Source: Candidatus Peribacteria bacterium
Lineage (GTDB): Bacteria; Patescibacteriota; Gracilibacteria; UBA1369; 2-02-FULL-48-14
Reading direction: 5' to 3'
Assembly (NCBI GenBank): GCA_943349825.1
Contig: CALQZQ010000003.1
Location: forward strand, 124,001-188,000
Length of the DNA: 64,000 nucleotides
Shown piece by piece: positions 1 to 64,000 of this stretch; positions within the stretch are counted from its first letter, which is position 1, and the number at the start of each line of letters is the position of its first letter. Position numbers and translations under genes: made by a program. The notes beneath the pieces are model-generated. The model was given only the letters and a program-made list of their open reading frames with translations, was not told the DNA's origin and made no database searches.

Positions 1-195
1 GAAGGTCGGGCCCTTCATGTCCCAAGCGGTCGCCAAATAGTCTGGCTTTTCCACCTCCAAAATCCCCAAAAGGATGCTCGTGAACCCGTAAACGGCGTTC
101 ACCGGAGACCCATCCGGCGCGGTTAAAGTCTTGGGCACAGCATGGTAGCAGCGGTGGACCAAAGCGTTGCCATCAATGAGGATGAACTTTTTCAC
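1..195 (-). CDS. polA: DNA polymerase I, N-terminal fragment (cut by window edge)
   Basis: Only the first 65 codons are present; the gene runs off the left edge. The protein begins with GTG and reads KKFILIDGNALVHRCYHA, then a VNAVYGFTSILLGIL stretch. This is the typical start of the 5'-3' exonuclease (FEN-like) domain of DNA polymerase I, where the Asp of LIDGNAL binds a catalytic metal and the YGF segment forms part of the active site. The family removes RNA primers and fills gaps in lagging-strand synthesis and repair. GTG at 193-195 is chosen because no ATG lies near it in frame and the family motif starts within a few residues. The gene is divergent from the one at 243. Whether the polymerase domain is present cannot be seen. 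Confidence 0.88.
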   Translation of the reverse strand, partial: MKKFILIDGNALVHRCYHAVPKTLTAPDGSPVNAVYGFTSILLGILEVEKPDYLATAWDMKGPTF

Positions 196-218
196 TAGAA
201 AAACAGGTCAAGTTCTGA

Positions 219-224
219 TATAAT
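219..224 (+). promoter_or_regulatory. Extended -10 promoter for the gene at 243
   Basis: TATAAT at 219-224 is preceded by TG one base upstream (TGaTATAAT), a textbook extended -10 element. No good -35 is needed or seen. A transcript would start about 10 bases before the ATG at 243, so the leader is nearly absent, which fits the lack of a Shine-Dalgarno site. Confidence 0.5.
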
Positions 225-242
225 AACTTAATAGCTTCACGT

Positions 243-716
243 ATGGCAAAAACAAAAACTCCCCACAAGCCCGCCCAACTCCATCTGAAAATCCGCATTC
301 CCCATGTGATCCTGGACGTGCGCGGCGCCGACCCCAAGGTGGCGGAAGCCCTCGCCGAAGGCCTCGATGAACTCGGAGCCCGCTTTCACGTGCTCGGCAG
401 CGGAATGAAGAGTGTCCCCCACGTTTTCTCCCTGGAAGAAGCCCTGGAAGAAGCCCACATGTGGGTGGTGATGGGAACCAAAGTTCCCACCGAATTCAAA
501 ATGATCATCGACCGTGGCATCGTGCCCATCATGCTCGCCGGGATTCACCCCAAAGCAGACAACTACAACCCCATTGAAGAAGACGGAAACGCCTTTCTTT
601 TCGATAAAATGTCCCACTGGCAAATCTACAGCGCCCTCGTGCGCGCCCTGGAAAACTTCAACTTCAGCTACGACTGGGAAAACCTCCGCGCTCAAGGACG
701 GTCCTTAATGGAGTAA
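243..716 (+). CDS. Conserved-looking hypothetical protein, 157 aa
   Basis: I do not recognise a family. The protein is soluble, with no signal peptide or membrane segment. It has alternating beta-strand and helix stretches: HVILDVRG near the start, HMWVVMGTKVP in the middle, then GIVPIMLAG. This pattern suggests a small Rossmann-like alpha/beta fold, possibly like one half of a glycosyltransferase-B fold; that is only an impression. The ATG start is well supported by the extended -10 promoter just upstream. It is divergent from polA and convergent with the lipoprotein gene at 717, whose stop follows by only a few bases. Confidence 0.7.
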   Translation: MAKTKTPHKPAQLHLKIRIPHVILDVRGADPKVAEALAEGLDELGARFHVLGSGMKSVPHVFSLEEALEEAHMWVVMGTKVPTEFKMIIDRGIVPIMLAGIHPKADNYNPIEEDGNAFLFDKMSHWQIYSALVRALENFNFSYDWENLRAQGRSLME

Positions 717-1853
717 TTATTCTAAGGTCCCGAGCAGGCCTTTTAAAAATGCTTCATCACGGATCGAGCAATCACTTTCACCCAGAGGACAAGCGAGCGT
801 GGCTGCGAGGTAACCTTGTTCTTTAAACAAGAATAAGTAGCTCAGAATATCACCTCCAAACCAGTCTTCGCGGTAGATATAGCCGTGGACAGGGCCGTAA
901 CTAAAAGCCCCCTGAGTCATGAAGGAAGGATCAAAAGCAGCAACATTCGCTTCGTAGTCACTGGGCTTCAAATAGATCCCCATCATATCCCCATAAGCGA
1001 GACAAGCAGCGTCGGTAGTTGCCCCAAAACTCAGAGCGTCCGAGCCAAAAGCTCCTCTAAAGACGTGGTAGTTGCCATACTCTAAGGGAACCCAGAACCC
1101 AAGAGCCCAGTCTTCAATCCAATAATGCCGCCCATCCTGAGTGGTTTCGGTCGGTTCCACCACCACCGCCTGTCTCAGCTCTGCCGCAGTGCTTACGTCG
1201 GGAAAATCATGCCCGTCTTCGCAAATCTGATTCCCGTAGTAGGTTTTTTCGTGATTAGCCAAGGCCGCTTCATCATCTTTGGTGGCCACAAAGTCACCCC
1301 ACGCATCCACTTCAGCCAAGCAAGTATCTGTATATTTGCTGCCGGGGTAAGTTTCTAAAATTTTAAGTTCAAGGACCTCTATATCGTGCAAATTGAGGGT
1401 AAAAAACTGCATTCCATAGCGGTCTTCCAGACTAAAACCCCCCGCTGATTTTCCATCGTAGAAAAGCTCCAGACTTTTCACGCGCGGGTTTTTAAAAAAC
1501 AAGTCTTCCGTGGCAGCGTAACCGGGCACTATGCCCAAGTTCCCCAGGTCGGTACTTTGGTCAAAGCTCAGAGTCCACGTAGGGTTGCTTTCCATGCTGC
1601 ACCAAGCCGTGCCCCAATTCTCGTCCACAGCCATCTTTGCCTCATAAACGAGATGATTTGTCACGTCATAGCTCAGTGAGGAGCTGGCGCTGGCTTCCGA
1701 GAGGTAGCGTTCCGCCGTCACTACGAAACTATCTTTTCCAAAGTCCGTGTTTTTCAAAGAATCACCCGTTGCCCCACCCTGCGGGTCGCACCCCGAAAGC
1801 AGCACAAAACCAGCCGTCAGTACCACCCAAGTTTGTAGGGCGGATTTCTCCAT
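717..1853 (-). CDS. Lipoprotein with NADase-type glycan-binding domain
   Basis: The first 22 residues form a lipoprotein signal peptide ending in the lipobox LLSGC (Cys22 lipidated). Residues from about 50 to 187 match the NADase-type glycan-binding domain, a discoidin-like beta sandwich. Its landmarks are DENWGTAWC, then NPRVKSLELFYDGK, then ILETYPGSKYTDTCLAEVDAWG with the conserved Cys. The C-terminal half (about 190-378) is unrecognised and rich in aromatic residues. The protein is inferred to sit on the outer face of the membrane and bind a glycan or the cell wall. It is the last gene of a minus-strand group (rpsP, khpA, pilin, this gene), 3 bases after the pilin gene stop. Confidence 0.8.
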   Translation of the reverse strand: MEKSALQTWVVLTAGFVLLSGCDPQGGATGDSLKNTDFGKDSFVVTAERYLSEASASSSLSYDVTNHLVYEAKMAVDENWGTAWCSMESNPTWTLSFDQSTDLGNLGIVPGYAATEDLFFKNPRVKSLELFYDGKSAGGFSLEDRYGMQFFTLNLHDIEVLELKILETYPGSKYTDTCLAEVDAWGDFVATKDDEAALANHEKTYYGNQICEDGHDFPDVSTAAELRQAVVVEPTETTQDGRHYWIEDWALGFWVPLEYGNYHVFRGAFGSDALSFGATTDAACLAYGDMMGIYLKPSDYEANVAAFDPSFMTQGAFSYGPVHGYIYREDWFGGDILSYLFLFKEQGYLAATLACPLGESDCSIRDEAFLKGLLGTLE

Positions 1854-1856
1854 AGT

Positions 1857-2249
1857 TTACTCCAGTGATCCAGTCCCGTCCGTTCCACTGCTGTTGAATT
1901 TGAAGTTGGAAACAAGATCAAAAACTTCGCCCAAATTGATGTACTGAACCACATTCAGGCCCATCGCGTTGCCCACAATCACCACAATCACCACGGCCAA
2001 CATGGTCACTACCAGCCCAATGATCGCATAACGGATTGTACCCACGGCCTGTTTGATCTTTCCCTCGTCGCCTCCGGACAAAATGAAAGAAATACCTCCG
2101 AAGAAAATGAAGACCACGCTCAGAAAACCGGCAATAAGAATGCCGTAAGCAATGGCACGATTGATGATTTCGAGCGCATCGTAGTTCTGTGCCACGTCCA
2201 AAATGGAGCCTTCGGCCACTGTACCCAAAAATAGAGGAAGAGAAATCAT
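1857..2249 (-). CDS. VirB2/TrbC-like pilin, 130 aa
   Basis: This short protein has two hydrophobic helices, about residues 31-57 and 72-98. They are separated by the loop SGGDEGKIKQAVGTIRYA, the hallmark of the TrbC/VirB2 pilin-like family of small membrane proteins (type IV secretion pilins). In this family the loop is cytoplasmic and the helices pack into a pilus or remain in the membrane. No ATPase or other secretion gene is visible in the window, so a role in conjugation or DNA uptake is only inferred. It lies between khpA and the glycan-binding lipoprotein with very short gaps, so co-transcription is likely. Free-standing copies are common in CPR genomes. Confidence 0.75.
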   Translation of the reverse strand: MISLPLFLGTVAEGSILDVAQNYDALEIINRAIAYGILIAGFLSVVFIFFGGISFILSGGDEGKIKQAVGTIRYAIIGLVVTMLAVVIVVIVGNAMGLNVVQYINLGEVFDLVSNFKFNSSGTDGTGSLE

Positions 2250-2261
2250 AGCAGAGTTATA

Positions 2262-2537
2262 CTACCCTACGCGCTCTTCCGGTTCAACAATTTTCAAATT
2301 CATACGAGCATCTTGCTTGGCCCCCATCATGCGGAGCAGCACGCGAAGGGACTTGGCGGTTTGGCCATCCTTACCGATGATCTTCCCCATATCTTCCTTG
2401 TTCACCTTCAAAGTGATGAGAATTCCAAGGTCGTCCACGGTTTGAGTAACCTCCACCTCTTCAGGGTGGTCCACGATCGCTCTAACGATATAGTCGACAA
2501 AGTCTCGAGCAGAGTTTCCAGTCAAATCAGCAGTCAT
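2262..2537 (-). CDS. khpA: KH-domain RNA-binding protein KhpA
   Basis: A 91-residue protein consisting of a single type-II KH domain. The RNA-binding GxxG loop is G55-K-D-G58 within DMGKIIGKDGQTAKSLR. Length and arrangement match KhpA/YlqC, which binds RNA (often as a heterodimer with KhpB/Jag) and affects cell division and elongation in Gram-positive bacteria. The gene follows rpsP by 26 bases on the same strand; rpsP-khpA order is widely conserved in bacteria and supports the assignment. No khpB is seen in the window. Confidence 0.9.
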   Translation of the reverse strand: MTADLTGNSARDFVDYIVRAIVDHPEEVEVTQTVDDLGILITLKVNKEDMGKIIGKDGQTAKSLRVLLRMMGAKQDARMNLKIVEPEERVG

Positions 2538-2563
2538 AGGAAACAGGCGTTAGAAAATTGAAA

Positions 2564-2926
2564 TTAAGCCGCAGGCGCTTCTTCCACAGCGGGCGCAGCA
2601 GCCGCAGCGGCCTTAGCAGCAATGGCCGCTATGACTTCAGGGTCCTTGCTGGCACGTTTGAGATTGCGAGGAGCCATGAATTTCTCCATGCCGCTCATCC
2701 CGTTGTTCTTCAAAAGTGAAGCCACAGTGTCGGAAGGAGTAGCTCCTAGAGCCACCCAATACTCCACACGGTCTTTCTTAAAGTTGATCTTCTTCCCTTC
2801 AGAAGGATTGTAGAAACCAATGAGTTCTTGGTATTCACCCTTCACAGCCTTACGCTTTTCTGCCACCACAATACGGTAAGAGGCTTCATTGTTCTTTCCC
2901 ACACGAGTTAGACGGATGACGAGCAC
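2564..2926 (-). CDS. rpsP: 30S ribosomal protein S16
   Basis: The sequence VIRLTRVGKNNEASYRIVVAEKR followed by GFYNPSEGKK and VEYWVALGATPSDTVASLLK is diagnostic of S16, a small-subunit protein that binds 16S rRNA early in assembly. The core is about 85 residues. An extra Ala-rich acidic tail (about 95-120) is present, as often seen in this family. The start codon is GTG at 2924-2926; no in-frame ATG is available and the family N-terminus begins here. No Shine-Dalgarno sequence is visible. khpA follows downstream. Confidence 0.97.
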   Translation of the reverse strand: MLVIRLTRVGKNNEASYRIVVAEKRKAVKGEYQELIGFYNPSEGKKINFKKDRVEYWVALGATPSDTVASLLKNNGMSGMEKFMAPRNLKRASKDPEVIAAIAAKAAAAAAPAVEEAPAA

Positions 2927-2980
2927 AAAAAGGAAGTTAAATAGCTTAACGATTGTAGTGATGAAATGGGCATTGTCAAG

Positions 2981-3862
2981 CTAAAAAGCGGGAGCTTCAA
3001 GCCCTTGAGCGGACAAGAAAGCCATCGCCGCCGCACGGTCGGGATAAGGCCGAACGGCACTCTTGCCTTTTCCAGTCTTAAGACCTTGCAAAATATTCAG
3101 CGCCATTTCGTAGCACATGCGAGGGCGGGAAATGAAGGTGTGCCCAGCGGGAACCTCATAAGAATCGGATACAGGGTTGAAGTGAGGACTCAAAAGGACC
3201 TCCGCCTGATCAGTGATGTGCGGAGAGGTTTTCAGCGCCATGGCCAAAACACCACGAAACGAACGCTCTACCCGATGCGCTGCTTTCAAGATGCCACAAA
3301 CCTTCTGCAAAAAAACGCTCTCGGTCGCCGCCCCCCAATGGCTCACAGTGGCTACGAACTCCCTTTGGAGTTGAGCGGGGCTAAACGTGTGCTCCCCTGC
3401 ATCACGGAAGGGACCTTCCATGAGCAGCACATGGAGGTAGGCCACGGCTTCGGGACCACCGCTCAAACCGCGAAGAGTCCCCAGCACCTTATCTGTGAAT
3501 AGACCTTCAAACAACGAAGCCAAATCAGCCCCGTTGGGTTCAGCGTCTTTTCGTCCAGCGGCAGCGCGCGCCGTGTCCACTCGCCTCGCCGCCACGGAAA
3601 AATACTCTCTGTACTCCACGCGTTCTACTGTTGGCGTAGTGGCAGATTCCACCACGCCTCTTTCTACGAGCGTGTTCATCGGATCTCCATCTTCGTCATG
3701 CTCACCGAGCGCTGTCGCGGCCAAACCCAAAGTATCCTCCTCACCTTCTGCTGCAATCGCACCCGCCTCATCACGAGTCACTTTATCCGAAACCACCGCC
3801 GCCACTTGAACTGGCAAAACGGGAGCGGCATGAGGATCTTCTGGAGGCCTCTTGGTAGTCAT
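2981..3862 (-). CDS. Hypothetical protein, 293 aa
   Basis: No family is recognised. I start the gene at the ATG at 3860-3862, preceded by GAGGAG 12 bases upstream; a longer open frame reaches 4033 but runs through a palindromic repeat and lacks protein-like composition. The first 100 residues are acidic and low in complexity (GAIAAEGEEDTLGLAATALGEHDEDG). The C-terminal part, about 115-293, looks globular and helical with no membrane segment or signal peptide. The protein ends about 55 bases before the rpsP start on the same strand. It could be an adaptor-like protein with a disordered N-terminus, but nothing identifies its role. Confidence 0.6.
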   Translation of the reverse strand: MTTKRPPEDPHAAPVLPVQVAAVVSDKVTRDEAGAIAAEGEEDTLGLAATALGEHDEDGDPMNTLVERGVVESATTPTVERVEYREYFSVAARRVDTARAAAGRKDAEPNGADLASLFEGLFTDKVLGTLRGLSGGPEAVAYLHVLLMEGPFRDAGEHTFSPAQLQREFVATVSHWGAATESVFLQKVCGILKAAHRVERSFRGVLAMALKTSPHITDQAEVLLSPHFNPVSDSYEVPAGHTFISRPRMCYEMALNILQGLKTGKGKSAVRPYPDRAAAMAFLSAQGLEAPAF

Positions 3863-3899
3863 AGATTCATCATACTCCTCAATGAATTCAAAGCGAAAT

Positions 3900-3955
3900 G
3901 GCTTTCTTAAGCCGTAAATTGAGGGCAAAAAGTCTGTGCGCACAGACTTTTTGCC
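3900..3955. repeat. Palindromic repeat, copy 1 (32-bp perfect palindrome)
   Basis: The element begins with GGCTTTCTTAAGCC at 3900 and contains a perfect 32-bp palindrome at 3924-3955 centred on GTCTGTGCGCACAGAC and flanked by A and T runs. Copies with the same GGCTTTCYTAAG lead and the same core occur at 58174-58224 and 59356-59406. As RNA it would be a strong hairpin with a U run on either strand, so it could act as a bidirectional terminator. Here it lies downstream of the DciA-like gene and upstream of the gene at 2981. Confidence 0.8.
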
Positions 3956-4143
3956 AACTGTACCGTTCGGTGCCCATTCCGTCCCGGGCACAGTTTTTTG
4001 CAGGTTGAGCAAAAGCTGAAATATACAGCTCACAGAGCGTAGACAAAAAACACTTTGTTGCCCGCCTCACTTACGTGAGTGAACAAGGCCATTACCGCCA
4101 TTTCTGGCAAACCCTCCAGCTTAAGTTCTTGCCGCGCGACAAG
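3956..4143. repeat. Mosaic island of palindromic repeat modules (island A)
   Basis: Right after the 32-bp palindrome come three more pieces found elsewhere in the window. (1) AACTGTAC at 3956 followed by an inverted GTGCCC/GGGCAC pair and CACAGTTTTTTGCAGGTTGA at 3989-4008, matching the reverse strand of 8736-8810. (2) CCTCACTTACGTGAGTGAAC at 4065-4084, matching 25610-25629. (3) CCAGCTTAAGTTCTTGCC at 4116 running into CGCGACAAG, matching 25702-25724 and 59442-59469. No gene is evident in this stretch. Confidence 0.65.
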
Positions 4144-4151
4144 ATTAACCC

Positions 4152-4454
4152 CTACTCCACATACGTCCGCAAATCCTCCACGAGAGGCTTATCGCTTTCC
4201 ATGTTGATGCGCGTCAAAAGCTCGTGGCGGTGAACATAAACTCTTTGTGCCCAGATGCTGCTGGGCACGGCCACGTACAAAACGCCACTTTTCACGTATT
4301 TGGGTTTCACCACACCTTCCGCGTCCTTCCCCACGATGCCCGGCATGATGTCGCGGAACCGGGTGCACACCAAGGCCGCGCGGGCTTGCCGTTCCAACTG
4401 GTAGTGCGCCAGCGCTTTGGGAATCAAGTCTTTAAACCAAACGAATTCATTCAT
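4152..4454 (-). CDS. DciA-like protein (DUF721)
   Basis: A 100-residue protein with the DUF721 pattern: helix-forming N-terminus (WFKDLIPKALAHYQLERQA), then IMPGIVGKDAEGVVKPKYVKSGVLYVAVPSSIWAQRVYVHRHELL. The beta-strand segment LYVAVPSSIWAQ-LYV-like followed by a helix is the KH-like core of DciA. DciA is the ancestral loader that recruits the DnaB helicase at the origin in bacteria lacking DnaC/DnaI; a dnaB gene is in this window at 48186. I start at ATG 4452-4454. A TTG four codons upstream (4464-4466) is also possible but overlaps the terminal repeat of the MITE-like element. Confidence 0.75.
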   Translation of the reverse strand: MNEFVWFKDLIPKALAHYQLERQARAALVCTRFRDIMPGIVGKDAEGVVKPKYVKSGVLYVAVPSSIWAQRVYVHRHELLTRINMESDKPLVEDLRTYVE

Positions 4455-4465
4455 GGGCGCGGGCA

Positions 4466-4629
4466 AGAGGGTATTTGCAAAGTCGTTTTCGTAATGAAAG
4501 GTTTAGTATTTTGAGCGAAACAAGGAACGACGACGAAGGCGTATCGGTAGAGATACGTCGAGAAGGAGTGACGCAGTTGAAGCCAAAATTCTAACATTGT
4601 AATAGGAAATGACTTTGCAAATACCCTCT
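4466..4629. mobile_element. MITE-like element with 19-bp terminal inverted repeats
   Basis: AGAGGGTATTTGCAAAGTC at 4466-4484 is repeated exactly in inverted orientation at 4611-4629. Homology between the arms continues imperfectly for roughly 25 more bases inward. The interior holds a small hairpin, CGTATC (4540-4545) with GATACG (4552-4557), and no coding frame. The 164-bp size, perfect terminal repeats and lack of a gene are the signs of a MITE mobilised by a transposase encoded elsewhere. It fills the whole gap between the DciA-like gene and the glycosyltransferase gene: the right repeat ends inside the glycosyltransferase stop codon. No clear target-site duplication was identified. Confidence 0.65.
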
Positions 4630-5752
4630 ACAGCTCAAACTCTTGATACACCTTTAGGGTCTTTTCCGCCATCTTTTCCCACGAAAACTTGAGGCTGTGT
4701 TTGAGTCCACATTCGCGAAGTTCGTCTCGTAAATTTTCGTCCAGCAGCACGCGGCGGATGCCGTTGGCCATGTCTTCCGGATCGTAAGGATCGAAGTAGA
4801 CCGCGTTGTGTTCGCCACAAATTTCCGGAATGCAGGAAGTACGAGAAGCCACCACCGGCGTGCCACAACGCATGGCTTCCAGCGGAGGCAAACCAAATCC
4901 TTCATAGAGCGAAGGAAATACGTAAGCAGTCGCGCCCTGATACAGCGTAACCAGCTCCGCTTCGGGCACCATGCCGGTGTAAATCACGTGATGTTCCAGG
5001 CCGAGTTCAGAAACCGTGCGCTTCACTTCCGGGTAGTAAGGATCCTCCTCCCCCGTAATGACGAGCGACAAATCAAAACCCTCCGGCCCCTCGCGCAGCA
5101 GCGCAAAAGAACGGATCAAATTCACCAGATTTTTGTGGCCGCGCCACACGCCGGTGTACAAAAGATACTCCTTGGAAATCCCATATTTACGCATCACATC
5201 CTCCACTTTTTCTTTGTCCGCACGAGGGCCAAAATGCTCGCAAACTCCTTCGTAAATCACTTCCACTTTGCCGGGATTCACATGCACAATGTCCACCAAA
5301 TCTTGCTTGGTGTTTTCGGAAACAGCGATCACTTTTTTCGCGTGCTTCACAGAAGTTTTCAGCACCAAATTGTAGGCCGCTCGGTAAAACGCCGAATTCA
5401 TTTTTTTGCCCGGGAAGAAAGACAAGGTCAGATCGTGAATGGTCACGATGCTCGGCCGGCGGTACAGCATCGGCGCGTTGAAGTGAGTGAAATGCATCAG
5501 GTCGAGCCCGGCGCGTTCCAAAGCCCAGTAATAAGAAAGTTGCTCCTTCAAAGAGTAGTGCCTGGCATTCACCAAAACCTTCGAGAATCGTTTGTTGGGC
5601 GGCTCATACATACTGAATTCCGGCTCATTCATAAACAGCACGTATTCATTCTTCGTATCCGTCTCCGCCAGGTGGCGCGTCAGCTCATACACGTAGCGCC
5701 CAATTCCTGTGAATTCAGTACTGTACATGCGGGCATCTATTCCAATTTTCAT
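4628..5752 (-). CDS. Glycosyltransferase family 4 (GT-B)
   Basis: 374 residues, full length for GT4 enzymes. The N-terminal domain starts MKIGIDARMYSTEFTGIGRYVYELTRHL, the donor/acceptor loop typical of this family. The C-terminal nucleotide-sugar domain carries the E284-GFGLPPLEAMRCGTPVVAS signature (EX7E motif) that binds the sugar nucleotide. These enzymes transfer a hexose or mannose to lipid carriers, polysaccharides or glycoproteins on the cytoplasmic face of the membrane; the substrate cannot be told. The gene stands alone, and its stop codon lies in the terminal repeat of the MITE-like element. Confidence 0.92.
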   Translation of the reverse strand: MKIGIDARMYSTEFTGIGRYVYELTRHLAETDTKNEYVLFMNEPEFSMYEPPNKRFSKVLVNARHYSLKEQLSYYWALERAGLDLMHFTHFNAPMLYRRPSIVTIHDLTLSFFPGKKMNSAFYRAAYNLVLKTSVKHAKKVIAVSENTKQDLVDIVHVNPGKVEVIYEGVCEHFGPRADKEKVEDVMRKYGISKEYLLYTGVWRGHKNLVNLIRSFALLREGPEGFDLSLVITGEEDPYYPEVKRTVSELGLEHHVIYTGMVPEAELVTLYQGATAYVFPSLYEGFGLPPLEAMRCGTPVVASRTSCIPEICGEHNAVYFDPYDPEDMANGIRRVLLDENLRDELRECGLKHSLKFSWEKMAEKTLKVYQEFEL

Positions 5753-5822
5753 CGGGAAAAGTCAAAAGCGAAGGGATGCTAGCATGGAAAGCCTCCCAAA
5801 AAAAGGCCCAAACAACATGCCA

Positions 5823-5851
5823 TTGCCTTCTCTTGTAGCCTTTGCTAAAGT
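5823..5851 (+). promoter_or_regulatory. Promoter for tRNA-Asp
   Basis: TTGCCT at 5823-5828 and TAAAGT at 5846-5851 are separated by 17 bases. Transcription would begin about 25 bases before the tRNA. A short GCTCC/GGAGC hairpin lies in the leader. Confidence 0.4.
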
Positions 5852-5882
5852 TCATCCCGCTCCGCTTGGAGCAGCCCTTTAT

Positions 5883-5959
5883 GGGATGGTAGCTCAGTTG
5901 GTTAGAGCGCTGCCCTGTCACGGCAGAGGTCGCGGGTTCGAGTCCCGTTCATCCCGCCA
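5883..5959 (+). tRNA. tRNA-Asp (GTC)
   Basis: A complete cloverleaf can be drawn. The acceptor stem is GGGATGG paired with TCATCCC (last pair G-U), with D arm AGCTCAGTTGGTTAGAGC and anticodon loop CTGTCAC (anticodon GTC). The T arm is GCGGG-TTCGAGT-CCCGT. The discriminator base is G, the Asp identity base, and CCA is encoded at 5957-5959. The 3' end of the convergent gene at 5949 overlaps the last bases of this tRNA on the other strand. Confidence 0.97.
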
Positions 5960-6554
5960 TTTTGGCGTGGAAAGATTCCTGTTCACTCCCAATAACCCAG
6001 GGAGACAAAGGCAAGGTGGGCGCCGACGCCGCTGTGAGCGAAGCCACCGCCGCTTTCACTTCGTGGATCTTCTTGTACTGATATTCCGGCCGCGGCACCA
6101 AATCGATCACACTGGGCCCGCCGCTTCCGGAGAGAGTAAAGGTCAGCGATCCATAGTTCAAAAAATTCTGGAAAATCCCCACTTGGTGCTTTTGAATGTC
6201 TTGAACATTCACCAAGTCGATCGAGGTTTTGGAGTCTTTAAAAAAAACCGACTTGTCGATGAGTACAACGCGTCGGTCCGTCACGATCACGGTGTTCAAG
6301 TAGTAGTAGAATACCGTGAGGAATTGGCGATGAATCACCGCATGCAGGGCGCCGAGAGCAAAGACCATGAGGTAGGCCATCCAATGCCCTTGGCTCACCA
6401 AAAGGGGTAAGTTGGCAAAAATAAGGAACAAGACTACCAATATGCCCGGCATGGAAACGAGCGTGGGCAAAATAGAAATCCAATGTTTACGAAAGACACA
6501 AATAACAAGTTCTCCCTCCAATTGGCCCTTAAAATGTTGTTGTCCGTCGATCAT
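5949..6554 (-). CDS. PH-domain membrane protein (bPH2/YdbT-like), 201 aa
   Basis: The protein begins MIDGQQHFKGQLEGELVICVFRKHW, then has two membrane helices (about 30-52 and 58-80). A bacterial PH domain follows: NTVIVTDRRVVLIDKSVFFKDSKTSIDLVNVQDI then GSLTFTLSGSGG. The layout matches the bPH2/YdbT-like family, whose function is unknown. ATG 6552-6554 is chosen because it forms an ATGA overlap with the stop of the upstream gene at 6551; a longer frame extends upstream inside that gene. The stop codon TGA at 5949-5951 lies within the tRNA-Asp acceptor sequence on the opposite strand. Confidence 0.75.
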   Translation of the reverse strand: MIDGQQHFKGQLEGELVICVFRKHWISILPTLVSMPGILVVLFLIFANLPLLVSQGHWMAYLMVFALGALHAVIHRQFLTVFYYYLNTVIVTDRRVVLIDKSVFFKDSKTSIDLVNVQDIQKHQVGIFQNFLNYGSLTFTLSGSGGPSVIDLVPRPEYQYKKIHEVKAAVASLTAASAPTLPLSPWVIGSEQESFHAKMAG

Positions 6555-6781
6555 GCGGTAGCAAGGGAAAAAGCATAAAACAGCTCGAGCCCCGCTGCCA
6601 TGCCCACCATCACAATGTACCAAGCGGCAAAATAACGGAGGTGCACGATCCCAAAAAGCAGCGTATAGCTAGACTCGTCAAAACGATATCGACGAATGTA
6701 CGCATAGAGGCGACGAAGCGCGACAAAAGCAAGCGCTACAGATCCCAACTGGACAGCAAAAAGGAGACTGAAAATCACCAT
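6551..6781 (-). CDS. Small membrane protein, 76 aa
   Basis: Two hydrophobic helices are visible (about 2-22 and 50-74) joined by a basic loop, RRLYAYIRRYRFDES. No family is recognised. The gene overlaps the PH-domain gene by ATGA (6551-6554), so the two are translationally coupled and probably work together at the membrane. The intergenic region upstream to 6861 also serves the divergent lipid-kinase-like gene. Confidence 0.65.
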   Translation of the reverse strand: MVIFSLLFAVQLGSVALAFVALRRLYAYIRRYRFDESSYTLLFGIVHLRYFAAWYIVMVGMAAGLELFYAFSLATA

Positions 6782-6861
6782 GCTTTTGGGGCCAGAAATA
6801 AGGGGAAGTTAGACCACGCTAAACCAATTACACTAGACAGTCAATTCATTGCCCTTGCACT

Positions 6862-7677
6862 ATGAAATCTAAGCTTCATGTTCTAGTGATTTATAACCCA
6901 GTTTCCGGCTCACGGAAGTGGCGGGACATCCCGGGCGAAATCCGCGCAGCCCTCAGCGAGAAAAAGTGCACCTGGACGTGGTTTGAAACGCAGCCCCGCC
7001 CACGCCAAGACTTCAGCCCCCTCCACGGCCTCCATTTTGACCACGTCATTGTGGTGGGCGGCGACGGCACCACTTCGGAAGTGGTGAATTTTCTGCTGCA
7101 CGAAAAAGTCACCGCTCCACTCCACGTCCTGCCCCAAGGCAGCGCCAACGTGCTGGGCTGGAGTTTGGGAATTCCCCTGCTGCTCGACGTGAAACGCGCC
7201 GTGAAAAAAGCGCTCACCGCCAAACCCAAAACGGTGGACGCATTTCTAGTGAATCGAAAACACTACGGACTCATCGCCGTGGGCCGCGGCTACGACGCCT
7301 TTCTCATGCAAGAAACAGACCGCCCCATGAAACGCCGCTGGGGCTTCCTCGCCTACGTTTGGATGGCACTCAAAACCGTTTTATTTTACCGCTCACAGCC
7401 CTACAAAATCACTGTCGATAGAAAGCGCCTCTTCGTCTCCGCGAAACTCGTGATGATCGTGAATCTTCTGCCGGTTCCACGCTTCCTCGTGAAAGAAAAC
7501 GACGGCCTTCTCAACGTCTTTATAGTGACCAGTCGCCACGGCATCCAAATGTGGACCGGCAAAAACATCGTGGTGAAAGCCCACAATGAAATGAGCTACC
7601 AACTCGATGGCGAACTGCACCACGCCAAAACCCTTCAAGTCGAAGTGGTGCCGGGGGCGGTACAGATCCTCACGTAA
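6862..7677 (+). CDS. Diacylglycerol kinase-like lipid kinase (DAGK/YegS family)
   Basis: 271 residues. The N-terminal nucleotide-binding domain has the signature VVGGDGTTSEVVN (GGDGT at 66-70), followed by PQGSANVLGWSLGIP, the second conserved loop of the DAGK catalytic family. The C-terminal domain is the usual beta-rich half, ending with YQLDGELHHAK, matching the family's conserved DGE motif. These soluble kinases phosphorylate diacylglycerol, undecaprenol, sphingoid or related lipids with ATP; the substrate is not deducible. The gene is divergent from the small membrane gene at 6551, with about 80 bases between them. Confidence 0.88.
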   Translation: MKSKLHVLVIYNPVSGSRKWRDIPGEIRAALSEKKCTWTWFETQPRPRQDFSPLHGLHFDHVIVVGGDGTTSEVVNFLLHEKVTAPLHVLPQGSANVLGWSLGIPLLLDVKRAVKKALTAKPKTVDAFLVNRKHYGLIAVGRGYDAFLMQETDRPMKRRWGFLAYVWMALKTVLFYRSQPYKITVDRKRLFVSAKLVMIVNLLPVPRFLVKENDGLLNVFIVTSRHGIQMWTGKNIVVKAHNEMSYQLDGELHHAKTLQVEVVPGAVQILT

Positions 7678-7702
7678 GTAACTCTCCAGGTTGGATGCAA
7701 TT

Positions 7703-8617
7703 TTACCCAAGTATTGGGTACGAATAATGGTCTGAAACCTCTTCGATCCATGCCCAAATTTTTGGAATGTGGCCTCTTCCCGGACATCCGATCCTCCCGT
7801 CAGATGAATCTATTGGATCGTCAGCCATTGCAGGTACGATGGTGTTTGCAATTAGTTCCAATCGGTCGTCCTCGAGCTTGAAATGAGTTTCATGTTCGTA
7901 ACGTTGCACGATTCCTCCCTCTGGGATTTCTGCTCCAAGCAAAGGGCGAATTTTCCGTGTTCTTTCAAGATGTAGCCAACTTATGTGAATGGCCGTTCTT
8001 AGGGTTCGATCGTGCATTCTTTTTAGTTCAGCCCCACTTGGATCTTTGCCATATTTTTCGTTGTGTAGTCGAACCATAAATCGTTCAAAACCGGCACTTA
8101 TGTTTGTAGTTTGTGTCATTGCAAACGCAATTCTTTTTTGCGCAGCGCGGCCTCCATACAAGGCTTTTCGTTTTGGATCTACCAGGTCGTTGAGACGTTT
8201 TAAGGCAGGATCTTCCCAGTTGGTCTTATCTGCCCATACCTCAGTAGCCACATCCATACTTCTTGCGATTTGATCATGGACTCGATAGGAGGCTCCTAAA
8301 AAATCTCTTTCACATTCAGCTTTAGCGATTCTTTCGTGGAAGGCACCTTTGGCGCTGCTTACTACTTGCCCATCTCTTTTCTCAACCAAACCAAACGGAA
8401 ACTTTGCTCTAAAATCGTCGATTACTTCAACCACTCCCGGTAAATATCTTGTCAGCAAAGCATAGTATTCACGTTTTTTTCCTGGGGTATCGAGTTCGTC
8501 CAAATCGGTGTCGCTTGGCACACCCGCCGGCGTTTTATACGGGCAACCGTCCTGTAAGTTTAACTCACGCACTGCCGTGCATGTTGAGGCGCTGCCATCT
8601 TCCACAAGTGTTTTCAT
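7703..8617 (-). CDS. Hypothetical protein, 304 aa
   Basis: No known family is recognised. I start at ATG 8615-8617 (MKTLVEDGSAS), because a promoter lies just upstream; a longer frame continues to 8695 through that promoter. The protein is soluble, mostly helical and charged. It contains a Cys pair early (STCTAV, QDGCPY) and a C-terminal stretch GRIGCPGRGHIPKIWAWIEEV with Cys and His that might bind a metal. It is flanked by a repeat island upstream and converges on the lipid-kinase-like gene downstream. Confidence 0.6.
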   Translation of the reverse strand: MKTLVEDGSASTCTAVRELNLQDGCPYKTPAGVPSDTDLDELDTPGKKREYYALLTRYLPGVVEVIDDFRAKFPFGLVEKRDGQVVSSAKGAFHERIAKAECERDFLGASYRVHDQIARSMDVATEVWADKTNWEDPALKRLNDLVDPKRKALYGGRAAQKRIAFAMTQTTNISAGFERFMVRLHNEKYGKDPSGAELKRMHDRTLRTAIHISWLHLERTRKIRPLLGAEIPEGGIVQRYEHETHFKLEDDRLELIANTIVPAMADDPIDSSDGRIGCPGRGHIPKIWAWIEEVSDHYSYPILG

Positions 8618-8645
8618 GCCCGCTTTTATATAAATTAGAGCGCAA

Positions 8646-8674
8646 TTTATAACATATATCTGTATTGTATGCAA
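8646..8674 (-). promoter_or_regulatory. Promoter for the hypothetical gene at 7703
   Basis: On the minus strand TTGCAT (8674-8669) and TATAAA (8651-8646) are 17 bases apart, in a locally AT-rich stretch just before the ATG at 8617. Confidence 0.45.
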
Positions 8675-8735
8675 ATCTGTTGACGCTAAGCTCAAAAATA
8701 GGCCTCAAGCTGGAGGCAATTAGAACTCTACACTG

Positions 8736-8810
8736 AACTGTACATTCCAACTCACCTCGAACCTGCAAAAATCTGTGCCCGGGCACAACGGTGCACTTAA
8801 ATGTACAGTT
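8736..8810. repeat. Inverted-repeat island B with nested palindrome
   Basis: AACTGTACATT at 8736-8746 is paired with its exact inverse AATGTACAGTT at 8800-8810. Inside lies a perfect 14-bp palindrome TGTGCCCGGGCACA at 8774-8787. On the reverse strand the stretch next to it reads CACAGATTTTTGCAGGTTCG, which matches island A at 3989-4008 and part of 55647-55660. The element sits between the unknown gene at 7703 and the apbE gene, whose stop region it touches. Confidence 0.7.
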
Positions 8811-9672
8811 ACCCCGTAAACAACTCCCCCGCAAACCCCGGCGTCCGAAAGATTTCTCCGCGCGGTCCCACCAGCAGCGCTTCTACCGGAGCGTCCGCCA
8901 AAAGCTCCTGCGCCTTTTCAAAACCCAAAACAAAGAGCGCCGTGGAATACGCATCCGCCACGAGCGCCGTCTTCGCCTGTGTATAAACGGAGAGCATTGC
9001 TCCGGCCGCTTCGCCACTGCGCGGGTCCACCAAATGATGACGCTTTCCCCAATTTCGTCGGCTGGGACTGCTGCATGCCAGAGCCAAATCGCTGCCTTCA
9101 AAAATTCCAATCGCTTGAGCAATGTCGGTAGGATGTTCAAAAGCGATGCGCCACGGTGCGCCGATATCGTCGCAGCCCCGCAGCAGCAAATCCCCACCCG
9201 CATCGATCAAAAAATTCTCCACCGGCGCCAAAATCGCGCCCACTCTATCGATGGCATAGCCTTTGCCCAGGCCTCCCAGTTCAATCGGAGCCGTCAGACG
9301 AACACGTCCATCCGCAAGCTCCAAAGCGCCCACTTCTCCACGCGTCCCTTCCACAAAACTATAAGCACTGTCGTAACCCCAGCCCTCCAAAATACTTTTC
9401 ACAGAAAGATCAAAAGCTCCACCGGTGCGGCGCTTCATGTCTTCACCAAACGCAATGAGTTCATACAGCTCCGCAGAAACCTCCGCCCACTCACCCACCT
9501 GCGCATTCAGCGCCGCGAGTTCGTTGCCTTCCAAAAAACGCGAGTACGTTTTTTCAATCCGAGCACATTCGTAAAACGCCTCGCGCGCCAAATCTTCCAC
9601 AGCCCCCTCACCCACTAAAACCAAACGCACGGGAGTGCCCAAGTGTTTCTCGGTGAAATCAGAGCGTCGCAT
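8809..9672 (-). CDS. apbE: FAD:protein FMN transferase
   Basis: 287 residues. ApbE family landmarks are present in order: CARIEKTYSRFLEGNELAALNA, GGAFDLSVKSILEGWGYD, PIELGGLGKGYAIDRV, NFLIDAGGDLLLRG, and KRHHLVDPRSGE. ApbE splits FAD and attaches FMN covalently to a Thr or Ser of target flavoproteins, normally outside the cytoplasm. No signal peptide is visible in this copy. Its ATG overlaps the stop of the FMN-binding lipoprotein gene (TAATG), so the enzyme is coupled to its likely substrate. The divergent RnfD-like gene at 10337 completes the module. Confidence 0.92.
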   Translation of the reverse strand: MRRSDFTEKHLGTPVRLVLVGEGAVEDLAREAFYECARIEKTYSRFLEGNELAALNAQVGEWAEVSAELYELIAFGEDMKRRTGGAFDLSVKSILEGWGYDSAYSFVEGTRGEVGALELADGRVRLTAPIELGGLGKGYAIDRVGAILAPVENFLIDAGGDLLLRGCDDIGAPWRIAFEHPTDIAQAIGIFEGSDLALACSSPSRRNWGKRHHLVDPRSGEAAGAMLSVYTQAKTALVADAYSTALFVLGFEKAQELLADAPVEALLVGPRGEIFRTPGFAGELFTG

Positions 9673-10292
9673 TAGTTTTTAGCCAAAGCTGCGATCGTGG
9701 CCACGGCGCTCTCGAATCCATTCGGAGTCAAAGAAGATCCGTTCACCGCGCCCAAACTGCCGAGGCTGTCTAAAGACTTTCCAACGACCACGGCAGAAAC
9801 GCCATCCGAGAACAGGCCCTGGAATTTAATGCTCGTTTCATTTGTGGCCTTGGGACTCACGCTGACGCTAGTCACCACGTCGTCTTTCACGACCAGCGTG
9901 ATGCCCACGCTTTCTGCCCCGGCCGGGCTTTGGTAAGTCCCAGTGGCGTTGTAGGTGCCGTCTTTATAAACGGAACTTTCCGCGCTCGAATCGGTGCTAG
10001 GTGTGTCCGTCGTCGTTGTGCTAGGAAGGTCAGCGGGTCCGGTAGAGTCGGGCATCGCATCCTCCTCTTCGTCTATGAAACCACCATCCTCATCTTCGCC
10101 CTCTTCATCATCACCATCTTCATCGTCTGTGGAACCTTCCGTCTCGTCCTCTTCTCCCAATCCACCCATCACGGACTCTTCCAAAGAACCGCCGCTTTCG
10201 ACTTCAGTCACCTCGTCTTCTTTGGCGCAGGCGGTGAAAAGAGCTCCGGTCACAATCAGAAGGAACAAAAGCTTTGCGGTGGTGTTTTGCAT
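9672..10292 (-). CDS. FMN-binding domain lipoprotein
   Basis: A lipoprotein signal peptide ends in LFTAC (Cys22). It is followed by a long acidic, Ser/Thr-rich linker (about 24-100) and then an FMN-binding domain (about 105-206). That domain begins VYKDGTYNATGTYQSPAG and ends with GSSLTPNGFESAVATI. The family's covalent flavin site is a Thr in a [ST]GAT-like segment near the end; SLTPNGF is the corresponding position here. The inferred role is a membrane-anchored extracellular flavoprotein whose FMN is attached by the adjacent ApbE, similar in layout to PplA and NqrC/RnfG-type carriers. The acidic linker probably spans the cell wall. Confidence 0.85.
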   Translation of the reverse strand: MQNTTAKLLFLLIVTGALFTACAKEDEVTEVESGGSLEESVMGGLGEEDETEGSTDDEDGDDEEGEDEDGGFIDEEEDAMPDSTGPADLPSTTTTDTPSTDSSAESSVYKDGTYNATGTYQSPAGAESVGITLVVKDDVVTSVSVSPKATNETSIKFQGLFSDGVSAVVVGKSLDSLGSLGAVNGSSLTPNGFESAVATIAALAKN

Positions 10293-10336
10293 GGCGGTAG
10301 ATTAAAATTTGACCCAGCCATATTACACCAAACGCC

Positions 10337-11119
10337 ATGACCTTCAAGCTCGACCCGATTCACCGCGCAGCCTACTTCATGATCGCGTTTGCAACGGTGG
10401 CTCTGGCCACGCATTTCAACGGGCCCACTTTGTTGCACCTCTGCGCCACACTTGGCTTCGCGCTGCTGCTCTGGGTCTTCTTCACGTACTTTTCCACCAA
10501 GCACAAAAACATTTGGGACACCGTGATCACCGGGCTCATCCTCTTTCTCGTATTGCACCCCAGCACCGGACTTTCCAGTTTGATCTTCCCCCTCACGGCC
10601 ACACTCATTGCCATGCTCGTGAAATTTTTTGTGGAATGGAAAGGCTCGCCCATCGTCAACCCCGTGGCTGCCGGAATACTCGGCTCCGCACTGGTGCTCG
10701 CTTTCGTCCCGGGCCTCGATCACCCCTTCGCATCCTGGTGGGGCGCGTCCTTCAGTGGTTACCTCTCCCTCGCGCTCATAGCCGTGTGGATCATCGGCGG
10801 GCTCAATCAATGGCGTAAGTGGCAGATTGTTCTCTACTTCCTCTTCACCCACGCCCTCTTACTGCTCCTGCGCGGCGAAGAATTCGCCGGCCTGCAATTT
10901 GCTTTCACCGATTCCACCATCTACTTCTTCGCCACCATCATGTTGGTGGAACCCAAAACCTCGCCCTTCTTGCCCAAGCAACAAGTGGCTTACGGAACCG
11001 TGGCCGCAGTTCTCTACAACCTCCTCGCCTACGGCGGAGCCCCCTACTTTGAACTCTTCGCTCTCGTGGGAGCGAATCTGTCTCGTGTGGTAATGATGAA
11101 GTTGCCGAAGAAAAACTAG
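10337..11119 (+). CDS. RnfD/NqrB-like membrane protein
   Basis: 260 residues with about eight membrane helices. The sequence HKNIWDTVITGLILFLVLHPSTG, then VEWKGSPIVNPVAAGILGSA, then STIYFFATIMLVEPKTSP matches the NQR2/RnfD/RnfE membrane family. The NPVAA segment lies near where RnfD and NqrB attach FMN, and the conserved MLVEPKTSP loop is typical of the family. The canonical SGAT-type covalent flavin motif is not obvious. The gene starts 44 bases from the divergent FMN-lipoprotein gene. The protein is inferred to pass electrons through the membrane to the FMN lipoprotein. Its stop overlaps that of the convergent gene at 11116. Confidence 0.8.
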   Translation: MTFKLDPIHRAAYFMIAFATVALATHFNGPTLLHLCATLGFALLLWVFFTYFSTKHKNIWDTVITGLILFLVLHPSTGLSSLIFPLTATLIAMLVKFFVEWKGSPIVNPVAAGILGSALVLAFVPGLDHPFASWWGASFSGYLSLALIAVWIIGGLNQWRKWQIVLYFLFTHALLLLLRGEEFAGLQFAFTDSTIYFFATIMLVEPKTSPFLPKQQVAYGTVAAVLYNLLAYGGAPYFELFALVGANLSRVVMMKLPKKN

Positions 11120-11523
11120 TTCTTCATCACCTTCCCATTGAGGTAGACCTGCACCTCCTTTTGCGTTTGCAGATGGAACGGAGCGCCTTGCACTAAAATG
11201 GTCTGGTCGATGTCGCCGTGTTCGCGGCTACGGTTTGCCATTTCCGTAAACAATTTGAGCATAGCCTCTGCCTTCGCTTCTTTCGCTTCTTGCACGTGTT
11301 CGCGGTATTCGTTGTACTCAGTGTTTTCCTCAATGATCAGTTTGATGTGCGCATCCTTCAGAGCCTTTGCCTGCTTCTTCAAATCCTTGAGCTGAATGTT
11401 GAGCTCCTCGAGTTCCATGGGGATGTCGTCCTCGATTTCCTTCATCATCTTTTTGGATTCCTTGAGTTCGGCATCTTTGTTGTAAATGATTTCAATTTGC
11501 TCGGCGAGTATGGGATCGTTCAT
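11116..11523 (-). CDS. Coiled-coil hypothetical protein, 135 aa
   Basis: Residues about 10-100 are strongly heptad-like and charged (EIIYNKDAELKESKKMMKEI, then ELNIQLKDLKKQAKALKDA), so a long coiled coil is likely. No signal peptide or membrane helix is seen. I start at ATG 11521-11523 (MNDPILAEQ); the frame upstream is short and unconvincing. The stop overlaps that of the convergent RnfD-like gene. Function is unknown. Confidence 0.65.
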   Translation of the reverse strand: MNDPILAEQIEIIYNKDAELKESKKMMKEIEDDIPMELEELNIQLKDLKKQAKALKDAHIKLIIEENTEYNEYREHVQEAKEAKAEAMLKLFTEMANRSREHGDIDQTILVQGAPFHLQTQKEVQVYLNGKVMKN

Positions 11524-11611
11524 AAAATGAGTTAAGTGCACGCACTCTAGCCAAAACCCGTTGGCATTTCCATGCGAAAAACGTATACCTATGTTGACTT
11601 AACTTTCCCCT

Positions 11612-13372
11612 ATGCGCAAAACCGCTTTTGCCCTTCTCGCCGCAATGCTCCTCAGCGCGTGCAGCCAAGCCGCCCCCGTCACCACTACCGTCACCAACGA
11701 AAACGACGTGATCGGCGGCCAAGTCGTCGTAGACTTTTTGAGCTCCGCCGAGGCCTGGTCCACCACCGAAATCGTGAATACACATAAGGATTACTACTTA
11801 GAAAACAAGCCCGACTACGTGGACGTCAGCGATCAAAAAGGGGAAGACGCTTACTTGGAAGGTTTCGAAACGGCCCTCTTCATTTGGACAGTCGGCACCA
11901 TCAAAAACGGTGACTATGCCGGACAAAGCTTAGTCCTAGCGCGTGAATCTTGCGACGGCCCCTGCCCCGCTTCCTATTTCCGTTACGCAGTGGACGAAGA
12001 AACGGACACTTGGACAGCCCTCTTGCGTTACTCCGACGACATAAGCACGGAGATGCAGGGAGGCCCCGTGGACGAAAAGGTATTTGGCCCCGAAATCACC
12101 GCGCTCGAAACCCCACAGCTTTTGGACCTCTCCTACAATGATGACGGTGTTTATTTGATGGATCCCCGCGCTGAGCTCGACGCAAACTTTTACGGCAGCG
12201 CTGTCTACGAGCAGACCTATGGCGACGACCTGGATGGTTTCAACGAACGCTACACGGCCCTGAGCCTGTCCAACACCAGTTACCCCAAGTACCTAGAAAC
12301 AGAGGGCTACACCTGTCTCTACGGAGTGACCCCGGACGGAATCTTGGTGCGTTACCTCATCACCCCCAGTATTTTTGGAGCTGAATTCCCCGAAGGAAAG
12401 GGAGCGGTAGGAGCAGTACCCAACACAGTCATCAACTACGATTTGGACCTCGCCGCTGGCGGAACAGAAAAGCACGAATACATGCTCTTTGCCGGAGGCT
12501 GTGGATTCAGCACATCCTGCTTGGGAACCAACACGGCCACCAGTGCGGAAGAAGCCAACTTGGAAAAAGTAGGCAGCTTGGATGGCCGAGACGTCTACAT
12601 GTTCTCTAGCTTGGAAGAAGCAGAAGATCCCGATTGGCAAACCCTCACCGGCAGGGTGCAGTCCGCTTACAACTCCTACAAGATGAGCGCACAGTATAAA
12701 GATCCGCCCGAAACAGCGCTCTCTATGGATGAGTTCTTAGCTGCTCACAACGTAGTGTTCTTCGAGCTGGAAAGTGGAGGTTACACCATGTCTTACGACT
12801 CCGCCTACGCTCCCGGTGTGGAATGTGGAAAGCCCGTCATCTACCTCTACCCCACTGCTGCGCAGCAAGTCAGCGTGAAGGTGGACAACATCACTTTTTC
12901 CAAAACGATTCCCGACCACGGACAAAACGGATGGACCGTTTGGGCCAACCCCAATGGAACGCTCAAGAATCTCGCCGATGGCCTCAGCTACCCTTACCTC
13001 TTCTGGGAAGGACAATCCTCCGCGCAAGTGACCATGGGTGAAGGCTGGACTCTCGCGAAAAAAGACATCGCCACCAAGCTTCCCGTGGCCCTCGTGAGCA
13101 TGGGACTCAATGCAAAAGAAACCGCGGACTTCATGGAGTTCTGGCTGCCCAGATTACAGGCTGTCAAAACGCCTTACGTGCTCTTCAACTTTGAAGGCAC
13201 CGCCGCCATGAACATCGTGGCTCCGCTCGAAATCACGCCCGCACCGGACAGCCTGCTCCGCGTCTTCATGTACTACCAAGGAGTCAGCCAAGCCGGCCGC
13301 GCTATGCCCAAGTACACCGCCCCCGCTCGCACTGGCTTTAGCGTCATCGAATGGGGAGGAAGCCTCTACTAA
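11612..13372 (+). CDS. Large lipoprotein with GKPVIYLYP motif, 586 aa
   Basis: The signal peptide ends in MLLSAC (Cys17). Most of the protein is unrecognised and rich in Tyr, Thr and acidic residues, as expected for a surface protein. A C-terminal part begins at C405-GKPVIYLYPTAAQQVSVKV. This GKPVIYLYP motif is familiar from surface proteins of CPR bacteria; its function is not established. The last 22 bases overlap the start of the Memo-like lipoprotein gene at 13351, so the two are translationally coupled and probably act together at the cell surface. Confidence 0.75.
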   Translation: MRKTAFALLAAMLLSACSQAAPVTTTVTNENDVIGGQVVVDFLSSAEAWSTTEIVNTHKDYYLENKPDYVDVSDQKGEDAYLEGFETALFIWTVGTIKNGDYAGQSLVLARESCDGPCPASYFRYAVDEETDTWTALLRYSDDISTEMQGGPVDEKVFGPEITALETPQLLDLSYNDDGVYLMDPRAELDANFYGSAVYEQTYGDDLDGFNERYTALSLSNTSYPKYLETEGYTCLYGVTPDGILVRYLITPSIFGAEFPEGKGAVGAVPNTVINYDLDLAAGGTEKHEYMLFAGGCGFSTSCLGTNTATSAEEANLEKVGSLDGRDVYMFSSLEEAEDPDWQTLTGRVQSAYNSYKMSAQYKDPPETALSMDEFLAAHNVVFFELESGGYTMSYDSAYAPGVECGKPVIYLYPTAAQQVSVKVDNITFSKTIPDHGQNGWTVWANPNGTLKNLADGLSYPYLFWEGQSSAQVTMGEGWTLAKKDIATKLPVALVSMGLNAKETADFMEFWLPRLQAVKTPYVLFNFEGTAAMNIVAPLEITPAPDSLLRVFMYYQGVSQAGRAMPKYTAPARTGFSVIEWGGSLY

Positions 13373-14196
13373 TCTGTCTATTCGCCCTAGGACTCTCCGG
13401 CTGCTCGGAGGGTCTTTCGGCCACTTCGCGAAGCGAAGCTATTGTCCTCCTGCCGCATCACCTCATCGTGCAGCCCATCATTGAAGACATGTACGCAGAT
13501 CTTGCCGATGAGCCCTGGCCCGAAGTCATCATCATTTCGCCCGACCATTTTCACGCCGGCGCCACACACATCAGTGCGCCGCCCGAGTCTGAATTTGGAT
13601 TCACGATTCACCGCGATTACGCCGAGCAAACGTGGCCCGGCATGCCCGTGACCGGCTACATGATCCAAACCAACACCACCGAAGCGGAAGTGGATGCGCT
13701 GGTCGACGAACTCGCCGCCCGCGACGCGCTCTTCATTTTCAGCGTGGACTTCTCGCACTACCTCCCCGGCGACGTGTCTTACGTCCACGACCTCCGCAGC
13801 GTAGACGTGCTCGCTTCCCGCTCCATCGACGACGCCCGCAGCCTGGAAGTAGACTCCCCCATCGCCCTGGAAATCATGCTGAAGCTGCTTGAACGCCGTG
13901 GCGAAACACTGAACATTTTGCGCAACACCAATCCTTCCCGCGACGCCGACATCATGACCTTTGAAAACACTACGCACGTCTTTGCGCGCTCCACCCTAGG
14001 CACCCCGCCCGCCCGCACCGTGCACACCACCATGTTCTTCGCTCAGCCCGCTGAGTGGTACGCCGGCAAAACCCAAGAAGACCGCTACCTCTACGGTTAC
14101 GATTCGGTCTTATGGGGCCAAGGTGGAGAGGACCATGCTACAGTAAAGACCACCGGCCAGCCGGATCAAGGATTCACGTTTGATTATTTCCAGTAG
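13351..14196 (+). CDS. Lipoprotein Memo-family protein (AmmeMemoRadiSam protein B-like)
   Basis: The N-terminus is a short lipoprotein signal, ALGLSGC (Cys18). The mature part follows the Memo fold: IVLLPHHLIVQP with conserved His, VIIISPDHFHAGA, later FIFSVDFSHYLPGDV and DARSLEV. These His and Asp positions correspond to the metal-binding pocket related to LigB-type dioxygenases. Memo proteins are normally cytosolic, and in bacteria are linked to AMMECR1 and a radical SAM enzyme; neither partner is visible here. Export as a lipoprotein is therefore odd. The ATG overlaps the upstream gene by 22 bases and has GGGGAGG overlapping it, so the start is plausible but not certain. Confidence 0.75.
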   Translation: MGRKPLLICLFALGLSGCSEGLSATSRSEAIVLLPHHLIVQPIIEDMYADLADEPWPEVIIISPDHFHAGATHISAPPESEFGFTIHRDYAEQTWPGMPVTGYMIQTNTTEAEVDALVDELAARDALFIFSVDFSHYLPGDVSYVHDLRSVDVLASRSIDDARSLEVDSPIALEIMLKLLERRGETLNILRNTNPSRDADIMTFENTTHVFARSTLGTPPARTVHTTMFFAQPAEWYAGKTQEDRYLYGYDSVLWGQGGEDHATVKTTGQPDQGFTFDYFQ

Positions 14197-14234
14197 CCCC
14201 CCCCCGCGACCCCAAAAAAAACACAAAATCATAA

Positions 14235-14253
14235 ATTGACAATTTGTGTCAAT
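14235..14253. promoter_or_regulatory. Candidate Fur/Zur-like operator
   Basis: ATTGACA (14235-14241) and TGTCAAT (14247-14253) form a perfect 7-bp inverted repeat around 5 bases. It lies 43 bases upstream of the Fur-family gene and includes a TTGACA -35-like hexamer, so binding would block transcription. Autoregulation by the adjacent regulator is inferred. Confidence 0.5.
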
Positions 14254-14296
14254 TCGCAAATTCAAGTAAAATCAGGCCCTTATCCCCCGTGGAGCC

Positions 14297-14725
14297 ATGA
14301 GTCACGACCCTATCGGCGAAAGCATCGCTCAAACTCACGTGTGCGGAACGCTACAAATTCGCGGGCACTCGGTAACTCGAGAACGCGAAAGAGTGGCACA
14401 ACTACTCGAAGGCTCTGGTAAAGCATGGCAGTTCAAAGAAATCCAAAAAGAAACGCAACTGCCACAAAAGAGTCTGCGACGTATCCTGGAGCTTTTCAGA
14501 GCTGAAAAACTCATCCACTACTCCGCCGACAAAAAAGCCTATTTTAGGTGTCAAAAACCCTACCAAAGGCGCAAAACGAGCTGCCACAGCTTCGGCATTT
14601 GTGAACGCTGCCACGCCGTGAGAGAATTTGTACACGAAAAACATGCCCACCCGCGCTTCACATTCATGAAAGTCGTAGGTCGTGAGCACGAATGGATTAC
14701 CCTCTGTTTAACCTGTAAAAAATGA
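14297..14725 (+). CDS. Fur-family transcriptional regulator
   Basis: 142 residues. An N-terminal winged-helix region (about 20-80) includes SVTRERERVAQLLEGSGKAWQFKEIQKE and PQKSLRRILELFRAEKLI. The C-terminal dimer domain has two CxxC pairs, C102-ER-C105 and C137-LT-C140, the structural zinc site of Fur, Zur and PerR proteins. His97 and His residues at 106, 113, 116 and 118 are candidate sensor-metal ligands. Which metal or signal it senses cannot be told. It overlaps the adenosyltransferase gene by ATGA (14722-14725). An inverted-repeat operator candidate lies upstream. Confidence 0.85.
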   Translation: MSHDPIGESIAQTHVCGTLQIRGHSVTRERERVAQLLEGSGKAWQFKEIQKETQLPQKSLRRILELFRAEKLIHYSADKKAYFRCQKPYQRRKTSCHSFGICERCHAVREFVHEKHAHPRFTFMKVVGREHEWITLCLTCKK

Positions 14726-15216
14726 GCATCGTCACTAAAACCGGCGACCAGGGCCAGACCAGCCTTTATTCGCTCGAACGCGTGGCTAAATCGCACCTTC
14801 GCATCGAAGCCGTGGGCACTTTGGACGAACTGAACGCGCACCTGGCGGGGCTCGGGCTCGAAGAAATCCAACGCCGCCTCTTTGAACTCGGTGCCATTTT
14901 GGCAGACACCCGCAGCAACCGAACTTTTGAAACCGAACTGGCCACCCTCGAAACGCAACTTTACGAAATGGAAACAGCTCTTCCAGCCCTCCAAAACTTC
15001 ATCCTCCCTGGTGGCTGCTCCAAAGCTATCCGCACCCACGAAGCGAGGGCCATTTGCCGTCGCGCGGAGCGCATCATCAGCCAGATTGAAGGTCTTCCTA
15101 AAAACGTGCTCCCCTACATCAATCGCCTTTCGGATTTTTTGTTCATCGCCGCGCGAAAGTTCAACCACGATGCCGGCGTGGAAGAAACCGTGTGGAATTC
15201 CAAAAACGTGATATAA
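14722..15216 (+). CDS. Cob(I)alamin adenosyltransferase, PduO type
   Basis: 164 residues. The N-terminus TKTGDQGQTSLYSLERVAKSHLRIEAVGTLDELNAHLAG is the PduO/EutT-like ATP-binding signature. The C-terminal helix bundle holds RAICRRAERIISQ and PYINRLSDFLFIAARKFN, both conserved. The family transfers adenosyl from ATP to cob(I)alamin to make coenzyme B12. It is slightly short (usual 180-190), with the middle reduced. It is coupled to the Fur-like regulator, so metal-responsive control is inferred. No B12-dependent enzyme or transporter is visible in the window. Confidence 0.9.
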   Translation: MSIVTKTGDQGQTSLYSLERVAKSHLRIEAVGTLDELNAHLAGLGLEEIQRRLFELGAILADTRSNRTFETELATLETQLYEMETALPALQNFILPGGCSKAIRTHEARAICRRAERIISQIEGLPKNVLPYINRLSDFLFIAARKFNHDAGVEETVWNSKNVI

Positions 15217-15248
15217 TGACCCCCCATTAGCATTTAACCCCCGACCCT

Positions 15249-15566
15249 ATGCGTCTCCGCAAGAAAATCGTCAATTTGACGGAACCCGAAAAAGCCCAGT
15301 TCGAAGAGTACCTCGACAAGAAGTTGGCCAGTTTGCAACCGATTTTGGACGCGCACTACCCGGACGAAGACACCGTTTACGTGGATGCCAGTGTGCAGAA
15401 ACACAACAAGCACCGCGCCTTTGAATTCAGACTGCTGATGGAAATGCCTCGCAAGAAACTCATGAGCCGCGAAGTGAAACACAGCATCACGGAGTCTTTG
15501 GATTTTGCGTCCCAAAAAATGGAAACGCAACTCGTAAAACACTTTAAGAAGCTGACTCGCGCATGA
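15249..15566 (+). CDS. hpf: Ribosome hibernation-promoting factor (HPF/RaiA-like), short form
   Basis: 105 residues, the length of short HPF/YfiA proteins. The pattern TEPEKAQFEEYLDKKLASLQPIL, then YVDASVQKHNKHRAFEFRLLMEMPRKKLMSREVKHSITESLDFASQKMETQL matches the beta-alpha-beta-beta-beta-alpha S30AE fold. These proteins bind the 30S decoding region and inactivate ribosomes in slow growth. The C-terminal dimerisation tail of long HPF is absent. The stop overlaps the start of the cysteine desulfurase gene (ATGA at 15563). Confidence 0.8.
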   Translation: MRLRKKIVNLTEPEKAQFEEYLDKKLASLQPILDAHYPDEDTVYVDASVQKHNKHRAFEFRLLMEMPRKKLMSREVKHSITESLDFASQKMETQLVKHFKKLTRA

Positions 15567-16708
15567 TCCCGAAGAGCAGCATTTATATGGATTATGCGGC
15601 GGCAACGCCGCTGGATCCGCGCGTGCTGAAAAGCATGCAGCCTTGGCTCACAAAGCATTACGGCAATCCCTCGTCCATTCATCAATTTGGCCAGACCGCC
15701 CGAAAGGCCATCGACGAAGCGCGTCTGAAATGTCTGGAACTTTTGGGCGCGTTTTCTGTGCACGAAATCGTGTTCACCGGCAGCGGTACCGAATCCTGCA
15801 ACATGGCGATTTTTGGCGCCGCCTTCGCGCGAGCGCCGAAGGGCAAGCACCTTGTGGTGAGTGCCCTCGAACACCCCGCCGTGCTGGAACCCGCGCGTTA
15901 TCTCCGCGACAACTTTGGCTTTGAACTGACGGAAGTTTTGCCAAATCGTGATGGAATCATCGAGCTCGATGCGATCGAAAAAGCGCTGCGCCCGGACACC
16001 ATCCTCATTTCCGTGATGCTCGTGAACAACGAAATCGGCACGATTCAGCCGGTCGCCGCCATCGCAAAACTGGCCCGCGAACGGGGCATTCTCATGCATA
16101 CAGACGCCTGCCAAGCGCCCGGCTTTGTAGACATCCGTGTAGACACGCTCGGCGTGGACCTCCTCTCCCTCAACGGCAGCAAAATCTACGGCCCCAAAGG
16201 CACCGGCCTCCTCTACGTTCGTGAAGGAGTGCAGATCACGCCGCTGGTTCACGGCGGCGGCCAGGAATTTCGCATGCGTGGCGGCACGGAAAATCCAGCC
16301 CTGATCGTGGGCTTTGCCAAAGCGCTGGAACTCGTGCTCAAAGACGCCAAAAAAGAAGCCGCCCGGCTCGCCAAACTCCGCGACCAACTCCAAAGCGCCC
16401 TGCTCGCCCTGCCAGGCATCACGCTGAACGGCTCGCACGAAAACCGCGCCGAAAACAATCTCAATATCCACGTTCCCGGTCATCTCGGTGAAACGCTGGT
16501 CATGCGCCTAGACCTCGACGGCCTCGCCGCCTCCAGCGGCTCGGCCTGCTCCTCCGGTAAAACCGAGCCCTCCTCGGTTCTGCTCGCGCTCGGTCAGTCC
16601 AAGCAAGAAGCGCTCGAATCCCTGCGTCTCACCCTGGGCCGCTTCACCAAACCCGCGGACATCAAACAGGCGCTAAAAATCCTAAAAAAAATCCTACTTT
16701 CTCAATAG
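15563..16708 (+). CDS. Cysteine desulfurase (NifS/IscS family)
   Basis: 381 residues, full length. It opens with IYMDYAAATPLDPRVL, the family start. The PLP lysine is K207 in LNGSKIYGPKGTGLLYV, and the sulfur-carrying cysteine is C329 in SSGSACSSGKTEPS. The long active-site loop and the SSGSACSSG spacing fit the IscS-like group I. The enzyme takes sulfur from cysteine to give a persulfide for iron-sulfur clusters and tRNA thiolation. No scaffold (IscU/SufU) or MnmA is adjacent. It supports iron-sulfur enzymes such as the IspG encoded in the window. Confidence 0.95.
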   Translation: MIPKSSIYMDYAAATPLDPRVLKSMQPWLTKHYGNPSSIHQFGQTARKAIDEARLKCLELLGAFSVHEIVFTGSGTESCNMAIFGAAFARAPKGKHLVVSALEHPAVLEPARYLRDNFGFELTEVLPNRDGIIELDAIEKALRPDTILISVMLVNNEIGTIQPVAAIAKLARERGILMHTDACQAPGFVDIRVDTLGVDLLSLNGSKIYGPKGTGLLYVREGVQITPLVHGGGQEFRMRGGTENPALIVGFAKALELVLKDAKKEAARLAKLRDQLQSALLALPGITLNGSHENRAENNLNIHVPGHLGETLVMRLDLDGLAASSGSACSSGKTEPSSVLLALGQSKQEALESLRLTLGRFTKPADIKQALKILKKILLSQ

Positions 16709-16735
16709 CCCCACTTCCGCTAGAATAAGCCCACT

Positions 16736-18289
16736 ATGTTCACGAACATTCTCCTCCTCATCATCGCAGCAGCAGCCGGCGCCGGCGCTGCCGTCTTCTT
16801 CACCCGGCCCAGCACAGGTCTGGATGGCCAAGACCCTAAAGAAATTCTGGATCGTGCTCACAAGAATGCGGAAGAAACGCGTGGAGAGGCTCGTGAGGCG
16901 ATTGAACGCCTACAAAAAAGCCTCGAGTCCGAAGAAAAATCCATGACGGAAACTTTGGAAAAGATGGAAGCTACCCTCGCTCAAAAAGAGGAACTTTTGA
17001 AGCGCCGCGAAGAACGCAACCAGGGCGTGCAGCAAGCGGTTCTGTCCATCAAAGAAGAAATCGCTAAGCTCGGCGCCCAGAGACATCAACTCGTGGAACA
17101 GCAAATCGAACAGCTTTCCAAGCAGGCCAAGCTCAGCCGCGAACAGGCCTTCGAAGCCGCTCGCAGCAACCTGGAAAAACTCATCACCGCCAACAAAGAA
17201 GTCCGCCAAAGCACCGCTCTGGACGAGCTGAAGGAAGACGCTCCCAAGCATGCCAAAGCCATTCTTCAAGTGGTGATCCAACGGCTCGGGGTGGAAAGTT
17301 CCGTGGACAAAAACTCCACCAGCGTCACCATCAAAGACGACAAATTCAAAGGTCTGCTCATTGGAAAGGCCGGCACGAACGTGATTTATTTTGAAAGCCT
17401 GCTCCCCGTTTCGCTCATCTTCAACCACGGCGTTCCCGAAAATCTGCACGTGGGCGGAGTGAACTTGTTCCGCCGCAACATCGCCAAGCGCGCCATAGAC
17501 AAACTGCAAACCCGCACCAAAAAAACCGGCACTTTGGACCACCCCATGATCAAGGCGGCCGTAGAAGAGGCAGAAGTGGAAATGATGGCACTCTGCAACA
17601 AGAAGGGTGAAGAATCCATCCGCCTCATGGGCCTCGATCCCAAAGCCGTGGATCCTGAAATGGTGAACTACGTGGGCCGCCTCTACTACCGCACCAGTTA
17701 CGGACAAAACGTCACCGGCCACTCCAACGAAATGGGCTTCGCTGCTCGCATGCTCGCTGAAATGATCGGCCTCCCCGACCCCAGCCTCGCCATGCAAGGC
17801 GCTTTCTACCACGACATCGGAAAGGCCATCGACCACGACGTGGGCGGGGCGCACGACGACCTCTCCAAAGAAATCCTCGATCGCTTCCATTACGATCCCA
17901 TCATCGTTCACGCCGCCTTCGCTCACCACGACAAAGTGCCCTGCGAATCGCCCGAAGACTTCCTGGTGAAAGCCGTGGACGCCATCTCCGGCGGCCGCCC
18001 CGGTGCGCGCCAAGAATCCGTGACCAACTACTTTGAACGCATCCAAAAACTCGAAGAAGCCGCCATGTCCTTTGCCGGTGTGCAGCGCGTCTTTGCCATG
18101 TCTGCCGGCCGTGAACTCCGCCTCATGGTGGACCAAAACCGCATCCAAGATTTGGACATGAGCGCCCTCGCCGAAGGAGTCGCCGAGAAGATTGAAGCTG
18201 AAGTTGCCTTCCCCGGAGTGATCAAGGTGAACTTGATTCGCCTCACCAAGTCGGTAGACTACGCCCGAGAAAAATTGTCCAAAAAATAA
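16736..18289 (+). CDS. rny: Ribonuclease Y
   Basis: 517 residues, normal length. An N-terminal membrane anchor (about 3-22) is followed by a long coiled coil (about 35-175). Then comes a KH domain (GLLIGKAGTNVIYFESL) and an HD domain with the metal-binding pair H359-D360 in FYHDIGKAIDHD. RNase Y is an endoribonuclease at the membrane that begins mRNA decay in bacteria lacking RNase E. The HD-domain text ARMLAEMIGLPDPSLAMQGAFYHDIGKA is nearly invariant in the family. The gene is followed closely by the YtxH and VanW genes on the same strand. Confidence 0.97.
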   Translation: MFTNILLLIIAAAAGAGAAVFFTRPSTGLDGQDPKEILDRAHKNAEETRGEAREAIERLQKSLESEEKSMTETLEKMEATLAQKEELLKRREERNQGVQQAVLSIKEEIAKLGAQRHQLVEQQIEQLSKQAKLSREQAFEAARSNLEKLITANKEVRQSTALDELKEDAPKHAKAILQVVIQRLGVESSVDKNSTSVTIKDDKFKGLLIGKAGTNVIYFESLLPVSLIFNHGVPENLHVGGVNLFRRNIAKRAIDKLQTRTKKTGTLDHPMIKAAVEEAEVEMMALCNKKGEESIRLMGLDPKAVDPEMVNYVGRLYYRTSYGQNVTGHSNEMGFAARMLAEMIGLPDPSLAMQGAFYHDIGKAIDHDVGGAHDDLSKEILDRFHYDPIIVHAAFAHHDKVPCESPEDFLVKAVDAISGGRPGARQESVTNYFERIQKLEEAAMSFAGVQRVFAMSAGRELRLMVDQNRIQDLDMSALAEGVAEKIEAEVAFPGVIKVNLIRLTKSVDYAREKLSKK

Positions 18290-18300
18290 CCTCAAGGCCC

Positions 18301-18600
18301 ATGGCAGACGATCAAAAACCAGAATCAAAGTCGACCATAGATAAAATCATCATGGGCGCCATCATCGGCACGGCCATCGGTTCGGCTGTGGGTCTCACCA
18401 TGGCTCCCAAGAAAGGAAAAGAAACCCGTGAGGATGTGAAACAACTGTCCAAAGACACCGCCAACGGTTTCGTGCGTCTCGGGAAAGCCATCTTCCGCCG
18501 TCTCTTCAAGGGCAAGACCAAGAAAGAAGACCGCGCCCACCGCCCCATGAAAGAACTCCCCAACGAAATGGAAATCGTTCCGCCGGAGCCCAAAGAATAA
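18301..18600 (+). CDS. YtxH-like small protein, 99 aa
   Basis: The segment IIMGAIIGTAIGSAVGLTMAPKKGKETREDVKQ is the YtxH signature: a glycine-rich membrane helix (about 16-40) ending in the APKKGKETR motif. The rest is basic and probably cytoplasmic. YtxH proteins are small general-stress-type membrane proteins of unknown function. It lies 11 bases after rny and 3 bases before the VanW gene, so it is likely in the same operon. Confidence 0.75.
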   Translation: MADDQKPESKSTIDKIIMGAIIGTAIGSAVGLTMAPKKGKETREDVKQLSKDTANGFVRLGKAIFRRLFKGKTKKEDRAHRPMKELPNEMEIVPPEPKE

Positions 18601-18603
18601 ACT

Positions 18604-20427
18604 ATGGCTAAAAAATCCAAGAAGTCCGCTGAAAAAATGCCGGAAGTCCTTAGCCCGTCCCCTAAAAAAAGGCGGTGGCCTTTTGTCGTGGCAGCCCTAG
18701 TGCTTGTGACCTTGGGAGCAGCGACCGCCGGAGCCTACCAAATCACGCAACTGCCCGAGTCCGCTTTTGTCCCTTATTTCTATGTGGAGGGCGTGGACCT
18801 CAGCGGCACGACAAGCTTCTACGAAACCCAAGTGGCTATCAACACCGCTGCACTCAGTTTTCTGGATGAGCCCGTGACCTTCAGCTCCGAACGAGGAGAG
18901 CTCGTCACGACCTTGAGAACGGCCGGAGTGGGACTCAATACGGATGCAGTCATCGCTCACATGGTCACCTTCATGAGCAACAGCACGGCTTTAGAAAAAG
19001 TCCGCACTTACCTCTTCGGGCAAACACTGCAAATCCCCCTCATGGTAGACGAAGTCACCTTGAAAGCAGCCTTCGCTACAGCAAACATTGAGCAGGGAGT
19101 GAAAAACGCGGCCTTCACACTCAGCGGCAGCACAGTCACCATCGACCCTGAACAAATCGGTTACGGCGTAGACACCACCACCTTGGCGGCCAACATCCAA
19201 ATGGCTTGGCTGAAGAAAATAAGCACCATCGATTTGCCCCTGCTCACCAGCGAGCCCACCGTGCGCACCGCAGACCTTCAGCCCCTGCTCGCTCAGGCGC
19301 AAACCGCCTCCGGCATCAGCTTCACACTCACGGATGACTACGGAAACGAATACGAACTCCCTCTCGCTGACCACATGGATTGGTTGATTCCCGGCAGCAC
19401 CAATAGCTTTGGACTGCAGCAAGAAAAATTCATCAGCACAGTGCAATTGGAACTCGCTTCGGACTTGGAAGAAGATCCAGCGGCAGTGATCATCACCCAG
19501 AACGAAGACGGCAGCTACGCCTTTGAAGGCAGTGCTCGCTTCGGCCAAAAAATAGACACCTTGGCCTTGCAAGACACGCTGGAAACCACGCTGCAAACAA
19601 GCCTGACCGCGCCCGAAACAGAACAGAGCGTTATCGCCATTCCCACCACGCGCACCCTTCCCGAAGTCACCGTTCCCGATTCCCTCAAAGCCCTCGGCGT
19701 TACGGACTTGGTGGGTGTGGGCTACTCGGATTTCAGCGGCTCCCCCAGCGGTCGCATTCACAACATCAACGAAGGCCTCAGCCAATTCAACGGCGTGCTC
19801 ATCGATCCCGGGGCAGAATTTTCTTTCATGGAACACCTTTCCCCCGTGGACGCAGCGCACAATTTCCTGCCCGAACTCGTGATCAAAGGCGATGAGACTA
19901 TTCCCGAATACGGCGGAGGCATGTGCCAAGTCTCGTCCACCATGTTCCGCGCCGCGCTCTACAGCGGTCTCACCATCACGTCGCGTACCAACCATTCTTA
20001 CGCGGTGTCCTATTACGCGCGGCCCTTCGGCTACGGCCTGGACGCCACGGTTTACGATCCCAACCCTGACTTCAAATTCCTCAACGACACGCCCGGCTCC
20101 CTGCTCGTGCAGTCCTACGCCGATGGCGACAGCGCTTACTACGTTTTCTACGGGACCAACGACGGCCGCCGCGTCACCATGGAAGGCCCCTATGCCTACG
20201 ACTATCGCAGCGTTCCCACGGACGTCATCACCTACGTCACCACGCTGGAACCCGGCGTACGCTCCCTCAAAGAGCACGGCCACACCGGCTTCAAAGTCGA
20301 TTGGACCCGCACCATCACCCGCACCGACGGCACCATGACCACCGAAACCATTCACTCAGACTACGAAGCCCGCCCCGAAAAATGGGAAGAAGGAGCGGCG
20401 GAGGCCGGGACTTCAGAAATAGAATAG
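18604..20427 (+). CDS. VanW family membrane-anchored protein
   Basis: 607 residues. A basic N-terminus precedes one membrane helix (about 25-46). Two repeated alpha/beta modules follow, of the peptidoglycan-binding-4 type often placed before VanW (FYVEGVDLSGTT start, and residues about 200-330). The VanW domain is at about 375-510: YSDFSGSPSGRIHNINEGLSQFNG, EFSFMEHLSPVD, EYGGGMCQVSSTMFRAALYSGL, then RTNHSYAVSYY. The GGGxCQxSS segment is the family's most conserved stretch. VanW proteins are exported and associated with cell-wall metabolism or resistance clusters; the biochemical role is unknown. Confidence 0.9.
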   Translation: MAKKSKKSAEKMPEVLSPSPKKRRWPFVVAALVLVTLGAATAGAYQITQLPESAFVPYFYVEGVDLSGTTSFYETQVAINTAALSFLDEPVTFSSERGELVTTLRTAGVGLNTDAVIAHMVTFMSNSTALEKVRTYLFGQTLQIPLMVDEVTLKAAFATANIEQGVKNAAFTLSGSTVTIDPEQIGYGVDTTTLAANIQMAWLKKISTIDLPLLTSEPTVRTADLQPLLAQAQTASGISFTLTDDYGNEYELPLADHMDWLIPGSTNSFGLQQEKFISTVQLELASDLEEDPAAVIITQNEDGSYAFEGSARFGQKIDTLALQDTLETTLQTSLTAPETEQSVIAIPTTRTLPEVTVPDSLKALGVTDLVGVGYSDFSGSPSGRIHNINEGLSQFNGVLIDPGAEFSFMEHLSPVDAAHNFLPELVIKGDETIPEYGGGMCQVSSTMFRAALYSGLTITSRTNHSYAVSYYARPFGYGLDATVYDPNPDFKFLNDTPGSLLVQSYADGDSAYYVFYGTNDGRRVTMEGPYAYDYRSVPTDVITYVTTLEPGVRSLKEHGHTGFKVDWTRTITRTDGTMTTETIHSDYEARPEKWEEGAAEAGTSEIE

Positions 20428-20428
20428 C

Positions 20429-21064
20429 TTATCTACGGCGGCCGGTGTTGGGTCCGCCAGCCGAAACAAAGGGTCGGTGCAAACCGTCTTGCACCACTGC
20501 TGCCCAAGTATTTTGTGATTCAATCAAACTCGCTTCACTCGCCTTATCAAGTGAGCTACGAGTATTATAGTGCTGACGGAGCTTGGTGCCTTGGTAAAGA
20601 GCTCCTCCAAAAGCGTCCACAGGGGTGATGTAAGAAACTAAAGGAAAACAAACCTCTTTCCCTCTGGGTAGACCCGCCAAATCTGGATAGCGTGCATGGA
20701 CGGTAGCGCCAACATCATAAGCAAACACGTCCGTCGCAGGCACGTCCAGTTCAGAAGGGCTAAAGTCAGCTTTAACGGCAAGGTATAAGTCTGCTGGAAC
20801 AGGCTTGAACCCACCGCGCACTTTTAGATTTGCTAAACGTCGAGCAACAGGCGTTTGAGAAATTTGCCCCTGGAGCACAGCCCCCCGCCGTGCAATCACA
20901 TGAGCAAATGCTCCATACAACTCATGATCAAACAAATTTACCCTTGGAATTCTAAACAAAACTTGGTTGCGATCACCGGCGACTAAACGCCTCAATGCAT
21001 CTTGGTCAAGTTCGGGTGCAGCAGCGAGTTGGTCCCTATCCATAAGAGGCATGTCTAGTAACAT
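20429..21064 (-). CDS. Hypothetical protein, 211 aa
   Basis: No family is recognised and no signal peptide or membrane helix is visible. The protein is mixed alpha/beta with the segments NQVLFRIPRVNLFDHELYGAFAHVIARRG and PADLYLAVKADFSPSELDVPATDVFAYDVG. I start at ATG 21062-21064; a TTG seven codons upstream (21083-21085) is an alternative. The end is convergent with the VanW gene, with only one base between the stops. Two similar unknown soluble proteins in this window (37672 and 38058) have a comparable style, but no homology is claimed. Confidence 0.55.
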   Translation of the reverse strand: MLLDMPLMDRDQLAAAPELDQDALRRLVAGDRNQVLFRIPRVNLFDHELYGAFAHVIARRGAVLQGQISQTPVARRLANLKVRGGFKPVPADLYLAVKADFSPSELDVPATDVFAYDVGATVHARYPDLAGLPRGKEVCFPLVSYITPVDAFGGALYQGTKLRQHYNTRSSLDKASEASLIESQNTWAAVVQDGLHRPFVSAGGPNTGRRR

Positions 21065-21132
21065 TAAGGGCCGATCGGCTCCCAATGAGAAGATATTGCA
21101 GCATCTTAGCTGATTCAGTCAATATCTCGGCG

Positions 21133-21861
21133 TCATCCAAGAGTCTTAAGTCTCCCCTTCACCTCTTCATTGTAAGGGTCCGCCTCCAGCACTTCCTCCA
21201 GTTTAGCCGCCGCCTCTTCGCGGCGCCCGAGCTTCTCATAGTAGTCCGCCAAAATGAGCTTGAGCTCGGTGTCCTTGGGTTTGCGGCGTGCAGCACGTTC
21301 AAAGTAGTGCAGCGCCTTTTCATCCTCGCCGAGTTCAAAATAAACCTGTGCCAAACTTTGCAAACGTTCGCCACGGCGGTCATCCAAAGAAATAGCATTT
21401 TCATAAGCTTCGGCGGCTTCAATGAGTCGCGCCTGTTGGTACAAAGCCGCTCCCAAATTGCTGAAATAAACCGGGTCTTTTTTTAAATTCACGAGCTTGG
21501 AAAAGTAAAGTTCCGCCTGGCCAAATGAGCCGCGCTTCATGTACAAAAGTCCGAGTTTGTGATGCGCATCCAAGTGATCTGTGTCCGCCTCCACCACCGC
21601 GATCAGCAAAGGTTCCGCCTCGTCCAAATCTCCACGAGAAAACAAAACATCCGCACGGGAGAAAGTCTTTTTCACGCCGCCCTCCGGCTCGGGTTTTTCT
21701 TCGGGAATTTCAACAGCTTCCTCCTCCGCGACAGCAGCTTCTTCCGCCACCATGTCTTCTTGCAAGATCACATCCTGGCGCGTGAGGCGCAGGCGGCGCG
21801 CAAACATCAAGAGCAGGGCCAGTCCGGAAAAAATAAGCAGTATCCAAGCAAAGGTATTCAT
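21133..21861 (-). CDS. Membrane-anchored TPR protein
   Basis: 242 residues: one membrane helix at about 4-21, an acidic linker (about 36-60), then four to five tetratricopeptide repeats covering about 70-240. Examples are ADVLFSRGDLDEAEPLLIAV, HKLGLLYMKRGSFGQAELYF and LAQVYFELGEDEKALHYFERA. TPR proteins act as scaffolds for protein complexes. The start overlaps the holB stop by four bases, so the gene is translationally coupled to holB and the MurF-like gene. The partner is unknown. Confidence 0.88.
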   Translation of the reverse strand: MNTFAWILLIFSGLALLLMFARRLRLTRQDVILQEDMVAEEAAVAEEEAVEIPEEKPEPEGGVKKTFSRADVLFSRGDLDEAEPLLIAVVEADTDHLDAHHKLGLLYMKRGSFGQAELYFSKLVNLKKDPVYFSNLGAALYQQARLIEAAEAYENAISLDDRRGERLQSLAQVYFELGEDEKALHYFERAARRKPKDTELKLILADYYEKLGRREEAAAKLEEVLEADPYNEEVKGRLKTLG

Positions 21862-22730
21862 GAGACAAAGGTTAGAAAAAGATTCTCGAGCAGCAACTTA
21901 GTATTCACATTGTTTTTGAGGCCGGCCTTGGAGTCTTCCACGCGCTCGATCATAACCGTGAGATCCAGGCCGCGCAGCACCTGCGGCACGTGGCCGCCTA
22001 AGGTCCAGTTTCGCAAGCGAGCCAGAAGGATGTCAAGCAGTTCAGGGAGTAGCGGCTCATCTTCATACTTGCGCACCAAGGCAAAAACTCCCGCGGTACC
22101 GGGCTTTTCAGCAAAGCCAATCACGTCTTGCAGCAGCCGTTCGTGCGCCGCCAAATATTCAGCGTCCGCAATCAGCCGCTTCAGCTTTCCCGGTCGGCCC
22201 ATGGCAAAGAACAAGAGTCGATCCGTTTGCACGTGGCCTTCGCAACCGGCCACCATTTCCTGCTCCGGCACCGTTTGAAACCGTGTCATGTGACAGCGTG
22301 AACGAATGGTCGGCAGCACATCCTCTTCATTGTGAGCCGTGAGCAAAAACACCGTCTCCGGTAGGGGCTCCTCCAGGGTTTTGAGCAGTGCATTCATGGC
22401 CTCCGGTTTCATGCGCCCAATATTCTCAATCACCACCACCAAGTAGGGTTTCATGTGGCTTTCATTCGCCCGCGCAATCACGTTGCGAATTTCTTCAATC
22501 GGCAAAGAATCCCCTCGATCCAAAAACAAAATCGTGTCCGAATCGAGCCCTTCCAGAATTTGTTTTTTCACGAGCACGTTCTCTTCCCCACCTTGCAAAA
22601 ACACCGCGAGCTTGAGTGCCGCCGTGGTTTTACCCACGCTTTCCGGGCCCACAAAAAGTTGCGCGTGATGCAAGCGCCCTTCGCTCGCCTCGCGCTTCAG
22701 TCGCTCCAAAATGTGTGAGTGACCTATCAT
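21858..22730 (-). CDS. holB: DNA polymerase III delta' subunit-like clamp loader ATPase
   Basis: 290 residues. The opening MIGHSHILERLKREASEGRLHHAQLFVGPESVGKTTAALKLA carries a P-loop (GPESVGKT), and the B-box-like stretch VVVIENIGRMKPEAMNALLKTLEEP is diagnostic of delta'/gamma AAA+ clamp-loader proteins. The sensor segment is TIRSRC. The zinc-binding Cys cluster of many delta' proteins is absent. Clamp loaders open the beta clamp and place it on primed DNA. ATG 22728-22730 is chosen because it forms ATGA with the stop of the MurF-like gene; the frame upstream is an extension within that gene. Confidence 0.85.
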   Translation of the reverse strand: MIGHSHILERLKREASEGRLHHAQLFVGPESVGKTTAALKLAVFLQGGEENVLVKKQILEGLDSDTILFLDRGDSLPIEEIRNVIARANESHMKPYLVVVIENIGRMKPEAMNALLKTLEEPLPETVFLLTAHNEEDVLPTIRSRCHMTRFQTVPEQEMVAGCEGHVQTDRLLFFAMGRPGKLKRLIADAEYLAAHERLLQDVIGFAEKPGTAGVFALVRKYEDEPLLPELLDILLARLRNWTLGGHVPQVLRGLDLTVMIERVEDSKAGLKNNVNTKLLLENLFLTFVS

Positions 22731-23998
22731 CGTTGTAACCAATAAGGATCTTGTCGCACGAGCAAATGCCGCGCGTCTTCCGGATGCTTCATGCACATTT
22801 TCACCAGGTGCTCCATGCGCACTTTATTTTGCGAACCCTTTGCAAGAACGGTGTCTCCGCGCTCCACGATTCCGCTCAAAAATTGCCCGGCTTCTTTGGA
22901 AGTTCTAAACACGTGAATCATGCTCGCAGACATTCCTCCGCGCTGCGCGCCTTCTGCCAAATCCTTGGCGTGCTCGCCCACCGCCAGCAACATGTCCGCG
23001 TGCTTGGCCGCGAGTTTCCCCACCTTAATGTGCTCCGTTTCGCTCAGCTCGCCGAGCTCATTCATGGTGCCGAGCGCTGCAATTTTTCTCCCGTGAAACA
23101 TCCCCAAAATTTCCAGCGACGACTCCACGGTATCCGGCGACGCGTTGTAGCTGCTGTCCAAAATCAGCGATCCATTTTTTCCTTCAATTCGGTTCATTCG
23201 TCCGGGCGGCAACTTAAAATCCTCCAAGGCTTTTTGAATCGCCTTCCACGGCAAGCCGTTGATCAGTCCCACGGCAATCGCCGCGAGCACCAGCGTGATG
23301 TGCGCCTCCCCCAAAATGTGCGGCAATTTCACCAGCACTTCGCGTTGGTCGTAGAGCACCGTGAAGATCAATCCCTCCGGCGTCATCTCCACATCCCTCG
23401 CCTGCAAGTCTGCGGCTTCCGCCACTCCAATGGTGATGGTGTGTGCAGGAAGTTTCCCGCCCAGCTGTCGAACAAAAGAGTCATCGTTGTTCAAAACCAC
23501 CCAGCCTCCCGGAGGCACCGCCACAGCGGCGCGCGATTTTTCCTCATACACCGCCTGACGGTTGGCAAACTGCCCAGGCCCAATGTGGACACTTTTGACA
23601 TTCAAAAACACCATGATGTTCGGCGTGAAAACCTTCAAAATTTCATCCATGTCCCCGGGCTTATCCACGCCCATCTCCAGCACCAGCATTTGGTATTTAT
23701 TCGGTTTTTTAAACGCATCTCGCAGCGCTTTCACCAGCGTCACGCCCCAGTCGAACACCGAAGAATAGCCCGTTTTCAGGCCCAAAATGGTGAGCACCGT
23801 CCCAAACTCCGAATTGAGGTTTTTCTCGCTTTTGCGCACGGTATAACGGCGCCCCAGCACATCTGCAATAGCCTCTTTGGCCCCAGTTTTCCCCACGCTG
23901 CCCGTAACTCCCACAATCAAGGGGTGCACTTGCAGCAATCGTCGTCGCGCCAACTTGCGCAGGACAGTCAGGATCCAATCTCTTAAAATGGCTTTCAT
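22727..23998 (-). CDS. Mur ligase family protein (MurF-like)
   Basis: 423 residues. The ATP-binding signature is VHPLIVGVTGSVGKTGAKEAIADVLG. Later motifs follow the Mur ligase order: VLEMGVDKPGDMDEILKVFTPNI, HIGPGQFANRQAVYEEK with the lysine region, then NRIEGKNGSLILDSSYNASPDTVESSLE and ALGTMNELGELSETEH. This last pattern is most like MurF, which adds D-Ala-D-Ala to the UDP-MurNAc-tripeptide. The N-terminal MurF substrate domain (about 80-100 residues) is reduced to about 30, so substrate specificity is uncertain. ATG 23996-23998 is chosen. The gene heads a coupled group with holB and the TPR gene. Confidence 0.82.
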   Translation of the reverse strand: MKAILRDWILTVLRKLARRRLLQVHPLIVGVTGSVGKTGAKEAIADVLGRRYTVRKSEKNLNSEFGTVLTILGLKTGYSSVFDWGVTLVKALRDAFKKPNKYQMLVLEMGVDKPGDMDEILKVFTPNIMVFLNVKSVHIGPGQFANRQAVYEEKSRAAVAVPPGGWVVLNNDDSFVRQLGGKLPAHTITIGVAEAADLQARDVEMTPEGLIFTVLYDQREVLVKLPHILGEAHITLVLAAIAVGLINGLPWKAIQKALEDFKLPPGRMNRIEGKNGSLILDSSYNASPDTVESSLEILGMFHGRKIAALGTMNELGELSETEHIKVGKLAAKHADMLLAVGEHAKDLAEGAQRGGMSASMIHVFRTSKEAGQFLSGIVERGDTVLAKGSQNKVRMEHLVKMCMKHPEDARHLLVRQDPYWLQR

Positions 23999-24059
23999 GA
24001 GCGGTTTTTGAGTGGCTTTGAGTCTACCAGAAAGCCCTTCGGCAGACAACCCACCCGCC

Positions 24060-24087
24060 TTGATTTTAAGGATAAACTCGGTAGAAT
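24060..24087 (+). promoter_or_regulatory. Promoter for the gene at 24111
   Basis: TTGATT (24060-24065) and TAGAAT (24082-24087) are 16 bases apart. The predicted transcript starts about 15 bases before ATG 24111, which supports that start over an upstream ATG at 24012. Confidence 0.5.
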
Positions 24088-24110
24088 ACCGCTGCTTTAA
24101 AAAACGCAAA

Positions 24111-24449
24111 ATGGGTGACGGAGGGACTAGAGTGGTGGAAATGTTCGGAAAAACCATGTTCCACGTAGCGGAACCGGGCCCTCTCGAACCCGCAGACAAG
24201 ACGGACCACGCCAGGGTGAGCTTTCCGTACTATGCAATGGAGGCCGGTCAGCCCACAGCTGCAGGCATTGCCGAAGTGCGCCGCCTAGTGTTTCAACACA
24301 ACCGTGTGACGACGATGAACGGCCTGCCTGTTGAGTTGATCGAAGACGCCCATCACGACGTCCTCTGTACAAACGGCCCAGAACTTCCCCTGGAACTCCG
24401 CCAAAGAATCCACGAACAAGCCGCTGCTATTTTTGATGCGCAGGCTTAA
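24111..24449 (+). CDS. Hypothetical protein, 112 aa
   Basis: No family is recognised. The protein is small, soluble and slightly acidic, with a His-rich middle (EDAHHDVLCTN) and a helical C-terminus (LRQRIHEQAAAIFDAQA). ATG 24111 sits directly after a good promoter. The 3' end overlaps the convergent membrane gene at 24427 by 23 bases. Confidence 0.55.
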   Translation: MGDGGTRVVEMFGKTMFHVAEPGPLEPADKTDHARVSFPYYAMEAGQPTAAGIAEVRRLVFQHNRVTTMNGLPVELIEDAHHDVLCTNGPELPLELRQRIHEQAAAIFDAQA

Positions 24450-25023
24450 AACGCTTCCCCAACTTAAACTGCACCAACAGGGCAATCGTTAGATCAAGGA
24501 CCAAGAGATAAATGGGAAATGCCGCACTTTCAAAGTTCCAAACGCTGATGGCCAGCAGTCCAATCGCCGCACTAAAAGCCCCTCCGCAAAACGTGATAGG
24601 GCTCTCTGTTTCCGGGAAACGGTAGGCTTTGATGACCGTAGGGAAAGCGCCTAAAGTGTCAGCAGCAATAGCAAAAGCAATGGCCCAGTTTCCTACGGAC
24701 GTTTTCCACCACAAGAGTAAACCCAGCAGCGCCAGGGCGCCACAGACCAGATCTAAACGACTCACTTTCCAGTAGGCTTTTTTGTTTAAAAAAGAAGCCA
24801 AGAAGATCAGCATGCAGGGAAAGCCAGACATAAAAGTAGTAAAAGCCAACCAGCCCACACCTTGGTAGAGTTCCGCAGCCGTTGCGAGCATGGGCGCCAG
24901 TGCCCAAATGAACCAAGTCACACGATTCGGTTGCACACGGCCCTTCAGGGTGGCCCAAATGTAAGTGAAGGCCAGCGCCAGGTTCACTAGACCCCCGACA
25001 ATGACAAAGCGTTCATCGAGCAT
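24427..25023 (-). CDS. Polytopic membrane protein, 198 aa
   Basis: Six or so membrane helices cover nearly the whole length. Two similar halves are suggested by the pairs GRVQPNRVTWFIWALAPM near the start and KAYRFPETESPITFCGGAFS near the end, an internal pseudo-repeat seen in PQ-loop/SWEET-like carriers. The NRVTWFIW motif is reminiscent of small CPR membrane proteins without assigned function. Transport is inferred only weakly. It is convergent with the gene at 24111. Confidence 0.65.
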   Translation of the reverse strand: MLDERFVIVGGLVNLALAFTYIWATLKGRVQPNRVTWFIWALAPMLATAAELYQGVGWLAFTTFMSGFPCMLIFLASFLNKKAYWKVSRLDLVCGALALLGLLLWWKTSVGNWAIAFAIAADTLGAFPTVIKAYRFPETESPITFCGGAFSAAIGLLAISVWNFESAAFPIYLLVLDLTIALLVQFKLGKRFKPAHQK

Positions 25024-25103
25024 ACAGGCACTTTAGTGCGTACTGAGAAGGGCGCGCAAGCGCCAACCTAGACAGTATACACAGCCGGTGCAAAACTGAG
25101 GCC

Positions 25104-25592
25104 ATGCAAATCCGCCCCTACACCCCGGCCGACCACCCTGCTTTCGTAGCCGCCACCGCGCTGCTTCAGGAGTACATCGCCGACCTGGATGACCAAAACG
25201 TGGAACGCCACGGGGCCGATTTCGACGCCCTGGCCTATGCCGATTGGGCTATCAAAGCCGGCTCCGGCTCGGGAGGCCTCCTCCTGGTGGCCGAAGACGA
25301 AGGAAAACTCATCGGTTACCTGGTGGGTGCCCTCCACGAAAACTCCGAACGCCTTGAAATCGAATGCTATCCGGCCAAAGAAGCAGAAGTCCTAGAGCTC
25401 TTCGTGAAAGAAGAATACCGCAAACAGAAAGTCGGCTACTCCCTCATGACCGCGGCCGAAACGCACTTCCGTAACCTTGGCTGCGCAGCTCTTTTAGTGG
25501 AAGGTTTTGCGCCAAACGAAAACGCTCACGCTTTCTACAATCGCCTGGGCTACGTCGATCGGACAATAAACATGCGCAAACCATTGACATAG
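25104..25592 (+). CDS. GNAT family N-acetyltransferase
   Basis: 162 residues. The acetyl-CoA-binding region is EVLELFVKEEYRKQKVGYSLMTAAETHF (motif A, with K/R-x-x-G-x-[GS] as KQKVGYS), followed by CAALLVEGFAPNENAHAFYNRLGYV (motif B). The N-terminus MQIRPYTPADHPAFVAATA is typical. The family acetylates small amines, peptides or protein N-termini; the substrate is unknown. It is followed by a repeat island. Confidence 0.9.
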   Translation: MQIRPYTPADHPAFVAATALLQEYIADLDDQNVERHGADFDALAYADWAIKAGSGSGGLLLVAEDEGKLIGYLVGALHENSERLEIECYPAKEAEVLELFVKEEYRKQKVGYSLMTAAETHFRNLGCAALLVEGFAPNENAHAFYNRLGYVDRTINMRKPLT

Positions 25593-25609
25593 ATAACATT
25601 TACTCCGCA

Positions 25610-25724
25610 CCTCACTCCCGGGAGTGAACTAGGCAATATTTTGAGCTTGTCGATACCCCACGTGGGGTTGCGCCAAAACAAACCCAAACGAGTCAAGTGC
25701 GCCAGGTTGAATTCTTGCCGGGCG
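25610..25724. repeat. Mosaic island of palindromic repeat modules (island C)
   Basis: Three pieces found elsewhere follow each other. CCTCACTCCCGGGAGTGAAC at 25610-25629 matches 4065-4084. ACCCCACGTGGGGT at 25655-25668, followed by TGCGCCAAAACA and a GAGTCAA, matches 55622-55666. CCAGGTTGAATTCTTGCC at 25702 matches 4116 and 59442. The order of modules differs between islands. No gene is evident between 25593 and 25773. Confidence 0.65.
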
Positions 25725-25730
25725 CCAACA

Positions 25731-25761
25731 AAAAAGCCCCCATCGCTGAGGGCCCTTTTAA
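25731..25761 (-). terminator. Rho-independent terminator of the lipoprotein gene at 25774
   Basis: Read on the minus strand, a GC-rich stem (GCCCTC with GGGGGC, loop AGCGAT) is followed by TTTTTT. The same sequence style is found in the terminator at 26320. Confidence 0.65.
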
Positions 25762-25773
25762 AAATCCAAGAAT

Positions 25774-26265
25774 TTAGAGGTTCACTTGGAAGCTTTCGAG
25801 CACTTCAGCGAGGTCGTAGATCTGCATTTCAACTCCGGTAGGATCTTGAGTCTGGTCGTAAGCCCAGACAAAACCATTTTTTTCCATGATCAGCGTAGGC
25901 TTAGGCCCTTCTTCGCTTTGAAGAGTGGTCCATTGCTCCGTAGTGAACATCGTAACGGCAAAAATCTCTACCCCCTGCATATCTTTGATATACAGTGTCT
26001 TCGTTGTACCAAAAGCCCAAGTGGTGTCTTTTTCTTCTTGGGTGATCCCATTCCAATCTGCGGGGATAGTGAGGCTGAAGTTCAAGCCCTCAGCAGTGAA
26101 AACCTCGCCACCTTCAGCGTCTATTTCAGCCATGGCATCGTCCTCGGTACGCGTGTCGACGTCGGTCGTGGTGTCGACAGTGATTTCCTCAGTAACAGGA
26201 GCAGCATTGCATCCGGCAAGCAGTGCGAACAGAGCCATCGAGCTTAAAATGGAGCGGTTTTTCAT
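25774..26265 (-). CDS. Small lipoprotein, 163 aa
   Basis: The signal peptide ends in FALLAGC (Cys19), followed by an acidic Thr-rich linker (about 20-55). The globular part begins FTAEGLNFSLTIPADWNGITQEEKDTTWAFG, a pattern like PsbP-type or small lipoproteins that hold TIPxxW in a beta sandwich. No catalytic motif is seen. ATG 26263-26265 gives a normal signal peptide; a longer frame upstream does not. Function unknown; cell-surface location inferred. Confidence 0.7.
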   Translation of the reverse strand: MKNRSILSSMALFALLAGCNAAPVTEEITVDTTTDVDTRTEDDAMAEIDAEGGEVFTAEGLNFSLTIPADWNGITQEEKDTTWAFGTTKTLYIKDMQGVEIFAVTMFTTEQWTTLQSEEGPKPTLIMEKNGFVWAYDQTQDPTGVEMQIYDLAEVLESFQVNL

Positions 26266-26319
26266 TCCTAAAAAGGTTAAAGTGAAGAAAACATACCAGC
26301 GCTCCTCAAGGGGTGCAAC

Positions 26320-26354
26320 AAAAAGGACCCCCATCGCTGGAGGCCCTTTAATTT
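26320..26354 (-). terminator. Terminator of the infC-rpmI-rplT operon
   Basis: On the minus strand, just after the rplT stop, GGGCCTCC pairs with GGGGGTCC around AGCGAT and is followed by TTTTT. The hairpin resembles the terminator at 25731. Confidence 0.65.
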
Positions 26355-26370
26355 TGAAATCGTCGAGCGA

Positions 26371-26715
26371 CTACTTCACTGCCTCCACAATCTTCGCGAA
26401 CACAGCGGGTTCGTGGATCGCGAGCTCAGAGAGCTGCTTGCGGTCCAGAGCCACCATCTTCTTGGAGAGGAGGAATATGAATCGGCTATAGGATAGTCCT
26501 TGAGCTCGAGTAGCGGCATTGATGCGCGCAGTCCACAACCTTCGGAAGTCGCGCTTTTTGGTGCGACGGTGTGCGTATGCATGCATGCCCGCTTTCATGA
26601 CACGTCGTTTCGCAATGGAGAACAGACGGCCGGAGAGCCCACGGTATCCTTTAGCCGCCTTCAAAATCTTGTTGTGACGACGCTTTTGCGTAGTCCCACG
26701 TTTGACGCGTGCCAT
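26371..26715 (-). CDS. rplT: 50S ribosomal protein L20
   Basis: 114 residues with the L20 pattern ARVKRGTTQKRRHNKILKAAKGYRGLSGRLFSIAKRRVMKAGMHAYAHRRTKKRDFRRLWTARINAA. L20 binds 23S rRNA and is needed early in 50S assembly; in many bacteria it also represses its own operon by binding the mRNA leader. It is the last gene of the infC-rpmI-rplT operon. Confidence 0.98.
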   Translation of the reverse strand: MARVKRGTTQKRRHNKILKAAKGYRGLSGRLFSIAKRRVMKAGMHAYAHRRTKKRDFRRLWTARINAATRAQGLSYSRFIFLLSKKMVALDRKQLSELAIHEPAVFAKIVEAVK

Positions 26716-26727
26716 AAGGTACGGGGT

Positions 26728-26800
26728 TAAGAAATCGCTGGGTTAAACCCTAACGAGGCGGACCTTTAGGCGGTGCGAGCGGCCCAGGTCCAGCCAAGAA
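26728..26800 (-). promoter_or_regulatory. Structured leader between rpmI and rplT
   Basis: The 95-base gap between rpmI and rplT contains potential stems: GGACCT with AGGTCC, and GGGTTAAACCC. L20 controls its operon through mRNA structure in other bacteria, so a regulatory role is possible; this is inference, with no match to a known L20 leader checked. Confidence 0.3.
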
Positions 26801-26810
26801 ATAAATTAAA

Positions 26811-27023
26811 TCAGTTCCACAATAGAGCCTTGAATCGCTTTTCGTCGGACTTATGAACCACGCTCTGGCGTCCACCCATCGTCTTTTGACGGGTTGCCTT
26901 CTGGTTGAGACGGTGGCTATGAGCCGCTTTCTGCATACGGATTTTCCCGCTACCAGTTACTGTAGCTCGTTTTCGAGCTCCAGAGTGAGTGCGCTGTTTT
27001 CCGGGTTTCGCTTTGCCTGGCAT
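26811..27023 (-). CDS. rpmI: 50S ribosomal protein L35
   Basis: 70 residues, basic: MPGKAKPGKQRTHSGARKRATVTGSGKIRMQKAAHSHRLNQKATRQK. This matches L35 (KTxSGAxKRF-like start and SHxLxxKxxRxKR-like centre). Order infC-rpmI-rplT confirms it. The gene starts 10 bases after the infC stop. Confidence 0.95.
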   Translation of the reverse strand: MPGKAKPGKQRTHSGARKRATVTGSGKIRMQKAAHSHRLNQKATRQKTMGGRQSVVHKSDEKRFKALLWN

Positions 27024-27033
27024 TGTACTGGGG

Positions 27034-27549
27034 TTATTTGTGCGGTGATAAGATCATAATCAGGCTATTCCCTTGCCGCTTGGGCTCCTGATCTATCTTG
27101 GCTACGTCGTGAAGCTGTTCCTTCACATAAGTCATTTTCTCGTAACCGAGTTCCATATGTGTAACCTCTCTTCCGCGGAAAATCAAGGTGAATTTGAGAG
27201 AATTGCCGTCTTTCAGGAAGCTCTTACACTGTTTGACCTTCGTATCGATGTCGTTCTTGTCGATGCGAATGGACAGACGAATCCCTTTCATCTCACCCCC
27301 CTTTTGGTGGGCTTTTTGCTTTTGGTCAGCCTTTCTTTGACGGTACAAGTGCTTTCCAAAGTCCATGATGCGGCACACCGGCGGGAACACCGTGGGAGAC
27401 ACCTCAATCAGATCAAGTCCCATCTCTTTGGCCAGGGCCAGCGCTTTCGCGGTGCCCATCACGCCTCCTTGCACATCCGTGCCATCTTCAGCGATCAACC
27501 TTACGGTCTGCGCTTTGATCTCTTCGTTTCTGCGTAATTGTTTAGCTAT
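27034..27549 (-). CDS. infC: Translation initiation factor IF-3, probable AUA start
   Basis: The full IF-3 is seen if the frame begins at ATA 27547-27549: IAKQLRRNEEIKAQTVRLIAEDG is the family N-terminus, followed by DLIEVSPTVFPPVCRIMDFGKHLYR and the C-terminal domain (IRIDKNDIDTKVKQCKSFLKDG). No ATG, GTG or TTG lies upstream before the in-frame TAA at 27559-27561. The first standard codon (TTG at 27496-27498) would delete 17 conserved residues. infC is known to use rare AUU, AUC or AUA starts, which IF-3 itself discriminates against, giving autoregulation. Here 171 residues result with AUA. Confidence 0.9.
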   Translation of the reverse strand: MAKQLRRNEEIKAQTVRLIAEDGTDVQGGVMGTAKALALAKEMGLDLIEVSPTVFPPVCRIMDFGKHLYRQRKADQKQKAHQKGGEMKGIRLSIRIDKNDIDTKVKQCKSFLKDGNSLKFTLIFRGREVTHMELGYEKMTYVKEQLHDVAKIDQEPKRQGNSLIMILSPHK

Positions 27550-27665
27550 AGGGTTGAGTTAAAAACCGAAGGTGATTGTAGGGATTTTTAAGGTTGAAGT
27601 CAAGGAGTGGTGCCAGCGCAGAGCAGGTATTGAGATTCCAGGTCTTTTCCTCTACCCTATACGCT

Positions 27666-28343
27666 ATGAAACAACTCCATATTCCCGGCGACTGGGCCGC
27701 GCCCATGGCCTTTGCACTCGTAGGCGCGGGTATCTTTTTGAGAGACATGTGGGCTTCTGAGCAGTACGACATGCCTGGAGGAAATATTATAGCAGGGATT
27801 TTCCTGGTAGTGGCTGCCTTTTTGTCTGTGGCCGCTGTGCGGGGCCGAAGCATCCAAGACTCTGCCACGGTTTATTACAGCGATGCAAAACCGACTGAGT
27901 TTGTCTTTGTAGCTTTTGGTGCCGGCTTCTTGTTTCTCGCCGTCTTCGGCCTTGCATCCGTGATTCAAGAAAAATACTTAGCTGGAATCGTATTGGCACT
28001 CATTATGAGTTACGGCGTCTTCTACTTGGTATACATAATACTTCTGAAAGTGCATATTGTGGTCTTCAATACGGACAAAACCTTTCTGACCATGCAGGGT
28101 AAACCCTGGTCATTCACACGCCATTATAAAGCCAGTGACTTCAGCAGCTTGAGCATGGGAATACAATACGATGGAAAAGTAGCAAGAAGTCATGGGCCCA
28201 CTAAAATGTACTGCACCTTCGCCGTGAACGGAGAAAAAAAGGTCTTACTCCTGCGCGACACCTCGATCGAAAAAGCACGCGAAACAGTCAAGAACATCAC
28301 CCGCCTCACGGGACTCAAGTTGGTCGGTGAAGAACCCAAGTAA
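27666..28343 (+). CDS. Membrane protein, 225 aa
   Basis: Four membrane helices are visible: about 11-28, 40-60, 78-100 and 105-130. A soluble C-terminal part follows with alternating beta strands (VHIVVFNTDKTFLTMQG ... MYCTFAVNGEKKVLLLRDTSIEKARETVKNI). That tail resembles a PH-like fold as in other bacterial membrane proteins, but no family is certain. ATG 27666 is preferred because it starts directly at the first conserved-looking segment; the frame extends 24 codons upstream. It precedes ispG by 13 bases. Confidence 0.65.
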   Translation: MKQLHIPGDWAAPMAFALVGAGIFLRDMWASEQYDMPGGNIIAGIFLVVAAFLSVAAVRGRSIQDSATVYYSDAKPTEFVFVAFGAGFLFLAVFGLASVIQEKYLAGIVLALIMSYGVFYLVYIILLKVHIVVFNTDKTFLTMQGKPWSFTRHYKASDFSSLSMGIQYDGKVARSHGPTKMYCTFAVNGEKKVLLLRDTSIEKARETVKNITRLTGLKLVGEEPK

Positions 28344-28356
28344 TAAGCCACCTCCA

Positions 28357-29436
28357 ATGTCTATTCCCCGACGACAAACCCGAACCTGCACCATTGGCAT
28401 CGATCCCGCCAAGCGCGTGTTCGTGGGCAGTGAGCACCCCGTGGCCATCCAAACCATGTGCATGGGCAAAACCGAAGACGTGGCCGGGTGCATCGCGGAG
28501 GTCAAAACCGTGGAAGACTTGGGCTGCGATGTGATCCGCCTGGCCATGCCGAGCCTGGACGCCGCCAAAGCCATCGAGCCGATCAAAGCAAAAACCAAAC
28601 TCCCCATCGTCGCAGACATTCACTTCGACCCCCGCCTCGCCATCGCTGCGCTGGACTACGGCGCCGACAAAATCCGCATCAACCCCGGGAATTTTTTTGA
28701 TAAAAGCTACCTTGAAAAAGTCATCACGCTGGCTGCCAAAAAAGGAGCAGCGCTGCGCATTGGCGTGAACGCCGGTTCTTTGGAAAAAGATTTGTGGGAA
28801 AAACACGGCGCCCCTACCGCGGAAGCCCTCGCCGAATCCGCCCTTCGCTGGGTGAAATTCGTGGAGGATCTTGGATTTTTTAACTTCGTGGTCTCCATCA
28901 AAAGTGAACGCGTGCCCGTGATGGTGGAGGCCTACCAACGCTTTGCCGCTGCCGGCAACGATGTGCCTCTGCACCTCGGAGTCACGCACGCCGGACTACT
29001 GATTCCCGGCACCGTCAAAAACGCGCTCGGCATCGGCACGCTGCTGATGCAAGGCATCGGTGACACCATCCGCGCGTCCATCACGGACGACATTGTGAAA
29101 GAAGTCGAAGTCTGCAAAAGCATTTTGAAAGCCATCGGCCTCTACGAAAAAGAACCGGACATCATCGCCTGCCCCACCTGCGGCCGCATCGAAGTGGACC
29201 TTCCGCAAATGGTGGAAAAAGTCACCGCCGCCCTCGCCCACCTCAAAAAACCCGTGCGCGTCGCCGTGATGGGTTGCGTGGTGAACTCCGTGGGCGAAGC
29301 CAAAGAATCCGACTTCGCCATCGCCTCCGGCAAACACGCCGGCGCCCTTTACTACAAAGGCGAACTCTACAAAGCTAATGTGCCGGAAGCGGAGCTGGTG
29401 CCGGAACTTTTAAAACTAATCGAAGAAAAAACATGA
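28357..29436 (+). CDS. ispG: 4-hydroxy-3-methylbut-2-enyl diphosphate synthase
   Basis: 359 residues, bacterial length without the plant insert. The N-terminal barrel has PVAIQTMCMGKTEDV and VADIHFDPRLAIAALDYGADKIRINPGN. The iron-sulfur domain has C272, C275 (ACPTCGRIE) and C307 (MGCVVNSVGEAKE), with Glu314 as the fourth ligand. The enzyme converts MEcPP to HMBPP in the MEP pathway using a [4Fe-4S] cluster. dxr, ispDF and ispE follow within 7 kb on the same strand. The stop overlaps the next gene by ATGA. Confidence 0.97.
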   Translation: MSIPRRQTRTCTIGIDPAKRVFVGSEHPVAIQTMCMGKTEDVAGCIAEVKTVEDLGCDVIRLAMPSLDAAKAIEPIKAKTKLPIVADIHFDPRLAIAALDYGADKIRINPGNFFDKSYLEKVITLAAKKGAALRIGVNAGSLEKDLWEKHGAPTAEALAESALRWVKFVEDLGFFNFVVSIKSERVPVMVEAYQRFAAAGNDVPLHLGVTHAGLLIPGTVKNALGIGTLLMQGIGDTIRASITDDIVKEVEVCKSILKAIGLYEKEPDIIACPTCGRIEVDLPQMVEKVTAALAHLKKPVRVAVMGCVVNSVGEAKESDFAIASGKHAGALYYKGELYKANVPEAELVPELLKLIEEKT

Positions 29437-30209
29437 TCCACAAAAACTCTAAATGGAAGCTCACCTTCAAAACCTTGCCCTTTGTGGTCCTCGTGCTGGT
29501 TTTAAAACTAGCGGTGCATGAGCTTGGCTACGAAGTGCTGTCTTTGACGGCACTGTTCACGGCTATCATCTCCGCCAACATCTTTTTGATTGGGTTTCTG
29601 ATTTCCGGTACGCTGGTGGATTACAAGGAAAGTGAAAAAATTCCAAGCGATTTAGCCTCGAGCATTCAAAGCCTTGGGGATGAAGGGCTCATACTTTATA
29701 CGAGCAAAAAAGCACCTGCAGCTAAGACTTACTTGAGTAAAGTGCTTGCCCTCAATCAGGCGCTGCTCGAGTGGTTTCACAAAAAAGAAAAAACAGACTC
29801 AGTGATGAAAAAAATCACCAGCCTCAACGAAGACTTCCTCGCCTTCGAAAGTCTCACTCAAGCAAACTTCATCACCCGCTTAAAGCAGGAGCAAAACCTG
29901 CTTCGAAAAACCATCAACCGCGCACAAGTGATTCGCGAAACCTCCTTTTTAGCAACAGGTTATGCGGTGGCAGAAATCATCACGGTCATTTTGGTGGTGG
30001 CGCTCGTGTTTATTCACATGGAGCCCTTTTACGAAAGTCTTTTCTTCGCGACGTTCATCAGTTTTATGCTCATCTACATGATTTTCTTCATCAAAGATTT
30101 GGACAATCCTTTCGATTACAGCTCCGAAATAGCAGAAGAAGTTTCTTTAAAGCCTTTGGTGGAAAGTCATAGGAGGCTTGAAGCCGATTGCAATTTCCTT
30201 AAAAAATGA
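29433..30209 (+). CDS. Membrane protein, bestrophin-like/DUF4239-like, 258 aa
   Basis: Four membrane helices occur: two near the N-terminus (about 14-32, 38-62) and two near the C-terminus (about 178-200, 204-224). A helical soluble middle lies between them, with EKIPSDLASSIQSLGDEG. The C-terminal KDLDNPFDYSS tail after the last helix is characteristic of DUF4239/bestrophin-like proteins. A channel function is only inferred. It is translationally coupled on both sides: ATGA with ispG and ATGA with the lipoprotein at 30206. Confidence 0.65.
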   Translation: MIHKNSKWKLTFKTLPFVVLVLVLKLAVHELGYEVLSLTALFTAIISANIFLIGFLISGTLVDYKESEKIPSDLASSIQSLGDEGLILYTSKKAPAAKTYLSKVLALNQALLEWFHKKEKTDSVMKKITSLNEDFLAFESLTQANFITRLKQEQNLLRKTINRAQVIRETSFLATGYAVAEIITVILVVALVFIHMEPFYESLFFATFISFMLIYMIFFIKDLDNPFDYSSEIAEEVSLKPLVESHRRLEADCNFLKK

Positions 30210-30946
30210 AAACACTCGCAATGCGCCCATTCACACGTCCTCTCCTCGGCCTCTTCCTCACCTTCACTTTGACATGGTCCGCTTGCTCATCCGGCACGCC
30301 GGAAGTCACGAGCAGTGGGAACGACAAAATCCCCGTCGCTGCTGAGGAAGAATTGCTTAAGCTTTTTGATGTTTACCAGTTGAATGTGGAGGCGCACCTG
30401 AATCAGCCCGAACTGTATACCTTCATCTACTACTCTCTACTCTACACCGGTGAAACTTATTCGCACAATTTGGGAGGCGTCACTACCAACCAAGTCTTCT
30501 TCAACGAAGACGGACGGGAAGCCGTATACGATGCAGATGGGAACTCAGTGGAAGACTGTACCAATAAAGGCAGTTACAACTACTACCTTTACAACAAAGA
30601 TCCCTTTTTGCATTTTGTTTATGATTCCTATCCGTGGATAATTTGGGGTGGTTGCGAAACGGACACCAGCACTGTGGAAGAACGCGTCGAAGCTTATGCA
30701 CGCGATTTTCTCAATGGAGCCTCAATATTCAAACCTCATTGGGACGAGGTAGAAGCCATGGATCCAGTCTTGGTGACAGACAAAGGAGACGTCGTGGCAC
30801 TCAACTTATTCATCAAAATTTTTCAAACTGACGAACTTAGCAATTATAAATACGACGGCACAGATCCATGGGTCACTGATGAATCCGCATTCGAACTGTT
30901 TTCAACACAAGTGAAAGAAATCATGCTGCAGGTTTTAGTGGAGTAG
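30206..30946 (+). CDS. Lipoprotein, 246 aa
   Basis: A signal peptide with lipobox LTWSAC (Cys27) is seen; a start at the second Met (MRPFTR) would give a more usual length. The mature part contains several aromatic residues and one Cys pair (EDCTNKG, WGGCETD) but no family motif. It overlaps the membrane gene at 29433 by four bases, so it probably works with that protein at the membrane. Function unknown. Confidence 0.7.
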   Translation: MKTLAMRPFTRPLLGLFLTFTLTWSACSSGTPEVTSSGNDKIPVAAEEELLKLFDVYQLNVEAHLNQPELYTFIYYSLLYTGETYSHNLGGVTTNQVFFNEDGREAVYDADGNSVEDCTNKGSYNYYLYNKDPFLHFVYDSYPWIIWGGCETDTSTVEERVEAYARDFLNGASIFKPHWDEVEAMDPVLVTDKGDVVALNLFIKIFQTDELSNYKYDGTDPWVTDESAFELFSTQVKEIMLQVLVE

Positions 30947-30993
30947 ACCGCCTTCGAGGGATAGGTTAAAATGCGGCCTACTCAACGAATTCA

Positions 30994-32064
30994 ATGAAAA
31001 CCCTCGCTCTTTTCGGTTCCACCGGCTCCATCGGCAAACAAACGTTGGAAGTGCTCCGCGCTTTCCCCGGCGAATTTGAAGTGGTGGGACTGACGGCGCT
31101 CACCAACGCCGAACTCCTTGCCGAACAAGCCGCATCTTTGCACGTGCAAACTTTCCTCGCCCCCACTCCCGAACAAATCGACGCCCTCATTGACCGCGCC
31201 GACTATGTCATCAACGCCGTGCCCGGTTTCGACGGACTCGCCATTTCTTTGGCCGCCGTGAACGCCGGAAAAATTCTACTGAGCGCGAACAAAGAATCCC
31301 TCGCCATCGCGGGCCGCTTCCTCCGCGAACTCGCCCAAAAAACCGGCGCCGAAATCCGCCCGCTCGACAGCGAAGCTTCCGCCATTTGGCAGCTGCTCAC
31401 CGAGCACGAAGAAATTTCTTCCGTCACCCTCACCTGCTCCGGCGGTCCCTTCCGCGGCCTCACCACCGCCGAGCTCGCAAGCGTCACCATCGAACAAGCC
31501 CTCGCCCACCCCACGTGGAAAATGGGCCCAAAAGTGTCCATCGATTCCGCAACCCTCATCAACAAAATCCTCGAAGTCTACGAAGTCCACAATCTCTTCG
31601 ACATTCCTCTCAAAGACATCCACATCACCATTCATCCGCAGAGCCTCGTGCACAGCATGGTCCACACCAAAACCGGCGCCACCAAAATGCACATCACGCA
31701 AAACGACATGCGCCTCTTCATTTCCTACGCGCTGCACTACCCCGAGCAACCCGACTGTCCCTGGCCCATCGAACGTCACCGCCGCAGCGAAATGGATTTT
31801 ACTCCGCCCGATTCAAAAACTTTCCGCAGCCTTCAGTGGTTCGAGCTCCACAAAGGCAATCCCAATTTCCCGATTATTTTGAACGCGCTCAACGATCTTG
31901 CCGTGGCCCGCTTTCTTCGTGGTGAAATTTCTTTCCTCGGTATTTATGATTTTATCGAAAAAGGGCTGGAGCGCTATCTCTGGGAAACCCCACCCAGTTC
32001 ACTAGAAGAAATGCTCAGGTTCCACGGAAAAATACAAGCTGGATTCCGTACTCCAATTATGTAG
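30994..32064 (+). CDS. dxr: 1-deoxy-D-xylulose 5-phosphate reductoisomerase
   Basis: 356 residues, slightly short (usual 380-400). NADPH motif LFGSTGSIGKQTLEVLRA, then ANKESLAIAG, metal and substrate residues in RPLDSEASAIWQLL, CSGGPFRG, and HPTWKMGPKVSIDSATLINKILEV. The final helical domain is present but reduced. It catalyses conversion of DXP to MEP, the committed step of the MEP pathway. ispDF and ispE are downstream on the same strand. No dxs or ispH was found in the window. Confidence 0.97.
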   Translation: MKTLALFGSTGSIGKQTLEVLRAFPGEFEVVGLTALTNAELLAEQAASLHVQTFLAPTPEQIDALIDRADYVINAVPGFDGLAISLAAVNAGKILLSANKESLAIAGRFLRELAQKTGAEIRPLDSEASAIWQLLTEHEEISSVTLTCSGGPFRGLTTAELASVTIEQALAHPTWKMGPKVSIDSATLINKILEVYEVHNLFDIPLKDIHITIHPQSLVHSMVHTKTGATKMHITQNDMRLFISYALHYPEQPDCPWPIERHRRSEMDFTPPDSKTFRSLQWFELHKGNPNFPIILNALNDLAVARFLRGEISFLGIYDFIEKGLERYLWETPPSSLEEMLRFHGKIQAGFRTPIM

Positions 32065-32090
32065 ACTAAGACCACTTAATACAAACCCCT

Positions 32091-33254
32091 ATGCGTCAAA
32101 TCTTCAAAATAAGTTTGCTCAGCCTCCTCGCTTTATCGGCATGCACGAGTACGCCCTCCACCACTGTTTCAACAAGCAACGAACCCACAGAGCAACAAGT
32201 GGAAGCTCAAGAAATAGTTTGGGAAAACATGAACCTCTCCGAACAACTGGATATACAAGTGCAGAATGTGCCAGCGCTCCTCTACTCTCAAGAGGGCACT
32301 ATAGTGGGGAGCTTTTACGACGAAAACAGAGTCAGCTATATAGTGCGTAGTGAAGATTTGGGCGACACGTGGACCAAGCATGCTCTAGACAAAGAAATCA
32401 CCAATCCAAGAGTGCTTTTGGAAGCAAAGGACGGCACCATTTATTTGGGGGCCGGTGTTACCGGAACAGCGAGCCCTATTTGGAGCAGTAGTGATGATGG
32501 GAAAACCTGGAAAGATCTAGGCCAAGGTGTTCTCCCCAATCAAAGCGCGAAAACCGTTTGGGATATTCTGGAACTTCCAACAGGAGAAATTCTTCTCGCA
32601 ACCGATTCTCTTGCAAATGATCCCAAGCAAGACAATCCCGGTATCTACCAGTGGGATGGAAAAAACTTGAGCGAATTCGCACAGCTCCCCGGTTTAGGAG
32701 TTCTCAGTTTAGCCATAGATGCAGAGGGCACCATCTACGCAGCCACGGAAGAAAGCGCAGAGCACGACGATCCAGCGCTTGCGGGGCAGGCTCACGTATT
32801 CCGATCTACGGATGGGGGAAAAACATGGACAGACACGGGTCTTTTAGATGGAGCGAACCGCGTCTACACACTTCTGGTCCTTTCCGATGGAGAGACCCTC
32901 ATGGCCGGAACGGGTATCCGTGGTGAACTGTACCGAAGCACCGATCAAGGAGACACCTGGATTCGCCTCGAACACACCCCACAAGGAGTGAAAACCGCAC
33001 AAGAAAACAAGGTCGAAATGAAAGGTGCGGTGTCTCGTATTTATAACCTTTTGGAAACAGACGAGGGAATCATTTTGGCCGGCACAGGCAATAGTACTGG
33101 GGATGTTTTTCAACTCGATGAAAAGGATCAGTGGACTCTCACAGCAAAAGACCATCAATCCATCGTAGTATGGGGGCTGCTACAAACACCAGACGGCACG
33201 CTGTGGGCAGGCACAGGTTCCTATGGAGGAGATATTTTGAAGTTCAAGCCATGA
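32091..33254 (+). CDS. Lipoprotein with BNR/Asp-box beta-propeller
   Basis: Lipobox ALSAC (Cys18). The rest is a beta-propeller with repeated Asp-box motifs: SEDLGDTWTKH, SSDDGKTWKDLG, STDGGKTWTDTG and STDQGDTWIRL, spaced about 60-80 residues. Such propellers occur in sialidases and photosynthesis assembly factors, but no catalytic residues of a sialidase are seen, so binding or scaffolding at the surface is more likely. The stop overlaps the ATG of ispDF (ATGA at 33251), placing a surface protein inside the MEP gene group. Confidence 0.85.
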   Translation: MRQIFKISLLSLLALSACTSTPSTTVSTSNEPTEQQVEAQEIVWENMNLSEQLDIQVQNVPALLYSQEGTIVGSFYDENRVSYIVRSEDLGDTWTKHALDKEITNPRVLLEAKDGTIYLGAGVTGTASPIWSSSDDGKTWKDLGQGVLPNQSAKTVWDILELPTGEILLATDSLANDPKQDNPGIYQWDGKNLSEFAQLPGLGVLSLAIDAEGTIYAATEESAEHDDPALAGQAHVFRSTDGGKTWTDTGLLDGANRVYTLLVLSDGETLMAGTGIRGELYRSTDQGDTWIRLEHTPQGVKTAQENKVEMKGAVSRIYNLLETDEGIILAGTGNSTGDVFQLDEKDQWTLTAKDHQSIVVWGLLQTPDGTLWAGTGSYGGDILKFKP

Positions 33255-34312
33255 ACGTCGCCATCGTTTTAGCCGCCGGAAAATCCACGCGAGCCGGACA
33301 AAATAAACTTTGGGCAAAAGTTTGGGGTGCGCCGCTGTGGACGCTTTCTTACAAAACTTTTCTCGCGCACCGCGCTGTAGATCGCATCATTGTGGTCGTG
33401 CCCAAAGGCGACGAACTCCGTTTCCTACCTTTCATCGATTCCGCGAAAACCGTGATCGTGACGGGCGGCGAAACCCGCATGCAGTCCTTTAAAAACGGAC
33501 TCGCCTCCGCCGGTGAACTGAACCCCGATGACGTGATTCTGGATCACAACGCCGCGAATCCCAATGTGACCGCGGAAGAAATCACCGAGGTCATCAAAGT
33601 CGCACAAAAAGTCGGAGCCGCTGCCGTCTATCACGAAGTCGTAGACACCGTGCTGGAAGTTGGCGAAAAAACCGAAGCCAAAAATCGCGCCAATTTCCGT
33701 CTGATGCAAACGCCTCAAGCAGTCTGCGGAGACGTGCTGCAAGAAATCGAACTGGGAGACGCCACAGACCTCAGCACCGCGCTGCTCCCGCACCTCAACG
33801 TGGGGCTGGTTCTCGCCAGTCCGCTCAATAAAAAAATCACCACCGCAGAAGACCTCGCGGCTCTGTGCGCACAGACTTACCTCGGCGAAGACTCGCACCG
33901 TTTTTCCAATGAAGGAACGCTCACCCTCGGCGGCCTCAGCATTCCGGACCTCCCCAAGCTCGAAGCCAACTCCGACGGGGACGTGATCCTTCACGCCATC
34001 GGCCGCGCCCTGGCCCAAGCCACTGGCCAGAACTTTTCCGAAGTCGCAGACCCGCTTTTCCTTTCCGGCGATCAAGACAGCCGCGACTACCTCGCGCCGC
34101 TGCTGGAAAACATCACCGTTCGCAGCGTCTCTCTCAGCCTCGAATGCGCTCGCCCAAAAATCGATCCGCTCATTCCGGCGCTCCAATCTTCCCTCGCGGC
34201 CATCCTGCACATCGAGCAAATTCACATTTCTGCCCACACCGGCGAAGACCTCAGCGCCTTCGGTCGTGGCGAAGGAATTCGCTGTACGGCGGTAATACAA
34301 GTGCTAAAGTAA
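33251..34312 (+). CDS. ispDF: Bifunctional IspD/IspF (MEP cytidylyltransferase and MEcPP synthase)
   Basis: 353 residues. The IspD part (about 1-200) starts NVAIVLAAGKSTRAGQNKLWAKVWG and has VTGGETRMQSFKNGL and the C-terminal RLMQTPQAV. The IspF part (about 210-353) has DSHRF (metal Asp and His), GGLSIPDL, NSDGDVILHAIGRALAQA, and the closing AHTGEDLSAFGRGEGI. IspD makes CDP-ME; IspF closes CDP-ME2P to MEcPP; IspE acts between them, and its gene lies just downstream. IspDF fusions are known in alpha- and epsilonproteobacteria. The linker (LCAQTY, about 204-209) is encoded by a copy of the palindrome core. ATG 33251 is chosen, overlapping the previous stop. Confidence 0.94.
   Translation: MNVAIVLAAGKSTRAGQNKLWAKVWGAPLWTLSYKTFLAHRAVDRIIVVVPKGDELRFLPFIDSAKTVIVTGGETRMQSFKNGLASAGELNPDDVILDHNAANPNVTAEEITEVIKVAQKVGAAAVYHEVVDTVLEVGEKTEAKNRANFRLMQTPQAVCGDVLQEIELGDATDLSTALLPHLNVGLVLASPLNKKITTAEDLAALCAQTYLGEDSHRFSNEGTLTLGGLSIPDLPKLEANSDGDVILHAIGRALAQATGQNFSEVADPLFLSGDQDSRDYLAPLLENITVRSVSLSLECARPKIDPLIPALQSSLAAILHIEQIHISAHTGEDLSAFGRGEGIRCTAVIQVLK
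33861..33878. repeat. Palindrome core copy inside ispDF linker
   Basis: CTCTGTGCGCACAGACTT at 33861-33878 is identical over 18 bases to the repeat copy at 59387-59404. It encodes LCAQTY at the junction between the IspD and IspF domains. The flanking GGCTTTCC lead is absent. Confidence 0.6.
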
Positions 34313-34334
34313 TCCCATCCCTAACTTCTCTTCC

Positions 34335-34517
34335 ATGAAAGACCAGAAAAAGATTTTCAACACCATTGGTGGCCTCGCAGTAGCGGCCTCCTTCATTATG
34401 TACTCAGTCGGTTCTAGCGACAGCGCCCTCACGGAACTTTTGGACTTTTTCTGGAGCCCTTTGATCCTTGCTGTGGTTTGTTTCATAGCGGCGAATAAGG
34501 CTCCAGCAGGCAAGTAA
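34335..34517 (+). CDS. Small membrane protein, 60 aa
   Basis: Two hydrophobic segments are visible (about 9-26 and 36-53) with a charged N-terminus MKDQKKIFN and a basic C-terminus. It fits exactly between ispDF and ispE, with TAA directly followed by the ispE ATG, so it is most likely a real gene of the operon. No family is recognised. Confidence 0.6.
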   Translation: MKDQKKIFNTIGGLAVAASFIMYSVGSSDSALTELLDFFWSPLILAVVCFIAANKAPAGK

Positions 34518-35213
34518 ATGAGCACGCTCCAGTGCCCAGCCAAAGTGAACTTGTTCCTGGCCATTCGTGGCAAGGATGCTTCTGGCTATCATGAAATCGA
34601 AACCGTTTTTGCGCGCGTCCCGGAACTTTTCGACGAAATCGAAATCGAGCCGGCTTCGGACTTTTCTTTTCACTGCGAATCTTTGCCCGGGCAAAGCAAC
34701 TCCGTAGTCCAAGCGCTCCGTCTCCTGGAAGCGCACACCGGCCGCACTTTCAACTACAAAATCACCCTCACCAAAAACATCCCCCCGCGCAGCGGACTGG
34801 GCGGCGCCTCCAGCGACGCGGCAGCTATTCTGATCTACTTGAACGAAACCGAAAAACTCGGCCTCACGCAGGATGAACTCCAAGCCCTCGGCGCCCAAAT
34901 CGGCATGGACGTACCTTTCTTCCTCAGTGGTCACGAAGTCGCTCTGGGCACCCACTACGGCGAAAAAATCACGCCCCTTCCCTCGCTCCCACCCAACGTA
35001 AAAATCTCCATCGAACTCACTGGCCACGAAATTTCCACGCCAGAGGCTTATGAGCGCTGGGATGAATTTCTCGCGCAGCATCCCGACCACACGGCCCCCA
35101 TGGACACAAGCCTCCTCTACAACGACTTCGAGCTCATCACTCCCGAGTGCGGCCCCTACTCCAAAACTCGTCACCTCTGCGGCAGCGGCGGGGCCACTTT
35201 TCATATAAGTTAG
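34518..35213 (+). CDS. ispE: 4-diphosphocytidyl-2-C-methyl-D-erythritol kinase, C-terminally short
   Basis: 231 residues; usual length is 270-300. The GHMP kinase start CPAKVNLFLAIRGKDASGYHEIETVF and the ATP loop NIPPRSGLGGASSDAAAILIYLN are intact. The region after LLYNDFE jumps quickly to CGSGGATFHIS, the third GHMP motif (usual form SGSG[AP]T), and stops there. About 40-50 residues are missing in two places, yet all three motifs remain. The enzyme phosphorylates CDP-ME using ATP. The gene is directly followed by the short RNA transcription unit at 35228. Confidence 0.93.
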   Translation: MSTLQCPAKVNLFLAIRGKDASGYHEIETVFARVPELFDEIEIEPASDFSFHCESLPGQSNSVVQALRLLEAHTGRTFNYKITLTKNIPPRSGLGGASSDAAAILIYLNETEKLGLTQDELQALGAQIGMDVPFFLSGHEVALGTHYGEKITPLPSLPPNVKISIELTGHEISTPEAYERWDEFLAQHPDHTAPMDTSLLYNDFELITPECGPYSKTRHLCGSGGATFHIS

Positions 35214-35227
35214 TTTTGCGCCGTTTT

Positions 35228-35256
35228 TTGAACAAGTTTTACGACTAGCCTATTTT
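35228..35256 (+). promoter_or_regulatory. Promoter of the tRNA-like transcription unit
   Basis: TTGAAC (35228-35233) and TATTTT (35251-35256) are 17 bases apart, 15 bases after the ispE stop. The transcript would start near 35263 and end at the terminator at 35450, about 190 nt. Confidence 0.5.
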
Positions 35257-35267
35257 TTGTCAGGAAA

Positions 35268-35336
35268 ATGTCAGCGAAACGTAAGAAAAAAGTAAGGTGT
35301 TTTGTAAGGTCGGGATGTTTGAATAGCTTTGTCTAG
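35268..35336 (+). CDS. Possible 22-codon basic peptide in the leader of the tRNA-like RNA
   Basis: ATG 35268 to TAG 35334-35336 encodes MSAKRKKKVRCFVRSGCLNS plus two residues. AGGA lies three bases before the ATG, too close for a standard ribosome site. The peptide is very basic at its N-terminus. The frame ends four bases before the cloverleaf RNA begins. It could be a leader peptide or chance; no family is recognised. Confidence 0.25.
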   Translation: MSAKRKKKVRCFVRSGCLNSFV

Positions 35337-35340
35337 TCAC

Positions 35341-35412
35341 GGGGGTACGCAGCGGTGCGCTGAATAGATCGTCAACTATTCGGGGCGGGTTCGACTCCCG
35401 CTACCTCCACCA
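35341..35412 (+). ncRNA. tRNA-like RNA with alanine acceptor identity
   Basis: A 72-nt cloverleaf can be drawn. The acceptor is GGGGGTA with TACCTCC, giving a G3:U70 wobble, discriminator A and encoded CCA: the complete alanine identity set, shared by tRNA-Ala and tmRNA. The T arm is canonical (GCGGG-TTCGACT-CCCGC). The D-like arm is CAGCG-GTG-CGCTG with only a 3-nt loop and no GG. The anticodon-like arm is AATAG-ATCGTCAA-CTATT, an 8-nt loop. It has its own promoter and terminator. It is not a normal tRNA-Ala, and lacks a tag reading frame of normal tmRNA. It could be a degenerate tRNA, a relic tmRNA end, or a new RNA. Confidence 0.6.
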
Positions 35413-35475
35413 CTAGACTTGCAACAAAAAGAGCCCAATGGGCTCTTTTTGCGTAGCTTCGCCGAATAGATCGTC
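35362..35475. repeat. 12-bp direct repeat in and after the tRNA-like RNA
   Basis: GAATAGATCGTC occurs at 35362-35373 (anticodon-like arm and loop) and again at 35464-35475, after the terminator. The spacing is 102 bases. Bases beyond the repeat do not match. Integrase attachment sites often use anticodon-loop sequence, so an old insertion or rearrangement is one explanation. Confidence 0.5.
35426..35450 (+). terminator. Rho-independent terminator of the tRNA-like RNA
   Basis: AAAAAGAGCCC, loop AAT, GGGCTCTTTTT: an 11-bp perfect stem with a T run, 14 bases after the CCA end. It can also act for the minus strand, where recR ends at 35513 further on. Confidence 0.85.
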
Positions 35476-35512
35476 TCTAAAATTATAAGCCCAGCACTCC
35501 ACATTGTCCACC

Positions 35513-36121
35513 TCACACCATCTTCTGCCTTCCTTCCATCGCACGAATGAGAGTGGCTGCGTCGGTGTATTCCAAGTGCCCACCGGACGGAATTCCCCGT
35601 GCGATGCGAGACACATGTACCGCGCTGAAGGTGCCCAGTTTTTTTTGAATGTAGAGCGCCGTGGTGTCCCCTTCCAAGTCGGGATTCAGCGCCAAAATAA
35701 CCTCGCGCACGGGGCCCTCTTCCATGAGTCGCGCAAACAATTCCGCCAGCTTTAGCTCGTCCGGCCCCACCCCATCCAGCGGCGAAAGTTTTCCTTGCAG
35801 CACATGATAGCGCCCGCGGTACTCGCCGGTCTTTTCAATTGCGATCAAATCCAGCGTGGACTCCAGCACGCACAAAACAGAAGCATCGCGCCTGCTGTCA
35901 TCACAAATCCTGCAGGGATCCGAAGTCGTCAGGGAAAAACACGTGGAACACTGTTGAACCCCCACGCGCACCTCCTTCACGGCAGCCCCTAACTTTTCCG
36001 TCATCGCCTCGGGACTCTTCAAAAGATGAAACGCCAAACGTTGAGCGCTTTTTGGTCCCACGCCGGGCAACTTGGCCAGCTCTTCCATCAATGTCTTCAG
36101 CGAATCCGGTAGGAAATCCAT
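35513..36121 (-). CDS. recR: Recombination protein RecR
   Basis: 202 residues, normal length. N-terminal helix-hairpin-helix LAKLPGVGPKSAQRLAFHLL, a four-Cys zinc finger C58-ST-C61 ... C70-RI-C73, then the Toprim domain with VCVLESTLDLIAIEKTGEYRGRYHVLQGKLSPLDGVGPDEL and ILALNPDLEGDTTALYI. RecR with RecO (and RecF) loads RecA on gapped DNA. ATG 36119-36121 is chosen as the family start; the frame runs on upstream without homology. A recA or recO gene is not in this window. Confidence 0.97.
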   Translation of the reverse strand: MDFLPDSLKTLMEELAKLPGVGPKSAQRLAFHLLKSPEAMTEKLGAAVKEVRVGVQQCSTCFSLTTSDPCRICDDSRRDASVLCVLESTLDLIAIEKTGEYRGRYHVLQGKLSPLDGVGPDELKLAELFARLMEEGPVREVILALNPDLEGDTTALYIQKKLGTFSAVHVSRIARGIPSGGHLEYTDAATLIRAMEGRQKMV

Positions 36122-36193
36122 GAGCGCATTGTAGAGATTCTCTGGCCTTTCGCCAAGCGCAGCCTTAAACTGGCCACAATTAACCTCCCACGC

Positions 36194-36886
36194 ATGGCTG
36201 GCAAAAACTCCTTCGGCTTCGGTACTTTTTTCTCCGGATTTATTTTTGCCCTCATCGGCGTGTTGATTGCTGGCTACTTCGTGAAGCCGGCCTACGACGA
36301 ACAGACTTTTTACACGATGCTGGAAAGTAGCCATGAAGGGCAGGCTCTTCTGGGGCTAGAAGATCAAAACAATCATCCACTGTTTTACTCCACGGCATCC
36401 ATTTGGGTAGAAGTAGAGGAAGGTACTAACACTTTCATGGATCTCTTCGGTGAGTTGGTGCCCATGTCCACAGAATCCGGAGAAGAAATTCCGGGCGCAA
36501 TCAGTTACGATCAGCAAATCGTAAACAAACTTCTTGCCCAAGCGAAGGAGTGCGGAACCACGGTCAATGAAGAAGAATTGGCGGGCAGACTCCAAGCTTT
36601 GTGGAGCGCAAATGTGCGTCAGTACGATTTTATCCCCGCTGATTCCGGAGAAGGCGAAGCGTGGATAGTCACCATGATTGCTAACAATGGCCTCTACGAA
36701 GACCTCGATACTTTCAAGGCAGACTTCAACATCTGTGAGGTAGGAGGCGGGCTGTACCCCACGCGCATGAACGACAGCTGGCTGATGTTCTACAGCAGTT
36801 GTGGTGCTGGCTATGCCGAAGAACCCACGGGCAACACTTGCTCGGATGTGCGTGAAGCCATCGAGCCTACCCTCGAGTTTCGTTAG
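36194..36886 (+). CDS. Membrane-anchored hypothetical protein, 230 aa
   Basis: One N-terminal membrane helix (about 9-28, GTFFSGFIFALIGVLIAGYFV) is followed by an extracytoplasmic domain that is acidic and contains a few Cys residues (KECGTTV, NICEVGG, SSCGAGY, NTCSDV). These may form disulfides. No family is recognised. It is divergent from recR with about 70 bases between. Confidence 0.65.
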   Translation: MAGKNSFGFGTFFSGFIFALIGVLIAGYFVKPAYDEQTFYTMLESSHEGQALLGLEDQNNHPLFYSTASIWVEVEEGTNTFMDLFGELVPMSTESGEEIPGAISYDQQIVNKLLAQAKECGTTVNEEELAGRLQALWSANVRQYDFIPADSGEGEAWIVTMIANNGLYEDLDTFKADFNICEVGGGLYPTRMNDSWLMFYSSCGAGYAEEPTGNTCSDVREAIEPTLEFR

Positions 36887-36898
36887 TCCTCCGCCACT

Positions 36899-37039
36899 AT
36901 GAAAAAACCAAAAACAAGCTCGCCGTCCAAGCCCAGCACTTTGAAGGAAGTCTTAAAAGGCATCAAAGCCACTTGGGACGACCCGATTTCACGGAAGAAA
37001 ATTTTGCGTAAAGCCCTCTTCAGAAATCTTATAGACTAG
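36899..37039 (+). CDS. Small basic protein, 46 aa
   Basis: ATG 36899 to TAG 37037-37039 encodes a basic peptide beginning [20 protein letters not shown] and ending [10 protein letters not shown]. It has a disordered lysine-rich start and a helical second half ([19 protein letters not shown]). It starts 12 bases after the previous stop, and its stop overlaps that of the convergent folE gene. Codon content and placement suggest a real gene; no family is known. Confidence 0.5.
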
Positions 37040-37581
37040 CCTTTGATTAGGCGCAAAAACTCCGCGCGCGTCGAGGCATCTTTCTTAAAGAGGCCTTTCA
37101 GCGCAGACGTGGTCACTTCGCTGGATTGTTTTTCCACGCCGCGCGCCATCATGCAAAAGTGCTTGGCCTCGATCACCACCGCCACCCCTTTCGGAGCGAG
37201 CAGCTCTTGCAGCGACTCCGCAATCTGCGTGGTCAGCCTTTCCTGGTTCTGCAATCGTCGGGCATAAATTTCCACAAGTCGTGGCAGCTTCGAGAGCCCA
37301 ATGATCTTCCCGTTCGGAATGTAGGCCACGTGTGCCTTTCCAAAAAACGGCAGCATGTGATGTTCACAAAAACTGTAAAGTTCGATGTCTTTCACCACAA
37401 TCATCTCGTCGTAATTCTCGCCGTCAAAGACCGTGAGCAAGTCTTCCGGCTTTTTCCCATACCCATCAAAAAGTCGGGAATACGCTTCATCCACGCGCCG
37501 CGGCGTGTCCAAAAGGCCCTCCCGCTCGGGGTTCGGATCAATGCTCTTCAGCAGCTCGGCAATGAGTTTTTGTCGATCCAT
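37036..37581 (-). CDS. folE: GTP cyclohydrolase I
   Basis: 181 residues. Family pattern: [87 protein letters not shown], then [15 protein letters not shown]. The zinc ligands are the Cys and His of FCEHH and the Cys of HFCMMARG. The enzyme converts GTP to dihydroneopterin triphosphate for folate or for queuosine and related tRNA bases. No other folate gene is seen nearby. ATG 37579-37581 is chosen; upstream in frame there is a promoter for the divergent gene. Confidence 0.96.
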
Positions 37582-37624
37582 AGCCACGAAAGTGTAGATC
37601 AAACCTGAAAAGGCGGCAAGGCAA

Positions 37625-37653
37625 TTGACGTAAGCCATAAAAGATTGTAGAAT
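37625..37653 (+). promoter_or_regulatory. Promoter for the gene at 37672
   Basis: TTGACG (37625-37630) and TAGAAT (37648-37653) are 17 bases apart, near consensus. Transcription starts about 12 bases before ATG 37672, again a nearly leaderless message. Confidence 0.6.
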
Positions 37654-37671
37654 CAGCACTAACCTTTGTAT

Positions 37672-38061
37672 ATGCTCCGACCCGAAGACACCTTCCACGC
37701 GAGTTTTGAACTGGATATGGCCCAAGAGCCTCCGCTCCGGTTTGTCATTGCACACGGAATGGGAAAAGTAGTGAACCACGGCATGACCGGTTCCGACTCG
37801 CTAGAGTACGCGGAGCCCAATTTAGGCCAGCCAGGAGCGGGTCAGACCTCCCGGGGTAAAGAGTTAGAAGCGGTCGCGCAGAGCCTGCAGGAGGCTTTAG
37901 TGAAACGAAAACTCACAAGTTTCTCCTTAAAACCCGCCCAGGAAGGTCACGTGTCTGTCGACGAAGAAGGGCGCGAAAAAAGTGCCACCCCTGCTTCCGC
38001 GGAAGTTTTAAGATTCATCCTTCGCACAGTGCTGCACCTACGCGCGGCTCAAAAGGCTTAG
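37672..38061 (+). CDS. Hypothetical protein, 129 aa
   Basis: No family is recognised. The protein starts [31 protein letters not shown] and has a Gly/Ser-rich middle and a helical basic end ([19 protein letters not shown]). ATG 37672 follows a near-consensus promoter. Its 3' end overlaps the convergent gene at 38058 by four bases. Confidence 0.55.
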
Positions 38062-38651
38062 TTCTTCACAGAAAGCTTACCACGGGCAAAAAAGGCTGGG
38101 GCCAAGCCATTGCGGGGTTCATCACCAAAGAAGGTCGACCAGCGGCGGCTTTCACGCTGGATGTGTTCGCATTCGGCGCCGAGGCCCGTTTCCCATACCT
38201 TACCACCCCCAAGTCTTCGTAAAGCAATAGTGAGCTGGGGCAGTGAAGGCACCTGAAAATTCTTGCCTTGTTCTCGCTGCGCATCCCTCATCACCGTATG
38301 ATACGTGCTGCCCGTCACCACCAAAGCGGGGCGGTTTGTAGCTAGACGACCGCGAAAAGCATCCCCCTGGATATCCATCTGCATGGAGAGGTCACCGGCA
38401 TCCAAAGCAGCTGCCCCAGAAGAAAAAGGAATATTTTGATTATGAAACCCGTCACCGAAATCACTTTCTACTAAAACCTGTGGAACCCTAGCGCGGTCCT
38501 CCAGGCGAGTGAGCAGTAAGGTCTCAAACCGTCCAGCCGTGAGAACCCTATGACCATTCACAGGAGAATTGGCAGGATCGCGCTCACGAATGATTCTCAC
38601 TTCTTCCCCGAGAGGCATTGGAACGGTAAAGGGTTTGGGTCGCAAGGTCAT
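38058..38651 (-). CDS. Hypothetical protein, 197 aa
   Basis: No family is recognised. The protein is soluble with a basic beta-rich start (LRPKPFTVPMPLGEEVRIIRERD) and segments RFETLLLTRLEDRARVPQVLVES and RPALVVTGSTYHTVMRDAQ. ATG 38649-38651 is used. It is convergent with the gene at 37672. No signal peptide, membrane helix or catalytic motif is seen. Confidence 0.55.
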   Translation of the reverse strand: MTLRPKPFTVPMPLGEEVRIIRERDPANSPVNGHRVLTAGRFETLLLTRLEDRARVPQVLVESDFGDGFHNQNIPFSSGAAALDAGDLSMQMDIQGDAFRGRLATNRPALVVTGSTYHTVMRDAQREQGKNFQVPSLPQLTIALRRLGGGKVWETGLGAECEHIQRESRRWSTFFGDEPRNGLAPAFFARGKLSVKN

Positions 38652-38723
38652 AAGGATGTTTTAAGAGGCACAGGGTAAGTTATGGACACGGGTTTTGTCA
38701 ATTGAAGCTACGAAATCTAATGT

Positions 38724-38752
38724 TTGACATCCATGTCTGACATTGTTAACAT
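38724..38752 (+). promoter_or_regulatory. Promoter with palindromic operator for the VapBC-type pair
   Basis: TTGACA (38724-38729) and TAACAT (38747-38752) are 17 bases apart. The perfect palindrome GACATCCATGTC at 38726-38737 overlaps the -35, and a further TGACAT copy follows. This layout fits autoregulation by a toxin-antitoxin complex. Confidence 0.55.
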
Positions 38753-38758
38753 AAATTT

Positions 38759-38995
38759 ATGAATCCAATCATCACCAACAGGGAGCTCCTTCGCAACTAC
38801 AGAAAGCTTCGAATGAAGTTGGCCAGAGGCGAAGTCAAAAAAATCCTGATCAAACAAATGGATGGGATGGTCTTCAGATTCGAAATCGAAACGCCGGCTC
38901 AAACGGCTTTCGAACGAATGGTGGAGCACATCAAAAAACATCCCATCAAAGGTATAAAAAGACTCGAAGAAGATTTATTCGATGAAAGAAAATGA
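38759..38995 (+). CDS. Antitoxin-like protein, 78 aa
   Basis: A small basic protein, MNPIITNRELLRNYRKLRMKL and onward, with a helix-rich start, then a strand pair (KKILIKQMDGMVFRFEI). The start resembles Phd/YefM-type antitoxins (short N-terminal 'NxxELxxNY' segment), but identification is from position: it overlaps a PIN toxin gene by ATGA (38992-38995) and has a palindromic promoter. It would neutralise the toxin and repress the operon. Confidence 0.6.
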   Translation: MNPIITNRELLRNYRKLRMKLARGEVKKILIKQMDGMVFRFEIETPAQTAFERMVEHIKKHPIKGIKRLEEDLFDERK

Positions 38996-39372
38996 CTGAA
39001 GGCTACCTCCTAGACACGAACATTTTAATTTACTTCACAGAAGGAAATTTAAAGTTGATCGATTTCCTGGCCAAGCTCAAACAGGAAACTTTTTTTGCCA
39101 GTGTGATTTCCCACTTTGAGTTTTTAGATGGTCACAAGACGTCAAAACAGTTGAACGAAATGGAGAAAGCGATAGAAGGCTTTATTTTTTTGGACCTTCG
39201 TAGGGAAATAACAAAAGCAGCTGCTGAGCTGGACCTTAAAACGAAAAAGAAATTAAAGCTAAAGGACCTACTCATAGCAGCTACGGCAAGAGTAGAAAAC
39301 CTCACCATCGTTACTGCAGACAAAGACTTCAAAAAAGTTGAAGGAGTGGAAACGCTACTATTCAAACTCTAG
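38992..39372 (+). CDS. PIN-domain toxin, VapC-like
   Basis: 126 residues with the PIN RNase active-site acids: D8 in LLDTNILIY, E43 in ISHFEFLD, D92 in LKDLLIAATA, and D110/D112 in TADKDF. VapC toxins cut tRNA or rRNA in a Mg-dependent way. Length is normal. The pair is visibly richer in A and T than its neighbours, suggesting recent transfer. It is convergent with carB. Confidence 0.85.
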   Translation: MTEGYLLDTNILIYFTEGNLKLIDFLAKLKQETFFASVISHFEFLDGHKTSKQLNEMEKAIEGFIFLDLRREITKAAAELDLKTKKKLKLKDLLIAATARVENLTIVTADKDFKKVEGVETLLFKL

Positions 39373-42300
39373 TCCACATAATGACTCCACGGCTCAATTT
39401 GAAGATCGTCCAAATCGTAGCGCTCCATGGAGTCCACCACGAGCTTCGCCACTTTTAAGTTGATGGTGAGCGGAATGTTGTTGTCGATGGCGTGGCGACG
39501 AATGCCGTAACCAAACGTAAGATCTTCATGCGAATAACCGCGCGGAACGTTGATCACCCAATCGATGCGGCCTTTGCGAATCACGTCGTCGGAGTGCAAG
39601 CCCTCGCCTTCGCTGCCAAAACTCACACGCGTCACCGGCACGGCGTTGTCCTTCAAAAAGTCCGCAGTTCCCGGGGAGGCAAAAAGTTTGAAGCCCATGT
39701 CGATGAGCTTGCGCGCAGAGGGCAAAAAGTCCGCCTTGTCTTCAATTTTTCCAATCGACACAAACACATTTTCTTTCGGAATTTCAAAGCCGGTCGAAAG
39801 CATAGCCTTGAGGAAGGCTTCGTGCAGATCGTCTCCAAAACACGCTACTTCTCCGGTGGAAGCCATCTCTACCCCAAGCACAGGGTCCGCGCCCTTGAGA
39901 CGCGAGAACGAGAATTGCGGCGCCTTCACTCCCACATGGTCCAAGTCCAAAGTTTTGTAGCTCTCTTTTTTCGCGAGGCCGAGCATGGCATTAGTCGCGA
40001 TTTCAATAAAATTATAACCGGTCACTTTGGAGCTGAACGGGAAACTACGGCTGCTGCGCAAATTACATTCGATTACTTTGATGTCGTTGTTCACGGCCAG
40101 GAATTGAATGTTGAAGGGCCCGCTGATGTTCAGCGATTTCGCAATTTTTTTCGTCGCGTCTTTGATGCGTCGCACGGTTTCAAAATAAAGTTTCTGCGGA
40201 GGCAATGCAATGGTCGCGTCGCCACTGTGCACGCCGGCATTTTCCACGTGCTCCCCAATCGCATAAATCATCAGCTCACCATTTTGCGCCACGGCATCCA
40301 CTTCAATTTCTTTCGCACCCACTTCAAATTTCGTGATCACCACAGGCGCGTCTTTAGAAATTTTTACAGCCTTGGCCAGATAAGCGCGCAGCGTGTCTTC
40401 GTTTTGCGCCACCGCCATTGCGGCACCGGAAAGCACGTAGGAAGGCCGCACCAGCACCGGATAACCCACTTCATTCGCGAAAGCAAAAGCCTGCGCCGTG
40501 TCCGCAAATTCATTCCATTTGGGTTGATCCACTTCAATACGATCTAGCAGTTGCGAGAACTTGTGACGGTTCTCCGCCTGATCGATGCTGGCAGCAGACG
40601 TGCCAAAAATCTTGACTCCGGCAGCATCCAATTTCAGCACCAAATTATTCGGAATTTGTCCGCCGGTAGACACCACCACTCCGGTGGGATGTTCGAGTTC
40701 ATAAATGTCCAAAACACGTTCGAGCGAAAGTTCGTCAAAGTAGAGTTTGTCGCACATGTCGTAATCCGTGGAAACCGTTTCCGGATTGTAATTGATCATG
40801 ATGGTTTCGTATTTGCGCTTCTGCAACGTCTTCACCGCATTGATGGAACACCAGTCGAATTCCACGCTGGATCCAATACAGTACGCGCCACTGCCCAGCA
40901 CCACGGCTTTCTTTTTGCGAGAAGAAAAATCCACGTCGTGTTTGTCGCCGTGGTAGGTCACGTACAAATAATTCGTTTGCGCGGGATACTCCGCTGCGAG
41001 CGTATCGATCTGTTTCACCACCGGCAAAATCTTCATTTTCTTGCGGAGCTTGCGCACCTCCATTTCGTCGCCGTCTTTGTGCAGCGCAATTTGTTTGTCC
41101 GAAAATCCTTGGCGTTTCGCGAGGCGCATCAGCTCGGGAGTCAGCTCATCTTTTTCGAGTTTCGCTTCGGTGTCCACAATGTTTTTGAGTTTGCCGAGGA
41201 ACCAGGGATCCACACCGGAGAGTTTAAAAATTTCCTCAAAACTCCAGCCTTGGCGCAGCGCTTCCGTGATCGCCAAAATGCGCTTTGGGGTGGGCACAGC
41301 AATGGCTTGTTTCAAGTTCTCGGTATCGATGTTGAGGCGCTCGTTGCAGGTCACTCCAAAGAGTCCGATTTGCAGCATGCGCAGTCCTTTTTGAACCACT
41401 TCTTCAAAGCTGCGGCCCAGCGCCATGATTTCTCCTACGGATTTCATTTCGCTGGAAATCGTGTGAGAAACTTTGCGGAATTTATCCAAATCCCAGCGCG
41501 GAATTTTCAGCGCCACGTAGTCGAGCGCGGGTTCAAAACACGCCGTCGTGCTGCCCGTAATCGCGTTGCGCAGTTCCGGCAGGGTGTAACCCAGCGAAAG
41601 CTTCGCCGCCACATACGCCAGCGGATAACCCGTGGCCTTGGACGCGAGCGCGGACGAACGAGAGAGTCGCGCATTCACTTCAATCACACGGTATTCTTCG
41701 GACTGCGGATCCAGCGCGTATTGAATGTTGCACTCTCCAATGATCCCCAAGTGGCGAATCACTTTCAGGGCGAGGTCGCGCAGCATATGAAATTCGCTGT
41801 TGCTCAAAGTTTGCGAAGGAGCAATCACAATGCTTTCCCCCGTGTGCACGCCGAGCGGATCGAAATTTTCCATGTTACACACGGTGATGCAGTTATCCGC
41901 CGAGTCGCGTACCACTTCGTATTCAATTTCTTTCCAGCCCTTCAAACTTTCCTCCACCAGCACTTGGGGCGAAAACGCAAACGCGGTGTCCACGAGCTCT
42001 TGAAGTTCCTTGGCATTGTTGGCAAATCCACTCCCCTTTCCTCCGAGCGCAAAAGCTGCGCGCACGAGCACCGGGAATCCGATTTTGTCACCGGCCTTCA
42101 TGGCTGCTCCGGGCGTGGTGCAGGCCACACTGCGGGGCACCTTCACATTGATTTTCTGTAGTTCGTTGTTGAAAACTTCCCTGTCTTCCGTTTTTTCAAT
42201 CGCCGCCACCGGCGTTCCATACACTTTCACTCCATATTTAGCCAAAGTCCCGGCCCGTTCCAAAGCCACTCCACAGTTCAGCGCAGTTTGGCCTCCAAAC

Positions 42301-42578
42301 GAAAGCAGCAGCCCTTCAGGCTTTTCCTTCGCAAGCACCTTCTCCACAAACACGGGCGTGATCGGCAAAAAGTACACGGTGTCCGCCAGCCCCTTACTGG
42401 TCTGGTTCGTCGCAATGTTCGGATTGATCAAAACCACCTCGATCCCTTCTTCTTTCAGGGCCTTGATAGCCTGAGATCCGCTGTAATCAAATTCCCCCGC
42501 TTCGCCAATCTTCAGAGCGCCCGATCCCAGGATCAGAATTTTTTTGGGAAGCCGTAGCTTGGCGGCCTTAGGAGTCAT
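39369..42578 (-). CDS. carB: Carbamoyl-phosphate synthase large subunit
   Basis: 1069 residues, full length with two homologous halves. First half: KKILILGSGALKIGEAGEFDYSGSQAIKALKEEG, ATP-grasp VRAAFALGGKGSGFANN and EVNARLSRSSALASKATGYPLAYVAAKLSLG. Second half: VVLGSGAYCIGSSVEFDWCSINAVKTL and VRPSYVLSGAAMAVA. The end is an MGS-like allosteric domain (FKLFASPGTADFL ... INVPRG). The enzyme makes carbamoyl phosphate from bicarbonate, ATP and ammonia for pyrimidine or arginine synthesis. The carA subunit is not in the window. Confidence 0.97.
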   Translation of the reverse strand: MTPKAAKLRLPKKILILGSGALKIGEAGEFDYSGSQAIKALKEEGIEVVLINPNIATNQTSKGLADTVYFLPITPVFVEKVLAKEKPEGLLLSFGGQTALNCGVALERAGTLAKYGVKVYGTPVAAIEKTEDREVFNNELQKINVKVPRSVACTTPGAAMKAGDKIGFPVLVRAAFALGGKGSGFANNAKELQELVDTAFAFSPQVLVEESLKGWKEIEYEVVRDSADNCITVCNMENFDPLGVHTGESIVIAPSQTLSNSEFHMLRDLALKVIRHLGIIGECNIQYALDPQSEEYRVIEVNARLSRSSALASKATGYPLAYVAAKLSLGYTLPELRNAITGSTTACFEPALDYVALKIPRWDLDKFRKVSHTISSEMKSVGEIMALGRSFEEVVQKGLRMLQIGLFGVTCNERLNIDTENLKQAIAVPTPKRILAITEALRQGWSFEEIFKLSGVDPWFLGKLKNIVDTEAKLEKDELTPELMRLAKRQGFSDKQIALHKDGDEMEVRKLRKKMKILPVVKQIDTLAAEYPAQTNYLYVTYHGDKHDVDFSSRKKKAVVLGSGAYCIGSSVEFDWCSINAVKTLQKRKYETIMINYNPETVSTDYDMCDKLYFDELSLERVLDIYELEHPTGVVVSTGGQIPNNLVLKLDAAGVKIFGTSAASIDQAENRHKFSQLLDRIEVDQPKWNEFADTAQAFAFANEVGYPVLVRPSYVLSGAAMAVAQNEDTLRAYLAKAVKISKDAPVVITKFEVGAKEIEVDAVAQNGELMIYAIGEHVENAGVHSGDATIALPPQKLYFETVRRIKDATKKIAKSLNISGPFNIQFLAVNNDIKVIECNLRSSRSFPFSSKVTGYNFIEIATNAMLGLAKKESYKTLDLDHVGVKAPQFSFSRLKGADPVLGVEMASTGEVACFGDDLHEAFLKAMLSTGFEIPKENVFVSIGKIEDKADFLPSARKLIDMGFKLFASPGTADFLKDNAVPVTRVSFGSEGEGLHSDDVIRKGRIDWVINVPRGYSHEDLTFGYGIRRHAIDNNIPLTINLKVAKLVVDSMERYDLDDLQIEPWSHYVD

Positions 42579-42684
42579 CTGGGAAAATGTAGCGAGACTA
42601 AGCCTCTAGCGCAAGGGGAACTATAAAAGATCAAACTGGACACGAAAACCCAAGCAGAATAAATTAGACCCATAACCCTCCCCC

Positions 42685-43119
42685 ATGAAAAAGCTCGCCA
42701 TAAGCTTCCTGATCTCCACGCTCTTTTTGCTGGGCTGCAACTCAGCCCCTTTGTTTGGTGAAGAAGAAGGCGAAAAAATGACCATGGATTTCGTAGAACT
42801 AGTGCGCACAGACCCTGCGGCCGCCTATCAAGAAACCAACGAGGCCTTGCAAAACGTCTCCAGCGAAGAAGATTTCATGGCTTTTTCAGAAAATCCCATA
42901 GTCCAGCACGTGGAAAGCATCTCCGTAGAAGGAACCGACATAGAATCCGCTTTCTATGACAGCGATTATGGAGGAGCAGTAGCCCGAATCACTCTGACTG
43001 GAGCCTGTGCATTCACCGATGGGTCTACCGGAACTTTCGATGCTACTTGGTCTTACAATTTTGACAAAGAAAAATGGGAAGTGGAAGGACTGAACTTCTA
43101 CCCCGAGACCGCTCAATAA
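42685..43119 (+). CDS. Small lipoprotein, 144 aa (DUF4878/NTF2-like style)
   Basis: Lipobox FLLGC (Cys18). The mature part has a helical segment (MTMDFVELVRTDPAAAYQETNEALQ) followed by beta strands (AVARITLTGACAFTDGSTGTFDATWSYNFDKEKWEVEGLNFYP). The pattern of a helix then a curved sheet ending in W-x-V-x-G resembles DUF4878 or other NTF2-like lipoproteins. No catalytic motif. Function unknown. It includes GTGCGCACAGAC at 42804-42815, matching part of the palindrome core, possibly by chance. Confidence 0.7.
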   Translation: MKKLAISFLISTLFLLGCNSAPLFGEEEGEKMTMDFVELVRTDPAAAYQETNEALQNVSSEEDFMAFSENPIVQHVESISVEGTDIESAFYDSDYGGAVARITLTGACAFTDGSTGTFDATWSYNFDKEKWEVEGLNFYPETAQ

Positions 43120-43128
43120 GTCTTAATG

Positions 43129-44154
43129 CTACTTTTCCTTCCTAGCTCTCGCAGTATCCCGAACAGTATCTTGGAATCCATCTTGCCAAATCTTATTGAG
43201 CACGGACGCAAGTTGGCTAGAGTAATCGTCTAGCCGCCCGGCAATATTGAGAGAACGGTCCGGTGAGTTCTCACTCGCAAAATAAAGCTCACCCTTTTGG
43301 TCATAAAATGGGTTCGATTTAGAACCTTGCTCTGGCTTGCCAAGATTCCCAGTTTTGCAGGCATAAAGAACGCCAAGGGTCATCTTCACACCATCTGCAA
43401 GTGCCTTTTTATATCCATCCACAGAGAAAATGACCCCTTCAATGGAATACGCGCCACGGTCTTTACTTACAGACACGCCCTGTTCATAGCCAAAGGGGCC
43501 CTTATATTTAATAAAAGTGCTTCCGTCCGAGGTGTTAGGGCTGAGGGTGTAACTTGGATCGTGAGCGAAAAAGGGAAGCAAGTCGGCGCTTAAACTCATG
43601 GCCTCTGTCGCCTTCACAGGATCACGATTCTCAGCCTTCACAGGAGCCCCTTTATCGGAAGGATTGAATTGGATGTCGATGGCTCTTTCCACCCACGCCA
43701 TCTCTCCATACCTCCGCGAATTCTCTGCGGGTGCATGGTACCCAACCCCTGTGATGACTAAGTGATCAGCGAAGGTGAGGATCTCTCGATCATCGAGAAG
43801 ATCAGGGTGCTTCATAACGGTACGTTGCTCCCAAGGATCGTAATATAACTGTCCCCAATCCTTCCCCAAAGCAAATTCTGGAGGCAACAAGTCCACGAGT
43901 TTATCGAGCGCCGCAGTCCGTGCAGCCAATTTCTCCGGCAAAAGTGCAGCCATGTCCTCTTTGGATTTGCAGGTTTGGTAATCAGCATCCGCCTCAGTCA
44001 ATTCACGGAGAGCTTTTGCGTAATCCTTAGAAAGTTTTTCAGCCGCCTTTTCAGCGGCAGACTTTTCAGCAGGAGAGTCAGGTTTTTGTTTTGGCACGTC
44101 TTTTGCTTCTGGCACGGGCTTTGCCTCTGGAGACTCATTGGGGAGTGGTGACAT
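43129..44154 (-). CDS. Hypothetical protein with disordered charged N-terminus, 341 aa
   Basis: The first 60 residues are Pro/Glu/Lys/Ala-rich and disordered (SPEAKPVPEAKDVPKQKP). The C-terminal 280 residues look globular with FALGKDWGQLYYDPWEQR and ILTFADHLVITGVGYHAP. No signal peptide, membrane helix or known family. A strong AT-rich promoter is upstream. The end is convergent with the lipoprotein at 42685. Confidence 0.55.
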   Translation of the reverse strand: MSPLPNESPEAKPVPEAKDVPKQKPDSPAEKSAAEKAAEKLSKDYAKALRELTEADADYQTCKSKEDMAALLPEKLAARTAALDKLVDLLPPEFALGKDWGQLYYDPWEQRTVMKHPDLLDDREILTFADHLVITGVGYHAPAENSRRYGEMAWVERAIDIQFNPSDKGAPVKAENRDPVKATEAMSLSADLLPFFAHDPSYTLSPNTSDGSTFIKYKGPFGYEQGVSVSKDRGAYSIEGVIFSVDGYKKALADGVKMTLGVLYACKTGNLGKPEQGSKSNPFYDQKGELYFASENSPDRSLNIAGRLDDYSSQLASVLNKIWQDGFQDTVRDTARARKEK

Positions 44155-44185
44155 ATTTTTGTTTTTATTGAAAATAGATCTCCTA

Positions 44186-44214
44186 ATTATACCTTATATA
44201 TATATATATTACAA
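44186..44214 (-). promoter_or_regulatory. Promoter for the gene at 43129
   Basis: On the minus strand TTGTAA (44214-44209) and TATAAT (44191-44186) are 17 bases apart with a (TA)n tract as spacer. AGGAG follows at 44184-44180, about 25 bases before ATG. Confidence 0.55.
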
Positions 44215-44333
44215 GTTGCCCCAGACAAGCCCATTTAAATGGCTTGGGTGAGCCAAAAAAAGAGGACCGCTTGACCTGAGTGAGCTGGAAATATAAAATA
44301 TAAGTACAATTTTCATGAGGAGACTACCAAAAG

Positions 44334-44846
44334 CTAACCATGCTGCGGGAATGCTCCTCGTTTTTTATATTCAACTTTATCTCTAAAAAGTGGAACTGGA
44401 ACGATAAGGTTTGAAAATTTTCTAAGCAGAGAGGAATAACGATGGCTTGGAGTGAGGACTTTGGACAGTTTGTTTTCTTTTTCTAGGTATTCAACCAAGC
44501 AGTAAAAATCTCCGTCGTTAGAGACGATGATCGCTCTTTGATAATGGTCGAACTCAATCTTTGCTGCATGTAAAACCAATTCGGCGTCCACATTGCCTTT
44601 AGTCATCTCTTTGTGAGGCATTTTCACCGTAGGTTTAAAAATAATCTCATAACCATAGCTTTTCAGCGTTCGGTAAAGAGCTTCATTGCCAGGTAGGTAA
44701 CCTAAAAATAAAAATGCTTTTGAAACTTTGTATTTAGACCGCAAATAAATCAAAAATTTTCTGAAGTCCAATTTCCAGCCCAGATGTTTTACCTCGAGAT
44801 TGAGATTTTGACTGTCGATGAATGCATAATGAATCGGGTCTCGCAT
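44334..44846 (-). CDS. NYN-domain protein (LabA/DUF88-like nuclease)
   Basis: 170 residues forming a single NYN domain. Active-site acids follow the family pattern: D11 in AFIDSQNLNLEV with N14, D87 in KGNVDAELVLHA, and D111/D113 in VSNDGDFYCLVEYL. NYN proteins are PIN-like Mg-dependent RNases. ATG 44844-44846 is chosen; a longer frame overlaps the comM gene. comM ends five bases upstream, so the genes are probably co-transcribed. The RNA target is unknown. Confidence 0.85.
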   Translation of the reverse strand: MRDPIHYAFIDSQNLNLEVKHLGWKLDFRKFLIYLRSKYKVSKAFLFLGYLPGNEALYRTLKSYGYEIIFKPTVKMPHKEMTKGNVDAELVLHAAKIEFDHYQRAIIVSNDGDFYCLVEYLEKENKLSKVLTPSHRYSSLLRKFSNLIVPVPLFRDKVEYKKRGAFPQHG

Positions 44847-44851
44847 ATTTT

Positions 44852-46342
44852 TTAGCTCCGTAATCGATACTGCGCCGCTTCCACCAAGTGCCCTTTTTGA
44901 ATCCAATCGCTAGCCTCCAGATCAGCCAGAGTGCGCGCCACTTTCAAAATGCGGTGCACGGCTCGCCCAGAAAGCGCATAGGTTTTCACGGCCTTCCCCA
45001 AAAACTCCTGCGAGGCCAAATCCAGACGCTCCGCTTTGAGCAACTTGGGCGTGAGCTCCTGGTTCACAAACAAGCCCTCACCTTCCAAGCGCGCTCGCAT
45101 CCGCTCGCGCGCCGCCTCCACCTTCGCCCGCAGCGCCGCGCTGCTTTCAGTCGCCGTCACGCGAAAGTCTTCATACGGCAAACGCGGCACATCCACGCAC
45201 AGGTCCAGTCGGTCCACAATCGGGCCGGAAAGCCGGCGAGCATAACGCGCCAAATCCGCCGCCGTGCAGCTGCACATTTTTTCTCGATCGCCGTAAAACC
45301 CACACGGGCACGGATTGGACGCCGCCAGCAGTTGAAACCGGCATGGAAAAACCGCCGTTTCCTTCCCCGCGCGGAGTTGCAAAGGCCGTCCCTCCAGCGG
45401 GCCACGCAATCCTTCCAAAACCGCTCGGTCGAACTCGGCAAACTCATCCATAAACAGCACCCCGCGGTGAGCCAAACTCACCTCCCCAGGCACCAGACCC
45501 GGCCCGCCACCCAGCAGCATGAACGGCGTAGCCCGCGAATGCACCGCTCGAAACGGCCGCGTGCCACCCACGCCGCCCGCTGCCACCAGCCCATGAATCT
45601 GCAAAACCTCCAAAAGTTCCTCCCGCGACAGCGGTGGCAACAGTCCCGGGAAAGCCTCCGCCAGCAAACTTTTTCCACTGCCCGGCGGCCCACTCATGGC
45701 CACATGATGCCCACCCGCGGCCGCCACGAGTAGCGCTCGCTTCGCCGCACTGTGCCCAAAAATATCGGCGAAATCACCGCCGTGAAAGCCCGCCCACTCA
45801 AACATTTCTTCCTCCACTCTTTGCCCGGGCAAAGACTCTCCACCCAGCACCCCCACCGCCTCCCTCAAACTCTTCACGCCAAAAACCCGCACGCCCTCCA
45901 CCAAACCCGCCTCACGCACATTTTCCGCGGGCAACAAAACTTCCGCAACTCCAGCCGCCCGCGCCATTAGCAATGCTGACAAAACGCCTTTCACGCCGCG
46001 CACCGATCCATCCAGCCCCAGCTCACCCAAGACCAAAATCTTTCGCTCGCACGTGTCCACTTGGGAGCTCGCCATGAGCAGTCCCAGCGCCATCGGCAGA
46101 TCAAAATGACTGCCACTTTTAGAAACTTCCGCCGGAGCCAAATTCACAATTTTTCGTGTGAGCGGAAATCGAAAGCCACTCGCCGCCATCGCACTGCGCA
46201 CGCGGTCCTTCGCTTCCTGCACACTCGTGCCCGCCATTCCCACAATCGAAAACACAGGCATGCCCGGCCCCACGTCCACTTCCATGTGGACGGGAAGAGC
46301 CTCGAGGCCCCGCAGCCGATACGTGAGCAAAGAAATAGCCAT
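44852..46342 (-). CDS. comM: ComM/YifB family AAA+ helicase
   Basis: 496 residues. The start AISLLTYRLRGLEALPVHMEVDVGPGMPVFSIVGMAGTSVQEAKDRVRSA is the family N-terminus (Lon-like S5 domain). The AAA+ P-loop is SGPPGSGKSLLAEAFPGLLPPL; a Walker B-like FMDEFAEFDRAVLEGLRGPLE follows, and the C-terminal zinc-like CPCGFYGDREKMCSCTAADLARY. ComM is a hexameric helicase aiding branch migration in natural transformation. No com genes are adjacent, but the VirB2-like pilin elsewhere in the window may be relevant. Confidence 0.95.
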   Translation of the reverse strand: MAISLLTYRLRGLEALPVHMEVDVGPGMPVFSIVGMAGTSVQEAKDRVRSAMAASGFRFPLTRKIVNLAPAEVSKSGSHFDLPMALGLLMASSQVDTCERKILVLGELGLDGSVRGVKGVLSALLMARAAGVAEVLLPAENVREAGLVEGVRVFGVKSLREAVGVLGGESLPGQRVEEEMFEWAGFHGGDFADIFGHSAAKRALLVAAAGGHHVAMSGPPGSGKSLLAEAFPGLLPPLSREELLEVLQIHGLVAAGGVGGTRPFRAVHSRATPFMLLGGGPGLVPGEVSLAHRGVLFMDEFAEFDRAVLEGLRGPLEGRPLQLRAGKETAVFPCRFQLLAASNPCPCGFYGDREKMCSCTAADLARYARRLSGPIVDRLDLCVDVPRLPYEDFRVTATESSAALRAKVEAARERMRARLEGEGLFVNQELTPKLLKAERLDLASQEFLGKAVKTYALSGRAVHRILKVARTLADLEASDWIQKGHLVEAAQYRLRS

Positions 46343-46408
46343 ATCTCCATTCTGAGCGGTGACCAAAAATGCGCCACTCACTCCACTCAAAATAACCTGT
46401 AAAATCGC

Positions 46409-46446
46409 GTTGTCAGAGCTCTGACAACAGCCGGCCGCAGGGCCGG
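46409..46446. repeat. 20-bp perfect palindrome with adjacent GC hairpin
   Basis: GTTGTCAGAGCTCTGACAAC at 46409-46428 is a perfect palindrome. CCGGCCGCAGGGCCGG at 46431-46446 then forms a second hairpin with a 4-base loop. There is no T run, so it is not an ordinary terminator. It lies between yraN and comM. Confidence 0.7.
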
Positions 46447-46453
46447 ACAACAG

Positions 46454-46804
46454 TCACTCCATCCCCACTTCTTCCACCGTCAACTTCCCGCCGTGCCACT
46501 CCATCGTCACGAGCAAGAGCTCACCTTCACGAAAATCCCCAGATTGGGAGCGCCATTTTCCAATCGCCCGCCGAATCCGCCGCACTTTTTCCGGCGTCAC
46601 ACTTTCTACCGCCGCCCCAAATGTGAACGACTTGCGAGCCTTCACTTCCACAAACACCAGCCGCCTCTCGTCCGTCTCCATGATCAAATCAATCTCGCCT
46701 TCGCGAAACCTCACCCGTCGCGCCAAAACTCGCCAGCCGTGCGTTTGCACTAGGTAGTCCGCCGCCTGATTCTCCGAAGCCAGTCCAAAATCCGCATGAT
46801 CCAT
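46454..46804 (-). CDS. YraN family endonuclease-like protein (UPF0102)
   Basis: 116 residues, typical length. Pattern: SENQAADYLVQTHGWRVLARRVRFREGEIDLIMETDERRLVFVEVKARKS, with the PD-(D/E)xK-type acids D39, E53 and K55. The family is Holliday-junction-resolvase-like; function is not established. It is commonly found beside comM-like genes and rnhB, and here directly precedes comM. Confidence 0.93.
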   Translation of the reverse strand: MDHADFGLASENQAADYLVQTHGWRVLARRVRFREGEIDLIMETDERRLVFVEVKARKSFTFGAAVESVTPEKVRRIRRAIGKWRSQSGDFREGELLLVTMEWHGGKLTVEEVGME

Positions 46805-46821
46805 GGGCCCATTTTAGCCCT

Positions 46822-47022
46822 CTATTTCGTCTTGTCCAAAGGCCCTCCGCCCCAGCGTTCTCTGCCATGCCACCAACTCCACGGTGCCACGCCCACTTGG
46901 CCATGCTCGTTGGGGTCCACGGTCCAGTCGTGCGCACGAGGGGTCTCAGTTGCAGGCACAGGAACCGAGGACACGGCCGGAGCCGCATCCTCATCATCGT
47001 CTCTGGGACCTTCGTGAGGCAT
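46822..47022 (-). CDS. Small hypothetical protein, 66 aa (uncertain)
   Basis: The frame encodes an acidic, Pro/Ala-rich start (HEGPRDDDEDAAPAVSSVPV) and a Trp-rich end (VAPWSWWHGRERWGGG). It lies 17 bases upstream of yraN on the same strand. Amino acid makeup is unusual, so the gene may be real but disordered, or a chance frame. Confidence 0.35.
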   Translation of the reverse strand: MPHEGPRDDDEDAAPAVSSVPVPATETPRAHDWTVDPNEHGQVGVAPWSWWHGRERWGGGPLDKTK

Positions 47023-47084
47023 TCTCTAAAAATAAATAAGGCTAAACTTATCTCACAACAATAGGATTTTCGTCAAGTCCAACG

Positions 47085-47900
47085 CTAACCTCGCTTTTTG
47101 ATTTCATCCAACTGCTTTTGGTACTGCTCCTTGAGCGGTGAGCCAATCACGTTGAATAGATCGTAGGTTTTAACCAGATCTTCAAAGTCTTGAAGGCGAC
47201 TAAAGTCCGGGTCTTCCGGCTCCATATTTGTATGGTCCAGAGCTGCCAGGTACAGTTTAACAACGCGATCCGCTGCTTTGGGATGAGCGGCGATCCATTT
47301 TTTATCCACATCAAGGTTGGCCTTATCGTCACTCATAGCATTCCACTGGCGCACTTTCCCGTCGGCATCCAAGTCGCTGGTAGCGCATTTAAGTGCATTG
47401 TTAAACAGAGGTTCCAGTAAAGATCCATCGATTGCAGGGTCCTGCATGAGATCCAGATAGCGGGGATACATAGACATATTGGCTTTGGGCAGGGCATCGT
47501 CTTCCGTACGTGAGGCGTTGATCAGATCTGCACCATTTTTAGGGTGTTTTAAAATGGTACCAAACAGTTCATTGTTGAGTTCTTCGTCGAGCCTATACCT
47601 GAGCACGTCAGGAATATCCTCAGTGAGGACTTTGGACAAATCTTCCATCAAGGTTTCAACCTGAGGCGCCACCACTTTTTCATCTTCAAAACCGACTCCG
47701 ACCAAGGTGCTCAGAAAGGCATCCATCTCTTTGTACAGTTCGTTGCCGCGGTCAGTCACTTCACTCAGTTCAATAGCCAGTTCATGGACATCAAGGTTTT
47801 CGTCGTATTTTTCAAGAATACCGGTCAAATTTGCCGTCAGTTTATCCTTCGCTTGATCCAAGCTATCGAATTTTTGTTGGTTTTCAGCGTTTGCGTCCAT
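47085..47900 (-). CDS. Hypothetical helical protein, 271 aa
   Basis: An acidic, mostly helical soluble protein with no signal peptide. Segments such as DQAKDKLTANLTGILEKYDENLDVHELAIELSEV and ADRVVKLYLAALDHTNMEP look like helical repeats, but no known repeat family is recognised. A small gene at 47907 starts just upstream on the same strand and is probably co-transcribed. Confidence 0.6.
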   Translation of the reverse strand: MDANAENQQKFDSLDQAKDKLTANLTGILEKYDENLDVHELAIELSEVTDRGNELYKEMDAFLSTLVGVGFEDEKVVAPQVETLMEDLSKVLTEDIPDVLRYRLDEELNNELFGTILKHPKNGADLINASRTEDDALPKANMSMYPRYLDLMQDPAIDGSLLEPLFNNALKCATSDLDADGKVRQWNAMSDDKANLDVDKKWIAAHPKAADRVVKLYLAALDHTNMEPEDPDFSRLQDFEDLVKTYDLFNVIGSPLKEQYQKQLDEIKKRG

Positions 47901-47906
47901 AAGATT

Positions 47907-48062
47907 TTATTTTAAAGATTGAATAAGATTGTGCTCCGCAGCCCGGGCATCCTTCCTTTGGAGGTAATCGGCCTTAATCTGTTTGAATTTCTTTTCGAAC
48001 ACTAAAATCTTGGCCTTTAGGTCTTGAATGGAACTTTTAGGGTGTGAAGCGTGTGAATTCAT
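47907..48062 (-). CDS. Small coiled-coil protein, 51 aa
   Basis: ATG 48060-48062 encodes MNSHASHPKSSIQDLKAKIL and a Lys-rich helix (EKKFKQIKADYLQRKDARAAEHN). It ends 6 bases before the gene at 47085. The heptad-like charge pattern supports a real helical protein. The frame also continues upstream as an open frame opposite dnaB, which I regard as a shadow. Confidence 0.5.
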   Translation of the reverse strand: MNSHASHPKSSIQDLKAKILVFEKKFKQIKADYLQRKDARAAEHNLIQSLK

Positions 48063-48185
48063 CCAATGATTATACCTTATATCGACCCTATAGACAAGGC
48101 GCGTCAAGCCCACCGCTCTCTGAAGCCACTTTCTCCGCTTGAACTCGCCGCCCGCTTGTGACATCCTGGAAAGCCCCAAACCCCT

Positions 48186-49598
48186 ATGTCCAACGATCTT
48201 CGCGTCCCTCCTCACAGCATTGAAGCGGAAAAATCCGTGCTCGGCTCGGTGATGGTGGAAAAAAACGCCCTCATCAAAATCGCCGACTTCCTCTACCCGG
48301 AGGATTTTTACTACGACACCCACGCCAGCATTTTTACAGGAATTCTGGAACTGTTTGCCAAGCGCAGCCCCATCGATATCCTCACCGTGGCCACCTGGCT
48401 CAAGGACAATGACAAGCTCGATGAAGTCGGAGGCCAAACTTACCTCGAACAACTCGTCAACGAAGTGCTCACAGCCTCGCACGTGCACCAGTACGCGCTG
48501 ATCGTGAAGCAAAAGTCCACGCTGCGAAAACTCATCGTTTCCGGAGGCAACATCGCCGGCATGGGTTACGAAGAAGACGAAGACGTGGACGACCTGGTGG
48601 ACAAAGCCGAAGCGGAGCTGTTCAAAGTGTCTCAAACCTTCCTGCGCAATCGTTTCGTACCGGTCAAAGACATTCTCGCGGGCACCTATGAAAAAATCTC
48701 CGATCTCCACGACCCCGAAGCCGCCGAAAAATACAAAGGGCTCTCCACAGGCTTCGAAAGCATGGATCACATCCTCACCGGGCTCCAGCCTTCCGACCTC
48801 ATCATTCTCGCTGCTCGTCCTTCCATGGGTAAAACCGCGCTCGCCCTCAACATCGGGCTCAACGTGGTGCTCAAAGGCAAAACCGTCGGCGTGATTTCCC
48901 TGGAAATGTCCAAAGAACAACTCGTGGAACGTCTCTTCGTTTCCATGCTCGGAGTGGACAGTTGGAAGATGAAAAACGGCCAACTCACCCAAGACGATTT
49001 CATGCGCATGGGCCAAGTGATGGACCAACTCAACCGTTGCAAACTCTTCATCGACGACAGCCCCGGCGCTTCCAGCAGTGAACTCCGCGCCAAAGCCCGC
49101 CGTCTCCAAATGGAGCATGGCCTCGATCTGTTGATTGTGGATTACCTCCAGCTCATGTCCATGGGCAAGGGCACCATGTCCATCACCAACCGTGTGCAGG
49201 AAATTTCCGAAATCTCCCGCTCCCTCAAACAACTCGCGCGTGAACTCCACATCCCCATCATGGCGCTTTCACAGCTTTCCCGTGCCGTGGAACAACGTCC
49301 GGTCAAAATCCCCCAGCTCTCCGATCTCCGTGAATCCGGAGCCATCGAGCAAGACGCCGACGTGGTGATGATGATGTACCGCGAGGACTATTACGAAGAA
49401 GACACCGACCGCCAGGGCGTCACAGACATCTACGTGCGCAAACACCGTCACGGAATGGTGGGCCGCGCCGAACTCATGTTCCGCAAAGAACAGATGAAAT
49501 TCTTCGACATCGACCGCAAACACAGCGGCCTCGCCTCCCATGCCCCTTCCGGCATGGCCAACAAAGCCCCTCATTTTGAACCTGAGGAAGCGTTTTAG
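48186..49598 (+). CDS. dnaB: Replicative DNA helicase
   Basis: 470 residues, normal. The N-terminal domain starts VPPHSIEAEKSVLGSVMVEKNALIKIADFLYPEDFYYDTHASIF. The RecA-like domain has P-loop LAARPSMGKTALALNIG, VGVISLEMSKEQLVERLF, the Walker B line LLIVDYLQLM, and SDLRESGAIEQDADVVMMMYRE. No intein is present. DnaB is the ring helicase at the replication fork; the DciA-like protein at 4152 is its likely loader. The stop overlaps that of the convergent gene at 49595. Confidence 0.97.
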   Translation: MSNDLRVPPHSIEAEKSVLGSVMVEKNALIKIADFLYPEDFYYDTHASIFTGILELFAKRSPIDILTVATWLKDNDKLDEVGGQTYLEQLVNEVLTASHVHQYALIVKQKSTLRKLIVSGGNIAGMGYEEDEDVDDLVDKAEAELFKVSQTFLRNRFVPVKDILAGTYEKISDLHDPEAAEKYKGLSTGFESMDHILTGLQPSDLIILAARPSMGKTALALNIGLNVVLKGKTVGVISLEMSKEQLVERLFVSMLGVDSWKMKNGQLTQDDFMRMGQVMDQLNRCKLFIDDSPGASSSELRAKARRLQMEHGLDLLIVDYLQLMSMGKGTMSITNRVQEISEISRSLKQLARELHIPIMALSQLSRAVEQRPVKIPQLSDLRESGAIEQDADVVMMMYREDYYEEDTDRQGVTDIYVRKHRHGMVGRAELMFRKEQMKFFDIDRKHSGLASHAPSGMANKAPHFEPEEAF

Positions 49599-51079
49599 CG
49601 CTCGCCGTCAGGCAAAGCTGCCACATCCACAGAATGATCGGCTGGCTGGTCCGGTGCGCAACCCTTGACTTGAGTACTAGCCGCCGCAAGACCCAGAGAC
49701 GCGACTGCCAGGGCGATTCTTCCTCGTGTCCAGAAACTCGCCGCTTGCGCTTCCGGAGCCACTGGAGCCACAGAGGGTCTGCTGCGGGGAGCCTCTATTC
49801 CTCTAGCCCTTACGCGCTCAGTCGCCGATTGTCGTCGCTCTTCAGCCAAAGCTCTTGCCTGTTGAGCAACAGAAGAAGATTTCTCAAGGGTGGTAGTCAT
49901 AGCGCCTCTCCCCTCTTGGGTGTCCGAAATACGCATAGGTAGAGGGCCCGCGTGTTGGCAGACCACATGCAAGGTCAAGTCGCCACCGATGTCCACAAGA
50001 GCCACGAAGGCCACATCGGGATAGTTCAAAGCGACGGCATTCGGGAAAATCCGGGTCGGCACGTTGCCCTTATTCCCGCGGGTGTCCACGGCGTAGACAA
50101 GGCCATCCGGGCTGATTTGCAAGGCTATAGGAGGAATGCCTTGATCCAAGTCAGGAAAAAGTCTTAACAAACGCCCCTCTATTTCCTGCCTTTTTACAGG
50201 GTAGACGTAGCCCTGTCCACGAAGGGGCAAAGCAGTAGTTTTACTGTCAAATTTGTCTGCCACCATAGGCATCCCCAGGCGTTCTTCGGTCACTGTTTCT
50301 TTTCGTCCCACAAAAACAGCATTGTCACCGTAGGGTGCCACCTTCAGCTCTCCTTCGGGGCTGATGGACACCATTGCAACGAGTTTCCCGCCAACTTTTA
50401 CAGGACGACCAAAACCCTTCTGCAAAGACTCACGCCCCTCCGTTCGGTCCTCTTTTTCATAAACAAGTTCCCGAGTGCTGGGCTCAAAACGCATGCCAAA
50501 CAAACGACGTCCTTGAGTGTCTTCAATCACCACCCCCTCGTCACCCAGCTCCTCTATGTTGGTCACCAAGGGAACCTCAGCCGTATAGAGGTGAGGAACC
50601 TCTTGGATAGCAGGTGCAACAATCGTGGCATTGGTTTTAGTCTCGCCGATTTCCACCATGTCCACCACCCCAAGTTCCTCTAAAACTTTAAAGCAGTTCG
50701 CCCGTTCACGTTCAGTCATAGGCAGGCGTTCCAAGGCCTTGAAGCCGTCCTTTCCACTCACTCCTTGTTCCGGCACCAAGCTGAAAGAACGACCGTTCTG
50801 AGTCAGCTTCAAACCCTCGAATGCCGCTGCACGTCCTTTCGACGCCACAATGGGCCCCCCGTTAAAGGGAACAATCATCACGGATCCGTAGGCCATACAA
50901 ACCTGGCCCAGGAACTTTCCTTGTTTCGTCAGGACAAAGCTCACCCCCTCTTCGTAAGGGTAGTTGCGAGGCTTATCGAGCCAGTGAGGTTCAAATTGAT
51001 CGGTGCTGGGAGCAGCCTGCACCGCGTCGGTTTCATCAGGTTGCACCGATCTTAAGGGATGTAGTGCGCCAATAGGCAT
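49595..51079 (-). CDS. Hypothetical protein with C-terminal membrane helix, 494 aa
   Basis: Most of the protein is beta-rich and contains repeated short units (PYEEGVSFVLTKQGKFLGQ, GVVIEDTQGRRLFGMRFEP, GKLVAMVSISPEGELKVAPYGDNAVFVGRK). They suggest a propeller- or barrel-like fold of unknown kind. A low-complexity Ala/Arg linker leads to one membrane helix near the end (RGRIALAVASLGLAAAST), so it is a tail-anchored cytoplasmic protein or similar. ATG 51077-51079 is used; a TTG two codons upstream is also possible. No family. Confidence 0.6.
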   Translation of the reverse strand: MPIGALHPLRSVQPDETDAVQAAPSTDQFEPHWLDKPRNYPYEEGVSFVLTKQGKFLGQVCMAYGSVMIVPFNGGPIVASKGRAAAFEGLKLTQNGRSFSLVPEQGVSGKDGFKALERLPMTERERANCFKVLEELGVVDMVEIGETKTNATIVAPAIQEVPHLYTAEVPLVTNIEELGDEGVVIEDTQGRRLFGMRFEPSTRELVYEKEDRTEGRESLQKGFGRPVKVGGKLVAMVSISPEGELKVAPYGDNAVFVGRKETVTEERLGMPMVADKFDSKTTALPLRGQGYVYPVKRQEIEGRLLRLFPDLDQGIPPIALQISPDGLVYAVDTRGNKGNVPTRIFPNAVALNYPDVAFVALVDIGGDLTLHVVCQHAGPLPMRISDTQEGRGAMTTTLEKSSSVAQQARALAEERRQSATERVRARGIEAPRSRPSVAPVAPEAQAASFWTRGRIALAVASLGLAAASTQVKGCAPDQPADHSVDVAALPDGER

Positions 51080-51143
51080 AAACAACAGGAAAAGATTAAG
51101 ACCTAATTATACGAAGTCCTTCAGATTTGTCCATAAAACCGCC

Positions 51144-51650
51144 TCACTTCCACCCTACGCTAGTAGAAATGGTTTTCAGAGCTTCCGCAAACTGAGCACT
51201 CTCGAAACCCAAAAACATCTTATAAAGTTGAGTCCCGCCAACGACCATGCCGGAGACAGAAGCGACCCCGAGGGAAATATAAAAAGGAGCCATGGAAAAA
51301 TCTCCGGTGGGCAGTCGCGCAGGCTCCGTGCGGTTTGTGATTTTATCTGCCGCATCTCTGTCTGTGTCAGAAACCATCGCCCGCAGCAAAACGATATCCG
51401 CATCGTCCATGGTGTGCAAAACCCAGGTTCCTTGGCGATTGAGCAGGCTCATTCCTTCCCGCATCCACTGGCGTTGAGGGGTGAGCAGGCCCACGTTTCC
51501 TTTGTTATCCTTGTAGAAAAGATTCCCCAAGTGTTCGAACAAGGTCAAAAAACGCTGGTTTCCAACACATACAAGGTAAGCTCGATCAGGAGAATCGGGA
51601 GGTCGGAACGGAAACAGCGCTTCTTCGGAATGGGAACGGGCAGCTTCCAT
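51144..51650 (-). CDS. Hypothetical protein with C-terminal membrane helix, 168 aa
   Basis: The N-terminal 120 residues are soluble (PDRAYLVCVGNQRFLTLFEHLGNLFYKDNKGNVGLLTPQRQW). A membrane helix follows at about 130-152 (FYISLGVASVSGMVVGGTQLYKMF). The style resembles the gene at 49595, which is just downstream on the same strand (64 bases), so both may be co-transcribed. ATG 51648-51650 is chosen. Function unknown. Confidence 0.55.
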   Translation of the reverse strand: MEAARSHSEEALFPFRPPDSPDRAYLVCVGNQRFLTLFEHLGNLFYKDNKGNVGLLTPQRQWMREGMSLLNRQGTWVLHTMDDADIVLLRAMVSDTDRDAADKITNRTEPARLPTGDFSMAPFYISLGVASVSGMVVGGTQLYKMFLGFESAQFAEALKTISTSVGWK

Positions 51651-51717
51651 AAAAACGGTTAAGCCTGAATTATAAAACAAAATAGCCCCAATCTCCAAAC
51701 CCATTTATAATCAGCGC

Positions 51718-52563
51718 ATGGATCTCAAGCAAAAACTCGGAGCGGTGAAACGCAGCCTCCTCGGCCGAGTGAAAAATCACCTCGCGCGGGTACACATTTC
51801 GAGCTCGGTGCAAAAAACCACGCTCACAAAAACCGCCCACCACGCTCATGTGGACCTTTTTCGCTTGGGCAACGGTCCACAAAAAATCCTCTTCCTCTCC
51901 GGCATCCACGGCAACGAAGTGGGCACCGTCAAACTGAATTGCCAGTTGCTCAACCACCTCACCAAGCACAAAAAAGATTTTCGCGACTTCAGCTTTTTCT
52001 TCATCCCCTGCCTCAACCCAGACGGTTACATGGAGGCGTGCCGCCACCCGGACTACGCAAACGGCGGACGCATCGGTCGGCTCAACGCTCACGGCGTGGA
52101 CCTCAATCGCAACTTCCCCACTAAAAGTTTTCAAATGTTTTCCGTGTGGGGTCACGGCAAAAAATACGCCGAAAAAACCAAAGTTTTTTGCGGCCGAAAA
52201 GGCGCCAGTGAACGCGAAACCAAAGCCCTGCTGAGCCTCCTCCACGAGGAAAAGATCCCTACCATTTTTTCTTTCCACAATGTGGCGGAAGATTTGTGCG
52301 CCGCCCGCGATCCCCTCTCGCTCGAACTCGCCACGGATTACGCGGCGAAAACCGGTTTCACTCACATGCCTCACGCCGAGTGGCTCACCCTTGGACAAAA
52401 CGGCACGCTCAAAGACTGGTGCGAAGAAAACCACGTGAGCTTTTTGGAAATCGAAGGCTCCGTCAAAGCCACGCGCTGGGGTTCGGACTGGGGCCGCCAG
52501 AAAAAAGCGCTGCTCTCTGCTCTCGCCAAAATCCGCGCTGCTGGATATAATGCCGCCACATGA
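51718..52563 (+). CDS. M14-family zinc carboxypeptidase/deacylase-like
   Basis: 281 residues. Zinc ligands H64 and E67 lie in FLSGIHGNEVGTVKL. NPDGYMEACR and HGVDLNRNFPTKSF supply substrate-binding residues, the third ligand is the His of FSFHNVAED, and FLEIEGS holds the likely catalytic Glu. This arrangement matches the M14/succinylglutamate-desuccinylase group; peptidoglycan-peptide or amino-acyl substrates are possible. No signal peptide is seen. The stop overlaps the lysS start by ATGA (52560-52563). Confidence 0.85.
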   Translation: MDLKQKLGAVKRSLLGRVKNHLARVHISSSVQKTTLTKTAHHAHVDLFRLGNGPQKILFLSGIHGNEVGTVKLNCQLLNHLTKHKKDFRDFSFFFIPCLNPDGYMEACRHPDYANGGRIGRLNAHGVDLNRNFPTKSFQMFSVWGHGKKYAEKTKVFCGRKGASERETKALLSLLHEEKIPTIFSFHNVAEDLCAARDPLSLELATDYAAKTGFTHMPHAEWLTLGQNGTLKDWCEENHVSFLEIEGSVKATRWGSDWGRQKKALLSALAKIRAAGYNAAT

Positions 52564-54857
52564 CTTCAGGTGAATTCCAAGACCGGCTCCGCAAAGCGGA
52601 CGAACTGCGCAAAATGGGAATCAATCCCTACCCTTCGCGTTTTGAAAGCAAGCACAGCATTCTCGACGCGCAAAAACTCGGCGAGGTGAAACTGCGCACC
52701 GTGGAAGAAATCAATGAAAAGCCCAAAGCGAGCGTCACCATCCGTGGTCGCCTCATGACCCTGCGCGAACACGGCCGCCTGGCCTTTGCAAACCTCAAAG
52801 ACTTCAGCGGCACGATTCAAATCTGCTTCATGGAAGGCATCCTCGGCAAAGAACCCTACAAACTCCTCCGCAAACTAGACATGGGCGATTTTGTAGGTTG
52901 CACCGGCGAACTCTTCATGACCAAACACGGTCAACTCACATTGCTCATCAAAGAGTGGACGCTGCTCGGCAAAACCCTGCGCCCGCTGCCCGAAAAATGG
53001 CACGGCATCGAAGATCAGGAAACCAAGTATCGCCAACGCTACCTGGATTTGATCATGAACGAAGAAACCATGCAGCGCTTCCTCGTGCGCACGCGACTCA
53101 TCGACGCCATTCGCAGTTACCTCAACTCGCACAGTTTCATTGAAGTAGAAACTCCGGTGCTGGCTTCCTTGGCTTCCGGAGCCACAGCCCGTCCCTTCAC
53201 TACTCACCACAACGCTTTGGACCTTGATGTCTACTTGCGCATCGCCCCAGAACTTTATTTGAAGCGCCTCATCGCTGGTGGGTTTGAACGCGTCTACGAA
53301 TTCGCCAAATGCTTCCGCAACGAAGGCATGGATCCTTCACACCTGCAAGAGTTCACCATGCTCGAATACTACGGTGCCTATTGGAACTACGAAGACAACA
53401 TGGATTTTACGGAAGGCATGATCCGCTTCCTCATCAAAGAACTCATGGGCACCACAAAGCTGGAAATCAAATCCCGCGACGGCGAAATGGTGGAAGTGGA
53501 CTTCGGCCCCAAATGGCCTCGCCTCGATTTTGCCACGCTGATTGAAAAAGATTGCGGCATCAAAATCTACGATTTCGCGGACGACGCCCCCGCCCTGCGC
53601 ACCGCCATCAAAAAGAAAAAAATCGTCTTCGAAGACATGGACCAAATGGGCTACGGAAATCTCTGCGATTACCTCTACAAAAAAGTCAGCCGCCCTCACC
53701 TGGTGCAGCCCTGCTTCGTCATCAACCATCCCACCAGCATGAAGCCCCTCGCTCGCCGTAACGACGAGCACCCCTACATGTGCGAAAGCTTCCAGCTCCT
53801 TGTGAACACTTGGGAAGTCGTGAACGCCTACAGTGAGATCGTGGATCCCGTGGATCAAGAAGCCCGCTTCGTGGAACAAGCCCTCGCCCAGTCCGGCGGC
53901 GATTTGGAGGCCATGGAAATGGACGTCGGGTTCATCCGCGCCATGCAGCACGGCATGCCCCCCATCTCCGGAAACGGCATGGGCATCGACCGCCTCATGA
54001 CCCTCATCACCGGCCAAGACAACCTCCGCGACCTGGTGCTCTTCCCGCTCATGCGTCCCACGGACGAAGACCTTCAGGAAGAAAAAGTGCTGAGAAAACA
54101 GGCAGCAAAAAAGGCGGGAGTAAAACCAAAAAAGAAAAATACCAAAAAATCAGGCCAGTTCATGATTGATGAGGATATTTTCGACAAATATCCCTCCCTC
54201 ACCATAGGGCTGGTGGTCGCAAAGGGAATAGACAACCATGGCGAAAGTAAAGAATTGCTCAGCATGCTTTCTGAAGAAGCTCAACGAATCCAATCGGCCT
54301 ACGACTTGGAAACACTCAAGGAAGATCCTAAAATCAGCGCCTGGAGAAAAGCCTACGAAGCCTTTGGAGCCAAACCCAAAAAACACAGCTGCTCAGTGGA
54401 AAATCTTTACCGAATGATTCTGGAAGGAGTGAAACTCAAGCACATCAATAAAGTAGTAGACCTATACAATGTCATTTCCCTCAAACACATGGTCCCCTTG
54501 GGAGGAGACGATACGGATAAAGTCGAGGGGAATATTGTTTTGCGTTTCGCCGATGGAGACGAACCCTTCATTCGCCTCAATGCAGAGGAGGTAGACCACC
54601 CGGAAAAGGGAGAAGTGATTTACAGCGATAGCAAAGAAGTCCTGTGCCGACGCTGGAACTGGCGTGAGTGCGATAAATCCAAAATGACCGAAGACACGAA
54701 AAATCTCACTCTAGTGGTGGAAGCATTGCCACCGGTGACTGGGAAAGAAGTGCAAAAAATCGTGGAAGAACTGGCAGAATTGATTAAGAAGTATTGCGGC
54801 GGAGAAATCTCCATGCACATCTTAAACGACGAAAATCCGGAAGCAGAGATTTTATAA
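52560..54857 (+). CDS. lysS: Lysyl-tRNA synthetase (class II) fused to a B3/4 domain
   Basis: 765 residues; usual LysRS is about 500. Residues 1-about 500 are complete LysRS: OB fold (RLMTLREHGRLAFANLKDFSGTIQ), motif 2 (YEFAKCFRNEGMDPSHLQEFTMLEYY) and motif 3 (GNGMGIDRLMTLITGQDNLRDLVLFPLMRP). A Lys-rich linker (about 500-540) leads to a B3/4 domain (about 540-765): IGLVVAKGIDNH, AWRKAYEAFGAKPKKHSCSVENLYRMILEG, LYNVISLKHMVPLGGDDTDKV, then VLCRRWNWRECDKSKMTEDT. B3/4 is the PheRS beta-subunit editing-type fold, also found alone. It is inferred to edit or bind tRNA here. The fusion continues in one open frame with no stop. Confidence 0.9.
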   Translation: MTSGEFQDRLRKADELRKMGINPYPSRFESKHSILDAQKLGEVKLRTVEEINEKPKASVTIRGRLMTLREHGRLAFANLKDFSGTIQICFMEGILGKEPYKLLRKLDMGDFVGCTGELFMTKHGQLTLLIKEWTLLGKTLRPLPEKWHGIEDQETKYRQRYLDLIMNEETMQRFLVRTRLIDAIRSYLNSHSFIEVETPVLASLASGATARPFTTHHNALDLDVYLRIAPELYLKRLIAGGFERVYEFAKCFRNEGMDPSHLQEFTMLEYYGAYWNYEDNMDFTEGMIRFLIKELMGTTKLEIKSRDGEMVEVDFGPKWPRLDFATLIEKDCGIKIYDFADDAPALRTAIKKKKIVFEDMDQMGYGNLCDYLYKKVSRPHLVQPCFVINHPTSMKPLARRNDEHPYMCESFQLLVNTWEVVNAYSEIVDPVDQEARFVEQALAQSGGDLEAMEMDVGFIRAMQHGMPPISGNGMGIDRLMTLITGQDNLRDLVLFPLMRPTDEDLQEEKVLRKQAAKKAGVKPKKKNTKKSGQFMIDEDIFDKYPSLTIGLVVAKGIDNHGESKELLSMLSEEAQRIQSAYDLETLKEDPKISAWRKAYEAFGAKPKKHSCSVENLYRMILEGVKLKHINKVVDLYNVISLKHMVPLGGDDTDKVEGNIVLRFADGDEPFIRLNAEEVDHPEKGEVIYSDSKEVLCRRWNWRECDKSKMTEDTKNLTLVVEALPPVTGKEVQKIVEELAELIKKYCGGEISMHILNDENPEAEIL

Positions 54858-54868
54858 ACCCCACTCGC

Positions 54869-55597
54869 ATGGAACCCACCCGCCTGCTCTACATGGAAGA
54901 CATGGCAGCCCTTGAAGGGACGGCGACTGTTCAGGAAGTCGTGGACCTCGAAGGCAAAACCATTGTTTTTCTCGACCAAACTTTGTTTTACGCCCAAGGC
55001 GGTGGCCAGCCCTACGACAAAGGCAGCATCACCACCGACTCCGCCACGTTTGAAGTGGAAGAAGTCCGCTACATGGACGGCATGATCAAACACATCGGGC
55101 ATTTCACCAGCGGCCGCTTCGCTTCCGGCGACGCCGTGCAGCTTCACGTAGAACCCGTGCGCCGCGCGCTTCACCGCAGACTGCATTCCGGCGGTCACGT
55201 GGTGGACCTCGCGCTCAAACGCCTCGACATTCCTTGGATTCCCGGCAAAGGCTACCACTTCCCGGACGGTCCCTACGTGGAATACGCCGGCAGCCTCGGC
55301 GACCAAGACCGCGACGCCCTCCGCGCCGAAATCGAAAAAGCCTGCAACGACATCATCGCGGAAAACATCACGACCCGCATCGAATTCGTGGACGCAGACG
55401 AACTGCAAAAACGCGGCTTCGCGATTCCACCCACGCTCGCGCCCGGCAAACCCCTGCGCATCGTTTACTACGGCGACTTTGGCGTTCCTTGCGGCGGCAC
55501 CCACGTCAGCGAGCTCGCCGACCTTCGCTCCATGACCATCCGCAAACTCAAGCCCGAAGGGGGCAACATTCGCGTGGCGTATGACGTGGAACGCTAG
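54869..55597 (+). CDS. alaX: Alanyl-tRNA editing protein AlaX
   Basis: 242 residues. The AlaRS second-domain fold is seen: TLFYAQGGGQPYDKGSI, then the zinc motif H106-SGG-H110 in HRRLHSGGHVVDLAL, and C208-GGT-H212 in GVPCGGTHVSEL. These four residues bind the zinc that hydrolyses Ser- or Gly-tRNA(Ala). No catalytic AlaRS domain is present, so it is a free trans-editing protein. It follows the LysRS-B3/4 gene by 11 bases and is likely co-transcribed. ATG 54869 is chosen from family length. Confidence 0.93.
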   Translation: MEPTRLLYMEDMAALEGTATVQEVVDLEGKTIVFLDQTLFYAQGGGQPYDKGSITTDSATFEVEEVRYMDGMIKHIGHFTSGRFASGDAVQLHVEPVRRALHRRLHSGGHVVDLALKRLDIPWIPGKGYHFPDGPYVEYAGSLGDQDRDALRAEIEKACNDIIAENITTRIEFVDADELQKRGFAIPPTLAPGKPLRIVYYGDFGVPCGGTHVSELADLRSMTIRKLKPEGGNIRVAYDVER

Positions 55598-55666
55598 ACG
55601 GGAAGATTTTTATTGCCAAACAACCCCACGTGGGGTTGCTTCAAAACATTTTTGCAGGAGTCAAAT
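55598..55666. repeat. Palindromic repeat island D
   Basis: CAACCCCACGTGGGGTTG at 55621-55638 is a perfect 18-bp palindrome. The following CTTCAAAACA, then TTTTTGCAGG and GAGTCAA, match parts of islands A, B and C. It separates alaX from the M23-like lipoprotein gene. Confidence 0.65.
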
Positions 55667-55683
55667 AAGCGTACAATAAAACT

Positions 55684-56292
55684 ATAAAAATCTACCTGGC
55701 CATCCTCGCCCTTTTGCTGACCCTCACCGGCTGCGCTTCGCCAACCTCAACTGTGCCGGCAACCACTCCCGAACCCGCCGCCACCCTCGCCTACCCCATC
55801 GCCGACTTTCCCGCGCGTGTCACACTCAAACCTTTCGCCATTTACATCACGCCGGCCACTTCGCCCGTGCAACCCGAACGCTTCACCGGCTACCACTGCG
55901 GCGCCGATGCCGAAACCACCACGGAAGAAACCGACACGGAAATTCCCGTCGTCGCGATTGCAGACGGAACCGTGGTTCTCGCTCGCAGCGCCACTGGTTA
56001 CGGCGGAGTCCTCGTGCTCCAAGTGACCATCGAAGACGAAACCTACACCGCCCTCTACGGACACCTCAACATAGACTCCTTCACTGTTCAAGTCGGCGAC
56101 ACCGTAACGGTTGGTCAAGAGCTCGCCCTCCTCGGCGCGCCCTACTCCACGGAAACCGACGGCGAACGCAAACACTTGCACTTTGGCCTGCATCCCGGCA
56201 CCGCCATCGACATCCACGGCTACGTGCAAAGCGAAGCCGAACTGGAAAACTGGATAGACCCCGTTGCATTCTTCGAAGCGCGTGGCTTATAG
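55684..56292 (+). CDS. M23-like peptidase lipoprotein, probable AUA start
   Basis: With ATA 55684-55686 as start, the N-terminus is (M)KIYLAILALLLTLTGC: a complete lipoprotein signal with Cys17. No ATG, GTG or TTG precedes the signal; the first TTG (55714) would leave too little of it. The mature part has the M23 (LytM) pattern: GYHCGADAE with metal His and Asp, VVAIADGTVV, YGGVLVLQ, LYGHL, and KHLHFGLH. The family cuts peptidoglycan cross-links or acts as an activator. It is followed after seven bases by the DUF4012 gene. Confidence 0.75.
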   Translation: MKIYLAILALLLTLTGCASPTSTVPATTPEPAATLAYPIADFPARVTLKPFAIYITPATSPVQPERFTGYHCGADAETTTEETDTEIPVVAIADGTVVLARSATGYGGVLVLQVTIEDETYTALYGHLNIDSFTVQVGDTVTVGQELALLGAPYSTETDGERKHLHFGLHPGTAIDIHGYVQSEAELENWIDPVAFFEARGL

Positions 56293-56299
56293 TAGCCCC

Positions 56300-58171
56300 A
56301 TGTACGACCGCTCCTACGGCACCAGCGCTTACCGCCCCGACCCCGAATTCCAAAGGCCGGCATCCAAACACGCCCCTCAACAGCACCACGCGTCAAAGCC
56401 GAGCGCTCCCCTGAGCCGTCGAAAAAAAATCCTTTACGCCTTAGCCGCGCTCGCTGCGCTCGCGCTTTTCCTCCTCTACCAATTCCTCGGCGACTTCGGC
56501 TTCCTCCTTTTCCGCACGCCTTCACTGACAGGTTTCCCCTTCGGCACCCGCACCTACCTCGTCCTCTTCCAAAACAACTACGAACTTCGCCCCACCGGCG
56601 GCTTCATTTCCAACTACGGCGTGCTCACCTTCAGCCACGGCATCTACACGGGCATCGATTTCCATGATGTCTACGGCGACATAGACAATCACGATTACGT
56701 CGAGCCCCCGCTCATCCTCTCTACCCTCTTGCAAGGCAACGGCTACAGCAGCGACAATTTCCGCGACGCCAACTTCGATCCCGATTTCAACCTCACCAAA
56801 GAAAAACTCATTGAGTTTTATTCCATGGCTTACCCCGACCAAAGCGTGGACGGCGTGCTGGCCGTAGATTTCAGCTTCCTCGAACAATTCGTAGGCATGT
56901 ATGACCCGCTCACGGTGGACGGCCAAACCCTCACGCAGCAAAATCTTTTTGAAACCCTTTCGTCCCTCGCTTCAGACATCGATCGTCACAACACGACCGC
57001 CCTCGCCGAGCGCAAAGACATCGCCACGCCGTTGATGAAAACCCTCATCGGGAAAACCCTTATCTTTCCTTGGCGCATCCATGGATTCCTGACCCTCCTC
57101 GCCCAGGGCTTCAATGAAAAACACGTGCTCGCCAGCTTCAACTCCAGCGGCCTTGCGGATTCCTTCAGCAGTCGCAATTGGGATGGCGCTCTGCCTCAAT
57201 CCGACATGGGCGATTTCCTCGCCGTGAACGAAGGCAACTACGGCGGCATGAAAAGCGACCGCTACATCACACGAGACGTCACTTACGACATTTCCGTGGG
57301 CAGCCGTCGCGACGTCATCGGCAATCCGGTGCTCACCGCCACCACGACCGTCACGCTCACCCACAACGGCAGCTACAACATTCCCTTGAGCGGCGACTAC
57401 ACCGGCTACCTCCGCACCATGATTCCCAAAAGTTCCAAAATCCTCACGGGAGGCACCGTCACCGAAGATCGCGACGACGTCTACGTGCTGGGCGAAATCG
57501 TTCGCCTCAAACCCGGCGAATCCGTCACGTATACCTACACTTACGAACTCCCCGAATACGTCTGGAACAACGGCACTTACTATTTGCATCTGCACAAACA
57601 ACCCGGCACCGAGGGCGATTACTACCGCGTCACCGTCCACAGCCCCACAGACACCAGCCTCGAAGCGCCCCTCATGACCGTGCGTGAAAACACCGCCACC
57701 TTCGACGCCCACCTCACCGAGGACATGAACCTTTCCTTCGCCATGATTGCGGACAACCTTGCTCCTCGTATCGTTGCCCACGAAATCACGAACATGAACC
57801 AAATCACGCTCGTCTTCAACGAACCCCTGAACATAGACACTGCCGGCGACCCGATGAACTACAAAGTCATCGATCTGGATGAAACCGACGCCGGCACCAC
57901 AGACGCCGTCAGCGTGATCGGCGTAACGGTGGACGGCGCCGCCGTGATCCTCACCACTTCCGGCATGACCAGCCAAGAAGCCGAATACTACAGCATCACT
58001 CTCCAAGGCCTCACCGACGCTGCCGGCAACTTGATCAACCCCAGCCCCCGTGACGTGACCGTGGTGCAAAGACTCGAAGGATTCACAGAAGTCATCGTTG
58101 AAGCGGCGACGGAAGAAACCCTTGAAGAAACTGTGGAAGAACCAGTGGTCGAAACATCGGCAAATCCTTAA
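56300..58171 (+). CDS. DUF4012 surface protein with C-terminal Ig-like domain
   Basis: 623 residues. A basic, Pro-rich cytoplasmic start leads to one membrane helix (about 40-62). DUF4012 follows: TRTYLVLFQNNYELRPTGGFISNYGVLTFSHGIYTGIDFHDVYGDIDN, with the conserved NN-E-R-T/A-GGFI motif. A middle beta-rich part (about 330-450) and an SbsA/Ig-like domain (about 490-600, QITLVFNEPLNIDTAGDPMNYKVI) come next, then an acidic tail. DUF4012 proteins are cell-surface proteins of Gram-positive and CPR bacteria with unknown role. ATG 56300 is chosen. Confidence 0.85.
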   Translation: MYDRSYGTSAYRPDPEFQRPASKHAPQQHHASKPSAPLSRRKKILYALAALAALALFLLYQFLGDFGFLLFRTPSLTGFPFGTRTYLVLFQNNYELRPTGGFISNYGVLTFSHGIYTGIDFHDVYGDIDNHDYVEPPLILSTLLQGNGYSSDNFRDANFDPDFNLTKEKLIEFYSMAYPDQSVDGVLAVDFSFLEQFVGMYDPLTVDGQTLTQQNLFETLSSLASDIDRHNTTALAERKDIATPLMKTLIGKTLIFPWRIHGFLTLLAQGFNEKHVLASFNSSGLADSFSSRNWDGALPQSDMGDFLAVNEGNYGGMKSDRYITRDVTYDISVGSRRDVIGNPVLTATTTVTLTHNGSYNIPLSGDYTGYLRTMIPKSSKILTGGTVTEDRDDVYVLGEIVRLKPGESVTYTYTYELPEYVWNNGTYYLHLHKQPGTEGDYYRVTVHSPTDTSLEAPLMTVRENTATFDAHLTEDMNLSFAMIADNLAPRIVAHEITNMNQITLVFNEPLNIDTAGDPMNYKVIDLDETDAGTTDAVSVIGVTVDGAAVILTTSGMTSQEAEYYSITLQGLTDAAGNLINPSPRDVTVVQRLEGFTEVIVEAATEETLEETVEEPVVETSANP

Positions 58172-58173
58172 AC

Positions 58174-58224
58174 GGCTTTCCTAAGACGCAAATCAGCCCT
58201 AAAAGTCTGTGCGCACAGACTTTT
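58174..58224. repeat. Palindromic repeat, copy 2
   Basis: GGCTTTCCTAAGACGCAAAT begins the element at 58174; a perfect 24-bp palindrome (AAAAGTCTGTGC and its inverse) is at 58201-58224. It lies between the stops of two convergent genes and includes the stop of the gene at 58223, so it probably terminates both transcripts. Confidence 0.8.
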
Positions 58225-58687
58225 ATAATGGTTTTTCCATCAAGTAAACGGTCATCGAAACAGAGTCATTCAGCGGGTGACGACTTCTTTTTAGTATTTT
58301 GAAGCCCAGTTTCTCGTAGAAAGGCTTTGCATTTTTGCTTGCGATGCAGTCAAGGTTTCTAACGCCCCATTTCCGAGCCCTTGCTTCCAGTTTTTGCATG
58401 AGCGCTGTACTCACCCCTCTTCCCACAAAATCCTTGTGGACATAGACCCCACCAATGCGACCCTCTTTACTAACATTCCCATAGCCAACAATTTTAGCAT
58501 CCTCTAGGGCAGTATAGCGCGCCCAATCAGGGTGAACTTTTCTGTAGTGAGCTACAGTGGTTGAACCACTCCACAGTTTTATCACTTCAGGAGAGTAGGC
58601 ATTTTTTGCGTAAGAGCGAATCACTCCGCGTCTTATTTTAGCCAATTCAGTGGCGTCTTCTATTTTTGCCTTTCGAATGTAGAGCAT
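58223..58687 (-). CDS. GNAT family N-acetyltransferase
   Basis: 154 residues. Motif A: RIGGVYVHKDFVGRGVSTALMQKLEARARKWG (GRGVST binds acetyl-CoA). Motif B: LDCIASKNAKPFYEKLGFKIL. N-terminus MLYIRKAKIEDATELAKIRRGVIRSY is typical. The substrate is unknown. The stop lies within the palindromic repeat copy 2. Confidence 0.92.
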   Translation of the reverse strand: MLYIRKAKIEDATELAKIRRGVIRSYAKNAYSPEVIKLWSGSTTVAHYRKVHPDWARYTALEDAKIVGYGNVSKEGRIGGVYVHKDFVGRGVSTALMQKLEARARKWGVRNLDCIASKNAKPFYEKLGFKILKRSRHPLNDSVSMTVYLMEKPL

Positions 58688-58721
58688 GGTCGGATATTAA
58701 CACATCAGGTAAACTTTGTTT

Positions 58722-59354
58722 ATGAAGCTCTACCTCTCTTCCTACAAACTCGGGAACGAAACCGAAACCCTCAAAAGCTGGCTCGAGCCAACTCACAAGA
58801 AGGTAGGCTATATTGCCAACGCCTTCGATTTCACAAACATGCCGCCCGAAAACCGCGCGAAGCACATGGAGTTTGACATGAACGAGTTAAAAGCTCTGGG
58901 CTTCACCGTGGAAGTCCTCGACCTTCGCGACTACTTCGATCAAAAAGACCGCCTGCGCGAAAAACTAAAAACCCTGGACATGCTCTGGATCAGCGGAGGC
59001 AATACTTTTGTGCTGCGTGCCGCAATGCGCCTCTCTGGTTTTGACGAACTCATCCTCGAACTCCGCGAACGCGACGATTTTATCTACGGCGGCTACAGTG
59101 CCGCTTGTTGCGTCCTCTCCCCCAGCCTGAAAGGCCTCCAAATCGTCGACGATCCCTACAACTTTCCCTACCCACAAATTCAGGAGCCCATTTGGGAAGG
59201 TCTAGGTCTGATCGACTACGCTTTTCTTCCCCACTTCGATTCCGATCACCCCGAATCCGCCGACATAGACAAAGAAGTGGCCTACTGCACCGAAAACAAA
59301 ATCCCCTTCAAAACCGTGAGGGATGGAGAAGTGGTGCTGGTAGAGCGAGCGTAA
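58722..59354 (+). CDS. Peptidase E-like (S51) protein
   Basis: 210 residues. The S51 pattern is KLYLSSYKLGNETETLKSWL, then WISGGNTFVLRAAMRL (GGNTF), the nucleophile Ser in YGGYSAACCVLSPS, and FLPHFDSDHPESADI. Peptidase E cleaves Asp-X dipeptides; the GYSAAC form around the nucleophile departs from the usual GxSAG. ATG 58722 is chosen; an upstream in-frame start at 58716 is possible. It is followed by repeat copy 3. Confidence 0.9.
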   Translation: MKLYLSSYKLGNETETLKSWLEPTHKKVGYIANAFDFTNMPPENRAKHMEFDMNELKALGFTVEVLDLRDYFDQKDRLREKLKTLDMLWISGGNTFVLRAAMRLSGFDELILELRERDDFIYGGYSAACCVLSPSLKGLQIVDDPYNFPYPQIQEPIWEGLGLIDYAFLPHFDSDHPESADIDKEVAYCTENKIPFKTVRDGEVVLVERA

Positions 59355-59355
59355 A

Positions 59356-59469
59356 GGCTTTCCTAAGCCATTAAATGAAGCAAAATCTCTGTGCGCACAG
59401 ACTTTCGAACAGCTCAACAGTTACCGAGTCAGTCAACTCCACCAGGTTGAGTTTTTGCCACGCGACAAG
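59356..59469. repeat. Palindromic repeat copy 3 with module E
   Basis: GGCTTTCCTAAGCC at 59356 leads to the core TCTGTGCGCACAGA (59388-59401). After 40 unrelated bases comes CCAGGTTGAGTTTTTGCC at 59442 running into CGCGACAAG, the same module as at 4116 and 25702. Thus island E has the first and last modules of island A. Confidence 0.7.
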
Positions 59470-59510
59470 TTTCTTGCTCCTCCTCCCGGTCCACTCTAAT
59501 ATACAAGCAT

Positions 59511-59615
59511 ATAGTCAAACTCATCAAACTACCGGAAGAAGAAGTTACGCCCGCCATTCGCATCGCGGCTGAAGCTGCGAAGAAAACGCCTAAGGAAAAA
59601 TTACTCAACCTTTAG
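59511..59615 (+). other. 34-codon peptide frame without standard start (gene relic or ATA start)
   Basis: From ATA 59511 the frame encodes VKLIKLPEEEVTPAIRIAAE and then AAKKTPKEKLLNL before TAG 59613-59615. Composition looks like real protein (amphipathic, Lys/Glu-rich), but there is no ATG, GTG or TTG nearby. It may be the end of a decayed gene or start at ATA. The rest of the 320-base gap between 59354 and 59676 holds the repeat modules and a terminator. Confidence 0.25.
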
Positions 59616-59629
59616 TCGTCGAGTACGAC

Positions 59630-59661
59630 AAAAAGAACCGCCCTTTCGAGCGGTCCTTTTT
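59630..59661. terminator. Bidirectional terminator
   Basis: AAAAAGAACCGC, loop CCTTTCGA, GCGGTCCTTTTT: a stem with one mismatch, A run and T run. It serves the convergent gene at 59676 and any transcript from 59511. Confidence 0.75.
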
Positions 59662-59675
59662 GAATTTCCCCTAAA

Positions 59676-60218
59676 TTAGTAGGTCAAAGTATTACCAGTA
59701 ATAGTGGTGTTTTCGTGTTTCATAGTAAGGGTCACATTATCGGCCCCAGCGTCATCATCCAAAACAGTCACCGTGTCCATGACAACAGGGAATGTGGAAG
59801 TAGTACCTGCGCTGGCTTGAAGATCTTTCTTAAGGTAGATGGTGAACCAAGCTTGGTCGTAAGAATCTAGAGTAATAAAACCATAACCTCCTGAAGCACC
59901 CCATTGGTCGAGAATCTCAACCCGGCTTCCCACTGAAGAGATGCTGATGTCGTTGGCATCGGTGTTGAGGGTAAACATCAAAGCAGTACCGCCATAAATA
60001 CTCGCCTGCTTAGTGGCAGAAGCCTTTAAGTCGAGGGCAAAAAGCTGATCACTAGCAGCAGTCACTCGAGCTCCTGAAGGACTGGTGGTGGAAAGAGACA
60101 AGGTGCCTCCCCCAACGATCCTTCCTTGTAAAAGTTCACTGGATGAACCTACCGTATAAGCTCCGGCAGCGAGCGTTACAGCGAGTACCGCTGCGAGAAC
60201 CATGTGCTTTGTTTTCAT
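59676..60218 (-). CDS. Secreted protein, TasA-like style, 180 aa
   Basis: A Sec signal peptide (MKTKHMVLAAVLAVTLAAGAYT) is followed by a beta-rich mature part of about 150 residues with no Cys: TLSLSTTSPSGARVTAASDQLFALDLKA, then WFTIYLKKDLQASAG. The style (signal, Ala/Thr/Ser-rich beta sandwich starting from a GxLxLS strand) resembles TasA/CalY or similar fibre-forming or surface proteins, but homology is not certain. The gene stands alone with an AT-rich upstream region. Confidence 0.6.
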   Translation of the reverse strand: MKTKHMVLAAVLAVTLAAGAYTVGSSSELLQGRIVGGGTLSLSTTSPSGARVTAASDQLFALDLKASATKQASIYGGTALMFTLNTDANDISISSVGSRVEILDQWGASGGYGFITLDSYDQAWFTIYLKKDLQASAGTTSTFPVVMDTVTVLDDDAGADNVTLTMKHENTTITGNTLTY

Positions 60219-60345
60219 TTTATTTTGGTTAAAGAATGAAAATCATATTACTATAACATATTAACCCCCCCGTCAATACGCACAGACTCTTCCCAACTTC
60301 CGTCCAAACCGATACACTCCAAGTATCGCAGCCTCAAGCGCACCA

Positions 60346-62166
60346 ATGAACAAAATCGCCATCCTCGACTTCGGCAGCCAGTACACGCATTTGATTGCCA
60401 CGCGCATCCGTCGCCTCGGCATCTACAGTGAAATCCTCCATCCGGCCGATACGACCGCCGAAACCTTAAAAGACTACAAAGGAATCATCCTCTCCGGCGG
60501 CCCTTCCTCCGTTTACGAAGCCGGCTCTCCCACCGTGGATCCCGCCATTTTCAACTTGGGCCTCCCCATCCTGGGAACCTGTTACGGCCACCAGCTCATC
60601 ACGCACCTCCTCGGAGGCACCGTGGAACCCGGCACAGGTGTGGGCGCGGAATTCGGAAAAGCAGAAATCACCATCGCCAAGTCCGAAGGCATTTTCTCCA
60701 ATTTCCAGCCGAACGAAAAAACACAAGTCTGGATGAGCCACGGCGACCGCGTGACCAAACTTCCCGAAGGTTTTGAAATCCTCGCGTCCAGCACAGACGA
60801 CCCCTACTCCGCCGTCGGAGACCTGAAGAGGAACTTCTTCGGACTGCAATTCCACAGCGAAGTGGCACACACCACCAAAGGCAACGAAATCCTCTCCAAC
60901 TTCCTCAAACTCACCGGCGCCGAGCACGATTGGGACCTCAGCGGTTTCATCGAACGCTCCCTCGAACAAATCCGCGAACAAGTCGGCGAAAGAAACGTCT
61001 TCATGATGATCAGCGGCGGAGTGGACAGCACCGTGGCCTACGTGATGCTGGTCAAAGCCCTGGGCGAAGATCGCGTGCATGGCCTCTTTGTAGACACCGG
61101 ATTCATGCGCGACGGCGAACGCCACGAAGTGGAAAGCGCGCTCCATGCAGAAGGAATCACCAAACTCCAAACCGTAGACGCCAGCCCCGAATTTTTCACG
61201 GCCCTCGAAGGCGTCACCGAACCCGAAAAAAAGCGTGAAATCATCGGCCGCGTGTTTTTGGAAATTCAAGCCCGCGAAAGCAAAGCCCTCGGTCTGAACC
61301 CGGAGCACTGGATGCTCGGCCAAGGCACCATCTACCCAGACACCATCGAATCCGGCGGCACCAAAAATTCCGCGAAGATCAAAACTCACCACAACCGCGT
61401 GCCGGAAATCGAAGCGCTGATCAAAGAAGGCCGCGTCATCGAACCACTGAAAGACCTCTACAAAGACGAAGTCCGTGAAGTCGGGAAAAAACTCGGCCTC
61501 CCCAATAACCTCGTGTGGCGCCATCCCTTTCCAGGTCCCGGTCTCGCCGTGCGCATCCTTTGCGCCACGCAGCCCGATCTTCCCGAAAACGCCGAAGCTC
61601 TCGCCGCCGAACTCAACGCCTTTCTCTCCGATAAAAAATCCTCCCTCACCGCGACCCTGCTCCCCATCAAATCCGTCGGCGTCCAAGGTGACTTCCGCAC
61701 CTACCGCCACCCCGTAGTGCTTTCTGGGGATACAGACTGGGACGAACTCGCCGCGCTTTCGCCCGCCCTCACCAACCGCTTCCACGACGTGAACCGTGTG
61801 CTCTACAGCATCGCTCCAGCCACCACCACGAGCGCCACCATCACCCCCGGCACTCTCACCGCAGAGCGCGTCCAGCGCCTTCAAAAAGCAGACAAACTGG
61901 CCATGCTGTGGCTCCGTGAAATCAACGAGCACTTGAACGTTTGGCAAATGCCCACGGTGCTGCTGCCCCTCTCTATAAACACAGAAGGAAAAGAAGCAAT
62001 CGTCCTTCGTCCGATTGTGTCCGAAGAAGCCATGACCGCCCACTTTGCGGAGCTCCCCCTGGCCAAAGTCCGCCAAATCGCCGCCACAATTCTCGAAGAT
62101 AGCAGCCTGTCGGCTGTGCTCTACGACGTCACCAACAAACCCCCCGCCACCATCGAGTGGGAGTGA
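60346..62166 (+). CDS. guaA: GMP synthase (glutamine-hydrolysing), extended form
   Basis: 606 residues against about 520 in most bacteria. Glutaminase part: ILDFGSQYTHLIATRIRRLG, C79 in LGTCYGHQLITHLLGG, and LQFHSEVAHT. ATP-pyrophosphatase: MISGGVDSTVAYVMLVKALG. Then KTHHNRVPEI, HPFPGPGLAVRIL, and the end TNKPPATIEWE. The C-terminal dimerisation region is enlarged by about 80 residues (between VGVQGDFRTYRHPVVL and the last helix), as in the long human-type enzymes. It makes GMP from XMP with glutamine. No guaB in the window. Confidence 0.96.
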   Translation: MNKIAILDFGSQYTHLIATRIRRLGIYSEILHPADTTAETLKDYKGIILSGGPSSVYEAGSPTVDPAIFNLGLPILGTCYGHQLITHLLGGTVEPGTGVGAEFGKAEITIAKSEGIFSNFQPNEKTQVWMSHGDRVTKLPEGFEILASSTDDPYSAVGDLKRNFFGLQFHSEVAHTTKGNEILSNFLKLTGAEHDWDLSGFIERSLEQIREQVGERNVFMMISGGVDSTVAYVMLVKALGEDRVHGLFVDTGFMRDGERHEVESALHAEGITKLQTVDASPEFFTALEGVTEPEKKREIIGRVFLEIQARESKALGLNPEHWMLGQGTIYPDTIESGGTKNSAKIKTHHNRVPEIEALIKEGRVIEPLKDLYKDEVREVGKKLGLPNNLVWRHPFPGPGLAVRILCATQPDLPENAEALAAELNAFLSDKKSSLTATLLPIKSVGVQGDFRTYRHPVVLSGDTDWDELAALSPALTNRFHDVNRVLYSIAPATTTSATITPGTLTAERVQRLQKADKLAMLWLREINEHLNVWQMPTVLLPLSINTEGKEAIVLRPIVSEEAMTAHFAELPLAKVRQIAATILEDSSLSAVLYDVTNKPPATIEWE

Positions 62167-62535
62167 TTATTTCTTCAGCGCCTTCTTCAGCACCGGCTCC
62201 CATTCTTCATAAGGCCTGTTCACCCCAAATTTTTGTTCCCCCTGTAGGGTACGGAATAAAATTACCCTCTTATTGAACGCGTAACTCGTGTGTTCAAAAC
62301 CCGTCACGTCCTTCAGCGGAAGGTCAAAAGTAACCTTTCTGAACCACTGCGAAAATAGCGCGCCCAGCAGGCCAAATAAAACCATCAACACAGGATTCTG
62401 TCTGGAAAAAACAAGGCGCTGATTCGTGAGATAGAGTCTCCCGATCTGGTTGCTGAGGCCCCCACGAATCCATACGCCGTCTTCTTCACGGAGGATGGCT
62501 TCACCGGCCTTGAGTTCAAAAGGAAGTTTTTTCAT
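62167..62535 (-). CDS. PH/GRAM-like domain protein, 122 aa
   Basis: The pattern is LKAGEAILREEDGVWIRGGLSNQIGRLYLTNQRLVFSRQ, then ITFDLPLKDVTGFEHT-like KDVTGFEHTSYAFNKRVILFRT. The segment GRLYLTNQRLVF is the signature of GRAM/PH-like proteins of bacteria. A hydrophobic stretch between (VLMVLFGLLGALFSQWF) could be a membrane hairpin. Function unknown; lipid or protein binding at the membrane is inferred. ATG 62533-62535 is chosen. Confidence 0.75.
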   Translation of the reverse strand: MKKLPFELKAGEAILREEDGVWIRGGLSNQIGRLYLTNQRLVFSRQNPVLMVLFGLLGALFSQWFRKVTFDLPLKDVTGFEHTSYAFNKRVILFRTLQGEQKFGVNRPYEEWEPVLKKALKK

Positions 62536-62601
62536 GGGAAATGAAGACTCAAAATACTGGCCAATATTAACACTGCCCAAACAACGAAGTGCGAAGAGCG
62601 G

Positions 62602-62629
62602 TTGACAAAAGAGCGTGATGGTCCATAAT
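62602..62629 (+). promoter_or_regulatory. Promoter for the gene at 62654
   Basis: Consensus TTGACA (62602-62607) and CATAAT (62624-62629) are 16 bases apart. An alternative -10, TAATAA, is two bases further on. The ATG at 62654 follows closely. Confidence 0.5.
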
Positions 62630-62653
62630 AATTAGCCCTTAATCCGTTTGGAA

Positions 62654-63703
62654 ATGTTCAGTGAAGCGAGGCGACCATTGACGATCGAGGCGCTGTCGGA
62701 CCTCGAAATGGGTGGAAACAAGTTGGAGTTATATCCGGGACCCAAGCAAGAAGTGCGCGCGGTGGTTTTATTTCCTGAATGGCATCTTGGCGAAACGGTC
62801 CTTGAAACGGGCGCAGAGATTCCAGAGGGAATTCGTGATTGGCACCGACAGCTTTTCTTAGACGCGGAACGTCTAGTCACGTCGTATAAAGTACAACGGG
62901 TCATTTTAGAAGCAGATACTGGCCCCACGCTTCTACAAAAGCATAGGCCAGGGCTTACACGCACCAAGGATGTGGAGAAAATGATCCGCAAAGAAAAAAG
63001 CGTGGCTGAGCAAAGCGGTAGAAAAGTCAACGAAGACGTCATGGAGTGGCTCAGGATTGGTCTGGACCCTGATCTCGACATAAAAGCTCGAAGGAATGGA
63101 GCGGAAGCTCTGCTCGGGCGCATAAGCGCTACACGTCTTTTGGAAGCTGTATATGGGCAAGAACCCGAACTGGAATTCAAAGGCTTGGAAGATCCCATCC
63201 ATCACAAAAACCGAGGGGCAATCGACGCCAAATTGCAAGGTTTTCTTCGTGCACTCGAAAGGAATCAAGCGCAGGTCCCCTTCCGTGGGCAGAGCATAAA
63301 AATCTTGCAACTACTGGATTTAGCACTCAAAGGAGACGAAGAAGCAAAGGCACATTATAACTGGGTGAGAGACGTGCACTTGGTGGAAGAATACCTAGAG
63401 CCCACGACGCGAATCGCCATCAACGAATGCAACGAAAAAGTGAGCAGAAAAGTCGCAACCCTGCCCGGGGACAGTTTGATGTTCTACGGAAGTTACCACG
63501 CAGCCGACATGATCGAACGTCTCCAAAGATCGAGAACGGTAGCTCTCCGCGCCTCCGTCCCTACCAAACTCACAGAGGCCATGGTCGACTACCAAGGTCC
63601 TCAAGATCTCTTCACGGCAGAAGGGCACACGCGCAGGGCCAAACTCTTACTGCCTCCTTTCGAAAAAATTCAAGAAACAATGGCCAAGCTGAAGTCTCTT
63701 TAA
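62654..63703 (+). CDS. Possible TIKI/TraB-like protein, 349 aa
   Basis: The protein lacks a signal peptide and membrane helix. Two motifs are suggestive: VVLFPEWHLGETVLETGAE near the start, and SLMFYGSYHAADMIERLQ near the end, with KVQRVILEADTGP between. Such His-containing ends of strands (EWHLG, GSYHA) resemble the paired active-site motifs of the TIKI/TraB/ChaN superfamily of metal-dependent enzymes. That match is by eye and uncertain. ATG 62654 is chosen; a TTG two codons upstream is an alternative. A good promoter precedes it. Confidence 0.5.
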   Translation: MFSEARRPLTIEALSDLEMGGNKLELYPGPKQEVRAVVLFPEWHLGETVLETGAEIPEGIRDWHRQLFLDAERLVTSYKVQRVILEADTGPTLLQKHRPGLTRTKDVEKMIRKEKSVAEQSGRKVNEDVMEWLRIGLDPDLDIKARRNGAEALLGRISATRLLEAVYGQEPELEFKGLEDPIHHKNRGAIDAKLQGFLRALERNQAQVPFRGQSIKILQLLDLALKGDEEAKAHYNWVRDVHLVEEYLEPTTRIAINECNEKVSRKVATLPGDSLMFYGSYHAADMIERLQRSRTVALRASVPTKLTEAMVDYQGPQDLFTAEGHTRRAKLLLPPFEKIQETMAKLKSL

Positions 63704-63725
63704 ATAATGCACGAACTTTAACGGC

Positions 63726-64000
63726 TCAGGCCTTTTTCATCCAGCTCCGTCGAGCCAGAAAAGCCGTCCCCGCCAAGGCGCTCAAGACAGCGAAACCGCC
63801 AAAGAGCGCCGTCGAAGAATCGGCTCCCGTGTTTTGGGTCGTGATGAAAGCCGCCTGGCTCACGCTAAACTGGATTTGGGTCGGTGCCGTCTTTTCATTC
63901 GTTTCCAGGTCGGTGGCATACCAAGTCACCACGTGGTCGCCCTCGCCCAAGCCCTCGGGCGCTTGGATTTCAAGAGTTTGGCCGGCGGCATCGGCGATCA
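63726..64000 (-). CDS. C-terminal part of a surface protein with sortase-like signal (cut by window edge)
   Basis: The fragment continues beyond the right edge. It begins inside an Ig-like or HYR-like domain (GEGDHVVTWYATDLETNEKTAPTQIQF). It ends with TTQNTGADSSTALFGGFAVL, a hydrophobic helix, and the basic tail ARRSWMKKA. A short NTG-type motif, then a helix and positive tail, is the layout of a sortase cell-wall sorting signal, with QNTGA in place of LPXTG. The stop is TGA at 63726-63728. Confidence 0.65.
   Translation of the reverse strand, partial: IADAAGQTLEIQAPEGLGEGDHVVTWYATDLETNEKTAPTQIQFSVSQAAFITTQNTGADSSTALFGGFAVLSALAGTAFLARRSWMKKA

What the first reader, a model, noticed from the sequence alone, without database searches (positions are those of the whole stretch)
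35228..35450. Stand-alone alanine-type tRNA-like RNA with an 8-nt anticodon-like loop
Between a promoter (35228) and a terminator (35450) lies a 72-nt cloverleaf with every alanine acceptor element (G3:U70, A73, CCA) and a normal T arm. The D-like arm is only CAGCG-GTG-CGCTG and the anticodon-like loop ATCGTCAA has eight bases. It is neither a standard tRNA-Ala nor a full tmRNA. It might be charged with alanine and act as a decoy, an odd translational RNA (a CGT triplet follows U33), a relic tmRNA 3' part, or an RNA for aminoacyl transfer to the wall.
Basis: partly seen in the sequence, partly recalled or inferred. Interest (0 to 1): 0.8.

Follow-up and report, generated by a model that had tools for sequence, protein, structure and literature searches.

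The report
Alanine tRNA mimic with antisense partner
This stretch encodes a very small tRNA look-alike built to carry alanine, and next to it a second tiny RNA whose start is complementary to the look-alike's anticodon arm; dozens of such matched, mutually specific pairs sit in candidate-phylum bacterial genomes, which points to a previously undescribed all-RNA switch, possibly a toxin and its antidote.

Summary
A 72-nt alanine-type cloverleaf lies at 35341-35412, and the genome has a separate, ordinary tmRNA. The RNA is not a one-off: I collected 78 such RNAs (69-74 nt; five intact copies in this genome) from Peribacteria-type and other patescibacterial genomes. G3:U70 is kept in 77/78 and A73 in 78/78, with strong stem covariation. 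They combine a 3-4-bp D arm holding GG, a roughly 9-bp anticodon stem, a U33 loop, no variable loop and a leader/trailer outer stem. ARAGORN misses nearly all.

The decisive new finding is a second RNA gene, "B". At 71/78 loci a promoter is followed, at its predicted +1, by 13-28 nt complementary to the anticodon-like loop and 5' stem, then usually a terminator. Swapped arms give 1.4%. Each B fits its own A (mean score 15.4), not other A's in the same genome (6.4). Here B is 35475-35426, minus strand, behind TGGACA-17-TATAAT.

Best reading: B is an antisense antagonist of an alanine-chargeable tRNA whose anticodon is mostly of Thr or Ser type. It would work like an RNA/RNA toxin-antitoxin or a gated mistranslation switch. 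The gene pair and its coevolution are shown by sequence; charging, decoding, toxicity and expression are inferred.

The parts
35341..35412 (+). RNA A: alanine-type miniature tRNA-like RNA (acceptor 7 bp with G3:U70, short D arm with GG, long anticodon-like arm, T arm, A73-CCA)
   Evidence: sequence; ARAGORN; family model 53.5 bits; covariation in relatives
35359..35384 (+). Anticodon-like arm of A; loop ATCGTCA (+1 extra A), anticodon-like CGU after U33
   Evidence: fold; family loop statistics
35331..35337 (+). Leader strand of the outer (precursor) stem, GTCTAGT
   Evidence: pairs with 35412-35418; outer stem score 6.6 against 3.4 with swapped partners across 54 loci
35412..35418 (+). Trailer strand of the outer stem, ACTAGAC (begins with A76)
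   Evidence: canonical tRNAs of the group average 3.0
35426..35475 (-). RNA B: about 50-nt antisense partner, +1 at 35475 (predicted), reading GACGATCTATTCGGCG-AAGCTACGC-terminator
   Evidence: 16 nt complementary to A's loop and 5' stem; found at 71/78 loci, 1.4% in swapped control
35482..35510 (-). Promoter of B: TGGACA, 17 nt, TATAAT (11 of 12 matches), 6 nt before the antisense start
   Evidence: promoter scan; spacing conserved in the family
35460..35475 (-). Antisense segment of B
   Evidence: predicted duplex -20 kcal/mol with the arm
35426..35450 (.). Shared bidirectional intrinsic-terminator-like hairpin
   Evidence: inverted repeat visible; same layout at 47 loci; not flagged by the scan

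Best explanation
The locus is a two-gene, RNA-only module. RNA A is a compact tRNA whose acceptor end marks it for alanylation while its anticodon-like loop almost never matches alanine (mostly Thr or Ser type, here CGU). It would therefore place alanine at the wrong codons if it enters the ribosome. RNA B is a dedicated antisense RNA of about 50-70 nt. Its 5' end meets the exposed U-turn loop of A and zips into the 5' anticodon strand (often also the D-arm 5' strand), dismantling the tRNA fold and silencing A. When B is lost or its synthesis stops, A acts. So it works like an RNA/RNA (type VIII-like) toxin-antitoxin pair or a gated mistranslation switch, with hok/Sok-style antisense recognition. 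Shown from sequence: the fold and its covariation, the alanine identity elements, the outer stem, B's promoter-antisense-terminator layout, cognate specificity and coevolution. Inferred: transcription, charging, ribosomal use, inhibition by B, and toxicity.
For: G3:U70 in 77/78 and A73 in 78/78 copies; D-loop GG 78/78 and T loop almost invariant; covariation 82 double-change cells against 24.5 shuffled. B-like antisense at 71/78 loci against 1.4% swapped arms and 4/82 canonical tRNAs. -10 box 5-7 nt before the antisense start in 57/71; promoter found independently in the window. Each B fits its own A (mean 15.4) and not other A's of the same genome (6.4). Neighbourhood-matched copies in sister species changed both arm and partner. 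Complex gains a median 17 kcal/mol against 1.8 mismatched, acceptor stem lost in 70/71 predictions. G3:U70 on non-alanine tRNAs causes alanine misincorporation (PMC8473984); Y-U-N-R loops are docking sites of antisense RNAs (PMC6562991).
Against: No RNA data: neither A nor B is shown to be transcribed. No promoter signal was found for A. C37, a pyrimidine, would make A a poor decoder. Four copies of A with no B found nearby and a disrupted A with B kept show the pair can decay without obvious harm.
Confidence: 0.5

Rival explanations
1. Same pair, but beneficial rather than toxic: A is a regulated mistranslator that spreads alanine into Thr/Ser-type codons under stress, and B is the dimmer.
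For: Anticodons cluster on Thr and Ser codons; substitutions by alanine are mild; deliberate mistranslation is known in other bacteria (own knowledge).
Against: The anticodon changes between neighbourhood-matched copies of sister species (CGU to CGA in L165/L171), so a fixed codon target is not kept.
Confidence: 0.2
2. A is an alanine donor for a non-ribosomal step (wall, lipid or peptide tailing), and B regulates its supply.
For: Alanine identity is the most conserved feature while the anticodon is not; C37 would keep it out of decoding.
Against: No recurring aminoacyl-transferase neighbour among 329 proteins clustered; the anticodon-arm length and U33 would be unexplained. Transferase genes were not searched genome-wide.
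Confidence: 0.1
3. A is a decoy or sacrificial target for anticodon nucleases or phage factors, and B tunes its level.
For: Varied anticodons, several copies, one phage-borne pair.
Against: A decoy needs neither strict G3:U70 and A73 nor a privately matched antisense RNA that unfolds it.
Confidence: 0.07
4. A and B form one working bipartite RNA (a split, tmRNA-like particle), so B is a partner and not an inhibitor.
For: Pairing is long, specific and conserved; candidate partners of the full-size form carry several antisense segments.
Against: Predicted pairing destroys A's acceptor stem; by eye B holds only antisense, linker and terminator, with no tag-like segment seen (reading frames not systematically tested).
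Confidence: 0.08
5. The repeat is a recombination or integration scar at a tRNA-like gene, not a second gene.
For: In this window the partner segment is a short direct repeat of the arm.
Against: Direct, inverted-downstream and divergent-upstream layouts all occur, usually with a promoter at fixed spacing; coevolution and cognate specificity; null 1.4%.
Confidence: 0.03
6. A is a relic of tmRNA or an ordinary divergent tRNA.
For: Sub-threshold tmRNA match of acceptor and T arm.
Against: Separate full tmRNA and ordinary tRNA-Ala genes in the genome; many structured copies; private antisense gene.
Confidence: 0.02

Closest known systems
Type VIII (RNA/RNA) toxin-antitoxin systems, e.g. CreTA (PMC12737573)
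   Same: both parts are small RNAs encoded side by side; the effector would act on translation
   Different: here the effector is itself a tRNA-like RNA and the partner is complementary to it directly; CreA needs Cascade and represses a promoter, and CreT is an mRNA that ties up a rare tRNA. Toxicity here is untested.
Type I systems such as hok/Sok (PMC6562991)
   Same: short antisense RNA whose 5' end would meet a Y-U-N-R U-turn loop of the target and end in a terminator hairpin
   Different: the target is a tRNA-like RNA and not an mRNA for a toxic peptide; A and B do not overlap on opposite strands but carry matched segments
tmRNA (RF00023)
   Same: alanine acceptor end with G3:U70, T arm
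   Different: no tag reading frame or pseudoknots; has D and anticodon-like arms; separate tmRNA present
Allo-tRNAs and other non-canonical bacterial tRNAs (PMC7609411)
   Same: odd cloverleafs, some with G3:U70 and charged with alanine
   Different: 7/5 acceptor branch here and not 8/4 or 9/3; no variable arm; private antisense gene
Mistranslating tRNAs with G3:U70 (PMC8473984)
   Same: alanine identity on an RNA with a non-alanine anticodon
   Different: those are single mutations or engineered; here a natural, multi-copy, antisense-matched family
Truncated mitochondrial tRNAs with lengthened anticodon stems (own knowledge; PMC7609411 for reduced-arm tRNAs)
   Same: longer anticodon stem with lost connectors, which may keep the L shape
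   Different: bacterial chromosomes, alanine identity only, antisense partner

Membership tests
tmRNA | covariance-model match above Rfam gathering score | tested here: not met
   30.8 bits against 47
tmRNA | mRNA-like domain with tag reading frame between the two halves | tested here: not met
   72 nt in total; the model's inner part is unmatched; separate full tmRNA at C3:97248-97699
tRNA-Ala | G3:U70 and A73 | tested here: met
   77/78 and 78/78 copies
tRNA-Ala | alanine anticodon (NGC) | tested here: not met
   CGU in the window; 2 of 78 copies have an alanine-type anticodon
tRNA-Ala | canonical cloverleaf (D arm, 5-bp anticodon stem, variable loop) | tested here: not met
   tRNA model below cut-off (22.4 bits); no variable loop, long anticodon stem
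allo-tRNA | 8/4 or 9/3 acceptor branch | tested here: not met
   7-bp acceptor and 5-bp T stem in nearly all copies
type VIII toxin-antitoxin | both components are RNAs encoded together | tested here: inconclusive
   two RNA-gene-like units at 71/78 loci; no transcript data
type VIII toxin-antitoxin | antitoxin RNA recognises its own toxin RNA or gene specifically | tested here: met
   by predicted pairing only: cognate mean 15.4 against 6.4
type VIII toxin-antitoxin | the toxin RNA harms the cell and the partner relieves it | not testable with these tools
   needs expression experiments
type I toxin-antitoxin | the antisense target encodes a small toxic protein | tested here: not met
   the target is a 69-74-nt tRNA-like RNA whose conserved features are structural

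The most novel reading that the evidence does not exclude
An RNA-only toxin-antitoxin class in which the toxin is a functional, alanine-charged miniature tRNA that rewrites codons, held in check by a private antisense RNA that unfolds it; several mutually orthogonal pairs per genome, with full-size and phage-borne versions.
Probability: 0.4. Interest if true: 0.95.

Novelty: categorically new. Interest (0 to 1): 0.86.

Why it matters
If right, this is a regulatory or addiction system made only of a tRNA-like RNA and an antisense RNA, in bacteria whose biology is almost unknown. It would be a natural example of switchable codon rewriting, and would show that some odd or missed 'tRNAs' in genome annotation are effectors rather than decoders. 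The many mutually specific natural pairs are a ready experimental set for RNA-RNA recognition on a tRNA fold.

Tried and rejected
Relic tmRNA: rejected, since a full tmRNA coexists and the family has its own arms. Essential decoder of ACA/ACG or a reassigned code: considered because this assembly lacks tRNA-Thr(UGU), tRNA-Ser(UGA) and tRNA-Tyr, but a normal tRNA-Thr(UGU) pattern is found in most relatives, including the same genus, so an assembly gap is likelier. Gene-neighbour clue: 329 neighbouring proteins were clustered; a Cys-rich zinc-finger-like paralogue group recurs in 5 genomes, otherwise no consistent neighbour. Plasmids and annotated phages: no similar DNA. IMG/VR: a loose pattern gave mostly other shortened or ordinary tRNAs without B and one real A/B pair, L384; a stricter pattern gave none. 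Outgroups: no family-length hit in named genomes of other phyla. Promoter for A: no enrichment of a -10 box upstream, so A's transcription start is unresolved. A single-pattern search for B in the window found nothing, as expected because the pattern did not fit this copy's sequence. Literature: ten searches, no description found in the open-access library; subscription papers were not searchable.

Full report
WHAT IS IN THE WINDOW. At 35341-35412 (+) lies GGGGGTACGCAGCGGTGCGCTGAATAGATCGTCAACTATTCGGGGCGGGTTCGACTCCCGCTACCTCCACCA. ARAGORN calls it a tRNA of unknown type with a four-base anticodon. Rfam reports it only as a sub-threshold tmRNA match limited to the acceptor and T arm, and the tRNA model scores it below cut-off. 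It sits in the gap between an ispE-like GHMP-kinase gene and recR (domains). The assembly is 1.25 Mb, 98.8% complete. The closest named relative by RecR is a Candidatus Peribacteria genome (72%), which is the same-genus genome G001 (identical hit coordinates). The genome has its own full tmRNA and ordinary tRNA-Ala(UGC) and (GGC).

A FAMILY, NOT A SINGLETON. The tmRNA search of 39 relatives threw up many 70-73-nt hits that ARAGORN mostly misses. A covariance model from 14 of them (not including the window copy) shows four helices with 94.3% of cells paired and 82 double-change cells against 24.5 expected by shuffling; G3:U70 is 14/14. With it I collected 78 copies. Five intact copies and one disrupted one are in this genome. 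In a class-wide search 44 genomes of the same order have hits, plus seven of another family (f31, outside the order) with hits of family length; in a phylum-wide sample four genomes outside the class (f49) have them. None of family length was found in the named genomes of other phyla.

ANATOMY OF RNA A. 69-74 nt; all 7 acceptor pairs in 74/78; G3:U70 77/78; A73 78/78; CCA encoded in 65/78; GG in the D loop 78/78; T loop almost invariant. The D stem is 3-4 bp with a short loop. The anticodon-like stem is about 9 bp, often with a bulged base on the 3' side. The loop is 7 nt: U33 73/78, R35 69/78, C37 58/78, A38 75/78. There is no variable loop. My inference is that the extra anticodon-stem pairs replace the missing connectors so that the L shape keeps its length, as in some mitochondrial tRNAs. 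Leader and trailer pair in an outer stem: best-stem score 6.6 against 3.4 with swapped partners and 3.0 for canonical tRNAs. Anticodons would read mostly Thr (32) and Ser (22); alanine only 2 of 78. A full-size tRNA form with the same G3:U70 and the same kind of loop also exists, with a CCTGGTG leader in most.

THE SECOND GENE, RNA B. In the window, GAATAGATCGTC recurs at 35464-35475. Read on the minus strand it starts 6 nt after a TATAAT box with a TGGACA -35 at 17-nt spacing, the only promoter found in 35200-35540, and it runs into the terminator-like hairpin that A uses from the other side. Elsewhere the same design appears in three layouts: convergent (47), tandem downstream (12) and divergent upstream (12). 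Complementarity to the anticodon-like arm reaches the threshold at 71/78 loci, against 1.4% when arms are swapped between genomes and 4/82 for canonical tRNAs. The -10 box lies 5-7 nt before the antisense start in 57/71, and the start most often pairs with loop position 36-38. In that register the G at B's start pairs with C37, which offers a reason for this otherwise odd base (inference). Within multi-copy genomes each B fits its own A (mean 15.4, minimum 12.3) and not the others (mean 6.4). Neighbourhood-matched copies in sister species have changed both arm and partner (e.g. L165/L171, L162/L167). B's linker is also enriched for complementarity to A's D-arm strand (30/71 against 7% expected; not so in the window copy), and candidate partners of the full-size form carry more than one antisense segment. 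Predicted A:B complexes gain a median 17 kcal/mol over separate folds, against 1.8 for mismatched pairs, and lose A's acceptor stem in 70/71.

HOW IT MOST LIKELY WORKS. B appears to hold nothing but antisense, linker and terminator, so its role is to bind A. A keeps the features needed to be charged and to dock as a tRNA, so A is the effector. G3:U70 on a non-alanine tRNA is known to cause alanine misincorporation (PMC8473984). A loop with the Y-U-N-R pattern is the known docking site for rapid antisense binding, as in hok/Sok (PMC6562991). Together these suggest an alanine-carrying missense tRNA neutralised by an antisense RNA, which would act like a type VIII toxin-antitoxin (both parts RNA; PMC12737573) or a gated mistranslation switch. 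Toxicity, charging and even transcription are not shown; no RNA data were available.

RELATION TO KNOWN KINDS. It fails the tests for tmRNA, canonical tRNA-Ala, 8/4 or 9/3 allo-tRNA and type I toxin-antitoxin. It meets the pairing test for an RNA/RNA pair with specific recognition, but toxicity is untested, so I do not file it as a member; I say it may work like one. I found no description of a tRNA-like RNA with a private antisense RNA gene in the open-access literature searched.

MOBILITY. One IMG/VR contig with a phage major tail protein and a head-morphogenesis protein carries a full A/B pair beside a transposase gene. Other phage hits examined lacked a convincing B. In this genome one A copy is disrupted within its T arm while its B remains (L166), so pairs are gained and lost.

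LIMITS. E-values from the session model are rough. Loci were gathered with a model built from the family, so weak or unlike members may be missed, and conservation of G3:U70 is partly favoured by the first tmRNA-based seed, although that one pair cannot account for scores of 50-87 bits. The duplex scoring allows no gaps. The anticodon register was assigned by rule and may be off by one in a few copies. The interpretation as toxin and antitoxin rests on architecture and analogy only.

Noticed in passing
G000:C4:75874-75974 (L166:1875-1975): A sixth copy of A in this genome has its T arm and 3' acceptor strand interrupted by inserted sequence while its antisense partner is intact: decay of A with B kept.
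   Followed up: partly
L384:560-630 and flanks (IMG/VR contig IMGVR_UViG_3300044698_000441): A phage contig (tail and head proteins) carries a complete A/B pair with promoter and terminator, next to a transposase gene of TnpB/OrfB appearance.
   Followed up: partly
G000:C4:51427-51504, G000:C1:204253-204329, L247, L251, L256, L208:2173-2247, L216, L135, L293, L295: Full-size tRNAs (one called Thr, several called Ser, two called Asp) mostly with G3:U70, the same kind of C37-A38 loop, a CCTGGTG leader in most, and a longer antisense RNA nearby: probably a second class of the same module, easily annotated as ordinary tRNAs.
   Followed up: partly
L329, L335, L336, L345, L357, L368, L378, L387, L392, L393, L395, L397 and others (IMG/VR): A nearly identical 70-nt RNA with G3:U70 and a GAU loop, called tRNA-Ile by ARAGORN, recurs in many viral contigs of about 50 kb; no antisense partner found nearby.
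   Followed up: no
L173, L188, L193, L205, L212, L213: In five genomes copies of A lie between or beside paralogous Cys-rich proteins of about 550 aa with only marginal treble-clef zinc-finger matches; unknown family, unexplained association.
   Followed up: partly
window 38759-39372: Small gene plus PIN-domain (VapC-like) gene, a probable ordinary toxin-antitoxin pair near carB.
   Followed up: no
L026, L030, L035, L037, L040, L044 and other tmRNA loci: A conserved GCTCTTTGAAAA sequence directly precedes the 5' end of the tmRNA in many genomes of the order.
   Followed up: no
G000 whole assembly: No ordinary tRNA-Thr(UGU), tRNA-Ser(UGA) or tRNA-Tyr was found among the tRNA hits read out; relatives have the Thr one, so an assembly gap is likely.
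   Followed up: partly
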